DNA of 15,264 bases from Oscillospiraceae bacterium. Lineage in GTDB: Bacteria; Bacillota; Clostridia; Oscillospirales; Ruminococcaceae. The DNA is taken from positions 1-15,264 of the forward strand of contig SVMQ01000029.1 in the NCBI GenBank assembly GCA_015067375.1. Reading direction: 5' to 3'. Below are positions 1 to 15,264 of this stretch, one piece after another. Positions within the stretch are counted from its first letter, which is position 1. Each line of letters opens with the position of its first letter. Position numbers and translations under genes: made by a program. The notes under the pieces are model-generated. The model saw only the letters and a list, made by a program, of their open reading frames with translations. It had not been told where the DNA came from and made no database searches.

Positions 1-468
1 TACCTCTACCGCGTCAACATCGTAGGGGTAGAGGCTGAGGTGATGGATATACGGATCGCTGCGGAATGGGTGAGCATGTACTACTATTCCGCCGTTCTCG
101 CGTACAGTGGAGAACAGCTTGCGCTCATCCTCATGCATGAGGAGCTGCTCGTTGGCTTTCAGCCAGTCCTTGTCGATGCCGTAGATGAGGAAGTCAGAGC
201 TGTACTTGCAGTATTCGATGCCGAAAAATACTTTAAGCCCTATCTCATCGCCTACTTCCTTAGCTATCTCATAGCCGCGGCAGTAGAGGTCGATGCGCTC
301 CTCCCACGGCAGGTCGCGTGGCACGGAGGTGTTTCCGTTGAAGAAGTGGTTGGTGACAAAGATGCCGTCATAACCCATCTCCTTATGCGCTCTTGCCATT
401 TCATCGGCAGGTGCGCTGGAGCAGGCGCTGCCCTCTTTTGTGTGAAGATGTGTTTCGTACTTATACAT
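1..468 (-). CDS. PHP-domain phosphoesterase, 3' end beyond the window
   Basis: Only the first 156 codons are inside the window; the gene continues past base 1. The product starts MYKYETHLHTKEG, and the H-L-H near residues 8-10 is the first metal-binding motif of the PHP (polymerase and histidinol phosphatase) superfamily. Further PHP-like motifs are VTNHF (about residues 39-43) and VVHAHPF (about 131-137). PHP proteins are metal-dependent phosphoesterases of the cytoplasm; the substrate cannot be told from this part. The start at 466-468 is preceded by AAAGGAAC and by a recognisable promoter, so the gene is transcribed on its own and not as part of the larger module upstream. It could be a histidinol-phosphatase-like or nucleotide phosphoesterase member. 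The family call is firm, the function open. Confidence 0.85.
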   Translation of the reverse strand, partial: MYKYETHLHTKEGSACSSAPADEMARAHKEMGYDGIFVTNHFFNGNTSVPRDLPWEERIDLYCRGYEIAKEVGDEIGLKVFFGIEYCKYSSDFLIYGIDKDWLKANEQLLMHEDERKLFSTVRENGGIVVHAHPFRSDPYIHHLSLYPYDVDAVEV

Positions 469-505
469 AAGAACTCTGTTCCTTTCAGTTAAAATATTCA
501 TATTA

Positions 506-534
506 ATTTTATCACAACTGCGTTATTTTTGCAA
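506..534 (-). promoter_or_regulatory. Promoter of the PHP-domain gene
   Basis: Read on the minus strand, TTGCAA (529-534) and TAAAAT (506-511) are separated by exactly 17 nt, about 40 bases upstream of the start codon. It has a real -35 box and none of the 11-bp repeats seen at the other minus-strand promoters of this locus, so it serves as an internal contrast. Confidence 0.6.
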
Positions 535-597
535 TAGAGAATTGAGCACAGCATTCAGAAATAAGTGAAATACAGATGATCTACAAATCGCTTTTTT

Positions 598-670
598 GCG
601 ATCTGACCGAGCGAGTTCATATTCACTGCACGATAGAAAGCTTTGCGGCTGAAATTGAAGTAAATATGAT
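598..670 (+). pseudogene. Decayed tail of a tyrosine-recombinase (integrase) gene
   Basis: The plus strand reads DLTERVHIHCTIESFAAEIE from base 600. It matches the C-terminus of phage/ICE-type tyrosine recombinases, normally DVTERVYTHRTIE. The nucleophilic tyrosine of VYTH is replaced (VHIH), and the frame then runs on without the normal stop. Bases 598-658 match 11155-11215 at 52 of 61 positions without gaps. Upstream of base 598 no integrase-like reading remains. This is a non-functional fragment of a former mobile element. Confidence 0.6.
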
Positions 671-677
671 GAACGAT

Positions 678-712
678 ATGAAAAGGCGGTTGCTTTACAG
701 CGACCGCCTCAG
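678..712 (-). terminator. Rho-independent terminator of the kinase/regulator operon, inside a repeat
   Basis: On the minus strand AGGCGGT (703-709) pairs with ACCGCCT (684-690), with a partly paired inner section, followed by TTTTC. It lies about 135 bases after the stop codon of the last gene of the response-regulator operon. The hairpin is part of a roughly 90-bp repeat also found at about 11860-11965. Confidence 0.6.
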
Positions 713-770
713 TATTTGCGTATTGTGAGCATATCTTGTGTATCGCGAAACAGATCATACTCATTTGCAG
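684..770. repeat. Dispersed repeat, copy 1 (other copy near 11862-11955)
   Basis: Shared blocks, in order on the plus strand, are the AGGCGGT hairpin, ACAGCGACCGCCTCA, ATATTTG-like sequence, TATTGTGAG, then ATCA-ACTCATTT and GCTGTT/GACTGTT. The copies are diverged but collinear. Each lies beyond an integrase C-terminal remnant. The 770-840 stretch that follows shows no gene or motif. Confidence 0.55.
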
Positions 771-843
771 ACTGTTGCAGCAAGCACAGACCTACACAAT
801 ATAAATCACCGCCGTAAGGAGGAAAAGGTACAGCGAAGCGTTG

Positions 844-1245
844 CTATTTCATCAGTTCATCCGTCAGCCTGATTATCTCAGGGGCGATCTTTTCGCGCTC
901 TTTTTTAATAATGCGGTTATATACGGGATAAGCCACACATACAAGCGCTATGCCGACGATGCCCACAAGTATTCCAACGAGCATAGCCGTTGCTCCCTGC
1001 AGACCGAGCAGCTCCCCGATCTCTGTCATTGCAAGGCTCATGCCCGTTCCCAGTATCAGTGCTCCGATCACACCCAACACGAGTGACACTACCGTTGCTT
1101 TTTTTGTGACCGCAGCGTCAAGCCGACGGAGCTGCTCCATCTTGTCCTCGGTCTTTTCGGGAGCTTCGTACTTTTTGCGAATGTTCTTTATCTCCTCCTG
1201 CTCCTTTGCGGAGTAGGTATAATTGAATGTTCCTTTGTTCTCCAT
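844..1245 (-). CDS. Small two-helix membrane protein, paralog 1 of 3
   Basis: 133 residues, no known enzyme motif. A charged N-terminal part of about 50 residues (FNYTYSAKEQEEIKNIRKKY) is followed by two hydrophobic segments at about 51-73 and 86-108, then a conserved YPVYNRIIKKEREKIAPEI tail. It is clearly paralogous to the products at 9629-9994 and 10082-10480: shared features are the YSAKE / IRxxY start, a LRRLDAxV motif, GxGMSLAMTxIG after helix 1, and YP(V/I)Y after helix 2. The start codon at 1243-1245 lies 3 bases after the previous stop and its AAAGGAG site is within the last codons of that gene, so it is translationally coupled. It is the last gene of the regulator-kinase operon. The role is unknown; the context suggests envelope stress. 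Confidence 0.85.
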   Translation of the reverse strand: MENKGTFNYTYSAKEQEEIKNIRKKYEAPEKTEDKMEQLRRLDAAVTKKATVVSLVLGVIGALILGTGMSLAMTEIGELLGLQGATAMLVGILVGIVGIALVCVAYPVYNRIIKKEREKIAPEIIRLTDELMK

Positions 1246-1248
1246 AGA

Positions 1249-2133
1249 TTACTCCTTTGCTGCATTCAGCAGCTTTATCTTTTTCGTTCCCTGTACTATC
1301 ATATAGACCGCCAATATCACCACCGTGACCGATACGGCAGCGCCGACGCAGCCCAGCAGTATCTTTTGCGAGAACGCATCCATCGTACCGTCGCTGAATG
1401 TTGTCAGCAGCGTTGATGTAAGCGTCAGCATGGATACGCACGCCGCTGCAAAGCTTATAGCTTTGGTTGCCGAGAATATTGGGCTGTTGTACTTTTTGTA
1501 TTTCACCATATTTATGATCGCAGTTGTAAATGCCGTAAAGGTATAGGCAGCCATTGCGATAGCTGTTATCATGTGGTGTGTGAATGTTCTGTTCCAGTAT
1601 ATCATAAAGAATACGATAAGCGCCAGTGCAAGGTTCATCACGAGAAACACGATACCGCAGGCACGATATTTGCGAAGCTCCTCAAGCATCTTTTCTCCTG
1701 GCTCATGCTTTCTCGAATGCCGCACCAGAAAGAACCTCATCACCGCGAGGCAGATATAATAAGCGCCGAGCGAACTAAACCAGAACGTACGGTGATAAAT
1801 ACCGAGCCAGAGTTGGAAGATACCATACAATCCATTCCATGCAAGCGAGCCGTAAAGCGAGATGTTCACACGCAGACGAGTATCCTCCTGCCATAGCCTT
1901 GCATACTTGTTCTCGTTCTTGAAAGTCCTGAAAAAGCAGATAAGATACGGTATCTTAAAGCACCATATTGTTAGCGTATAAGCGGCAAGCACGTAGGAGA
2001 TTATCGCTATGACCGACTCTGTTCCCAGAAACACCATTGAATAAACAAGAAATGCGGTGGCAACAGGAATCAGTATTATCATAACGGCAATGTGTGGAAA
2101 CAGCAGTGCTTTGCCGAGTTTTTTCCAGTCCAT
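1249..2133 (-). CDS. Multi-pass membrane protein of unknown function
   Basis: 294 residues, with about seven to eight hydrophobic segments (roughly 13-35, 40-62, 96-116, 120-138, 157-179, 186-206, 222-245, 258-283) joined by short basic loops such as RTFKNENKYARLW and RHSRKHEPGEK. No transport, enzyme or sensor motif is recognised. The start ATG lies one base after the kinase stop (TGATATG) with GGAGGG upstream, so it is translated with the kinase. Membrane proteins encoded directly after a kinase often modulate sensing or serve as accessory resistance factors; that is inference here. Confidence 0.8.
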   Translation of the reverse strand: MDWKKLGKALLFPHIAVMIILIPVATAFLVYSMVFLGTESVIAIISYVLAAYTLTIWCFKIPYLICFFRTFKNENKYARLWQEDTRLRVNISLYGSLAWNGLYGIFQLWLGIYHRTFWFSSLGAYYICLAVMRFFLVRHSRKHEPGEKMLEELRKYRACGIVFLVMNLALALIVFFMIYWNRTFTHHMITAIAMAAYTFTAFTTAIINMVKYKKYNSPIFSATKAISFAAACVSMLTLTSTLLTTFSDGTMDAFSQKILLGCVGAAVSVTVVILAVYMIVQGTKKIKLLNAAKE

Positions 2134-2134
2134 A

Positions 2135-3202
2135 TCACGCCCTCCGTATCTTCACGGTGAAAGCGGAGCCTTTGCCGACAGCGCTTTCTACGCTTATCTC
2201 GCCCTGCATGATATCCACGACCCTCTTGACCAGAGCAAGTCCCAGACCGTTGCCCTGCACCGAATGCGAGGTATCGCCCTGATAGAATTTCTCGAAGATA
2301 TGCGCGCCCACTTCAGGAGTCATACCGCAGCCTGTATCGGTCACTTTCACAACTGCATGATGCTCTGTTGCGGTGAGAGTTACGGTCACTGTGCCGCCTG
2401 ACGGAGTGAACTTGAACGCATTGGAAAACAGATTGTTCCAGACATGGCTCAGAAGCTCTGCGTCTGCCTTTACCCGTACATTTTCAGCGATATCGGTGTC
2501 TATTTCGATCTCTGCCTTTTCCCATACATTTTCATATTGCAAAAGGCACTCACAAAGCTGCTCGCCGAGGTCGAACTCCGTCACCTGCGGATATATCTGC
2601 TGATTTTCCAGTCGGTTCAGCTTCAAGATGTTGGTCATCATATCCGCCATACGGCGCGAGCCGTCAGTAACGCCTTTAGCGTATTCGATACGCTTTTCAT
2701 CGCTTAAATTCGGTGTTTGCAATAGAGTTCCGTAATTCTGCATTACAGCAAGGGGAGTTTTCATCTCGTGAGATACATTGGCAATAAAATCGGTGCGCAG
2801 AGTTTCTACGCTGGAAAGCTCCTTGGCCATTCGGTTTATCGCTTCGGCTATCTGGTTGAAGCCCTCCAGACCTGAGCTTTGCATAGGCTTTATGCGGACA
2901 GAAAAATCTCCCGACATTATCTTTGCAGTTGCTTCGGTTATGATCTTTGTGGGGCGTTCCACCATTATCTTACGACGGATATAATCGGCAAGCTTAAAAA
3001 GGAGCGTTATCAGGATAACGTTCAGAAACGTTACCTTTGCGGCAGCTGCGACATTGTCGGAAGTAAGTGTGAGGTCCATCGTATCTGCAAATATGCTTAT
3101 AAACAGCATCATACAACAGGATACGATAAATCCCACTGTCAGGAAAAACAGCATGAAGCTGCTGACCGCTCCCAGTATGCTTTGCAGTGTCAGCTTCTTC
3201 AC
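2135..3202 (-). CDS. Sensor histidine kinase (EnvZ/PhoR-like, HAMP-containing)
   Basis: 355 residues. Two membrane segments (about 13-38 and 53-74) flank a short extracytoplasmic loop of only about 15 residues, so it probably senses a signal in or at the membrane or through a partner. A HAMP-like linker (about 75-130) leads to the dimerisation/phosphoacceptor region with FIANVSHEMKTPL (phospho-His145), then the ATPase domain with N box WNNLFSNAFKFT (255-266), G1 DTGCGM (289-294), FEKFY and G2 GNGLGLAL (317-324). All catalytic motifs are present. It starts with GTG at 3200-3202, overlapping the regulator's TGA stop by four bases. The tiny sensor loop is typical of intramembrane-sensing kinases tied to peptide-antibiotic ABC transporters, which fits the neighbours. 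Confidence 0.95.
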   Translation of the reverse strand: MKKLTLQSILGAVSSFMLFFLTVGFIVSCCMMLFISIFADTMDLTLTSDNVAAAAKVTFLNVILITLLFKLADYIRRKIMVERPTKIITEATAKIMSGDFSVRIKPMQSSGLEGFNQIAEAINRMAKELSSVETLRTDFIANVSHEMKTPLAVMQNYGTLLQTPNLSDEKRIEYAKGVTDGSRRMADMMTNILKLNRLENQQIYPQVTEFDLGEQLCECLLQYENVWEKAEIEIDTDIAENVRVKADAELLSHVWNNLFSNAFKFTPSGGTVTVTLTATEHHAVVKVTDTGCGMTPEVGAHIFEKFYQGDTSHSVQGNGLGLALVKRVVDIMQGEISVESAVGKGSAFTVKIRRA

Positions 3203-3870
3203 TTAATCACCGCCTTGTAGCCAAGCCCGTGAACCGTCTTTATTTCAAAATCCTCGCAGTCCGAAAGCTTTGAGCGCAGCTTTGTCATGTACACATCAAC
3301 GGCTCTTGGAGCTGTTTCGGTGTCAGCATCCCAGAATTCATCCATAAGCTGTGTTCGGGTAAAGGTCTTTTTTGGATAACTCAGCAGCTTGTACAGGATA
3401 CTGAATTCACGATTGGTAAGGTTTATCTCCTCATCGCCGAGATATGCGGTGTGCTCGTCAGCGTCCATCACAAAGCTGCCTATTTCAAGCTTTCGTGATG
3501 ATGCTATCTTTGCTCGTCGAAGCAGTGCGCCGATACGCAGAAACAGCTCATCAAGGTCGATAGGCTTTACCATATAGTCGTCCACGCCGATGCGGAAGCC
3601 TCTCTGCTTGGATGCGATATCGTCACGGGCAGTCATAAACAGGATAGGGATATCCTGATTAAGCTCCCGTACATTTTTCGCAAACTCGAAGCCATCTACA
3701 TCGGGCATCATGATATCCGACACGATAAGGTCGAACATATTATCATACAGAGCATCGTAGGCTTCGGTAGCATTCAGGTAGCCTGTTGACTCGTATCCGC
3801 TGTGGTTCAGAAACGAGCAGACGGTCTTGTTCAGCTCCTTGTCATCCTCTACAACTAATATCTTAAACAT
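3199..3870 (-). CDS. OmpR/PhoB-family response regulator
   Basis: 223 residues from the chosen start MFKILVVEDD (3868-3870), which has GGAGGT seven bases upstream; an in-frame ATG at 3889-3891 is possible but would overlap the ribosome site. The receiver domain shows acidic residues D9/D10, phosphoacceptor D52 in VSDIMMPDVDG, T80 and K102. A winged-helix DNA-binding domain fills about 128-223 (LTNREFSILYKLLSYPKKTFTR and a C-terminal VHGLGYKAV). It is phosphorylated by the kinase encoded next and is expected to bind tandem direct repeats. Its own promoter carries two 11-bp-phased half-sites, suggesting positive autoregulation. Confidence 0.95.
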   Translation of the reverse strand: MFKILVVEDDKELNKTVCSFLNHSGYESTGYLNATEAYDALYDNMFDLIVSDIMMPDVDGFEFAKNVRELNQDIPILFMTARDDIASKQRGFRIGVDDYMVKPIDLDELFLRIGALLRRAKIASSRKLEIGSFVMDADEHTAYLGDEEINLTNREFSILYKLLSYPKKTFTRTQLMDEFWDADTETAPRAVDVYMTKLRSKLSDCEDFEIKTVHGLGYKAVIK

Positions 3871-3905
3871 AGCTTTACCTCCGCATATCATATCTTTACA
3901 TTGTT

Positions 3906-3937
3906 ATTGTACCACACAAATGTTAAAGTTTTGTTTA
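3906..3937 (-). promoter_or_regulatory. Promoter P1 of the regulator operon with two 11-bp-phased half-sites
   Basis: On the minus strand the half-sites TAAACA (3932-3937) and TTAACA (3921-3926) are 11 bp apart. The second begins 15 nt upstream of the -10 TACAAT (3906-3911). There is no acceptable -35 box. Geometry and half-sites match promoters P2, P3 and P4 further upstream. Probable binding site for the response regulator; binding is inferred, the repeat is seen. Confidence 0.65.
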
Positions 3938-3964
3938 CGTTTCGGTATTTTTCAGAAATTTTTC

Positions 3965-4005
3965 TCAAAATCAGCGGCAGTGCCTTTTACAGACACTGCC
4001 GAAAA
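3965..4005 (-). terminator. Terminator after the second ABC permease
   Basis: CGGCAGTG (3975-3982) and CACTGCCG (3994-4001) form a perfect 8-bp stem just after the permease stop codon. On the minus strand it is followed by CTGATTTTGAG, a modest T-rich tract. It would separate the transporter operon from the regulator operon, perhaps incompletely. Confidence 0.55.
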
Positions 4006-4007
4006 GA

Positions 4008-4817
4008 TCATACAAGACTTGTTTTGCTCAGGATCACTTTGCTGATAGCACCAAGCCCGAATGCAAACACCAGTCCGCCTATCAGACAAAGGAGCACGTT
4101 TATCATTGTAGAGCCTAGCGGAGTTATCATGGACACCATCATAAACAGGAGCATACCTCCGCCGAGCGAGCCGCAGAGTGCCAACCATGCTCTCTGCTTT
4201 GCCGCTACACTGATAAGCACGAAGATCGCAATGAACACAAGCATCAGGAACACCTTTGCTATCATACACATCACAAGATTCCCCGCAGTAAGTCCGTGAA
4301 GATCAAAGGACAGACCCGAGATAGCGCCGCCAAGCACCGAGCCGATAAAGTAGGCGATGAGCATAAGCGCTCCGCACACAAAGCCTGCAAGGGTCTTGGA
4401 GATGACATAATCGCCTTTCTTTGCACGGACGGTAAAGAGATTTTTGGCATAGCCGCTTCTGAAATCATCGGATATGAACAGGCAGATAAACACCGCCGCC
4501 ATCATAAACACCATGTTTATATTGCACATCATAAAAACATCGCTGCCGCCCATGTCTTCGCCATCTGGAAGCGTACCGATGTTCTGCCATGTATTTTCGG
4601 GTACTTCCATAATGGTTTCCACACCCGTCTGCGGATCAACTGAGACCGAGCCGTCCATCATAGCCATCATAACTGTCATGAGGATAGGCATAACAAGTGC
4701 GCAGGCTATCAGTATGTAAAAGAGCTTTGATTTGAACATTCTCCTGAAATCGACCTTCAGCATACTGCGGAGCCGCTTTCCGAAGCTATATTGGGGAAAC
4801 TTCACTGTATTCTCCAT
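4008..4817 (-). CDS. ABC-2 type permease, second pair (BcrB-like)
   Basis: 269 residues with about six membrane segments. Segment 1 (about 33-53) follows a basic amphipathic N-terminus (KVDFRRMFKSKLFYIL). A roughly 40-residue acidic outside loop precedes segment 2, and KNLFTVRAKKGDYVISKTLAG is the cytoplasmic stretch expected to contact the ATPase. It pairs with the ATPase at 4819-5718: the start ATG lies one base after that gene's TAA, with GGGAGG positioned within its last codons. It shares this arrangement and the RAKK/HAKK-xDYxISKTL motif with the permease at 5731-6567, so the two pairs arose by duplication. The family exports or removes peptide antibiotics from the membrane; the substrate is unknown. 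Confidence 0.88.
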   Translation of the reverse strand: MENTVKFPQYSFGKRLRSMLKVDFRRMFKSKLFYILIACALVMPILMTVMMAMMDGSVSVDPQTGVETIMEVPENTWQNIGTLPDGEDMGGSDVFMMCNINMVFMMAAVFICLFISDDFRSGYAKNLFTVRAKKGDYVISKTLAGFVCGALMLIAYFIGSVLGGAISGLSFDLHGLTAGNLVMCMIAKVFLMLVFIAIFVLISVAAKQRAWLALCGSLGGGMLLFMMVSMITPLGSTMINVLLCLIGGLVFAFGLGAISKVILSKTSLV

Positions 4818-4818
4818 C

Positions 4819-5718
4819 TTATTTGCCTCCCTTCATCAGATCAATGTAGTATTCTTCAAGACCTATCTTATCAGTCGTTATCTCAGTAACAGGTATGCCG
4901 TTTTCATACAGGTAAGTTACGACATCTTCGGGAGTAGTCAGGTCATATACACGGATATATCCTGCTTCGTCCTCCTCTACACGGGAGTATTTGCATCCGA
5001 GCAGGTTCTTTGCCCTGCTCATTTCTTCTGCCTTAATCGCAATATAGGTACGGCAGCTTGCGTCCAGCTCAGCGGCGGTCATCTCGCATATCATCTTGCC
5101 GTGGCGGATGATCCCGTAATGTGTTGCGACCTTCTGAAGCTCACCGAGCAGATGTGAAGATACAACGATACTGCGCTTGCCGTCCCTGATAATATCGGTG
5201 AACACCTCACGCATGATGCGCATACCGTCTGCGTCAAGGCCGTTAAGAGGCTCGTCCAGCACAAGCAAAGTGGGATCTCCGAGAAGTGCCATCGCAATGC
5301 CTACTCTCTGCTTCATACCGAGGGAGCAGTTCTTGTATTTGTTGCCTGCTGCGCCCTCCATCCTGACCATTTTCAGCACCTTAATGACCTCTTGCTCTGC
5401 ATTAACGATGCTTAAATTTTCCGCCTGAAGTATCATGTTGTCCCATACTGTAAGACCTGCAAAGCAACCCGGGGCTTCTATCAGCGCGCCTACCTTTGCT
5501 CTCACAGATACATCGGTGTTATCCTCGCCATACAGCTTTATCGAGCCGCCGCTTTTCGGGATAAGACCGCAGATCATCTTCTCGGTGGTGGATTTACCAG
5601 AGCCGTTTTCTCCGATAAAGCCGTAGATAGCACCCATAGGAACTGTCATATCCAGTCCGCATACAGCCTGCTTTTCGCCGAAATTCTTTGATAAATTCTT
5701 TATTTCTATCGCATTCAT
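4819..5718 (-). CDS. ABC transporter ATPase, second pair (BcrA / lantibiotic-immunity type)
   Basis: 299 residues from MNAIEIKNLSKNF; the start at 5716-5718 is preferred over the ATG three bases earlier because it gives seven-base spacing to GGAGG and matches the paralog's start. Walker A is GENGSGKST (about 36-44), the signature SLGMKQR, and Walker B LLVLDEPLNGLD, followed by the switch histidine in VSSHLLGEL. The Q-loop region reads GALIEAPGCF, the form usual in BcrA-like ATPases where the glutamine is replaced. About 70 C-terminal residues form the variable tail typical of this subfamily (EEYYIDLMKGGK). It powers the permease encoded next. The upstream permease stop is only 12 bases away, so all four transporter genes are one transcript. 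Confidence 0.93.
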   Translation of the reverse strand: MNAIEIKNLSKNFGEKQAVCGLDMTVPMGAIYGFIGENGSGKSTTEKMICGLIPKSGGSIKLYGEDNTDVSVRAKVGALIEAPGCFAGLTVWDNMILQAENLSIVNAEQEVIKVLKMVRMEGAAGNKYKNCSLGMKQRVGIAMALLGDPTLLVLDEPLNGLDADGMRIMREVFTDIIRDGKRSIVVSSHLLGELQKVATHYGIIRHGKMICEMTAAELDASCRTYIAIKAEEMSRAKNLLGCKYSRVEEDEAGYIRVYDLTTPEDVVTYLYENGIPVTEITTDKIGLEEYYIDLMKGGK

Positions 5719-5730
5719 CATATCGCCTCC

Positions 5731-6567
5731 TTAATACACATCGCTCTTTGAGAGAAGCTTCGTGCCGAGCACATTATAGAATACCGTCCATGCCGCCGAC
5801 ACGATAACGCATATCAGGAGAGCGCCGATGTTTGAAGAAAGGTTTGCATTGACCGACGAGCCATACAGGAAAATATTCAGGAAGAACGTGGGGACAGAAA
5901 GGTTTTCCACGATAGCCGCAACTCCGATGATAAGGATACCTGTGCCGAAAAAGAAGCTTGATACGATGGAAACACCGAAGTATCTTCTGAATATCACATT
6001 AAGGAAGGTGTAAAGGCTTGCCCAGCCGAAAGACATCACCATTTTGCCGAGTATCGCAACTATAAGAGAGCCTATGTTTACATCAGTTTCATAGCCTGCA
6101 AACAGGCCGCCCACAACGCCGCCGATAAGGTAAGTGATGCACATACAAGCCATCGCAAAAGCACATACGAGCGTCTTGGAGATCATATAGTCCTGCTTCT
6201 TTGCGTGGGTGGTGAAAAGCTGTTTTACATATCCGCTCTTATAGTCGTGTCCGATAAAGATGGACACCATGATACCGCCGAATATGAACACCATATTCAT
6301 ATTTGCATAATCAGCTATGCCCTCAATTACATAAAGCGACTTGGACGCGGCAATTATCTGCCACATATTCGAATAAAGCGGTACAGAAGTCGTTCCGTCG
6401 GGGGCAGGCATCATAGTCATAGCCGAGATCATTGCGGGAATGATAGCGGCGATCGCAAGGAATATGTAAAACATCGGGGTATGGAACAGGCGGTAAAGAT
6501 CCACGCCCAGCATACCTTTTATTCGTTCCGTAAAACTCGGAGCTTTAAACTCAGGTTCTCTTGCCAT
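5731..6567 (-). CDS. ABC-2 type permease, first pair (BcrB-like)
   Basis: 278 residues from MAREPEFKAP. The start at 6565-6567 is chosen because GGAGG lies nine bases upstream; the in-frame ATG at 6574-6576 directly abuts that site and is unlikely. About six membrane segments, with FHTPMFYIFLAIAAIIPAM first, an outside loop (PAPDGTTSVPLYSN), the coupling stretch KQLFTTHAKKQDYMISKTL and a glycine-rich YLIGGVVGGLFAGY segment. It overlaps nothing but starts one base after the ATPase TAA. It partners the ATPase at 6569-7471 in a self-protection type exporter; the substrate is unknown. Confidence 0.88.
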   Translation of the reverse strand: MAREPEFKAPSFTERIKGMLGVDLYRLFHTPMFYIFLAIAAIIPAMISAMTMMPAPDGTTSVPLYSNMWQIIAASKSLYVIEGIADYANMNMVFIFGGIMVSIFIGHDYKSGYVKQLFTTHAKKQDYMISKTLVCAFAMACMCITYLIGGVVGGLFAGYETDVNIGSLIVAILGKMVMSFGWASLYTFLNVIFRRYFGVSIVSSFFFGTGILIIGVAAIVENLSVPTFFLNIFLYGSSVNANLSSNIGALLICVIVSAAWTVFYNVLGTKLLSKSDVY

Positions 6568-6568
6568 C

Positions 6569-7471
6569 TTACGCATCCTCCTTCTGTGACATCAGCTCGA
6601 TATAATATTCTTCAAGACCGATCTTGTTCTTTTTAAGCTCGCTGACCACATGATCGTTCTTCATCAGGACATCAACTATTTCGGCTGTATTCTCCACATC
6701 GTAAACACGGATATAGTCGCCGTCAATGCGAACGTCCGCATACTTTTCTGCAAGCACCGCCTTTGCGCCTGACATATCCTTTGTTTTCAGCGACACAAAG
6801 ACCTGCGCTCTTGCGTCCATTTCCTCGGCGGATATCTCCATTATCATCCGTCCCTGACGTATCACGCCGTAATGAGTAGCGATCTTTTCAAGCTCGCCGA
6901 GGATATGAGAGGATATCAGCACAGTGCATCCGTAGTTTTTCGTGATGTCCACAAGAATCTCACGCATAATGCGCATACCATCGGTATCCAGACCATTGAT
7001 AGGCTCGTCCAGAATGAGTAGTGCAGGCTCTCCGAGGAGTGCCATTGCAATGCCTATCCTCTGCTTCATACCGAGTGAACAGCTTTTGAACTTGATGTTT
7101 GCGCTGTCCTCCATACGTACGATCTTCAGTACGCGTTCTATTTCTTCATCGGGATTTTCAAGCCCTAAATTGATAGTCTGCATACGCAGATTCTGATACA
7201 CGCTGGAATTCGGAAAGCATCCTGCATTTTCTATAAGCGCTCCCACTCTTACTCGTACACCTGCGTCGGTGTAATCTTTGCCAAACAGGCTGATAGTTCC
7301 CTCATCGGGCACAAGATGTCCGCAGAGCAGCTTCATAGTCGTGGATTTGCCTGAACCATTCTCGCCGATAAAACCATAGATAGAGCCTACGGGAACGGTC
7401 ATATTGAGATGATCTACCGCATACATCGAGCGAAAGCTCTTGGAAAGATCTCTGATCTCTATTGCATTCAT
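6569..7471 (-). CDS. ABC transporter ATPase, first pair (BcrA / lantibiotic-immunity type)
   Basis: 300 residues from MNAIEIRDLSKSF; GGAGG lies nine bases upstream of the ATG at 7469-7471. Walker A is GENGSGKST (36-44), the signature SLGMKQR (132-138), Walker B LLILDEPING (151-160), and the switch histidine H189 in SSHILGEL. The Q-loop is again replaced (GALIENAGCF, 78-86). Strong similarity to the ATPase at 4819-5718 runs to the last residues (GLEEYYIELM versus GLEEYYIDLM), showing tandem duplication of an ATPase-permease pair. Both lie 3' of a cardiolipin synthase gene, 25 bases after its stop. Confidence 0.93.
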   Translation of the reverse strand: MNAIEIRDLSKSFRSMYAVDHLNMTVPVGSIYGFIGENGSGKSTTMKLLCGHLVPDEGTISLFGKDYTDAGVRVRVGALIENAGCFPNSSVYQNLRMQTINLGLENPDEEIERVLKIVRMEDSANIKFKSCSLGMKQRIGIAMALLGEPALLILDEPINGLDTDGMRIMREILVDITKNYGCTVLISSHILGELEKIATHYGVIRQGRMIMEISAEEMDARAQVFVSLKTKDMSGAKAVLAEKYADVRIDGDYIRVYDVENTAEIVDVLMKNDHVVSELKKNKIGLEEYYIELMSQKEDA

Positions 7472-7496
7472 TGTTTGTTTTCCTCCTTTTGCTTTT

Positions 7497-9059
7497 TTAC
7501 AGCATTGGTGCAAATATTCTGACTACCGCACGGATAAACCGCTGCAGCAGATTTGTTTTTAACTTATCGGGTGTGATCTCAATACTCTTGTTCAGAGTAT
7601 CCTCTATATCTGCTTTCAGGTCACTGATAGCTGCGCAACGGTACATCCACACTCCGTTTTCAAAGTGGTGGACAAGACTGCGGTAATCAAGATTTATAGT
7701 GCCTATCATAGCGTATTCATCATCTGTGAGATAGCTTTTGGCATGGATAAATCCAGGTTCGTATTCATAGATCCGAACACCTGCCGACATCAGCCTGTGG
7801 TAAAAGCTCTGCGTCATACCAAACACCAGCTTTTTATCGGGTATATGCGGAACGATGATGCGGACATCCACTCCACGCAATGCCGCATTCTCAAGATCAG
7901 TGCAGAGATCGTTGTCTATGATGAGATACGGCGAAGTCATCCAGGTATATCGTGTGGCGGCAGTCAGCATATTCTGTATCACGCTTTTACCGACTCTGCG
8001 CTCATAAAGCGGATGAGGGCCGTCGCCAAAAGGTATTACATAACCGTCTTCCGAGATGCTCGCTGCTGGGTACAGGTCATCACGGAAATCCGGCATCTTT
8101 CGTACATTGATTCCGAAGTCTACAAGGAATAGCTTTGTCAGCTCCCATACTGCCTCTCCCTCAAGACGCAGGGCGGTGTCCTTCCAATGTCCGTGCTTGT
8201 GTATCTCGTTGATATATTCATCCGCAATATTCACGCCGCCTGTATATCCGACCTTGCCGTCAACAACTGTTATCTTTCGGTGGCTGCGGTTGTTGAACTC
8301 GCTGTCAGCGTTGCCTTTCAGCCTTGAAAAGGGAGTAGCTTCAATACCATACGATCTGAGCGTTTTATAATAATCCCCGGGGAGCGTCATCATACAGCCG
8401 ATGTCATCATACAGCACCTTGACCTCAACACCTGCTGCGGCTTTTCTTTTAAGGACATCCAGTATTGAGTTCCAGAACTTGCCCTCCTCAATGATGAAAT
8501 ATTCCATATAGATAAACTTTTCGGCGGTTTCCAGGTCCTCGAGCAATCGGCGGTGCATATCCTCGCCAAGCGGGAAGTATTCCTGCTTTGTATTAGTAAA
8601 AAGATGTGTCTTAGCAATATCGCACAGCATTTTTGCATGAGAGGCAACAATGGGAGCCTCATTTTGCAGCGTCGCAAATATCTTGTCGTCACTATGCTTA
8701 TATGTATTGCTTTTTAAAGCATCGAGCCGTCTGATAAAACGTTTCTGCAAGGTCCTTGAATAGAACATAAAATACAGCATAAAGCCTGCGATAGGCACGA
8801 TAAGCACAAATAAAAGCCACGGCGCTTTATAATCTGGATTATCATCAGATGCAATAATGCGTATCACGCAGAATATCTCCGTTGCCCATGCCGCAAGATA
8901 AAAATACGGCACATAGTAGCAGAACGCCGCTACGATAGCAATGACTGCAAGCACTTCAAAAAGCGTAATAAGAACGGCTATTATGTAGCGGACAGGGATA
9001 TAGGAATACTCACGTTCCACCTGTTTTTTACCGTCAAAGTAGCTGTATTTTCGTTTCAT
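7497..9059 (-). CDS. cls: Cardiolipin synthase (phospholipase D family)
   Basis: 520 residues from MKRKYSYFDG; GAGGTG lies just upstream of the ATG at 9057-9059, and a GTG six bases earlier overlaps that site. Two N-terminal membrane helices (about 27-50 and 53-70) and a third (about 81-102) precede two phospholipase D domains with HxKxxxxD motifs: H260-K262-D267 in NRSHRKITVVDG and H439-K441-D446 in FIHAKSYLTDD, each followed by the usual G-x-N (GGVN, GTIN). Bacterial Cls joins two phosphatidylglycerol molecules to make cardiolipin at the membrane. Length and motifs are those of an intact family member. Changes in Cls and cardiolipin are known to affect daptomycin and cationic peptide susceptibility in enterococci and staphylococci, which fits a membrane-defence role here. 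Confidence 0.95.
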   Translation of the reverse strand: MKRKYSYFDGKKQVEREYSYIPVRYIIAVLITLFEVLAVIAIVAAFCYYVPYFYLAAWATEIFCVIRIIASDDNPDYKAPWLLFVLIVPIAGFMLYFMFYSRTLQKRFIRRLDALKSNTYKHSDDKIFATLQNEAPIVASHAKMLCDIAKTHLFTNTKQEYFPLGEDMHRRLLEDLETAEKFIYMEYFIIEEGKFWNSILDVLKRKAAAGVEVKVLYDDIGCMMTLPGDYYKTLRSYGIEATPFSRLKGNADSEFNNRSHRKITVVDGKVGYTGGVNIADEYINEIHKHGHWKDTALRLEGEAVWELTKLFLVDFGINVRKMPDFRDDLYPAASISEDGYVIPFGDGPHPLYERRVGKSVIQNMLTAATRYTWMTSPYLIIDNDLCTDLENAALRGVDVRIIVPHIPDKKLVFGMTQSFYHRLMSAGVRIYEYEPGFIHAKSYLTDDEYAMIGTINLDYRSLVHHFENGVWMYRCAAISDLKADIEDTLNKSIEITPDKLKTNLLQRFIRAVVRIFAPML

Positions 9060-9065
9060 TATCAC

Positions 9066-9120
9066 ACCTCACAAACGCCGAAGAAGCGAGACGGCGGATA
9101 GTCGCCTCGCTTAATAGCAA
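9066..9120. other. Intergenic hairpin between the repeat protein gene and cls
   Basis: Inverted arms AAGCGAG and CTCGCTT around about 9083-9113 form a stable stem on the minus-strand transcript without a T tract. It is not a convincing terminator; it may tune read-through or mRNA stability between the upstream genes and cls. Confidence 0.35.
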
Positions 9121-9609
9121 TTAATCTTCTGTTACCGAAACAGTATATTTACCGTCCAGCCCCTTGGACTTCAGGAAGGCATTGAATTCCTCTTCAAGAG
9201 ATGCAGCGCTTACAGCTGTTGCTGTAGAGTAGGGCTTGCCGAGAGCGTTAGCGCGTGCAACGGCAGCCTTAGTTTCAGCCTGAACCTTTGCTATCTGTGC
9301 AGCGGTATTTGCAGGAGCGGCTTTTGCGCCCTTCTTGATGTTATCGATGACCAGCTTGTATTTCGCTTTGATGCCCTTGGTGCGAAGAAATTCCGCGAAC
9401 TCCTTATTATCCTCCGCAGACTGTGCCTTTACTGCTTCAAATTCTGCAATATCCTGAGCGTGCTGCTTTTTCAATGATTCGCTCATATTGTTGAAAGCCA
9501 GCTTGAATTTTGCGGTAATGCCCTTTGTATGAAGGAATGTAGTAAACTGCTCATTAAGCTCCAGCATCTCCTGCTCGATATCCTGCTGTGTCTTAGCTCT
9601 GTTATCCAT
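9121..9609 (-). CDS. Protein with a threefold 20-residue internal repeat, unknown function
   Basis: 162 residues, predicted soluble, no signal peptide, mostly helical and charged. It contains three copies of a motif of form F-x-x-F-L-[KRH]-[TS]-K-G-[IL]-x-[AG]-K-[FY]: residues 22-35 (FTTFLHTKGITAKF), 71-84 (FAEFLRTKGIKAKY) and 142-155 (FNAFLKSKGLDGKY), each followed by a short hydrophobic strand. The linkers are alanine- and glutamine-rich. I do not recognise a family. The start has GAGGAG eight bases upstream, and the preceding gene ends 19 bases before it, so it shares a transcript with the small membrane protein before it and cls after it. Confidence 0.82.
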   Translation of the reverse strand: MDNRAKTQQDIEQEMLELNEQFTTFLHTKGITAKFKLAFNNMSESLKKQHAQDIAEFEAVKAQSAEDNKEFAEFLRTKGIKAKYKLVIDNIKKGAKAAPANTAAQIAKVQAETKAAVARANALGKPYSTATAVSAASLEEEFNAFLKSKGLDGKYTVSVTED

Positions 9610-9628
9610 CTTTAAAACTCCTCTCTGC

Positions 9629-9994
9629 TTATCTCGCCATCAGCTTGTCGCTGAGTGTCAATATCTGTTTTGCGTACTTTTCTTTGCGGGAACCGAGAAT
9701 GTTCTTGTATATAGGATAGTTGATGATCGCCAGCAGCATACCCACAATACCGATCAGAATACCAGGGATCATGGGATCGCTGATGCCTACGGCAGAGCCG
9801 ATATCCGTCATAACAAGGCTCATTCCTGCACCCATGATGATAGCGGAGATGCTTCCGAATACATAAGCAAATACATTTGCAGGGCGCTTTACCTTGGCGT
9901 CAAGCTCACGGAGAGCATCAAGCTCTGTGCTTTCCTTTTCGGTGTACTGAGTACGGATCTTCTGTACGAGAAATGTCTGATCGTTCTTATTCAT
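9629..9994 (-). CDS. Small two-helix membrane protein, paralog 2 of 3
   Basis: 121 residues from MNKNDQTFLV; AGAGGT lies seven bases upstream of the ATG at 9992-9994, while an in-frame ATG 18 bases earlier has no such site. A charged N-terminus (IRTQYTEKESTELDALRELDAKV), two hydrophobic helices (about 42-62 and 76-96) and an INYPIYKNILGSRKEKYAKQIL tail align with the products at 844-1245 and 10082-10480. GAGMSLVMTDIG between the helices is nearly the same as GTGMSLAMTEIG in paralog 1. It is the first gene of the transporter operon, directly downstream of promoter P2. The function is unknown; expression with cls and the ABC pairs suggests a membrane stress role. Confidence 0.85.
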   Translation of the reverse strand: MNKNDQTFLVQKIRTQYTEKESTELDALRELDAKVKRPANVFAYVFGSISAIIMGAGMSLVMTDIGSAVGISDPMIPGILIGIVGMLLAIINYPIYKNILGSRKEKYAKQILTLSDKLMAR

Positions 9995-10031
9995 AGTGAT
10001 TACCTCTTTCATTGTTTTATTTTATGAGTAT

Positions 10032-10085
10032 ATTATACTACACTCTTGTTTACGAAAAATTTGAAAAATGTTTAAGTTTTGTTAA
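10032..10085 (-). promoter_or_regulatory. Promoter P2 of the transporter operon with four 11-bp-phased half-sites
   Basis: On the minus strand, TTAACA (10080-10085), TAAACA (10069-10074), CAAATT (10058-10063) and TAAACA (10047-10052) start every 11 bp. The last begins 15 nt upstream of a perfect TATAAT (10032-10037), and no -35 box is present. The outermost half-site overlaps the stop codon of the gene before it. The start codon of the 9629-9994 gene is about 38 bases downstream of the -10. Confidence 0.7.
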
Positions 10086-10480
10086 AGTGCAGAATTGTTT
10101 TCGTTGGTAAGTTCAGCTGTAAGCTCAAGTATTCTCGGAGCATACTGCTCTTTGGTCTTGCTGAATACCTTGCGGTATATCGGGTATGCAACTACCATAC
10201 CTGCCGTGCCGATGATTCCAAGCAGAACACCGCTCACAACTGCAAACATGCCGCTTCCGATAACCTGCATTGCAAGGCATAGCCCCAAACCGAACACCAG
10301 AACACCGCCCACTCCGATGCAGAGGGATTCGATCATTCCCGAATTCTGCACGATGCTATCCAGCCTCTTGAGTTCTTCAAGCTTGCTTTCCTCATGTGGG
10401 AGATACTTTCTTCTGATCTCCTGTACCTCTTTGTTATCCTTTGCCGAGTACCTATATACGAATGTTGTATCCTGATTCAT
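10082..10480 (-). CDS. Small two-helix membrane protein, paralog 3 of 3
   Basis: 132 residues starting MNQDTTFVYRYSAKD, with GAGG seven bases upstream. The charged N-terminus (EVQEIRRKY, LEELKRLDSIV) is followed by two hydrophobic helices (about 52-74 and 80-102) and a VVAYPIYRKVFSKTKEQYAPRIL tail. It is closest to paralog 1: YSAKxxxExxxIRxKY, AYP(V/I)Y and YAPxI/KIAPEI are shared. It starts 25 bases after the 11-residue-repeat protein gene and is probably on the same transcript from P3/P4. Its last codon and stop overlap the outer half-site of promoter P2. Function unknown. Confidence 0.85.
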   Translation of the reverse strand: MNQDTTFVYRYSAKDNKEVQEIRRKYLPHEESKLEELKRLDSIVQNSGMIESLCIGVGGVLVFGLGLCLAMQVIGSGMFAVVSGVLLGIIGTAGMVVAYPIYRKVFSKTKEQYAPRILELTAELTNENNSAL

Positions 10481-10505
10481 TTACATCCTCTTTCCGTTGA
10501 CTGAA

Positions 10506-10721
10506 TTATTTTTCTCCCGAAAGTCTTTTCTTGGCATCTTCTACGGTTTCACCTTCCTTTGCGAAAAGCTTTTCGACGCACTTGTCGGTCACTTTGCCGA
10601 AGCCATCCACAACTCCGTTTTCGATCTTCTTGTAGCCTTCCACTACGCCTTCCTCTATCTTCTTGTAACCCTTGACTACGCCCTCGGCGATCTTTTCATT
10701 AGATTCTACGAATTTAGACAT
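10506..10721 (-). CDS. Small protein built of 11-residue repeats
   Basis: 71 residues from MSKFVESNEK; AAAGGAG lies about eight bases upstream of the ATG at 10719-10721, while the in-frame ATG at 10755-10757 overlaps the promoter -10 and can be excluded. The core is consecutive 11-residue units: EKIAEGVVKGY, KKIEEGVVEGY, KKIENGVVDGF and a degenerate GKVTDKCVEKL, then KEGETVEDAKKRLSGEK. With an 11-residue period this forms an amphipathic helix, as in apolipoprotein- or LEA-like surface-binding proteins, so binding to the membrane surface is plausible. No transmembrane segment or signal peptide. It is first in the unit transcribed from P3/P4. Confidence 0.82.
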   Translation of the reverse strand: MSKFVESNEKIAEGVVKGYKKIEEGVVEGYKKIENGVVDGFGKVTDKCVEKLFAKEGETVEDAKKRLSGEK

Positions 10722-10755
10722 TGTAATGCTCTCCTTTTCCTGAACTTGTGATTTC

Positions 10756-10809
10756 ATTTTACCATACGGATGTTTGTGAGTTTTTTCAGAAATGTTTGAG
10801 TTTTGTTAA
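10756..10809 (-). promoter_or_regulatory. Promoter P3 with four 11-bp-phased half-sites
   Basis: Minus-strand half-sites TTAACA (10804-10809), CAAACA (10793-10798), GAAAAA (10782-10787, degenerate) and CAAACA (10771-10776) start every 11 bp. The last begins 15 nt upstream of TAAAAT (10756-10761). There is no -35 box. It drives the 11-residue-repeat protein gene, with a leader of about 28 bases. Confidence 0.7.
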
Positions 10810-10859
10810 TTTCAAAATTTCTTTTCAAGCGGTCATCGCTTTCCTCACCTTACACGTTG

Positions 10860-10913
10860 ATTATAACTTGTCAATGTTTTTGCGATGTTTTGGAAATGTT
10901 AAAGATTAATTAA
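10860..10913 (-). promoter_or_regulatory. Promoter P4, upstream of P3, with 11-bp-phased half-sites
   Basis: Minus-strand half-sites TTAATT (10908-10913, weak), TTAACA (10897-10902), AAAACA (10886-10891) and AAAACA (10875-10880) start every 11 bp. The last begins 15 nt upstream of a perfect TATAAT (10860-10865). No gene lies between P4 and P3, so this is either a tandem promoter or the start of a short leader RNA. Confidence 0.6.
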
Positions 10914-10962
10914 AATTGTATATTATATTTTTATACAAAAGTCCAAACTTTCGTATTATAAA

Positions 10963-11080
10963 GCATATTTTTGGGCAAAAAATATGCACACATTACTGCG
11001 AAATCTCGCAAATAACGTGTGCAATAATTATTTATTGTAGACCACCGCCGTTAGGCGGAGCAAGTGCAGCAAATTGCTGC
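10963..11080. repeat. Cluster of four hairpins ahead of an integrase remnant
   Basis: Four inverted repeats follow one another. GCATATTTTT / AAAAATATGC (10963-10987) is perfect. TGCACAC...GTGTGCA (10985-11023) has a long, slightly mismatched inner stem through TGCGA/TCGCA and shares bases with the first, so the two exclude each other. CCGCC/GGCGG is at 11045-11058 and GCAGCAA/TTGCTGC at 11066-11080. No gene lies in 10914-11084. Confidence 0.5.
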
Positions 11081-11084
11081 TTAC

Positions 11085-11228
11085 TTCATCGCTTCTTCAA
11101 AAGAGGCGGGCGTTGATGAATACTGTCTGAAACTCATCGTCGGACATCAGATAGGCGATGTGACCGAGCGTGTTTATACTCACCGCACCATTGAAAGTCT
11201 TGCGGCTGAAATTGAGAAAATAGGATAA
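11085..11228 (+). pseudogene. C-terminal remnant of a tyrosine recombinase (integrase)
   Basis: An uninterrupted 47-codon frame reads FIASSKEAGVDEYCLKLIVGH, then QIGDVTERVYTHRTIESLAAEIEKIG and a stop. LIVGH holds the conserved second histidine and VYTH the catalytic tyrosine of phage/ICE tyrosine recombinases. The catalytic arginines, the first histidine and the entire N-terminal part are missing; sequence before 11085 is a hairpin cluster and not integrase. It is a 3' fragment left by deletion or excision. Its natural terminator follows at 11234. A worse-preserved copy of the same tail is at 598-670. Confidence 0.8.
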
Positions 11229-11233
11229 AAAGT

Positions 11234-11271
11234 ATAACCTGTGAGGTGTGGGGCTCACAGGTTATTTTTGT
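11234..11271. terminator. Bidirectional terminator between the integrase remnant and the GNAT gene
   Basis: ATAACCTGTGAG (11234-11245) and CTCACAGGTTAT (11254-11265) make a perfect 12-bp stem with an 8-base loop. It is followed by TTTTTG on the plus strand and by ACTTTTTATCC on the minus strand, so it can end both converging transcripts. Confidence 0.8.
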
Positions 11272-11285
11272 GTAAGAATGATAAA

Positions 11286-11786
11286 TTAAAATTGATTACA
11301 GCAATATGTGTACATTATTTCTCTTAATTCTTTTCCTCCTATATTGTCATTCAAGTATTCATCAGTACAAACAAAACCATTCTTTTCATAGAACTTCCTT
11401 GCCCTCATATTATCCTGTAATACCCATAAAAGCAGTTTGTCATAACCCAAGGAGCTTAACTCTGTAATACATTTTTGCAGAAGATGTTTTCCGTATCCTT
11501 TTCCCATAAAATCTGGCAAAAAGTATATTGACACTATTTCACCATAATCACTAAACTGTTCCCATCTTGATTTGCAGAAACTTGCAGTGCCTATAACAAT
11601 TCCGTTTTCAATCAAAACTAGATTATTCATTCCCTCTCTGGTTATGCTGTTTGCCCAGCGACCCTTAGGAATGCTGTCGAGGTAACTCTGCGGAATAATA
11701 TCTTTATATGCAAACTTCCAGCTACTTTCATATATATTACTTATTTCATATAAATCGTCGTCTTGATTGATATATCTGATTACCAT
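11286..11786 (-). CDS. GNAT family N-acetyltransferase
   Basis: 166 residues. The acetyl-CoA binding motif A is visible as a strand (EIVSIYFLPDF) followed by MGKGYGKHLLQKCI (about residues 95-108), and motif B as WVLQDNMRARKFYEKNGF (about 121-138), both diagnostic of Gcn5-related acetyltransferases. Length is normal and the frame intact. The substrate cannot be told. An AGAGGTG site precedes the ATG, and a good promoter lies 40 bases upstream. The sequence is clearly more AT-rich than the core locus, and the gene sits between an integrase remnant and a repeat, suggesting separate acquisition. Confidence 0.9.
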   Translation of the reverse strand: MVIRYINQDDDLYEISNIYESSWKFAYKDIIPQSYLDSIPKGRWANSITREGMNNLVLIENGIVIGTASFCKSRWEQFSDYGEIVSIYFLPDFMGKGYGKHLLQKCITELSSLGYDKLLLWVLQDNMRARKFYEKNGFVCTDEYLNDNIGGKELREIMYTYCCNQF

Positions 11787-11825
11787 TGTGACACCTCTTA
11801 TGAATTTCTGTTACTCATTGGCTAA

Positions 11826-11854
11826 ATTATACCAAACTCCCTCGCAAAAGTCAA
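11826..11854 (-). promoter_or_regulatory. Promoter of the GNAT gene
   Basis: Minus-strand TTGACT (11849-11854) and TATAAT (11826-11831) separated by 17 nt, a near-consensus housekeeping promoter. It lacks the 11-bp half-sites. Confidence 0.75.
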
Positions 11855-11892
11855 CACAAAAAGGCGGTCACTTTTTACAGCGACCGCCTCAA
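11855..11892 (-). terminator. Minus-strand terminator within dispersed repeat copy 2
   Basis: AGGCGGTCGC (rc of 11880-11889) pairs with GTGACCGCCT (rc of 11862-11871) with one mismatch, followed by TTTTTGTG. It would end a minus-strand transcript coming from the 12000 region and insulate the GNAT promoter immediately downstream. Confidence 0.65.
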
Positions 11893-11955
11893 TATTTGTG
11901 TATTGTGAGTGTGTATTGCTTGTTTATTACAAAGCAAATCACACTCATTTTTAGG
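11862..11955. repeat. Dispersed repeat, copy 2, with a long hairpin
   Basis: It matches the repeat at 684-770. In addition to the terminator hairpin, TGAGTGTG (11906-11913) pairs with CACACTCA (11940-11947), and the inner arms ATTGCTTGT and ACAAAGCAAAT extend the stem to nearly 18 bp. In copy 1 only the outer TGAG/CTCA part and fragments of the stem remain. Confidence 0.55.
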
Positions 11956-12340
11956 CTGTTTTTATAAGCTCAAAACCGCATTTTCGCGTTCAGAGATTAC
12001 TTCATAGCCTCTTCAACAGCAACTGCGCAAGAAGACTATGGCAACTCTGTCCGTGAAAATGTTGCCCACCCTTGCAAATGGCTTAACAGAGGCGTTTGTA
12101 ACGGCTCTGTTTACATTATACATCAGGAGTGCGGTGCTGTCAAGCTTTGCCCTTCTCACGCAGGAAGCAGTCAAGAGTGTTCTTCCATTGTAGCAGAAAA
12201 TTGTCTATTATTTCGTTTAAGCAGTGACATTTTCATCACCTCTGCATATATCAATCATAGCCCTGAGAAAAACTAGGCAAAAGCAGCAGCAAAGCGGTTT
12301 TGCAGGGAATAAATAGAATAATTGTCACTAAAATATACAG
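11956..12340. other. Gene-poor stretch with an unidentified open region
   Basis: No recognisable gene. Between about 12013 and 12275 one plus-strand frame stays open for about 85 codons (EDYGNSVRENVAHPCKWLNR onward, ending PEKN). A second plus-strand frame gives 51 codons from the ATG at 12038 (MATLSVKMLPTLANG). A minus-strand frame from about 12195 to 12020 is also open. None has a ribosome site. It could be a decayed coding segment or an RNA; I cannot decide. Confidence 0.3.
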
Positions 12341-12343
12341 AAA

Positions 12344-12403
12344 CAGCCAACCAACTTTGGTATAATTAAGTTAGAACAAAAACCACACGAAAGGGGTTGG
12401 CTG
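12344..12403 (+). other. Left-end region of an insertion sequence: inverted repeat and promoter
   Basis: CAGCCAACC (12344-12352) and GGTTGGCTG (12395-12403) are perfect inverted 9-mers. They flank a TATAAT (12361-12366) and a GAAAGGGG ribosome site (12389-12396). The leader could fold so as to hide the ribosome site, a known way for insertion sequences to limit read-in expression. The -35 box is poor. Confidence 0.45.
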
Positions 12404-13054
12404 TTATCTATCGCCAAGAAATTTTACGGGATATCATACTTTTCGCATCTTCACCTCGACTTATCCGATTTTCCCGAAACTACCGCTAAGACAGGCAGAA
12501 ACGGCTTCTCAAAAAGAGCGTTGCTATGCGCTTTCATCGTTATGAAATGCGAATGCTTTTCCTACATTACTGATTTAGTTGATTATCTTAACAATAATCT
12601 CATCATTGCTTATTACTGTGGCTTTGACATTATGAAACCGCTTCCGTTCTACTGGACTTTCGATCGATTCATCCGCAATCTTGACAACGAATTGCTCAAA
12701 AAACATATGAAGTCGATAGTTCTGAAGCTGTCTGAAATGGGTATTATCGATATTTCGTTCATAGCTCTCGACGCTACTCCCATCAGCGCAAACACTCATC
12801 AGAACAACCCGAAAGCCTTCGCTAAAAATAAGTTCTCAAAGGATAAGCAGCCTAAGTCAGACAAGGACTACAGATTAGGTGTTCATACTGCCTCGAATCA
12901 GCATAACGAGCGTAAATCTGAATATTTCTGGGGCTACAAGAACCATATGCTAGTCGACTGCGTAGTAGGCTTGCCTGCATTTGAAATGACTACTAGTGCA
13001 GACATTGCTGACAGTACCGTCGCTCTCGATATTCTAAGCAAGACCAACGAAGTT
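12401..13054 (+). pseudogene. Truncated DDE transposase, IS4-like
   Basis: The frame is open from about 12401 (no ATG; CTG just after GAAAGGGG, or TTG at 12521) and reads SIAKKFYGISYFSHL, then ALLCAFIVMKCECFSYITDL, YWTFDRFIRNLDNELLKKH, FIALDATPISANTHQNNPK and FWGYKNHMLVDCVVGLPAFEM. The Asp of LDATP and the D in HMLVDCVVGLP are consistent with the first part of an RNase-H-fold DDE domain of the DDE_Tnp_1/IS4 group. Homology ends at VALDILSKTNE (13049-13051), where the sequence passes into the convergent IS1182-type gene. The third acidic residue and the right end of the element are missing, so it cannot transpose by itself. The exact family is not certain. Confidence 0.75.
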
Positions 13055-13856
13055 TATCTCATTTCGTGGAACCGTTTCAGTACCCACTCATACAATCCGT
13101 CGAACGCAACACTGTCATGCATATTTCCTGCATTCACAGTTACATCAAGAACATATCCGTGCTTGTCACAGGCTGTCTGAGCTGTGTAGGCAAAACATTT
13201 CTTGTGTTTGCCTTTATGGAATACTCCGCTTTCGGGGTCAGTGGTTGACTGAGTTATTTCCTTTTCTTTTGAAGAGCTTCCGCCGTCAAAAGGCTTTTTA
13301 CCATTATCTTCACGGTCCTGGTTTATTTCTTCAAGTAGCTGTTCGCTGTATATTTCGCAGCTTCGGGAACAGCTTTCTTTATTACTTTCCTGATGTTATT
13401 ATTTGCTTTGATGTGTGCTCCGTCAATGAATACTGCTTCGGGCGACAGATATCCTGCGTTATTGATTTCGTTTAATATCCAATCAAACACCTGCTGTACT
13501 ACTTCATTCGTGAAACGATGGCAGAAATTGTAGCTGAACGTAGAGAAATGCGGTGTCTTTTCCAGCAGCGAATACCCCAGAAACCAGCGGTATGCCATAT
13601 TCAGACTTATTTCCTCTGCTGTTTTCCGCAATGACGGTATTCCGTACATATGCTGTATTAGCACTGCTTTGAACAGCACAACAGGATCAGTGCTCGGTCT
13701 GCCGTTGTTGGTACTGTACAATTTTCCTACTATGTCGTAGATCTTACTGAAATCCACTGCTGCTTCGATCTTTCGCAGCAGATAATCCTGTGGCACCAGA
13801 TCTTCTACGCAGATTATTTCACTTTGTCTTCTTGTTTCGATTTCCTTGTTCAGCAT
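13055..13856 (-). pseudogene. Truncated and frameshifted IS1182-family transposase
   Basis: From ATG at 13854-13856 (GGGTGA upstream) the minus strand reads MLNKEIETRRQSEIICVEDL, LFKAVLIQHMYGIPSLRKTAEEI, NMAYRWFLGYSL and AVFIDGAHIKANNN, the N-terminal half of IS1182-type transposases. The frame stops after about 177 codons at 13323, but homology continues in another frame (YSEQLLEEINQDRED, CFAYTAQTACDKHGYV, LDVTVNAGNMHDSVAFDGLYEW) down to 13057. A one-base loss near 13347-13357, just after PEAAK, explains this. After HEMR the sequence joins the truncated IS4-like gene; the C-terminal part of the domain is absent. Inactive remnant. Confidence 0.85.
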
Positions 13857-13935
13857 TTCATCACCCTACTTTATTATACCACATTTGCGAAAAAACCGGC
13901 TTTCGCTGGACTTTTTCGACAGACTGTCAACCTCT
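13857..13935 (-). other. Left end of the IS1182-type element
   Basis: It contains a minus-strand TATAAT (13873-13878), a stem CCAGC-gaaa-GCCGG (one mismatch) followed by TTTTTT which may shield the transposase from read-in, and GACAGACTGTC (13919-13929), an 11-base palindrome that may mark the element end. The true terminal inverted repeat cannot be fixed because the other end is deleted. Confidence 0.4.
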
Positions 13936-13968
13936 TCAAGCAGTGGTTATTTGCGCTGAAATTACAGC

Positions 13969-13999
13969 AAAACCGCCGCACCCTTTCGAGTGCGGCGGA
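13969..13999 (-). terminator. Terminator of the secreted amidase gene
   Basis: CCGCCGCAC (13973-13981) and GTGCGGCGG (13990-13998) form a perfect GC-rich 9-bp stem a few bases after the stop codon at 14006. On the minus strand it is followed by TTTTGCTG. Confidence 0.85.
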
Positions 14000-14005
14000 A
14001 TGTAT

Positions 14006-15013
14006 TTACCTCTGGATATCCCAGAGCTGGTTGGTGGAGCCGGTATAGTTCTCAACGGTGATTGCGGCACCGTTCCAGCTGCCCTTGAGCGTGAGAGCCA
14101 GGTTCGGATAGGCGGCAAGCACGATCTTGTACTTGTTTCCGACCTTGATGAACTTGAACTCTTGAGCTGCTGGATCGTTTGGCGCATATAGATCCGCCAC
14201 TGACCCAGGCACGATCTGCCATTTTCCGTTGATATATTTGCGGTAGATGTCAAGGCATCTGCCTGCTTTTGATGCCTTTGAGCGCAGGCGGAACTTGCCG
14301 TTTCCACAATCCTCCAGGACGTTGACCTGTTCGATACTGCCATCGGCGCACCAGCCCACATATTTATTGGTCTGATAGTCGTAGCCCCCGTACAGGTTCA
14401 GGAACTGCCCGTTGCAGCTTATGCGGACCTCGCTGCCGTGCTGAATGAGCGAGCTTTCCGAGGCGCTTGCACTGGTTGAGCTGCTGATGGAATATCCATG
14501 GTTTGAGCCCCAGGCTCCCCATCCTAAATAGGTCCTTCCGCTTGATGAAAGGTCAATACCCGTCACCTTGATGCCGTTGTAGTCGGCATGGATCGCCTGA
14601 CCGTTACCAAGTGAGATTCCCACATGACCGTCCGTTCCCCAACGATAGAAGACAAACGCTCCTCTAGGCGGATTCGTGTCGGTGTTTGTCACCATGACAT
14701 TTGCGGCCTGCTGTGCCGAGCCATACGATGCAGGAAGATAGATTCCCGCAGACTTGTATGCATCGCTGACGAATGCGAGACACCACCATTCCCATCGTCC
14801 GTTACTGCCTTTGCGTGGATTGGAATGTTGTCCGTTCATGGCTTCGTAGGCCCACTGGATCGCCTGCTCTATCTCAGCCTGAGTGTACTGGTGCGATGAT
14901 GCCGCCGCGGCAGTTATGGAGGTGGTAGGGAAGAAGGAATTCTGGGGAGCGAATGTGGAGGTTGCGCTGATCATAGCAGCGAGAGCGAGAGTTGCGATTG
15001 TTCTTGTTTTCAT
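14006..15013 (-). CDS. Secreted CHAP/NlpC-P60-like cysteine peptidase or amidase with ricin-type lectin domain
   Basis: 335 residues. An N-terminal signal peptide (MKTRTIATLALAAMISATSTF, likely cut near the AAAASS at 35-40) precedes a catalytic domain (about 43-170) with the presumed nucleophile Cys78 in EWWCLAFVSDAY and His130 in WGTDGHVGISLG; a third residue may be His142. This is the layout of papain-fold peptidoglycan hydrolases. A serine-rich linker (175-188) leads to a ricin-type beta-trefoil (about 190-335) with repeated hydrophobic blocks and a final NQLWDIQR, the QxW motif. The protein probably cuts peptidoglycan, with the lectin domain holding it on a glycan; self-remodelling, attack on rivals or prophage origin are all possible. 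GAAAGGAAG lies seven bases upstream of the ATG. It is a single-gene unit with a strong terminator and a tandem-repeat array upstream. Confidence 0.9.
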   Translation of the reverse strand: MKTRTIATLALAAMISATSTFAPQNSFFPTTSITAAAASSHQYTQAEIEQAIQWAYEAMNGQHSNPRKGSNGRWEWWCLAFVSDAYKSAGIYLPASYGSAQQAANVMVTNTDTNPPRGAFVFYRWGTDGHVGISLGNGQAIHADYNGIKVTGIDLSSSGRTYLGWGAWGSNHGYSISSSTSASASESSLIQHGSEVRISCNGQFLNLYGGYDYQTNKYVGWCADGSIEQVNVLEDCGNGKFRLRSKASKAGRCLDIYRKYINGKWQIVPGSVADLYAPNDPAAQEFKFIKVGNKYKIVLAAYPNLALTLKGSWNGAAITVENYTGSTNQLWDIQR

Positions 15014-15089
15014 AGCGGTACTTCCTTTCGTTGTTGGTTTGTAGTGTTATTTTAGTATGGAGATTTTGGATTTCTGCGGGGGAGGTCTT

Positions 15090-15264
15090 CTCACAATTTA
15101 AGTTGTGCGGTTTCGACGCTTTTCTGAAAATCATCGGAGATTTTTTTCTCACAATTTAAGTTGTGCGGTTTCGACGCTTTTCTGAAAATCATCGGAGATT
15201 TTTTCTCACAATTTAAGTTGTGCGGTTTCGACGCTTTTCTGAAAATCATCGGAGATTTTTTCTC
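15090..15264. repeat. 57-58 bp tandem repeat array, continuing past the window
   Basis: Three complete units (15090-15147, 58 bp; 15148-15204, 57 bp; 15205-15261, 57 bp) and the first three bases of a fourth. Units are identical except for one T in the terminal T run. Each holds CACAATTTAAGTTGTG (near-palindrome), GCGGTTTCGACGC (small hairpin) and AAAATC-atcgga-GATTTT followed by T's. It starts 77 bases upstream of the amidase start codon. Confidence 0.95.

Follow-up and report, generated by a model that had tools for sequence, protein, structure and literature searches.

Phased half-site promoters at a two-component locus of an Oscillospiraceae bacterium: a predicted OmpR/PhoB-family regulon with two promoter classes

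The window analyzed here is the whole stretch of 15,264 nucleotides of contig SVMQ01000029.1 (assembly GCA_015067375.1) from an Oscillospiraceae bacterium, and the coordinates of its features are collected in Table 1. The response regulator (RR) had been taken as OmpR/PhoB-type in a preliminary description of this DNA, and this was confirmed by both of its domains (Response_reg PF00072, 88.4 bits; Trans_reg_C PF00486, 76.2 bits), each over its cut-off. The recognition-helix region of RR is AVDVYMTKLRSKL. The sensor kinase (HK) has hydrophobic segments at 17-35 and 51-69 with only about 15 residues between them, and s133 is a paralogue of p127 and p132. The terminator-like hairpin points to separate transcription of the regulator operon. 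Along the way from P2 to the two ABC pairs no strong terminator-like site was listed between p127, p162 and the cardiolipin synthase gene (cls), and no known RNA family was found in the window at gathering score. The repeat period of p83 is evident from 21 identities at lag 11, where the remaining lags between 1 and 15 give 2 to 9; at one locus in the relatives (L224) a larger protein, again behind a promoter array of this type, has a p83-type module as its C-terminal tail.

Table 1. Coordinates and description of the features of the window
Feature	Position	Strand	Description
s133	844..1245	-	small membrane protein, fourth gene of regulator operon
p294	1249..2133	-	polytopic membrane protein; often third gene of regulator operon in relatives
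HK	2135..3202	-	sensor kinase, HisKA and HATPase_c
RR	3199..3870	-	OmpR/PhoB-family response regulator (MFKILVVEDD...), predicted DNA-binding protein for the sites
P1	3906..3937	-	two half-sites, outer TAAACA (3937-3932), inner TTAACA (3926-3921)
P1 extended -10	3914-3906	-	TG at 3914-3913, TACAAT at 3911-3906; start site about 3899 by position
Terminator-like hairpin	3975..4001	-	between ABC operon and P1
ABC region	4008..7474	-	two ATPases and two permeases
Two ABC-2 type permeases	5731-6576, 4008-4817	-	
Two ABC ATPases	6569-7474, 4819-5721	-	second named by homology to first
Cardiolipin synthase	7497..9065	-	TIGR04265, 328 bits against cut-off 290
p162	9121..9609	-	soluble protein, FLxxKGIxAKYKLV-type repeats
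p127	9629..9994	-	small membrane protein, 121 aa from MNKND; first gene after P2
P2	10032..10085	-	TTAACA 10085, TAAACA 10074, CAAATT 10063, TAAACA 10052
P2 -10	10037-10032	-	TATAAT; predicted start 10025, from conserved C-1/A+1
p132	10082..10480	-	small membrane protein downstream of P3/P4
p83	10506..10721	-	small protein, 71 aa from MSKF, 11-residue repeats
P3	10756..10809	-	TTAACA 10809, CAAACA 10798, GAAAAA 10787, CAAACA 10776
P3 -10	10761-10756	-	TAAAAT; predicted start 10749
P4	10860..10913	-	TTAATT 10913, TTAACA 10902, AAAACA 10891, AAAACA 10880
P4 -10	10865-10860	-	TATAAT; second tandem promoter, 104 bp upstream of P3

The preliminary description had reported four promoters (P1 to P4) whose minus-strand half-sites start 11 bp apart, the last one starting 15 nt upstream of the -10. 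When the minus-strand hexamers were extracted, phase and distance were exact at all four, the coordinates given agreed base for base, and the positions called degenerate were correctly named. This is the arrangement of an OmpR/PhoB-family direct-repeat operator, with head-to-tail half-sites in about 11-bp phase upstream of a -10. A -35 box had been described as missing from P1 to P4 and present at the PHP and GNAT promoters, and this also held: P1 to P4 are absent from the 27 sigma-70-like sites listed in the window and the PHP (TTGCAA-17-TAAAAT, 534-506) and GNAT (TTGACT-17-TATAAT, 11854-11826) promoters are among them, in a scan that as a whole is no richer than shuffles (27 sites against 25.5). 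The extended -10 TG of P1, the conserved spacers and the array start-site pair C(-1)A(+1) are additional to what had been described. The sequence TTAACAAAACTYAAACATTT is common to P2 and P3, and the outermost half-site of P2 is overlapped by the stop codon of p132.

The pattern HWAACA-N9-TANWAT has exactly four matches in the window, namely P1 to P4, where 0.15 were expected and none of 200 shuffles reached four. The search was extended to the bacterium's own genome, which is 2.23 Mb and 73.79% complete, so that confinement to the locus may be an undercount. Half-sites k0 and k2 with TANNNT gave three matches, all in the window (P2, P3 and P4), with no match for the reversed-pattern control, and k0 and k1 with TANWAT gave three, of which two are in the window (P1 and P4), again with a control of 0. 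The third of these (G000 C233:4428-4459, ATAACACAGACATAACA) is without the conserved spacer and was judged a chance match. A four-position array with up to three mismatches was found at P2 and P3 (0 mismatches), at P4 (one) and at one place elsewhere (three), with two control matches. Phased sites with a -10 are nearly confined to the locus rather than scattered among unrelated genes. Taken by itself, the 11-bp dyad shows no enrichment in the own genome (24 matches, five in the window; reversed control, 28); the dyad is informative only with the fixed -10 distance, and the dyad without a -10 was rejected as a search key.

Every one of the 13 genus genomes that encode an RR orthologue carries the P1 consensus, TWAACA-AAACK-TTAACA-N9-TANAAT, at 14 sites in total, and the other 30 have no match to it (Fisher 2.7e-11, relatedness not corrected). 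Across bacterial genomes there are at least 117 P1-type matches, and 60 of the 117 listed sit -1 to 75 nt upstream of RR orthologues; the loci are partly the same records as the genus and family genomes (G005, G009, G027, G037, G042, G141, probably also G012, G031 and G032), so that comparisons and scan are not fully independent. The proposal of the preliminary description that RR owns the phased sites is strongly supported by these two distributions. Among the matches listed, 37 are one near-identical Pelagibacterales site and nine are scattered, and both sets were regarded as unrelated. Within the nine, L098 and L150 share one site, which precedes by 83 nt an ABC ATPase that is 32% identical to ABC300, and the P1-type match of L155 runs off its contig.

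The RR loci of genus and family were picked by protein alone and the dyad was sought within 260 nt upstream. It was present at 12 of 13 genus loci and, in the family, at 12 of the 15 loci whose RR is at least 70% identical, always at N9 to a -10-like hexamer, and the thirteenth genus locus (L052) has it farther upstream, at about 580 nt; the repeats are thus mostly kept where the regulator is kept. Three family loci of at least 70% identity (L247, L248 and L258) have no dyad in the 260 nt despite a same-type recognition helix, and at 59-67% identity nine of 15 family orthologues are without a coding-strand dyad, three of these nine (L260, L264 and L267) having one on the other strand. The core of the recognition helix is nearly invariant among the orthologues of RR, and two paralogues of 45-47% identity have a different core and no dyad site. 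Mean pairwise identity in 25 aligned P1-type sites, with rows placed by the half-sites and spacer, TG and -10 taking no part, was 0.90 in the site and 0.84 in the -10 as against 0.42 upstream and 0.41 downstream, so that site, spacer and -10 are kept while the flanks diverge; k0 is TTAACA in all 25. The narrow P1 pattern was matched in only three of the 31 RR-positive family genomes (control 0), chiefly owing to a CAAACA outer half-site in these genomes (8 of 12). Dozens of related bacteria show the arrangement ahead of this same regulator gene.

Four-position arrays were found at 19 places in 13 of the 197 family genomes, with one control match; in G236 a single 54-bp stretch, present on two contigs, accounts for two of the places. 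RR is present in ten of the 13 array-bearing genomes, and another two hold RR pieces next to the array, where RR status was scored on at most 14 candidate genes per genome and the RR-negative set may hold a few misses. The strict array is present in only 10 of the 31 RR-positive family genomes. In 47 distinct arrays, columns outside the selection are conserved as A(-36) in 47, A(-35) in 44 and C(-51) in 42, and the start-site columns as C(-1) in 38 and A(+1) in 39. An ORF with a Shine-Dalgarno-like motif lies downstream of 45 of the 47, and 43 of these are 28-58 nt from the -10. Small membrane proteins, p83 and ABC transporters stand behind four-position arrays in other genera too; the wider group of p127 is the commonest array target elsewhere, and PlsY, an MFS transporter and other genes are array targets in relatives. 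The looser combination of k0, k2 and -10 gave 18 matches in the genus, with reversed controls that are higher for such patterns (7 here and 8 for one other genus scan). Fourteen of these are in RR genomes, one of which (G027 C144) resembles plain AT-rich DNA, and four are in genomes without an orthologue (G010, G019, G020 and G026), where those of G010 and G026 (completeness 90% and 77%) resemble real arrays.

From these comparisons two predicted promoter classes emerge, which go beyond the preliminary description. The regulator's own promoter has two half-sites and an extended -10, with TG in 24 of 25, and the target promoters have four phased positions with TG in only 4 of 47; P3, which carries TG, is an exception to the rule of its class.

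Bacillus PhoP boxes are TTAACA-like and the parallel that had been drawn to them is reasonable, but it is CiaR that fits the -10 spacing exactly, and RR stays below the cut-offs for PhoB (TIGR02154, 163.8 of 296.2 bits; NF053854, 167.5 of 270) and YycF (124.2 of 340 bits), so that neither identity is supported by these models. No phosphate genes are among the array target groups identified, of which several have unknown function, in regulons that are only partly mapped. The CtrA box is TTAA-N7-TTAA, which TTAACAAAACTTTAAC includes; CtrA, however, is alphaproteobacterial and the matching Pelagibacterales site is not near the RR described here, and the likeness of the P1 pattern to this box is probably convergence. 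Pho boxes, as described in PMC4415409, consist of 11-nt direct repeat units with head-to-tail OmpR/PhoB effector domains and sigma contact, and the sites here share the 11-nt direct repeats in head-to-tail order. The closest known geometry is that of streptococcal CiaR, TTTAAG-N5-TTTAAG-N10--10, where the TTTAAG 6-mers have an 11-bp start-to-start phase and ten nt separate the last of them from the -10 (PMC3091779). When the two systems are aligned by their common TTAA core, the -10 is 11 nt from the core in both, so that the sites here have the spacing and phase of CiaR; their half-sites end in CA and lack the invariant G of TTTAAG. The recognition helices, by which alone the proteins were compared, are VVEVYVSKVRKKL in CiaR (PMC3091779) and AVDVYMTKLRSKL in RR. 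The present system differs further from CiaR in having mostly four positions per target, TG at the autoregulatory promoter and another target set.

The array spans -60 to -22 and could block the polymerase, and the phased sites lie over the -35 region, a frequent place for repressors, so that RR might bind the arrays and repress; this is improbable, as no -35-like element is listed for RR to occlude and a promoter that has only a -10 does not usually fire unaided. The inner site also ends 9 bp before the -10, as in CiaR-activated promoters when the TTAA cores are aligned (PMC3091779). P1 could still be repressed at high RR. It is distinctly less likely that the sites are owned by another member of the OmpR family whose half-site is similar, WalR/YycF being the foremost candidate. 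TTAACA reversed is TGTTAA, which fits the WalR TGTWAH, and the consensus TGTWAH-N5-TGTWAH has the same 11-bp phase (PMC9210968); moreover WalRK is reported in that paper to be present in all Firmicutes, so that a strongly diverged WalR may have escaped the model used. However, this half-site, which is in the opposite orientation, matches only partly, since TAAACA and CAAACA do not fit TGTWAH, and the YycF equivalog (NF040534, E<=1e-70) was found in none of 43 genus genomes while its control search was positive in 4 of 14 named genomes; with the presence of the site following the RR gene in the genus, WalR was judged unlikely as the owner. A chance pattern in AT-rich intergenic DNA, or duplicated promoter copies without regulatory meaning, is hardly credible and was rejected, for although the sharing of TTAACAAAACTYAAACATTT by P2 and P3 fits a duplicated promoter and AT-rich spacers raise half-site frequency, the dyad alone being no commoner than its control, the -10 phase is exact, the sites are conserved in other genera against diverged flanks, and reversed-pattern controls were 0 (own-genome k0 and k2), 0 (family narrow P1) and 1 (family arrays).

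We are therefore confident in predicting that the encoded OmpR/PhoB-family RR controls a regulon to which P1 to P4 belong as operators and promoters, and the phased sites are very probably the binding site whereby RR switches on itself and cell-membrane genes. Each 11-bp unit (TWAACA-WWWCT) would take one subunit of RR, with the subunits aligned head to tail along a single face of the DNA, and the last of them, placed at -27 to -22 by the half-site itself with the bound protein as prediction, would be directly upstream of polymerase on a -10 without a -35. One dimer would occupy the two strong half-sites of P1, where the extended -10 (TGn) should yield basal expression and positive feedback. 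The four in-phase positions of P2, P3 and P4 would take two dimers, and with no TG in most target promoters these should be RR-dependent and cooperative. P1 would drive RR-HK-p294-s133, P4 and P3 would drive p83-p132 and P2 would drive p127-p162-cls-ABC. As so few residues separate the hydrophobic segments of HK, sensing probably takes place in or at the membrane, which the products of the regulon, namely cardiolipin synthase, ABC transporters and small membrane proteins, would remodel; the system is most likely an envelope or lipid stress response.

The predicted regulon is well supported and of a known kind, and a description of it was not found in the literature searched, in the parts available and with few subscription journals covered. 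A wider reading is offered tentatively and may well prove wrong: an undescribed membrane-homeostasis regulon across many gut Clostridia genera, in which one regulator would read two promoter grades, a single-dimer site with extended -10 for self-priming and a phased four-subunit array, in most cases lacking TG, for cooperative, thresholded targets. Its effectors would be cardiolipin synthase, PlsY for lipid supply, ABC transporters, small membrane proteins and an amphipathic p83 that might coat stressed membrane like synuclein- or apolipoprotein-type helices.

With these data an operator is defined, a regulon predicted and a pair of promoter classes distinguished for an uncharacterised two-component system of uncultured gut Clostridia. 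The signature, HWAACA phased by 11 bp with N9 to the -10, can be searched in metagenomes. Two sites with TG as against four sites mostly without TG may serve as a natural test system for the thresholds of OmpR-type activators, and membrane-lipid synthesis, ABC transporters and unknown small-protein families would be tied together by one probably membrane-sensing circuit.

All genes from p83 through s133 are encoded on the minus strand, and their order is collected in the table. The response regulator (RR) contains Response_reg and Trans_reg_C domains and the sensor kinase (HK) HisKA and HATPase_c domains, with HK hydrophobic segments at 17-35 and 51-69, about 15 residues apart. The cardiolipin synthase passes TIGR04265. 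Both permeases have matches to ABC-2 families, above curated cut-offs for the one of 269 residues and below them for the one of 281.

Features of the window in minus-strand order, numbered on the forward strand
Feature	Position	Description
ORF	15091-15249	repeated unit KKSPMIFRKASKPHNLNCE; probably a repeat array, not a gene
P4	10860-10913	array
P3	10756-10809	array
p83	10506-10721	11-residue repeats IAEGVVKGYKK/IEEGVVEGYKK/IENGVVDGFGK; 21 identities at lag 11
p132		
P2	10032-10085	array
p127		
p162	9121-9609	FLxxKGIxAKYKLV-type repeats; no Pfam or NCBIfam family above cut-off
Cardiolipin synthase		
Two ABC ATPase/permease pairs		
Terminator-like hairpin	4001-3975	
P1	3906-3937	dyad
RR		
HK		
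p294		
s133		

The half-site observation is real. When the minus-strand hexamers were extracted, the positions and 11-bp phasing claimed for P1 to P4 in the preliminary description proved exact to the base, P1 having a dyad of two half-sites and P2 to P4 an array of four phased positions. The inner hexamer (k0) starts 15 nt upstream of the -10 (start to start) at all four promoters, as had been proposed, and k1, k2 and k3 (outermost) stand 11, 22 and 33 nt further up. The pattern HWAACA-N9-TANWAT has four matches in the window, exactly P1 to P4, with 0.15 expected and 0 of 200 shuffles reaching four. In the host genome (2,232,544 bases, 73.79% complete) k0+k2+TANNNT has three matches, all in the window (P2, P3, P4), and k0+k1+TANWAT also has three, of which P1 and P4 lie in the window; the control was 0 for each. 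The suggested genome scan thus confined the k0, k2 and -10 combination to the window, but the 11-bp dyad without a -10 was not above the reversed control (24 matches, 5 in the window, against 28), so only the combined dyad and -10 geometry is informative. The reported absence of a -35 box at P1 to P4 and its presence at the PHP and GNAT promoters agree with the sigma-70-like scan, which lists PHP and GNAT but none of P1 to P4 and is weak evidence by itself because 27 sites were found against 25.5 in shuffles.

Linkage to RR is seen in a genus sample of 43 genomes, host included, 14 of which have RR at E<=1e-60: 13 of them carry an orthologue with an identity of 75% or more, and G035 only a 47% relative. 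The P1-type pattern falls at 22 places in 19 of these genomes (reversed control 8). Its consensus TWAACAAAACKTTAACA accounts for 14 of these places, two of them in G011, and is found in all 13 orthologue-bearing genomes and no others; the remaining eight places, none with the consensus, are two extra in the host genome and one each in six orthologue-lacking genomes, G035 included. The consensus site is therefore in 13/13 orthologue-bearing against 0/30 other genomes (Fisher 2.7e-11, relatedness uncorrected). The k0+k2+-10 combination matched at 18 places spread over 13 genomes (control 7): 14 in nine of the 13 orthologue-bearing genomes, including one (G027 C144) resembling plain AT-rich DNA, and four in other genomes, of which those in G010 and G026 resemble real arrays and those in G019 and G020 do not.

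Across the family, RR at E<=1e-85 is present in 31 of 197 genomes and 26 of 125 genera. The strict array TTAAYA-N5-HWAACA-N16-HWAACA-N9-TANNAT occurs at 19 places in 13/197 genomes (reversed control 1), two of them, in G236, being identical 54 bp on two contigs; the candidate regulon called local in the preliminary description is well supported and extends beyond the window. Arrays are in 10/31 RR-positive against 3/166 RR-negative genomes (Fisher 4.8e-7), and among the latter, fragments of RR lie next to the array in G221 and G234, none being seen in G207. The narrow P1 pattern TWAACANAACNTWAACA-N9-TANWAT, which excludes the outer half-site CAAACA of 8/12 family P1 rows, is in 4/197 genomes (three RR-positive and G221; control 0). 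Tandem arrays stand 104 bp apart in the window (P4/P3) and 106 bp apart in G236 (L235, 1501 and 1607). The leader that follows the outer -10 is similar in both (GTAAGGTGAGG..AAGCG), though the first gene is p83 in the window and p127 in G236.

At loci chosen by the RR protein alone, 260 nt before RR (169 nt in L264) were checked in 13 genus and 30 family loci other than that of the window. Retention of the sites, proposed as a check, was found in 12/13 genus loci (the exception, L052, has a site about 580 nt upstream) and 12/15 family loci at >=70% identity, and in 6/15 below 70%; three of the nine dyad-lacking loci there (L260, L264, L267) carry an other-strand dyad, which in L267 belongs to the complete array of a divergently oriented gene. 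A -10-like hexamer starts 9 nt after the dyad in 24/24 higher-identity loci. Once the window's P1 is included (n=25), pairwise identity averages 0.90 over half-sites plus spacer (for the half-sites partly a product of selection, since they placed the rows), 0.84 over the -10, 0.66 over N9, 0.42 over 40 nt of upstream flank and 0.41 over the downstream one. The columns free of row placement are spacer AAAC (23-25/25 per column), TG (24/25) and the -10. P1 orthologues also keep an AAWTTTTT-like tract ahead of the dyad, at about -63 to -55, possibly an UP-like element.

The recognition-helix core AVDVYMTKLRSKL hardly varies among orthologues, whether or not they have the dyad; it is thus a family marker that by itself does not predict the site. 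Paralogues at 45-47% identity read DVHISRLRERF (L062) and DVHINRLRERF (L063); no dyad was found in the stretches examined there, with one isolated half-site/-10 match in L062.

A scan of all bacteria, one genome per species, with TWAACAAAACNTTAACA-N9-TANWAT gave at least 117 matches. Among those listed, 60 are placed -1 to 75 nt before an RR orthologue (identity about 65-96%), TG preceding the -10 in 54/60, and 37 are a single near-identical Pelagibacterales site, which in no case precedes an RR orthologue and is intergenic in L065, the single record examined. This site, TTAA-N7-TTAA plus a -10, fits the P1 pattern and is CtrA-box-like. Of the 20 remaining, six are RR starts too, four with partial RR below the stricter score filter (L072, L083, L108, L123) and two with an RR-like start in the sequence (L167, L180); four precede a p294-like gene (L070, L121), an MFS transporter (L087) or an unknown gene (L127), one is off the contig end (L155) and nine look unrelated. 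Among the 80 titled loci of the matches listed, RR-bearing ones are mostly Oscillospiraceae, Ruminococcus, Ruminiclostridium, Lachnospiraceae and Clostridia bacteria, many from animal guts.

Two promoter classes are distinguished when 47 distinct arrays, including P2 and P3 (P4 was left out because its outer position is TTAATT), are aligned. The weakest position is k1, over the usual -35. Signal persists in columns outside the selection: k1 has A(-36) in 47/47 and A(-35) in 44/47, spacers read WWWC(T), with C(-51) in 42/47 and C(-40) in 36/47, and the start site has C(-1) in 38/47 and A(+1) in 39/47. An ORF with a Shine-Dalgarno-like motif follows 45/47 arrays, 43 of these 28-58 nt past the -10, and two have no ORF in the stretch examined. 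TG precedes the -10 in 4/47 arrays (P3 among them) against 24/25 P1 promoters. Read from the sequences, the autoregulatory class would take one dimer with an extended -10 and the target class two dimers, mostly without TG; an exception is G144 (L232, L259), where an array precedes RR itself. Just after the -10, several arrays of 122-aa membrane-protein genes (L055, L057, L060, L078, L083, L227, others) share a leader resembling AATCAGCAAGTGAGGAAACTCAC that might fold into a small hairpin at the start of the mRNA.

Among first genes after the 47 arrays, a tally biased because many loci were chosen for nearness to RR (the 19 family-scan places are free of this), 26 belong to a single-linkage group of small proteins, most of them membrane proteins, to which p127, p132 and s133 also belong; 23 are direct blastp matches to these three and at least 12 represent a type of 122-127 residues marked by an LGMCM motif. 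The others are three p83-type, three ABC ATPases, single p294-like, RR and p162-linked genes, three short ORFs and, by Pfam, two epimerases, an SDR, a PlsY-type G3P acyltransferase and a CmpB-type membrane protein. Two further first genes, in L224 and L229, encode proteins of ~470-484 residues. The L224 protein (~484 residues), whose ORF follows the array at 1501, joined the p83-type group because its terminal stretch, residues 446-483, is p83-like, with 39-47% identity to proteins of that type; its L229 homologue gave no p83-like match. We take the p83 repeats to resemble the 11-residue membrane-binding repeats of synuclein. At E<=0.001 p83 has 3229 relatives, and the few names among the best 120 of them are hypothetical protein.

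CiaR binds TTTAAG-N5-TTTAAG ten nt from the -10 (PMC3091779), and on TTAA alignment its phase and distance equal those of the RR sites; its helix, VVEVYVSKVRKKL (PMC3091779), shares V, V, Y, K, R, K and L in register with that of RR. In Pho boxes, units of 11 nt are directly repeated and occupied in head-to-tail order (PMC4415409), and the WalR site is TGTWAH-N5-TGTWAH (PMC9210968), so the proposed mechanism is of a known kind. WalRK is said to occur in all Firmicutes (PMC9210968); the 43 genus genomes yielded no YycF equivalog at E<=1e-70. OmpR-type regulators need not use direct repeats, since C. difficile CmrR has been shown to work through an inverted repeat (PMC12548384).

Geometry, rarity, conservation and linkage to RR together support well the RR-linked regulon first proposed, which is undescribed as far as the literature searched shows. 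RR presumably binds the P1 to P4 sites, with cooperative binding likely, and would activate the predicted target promoters. P1 may have basal activity and the target promoters may be thresholded through cooperative binding, and the signal may be envelope or lipid stress.
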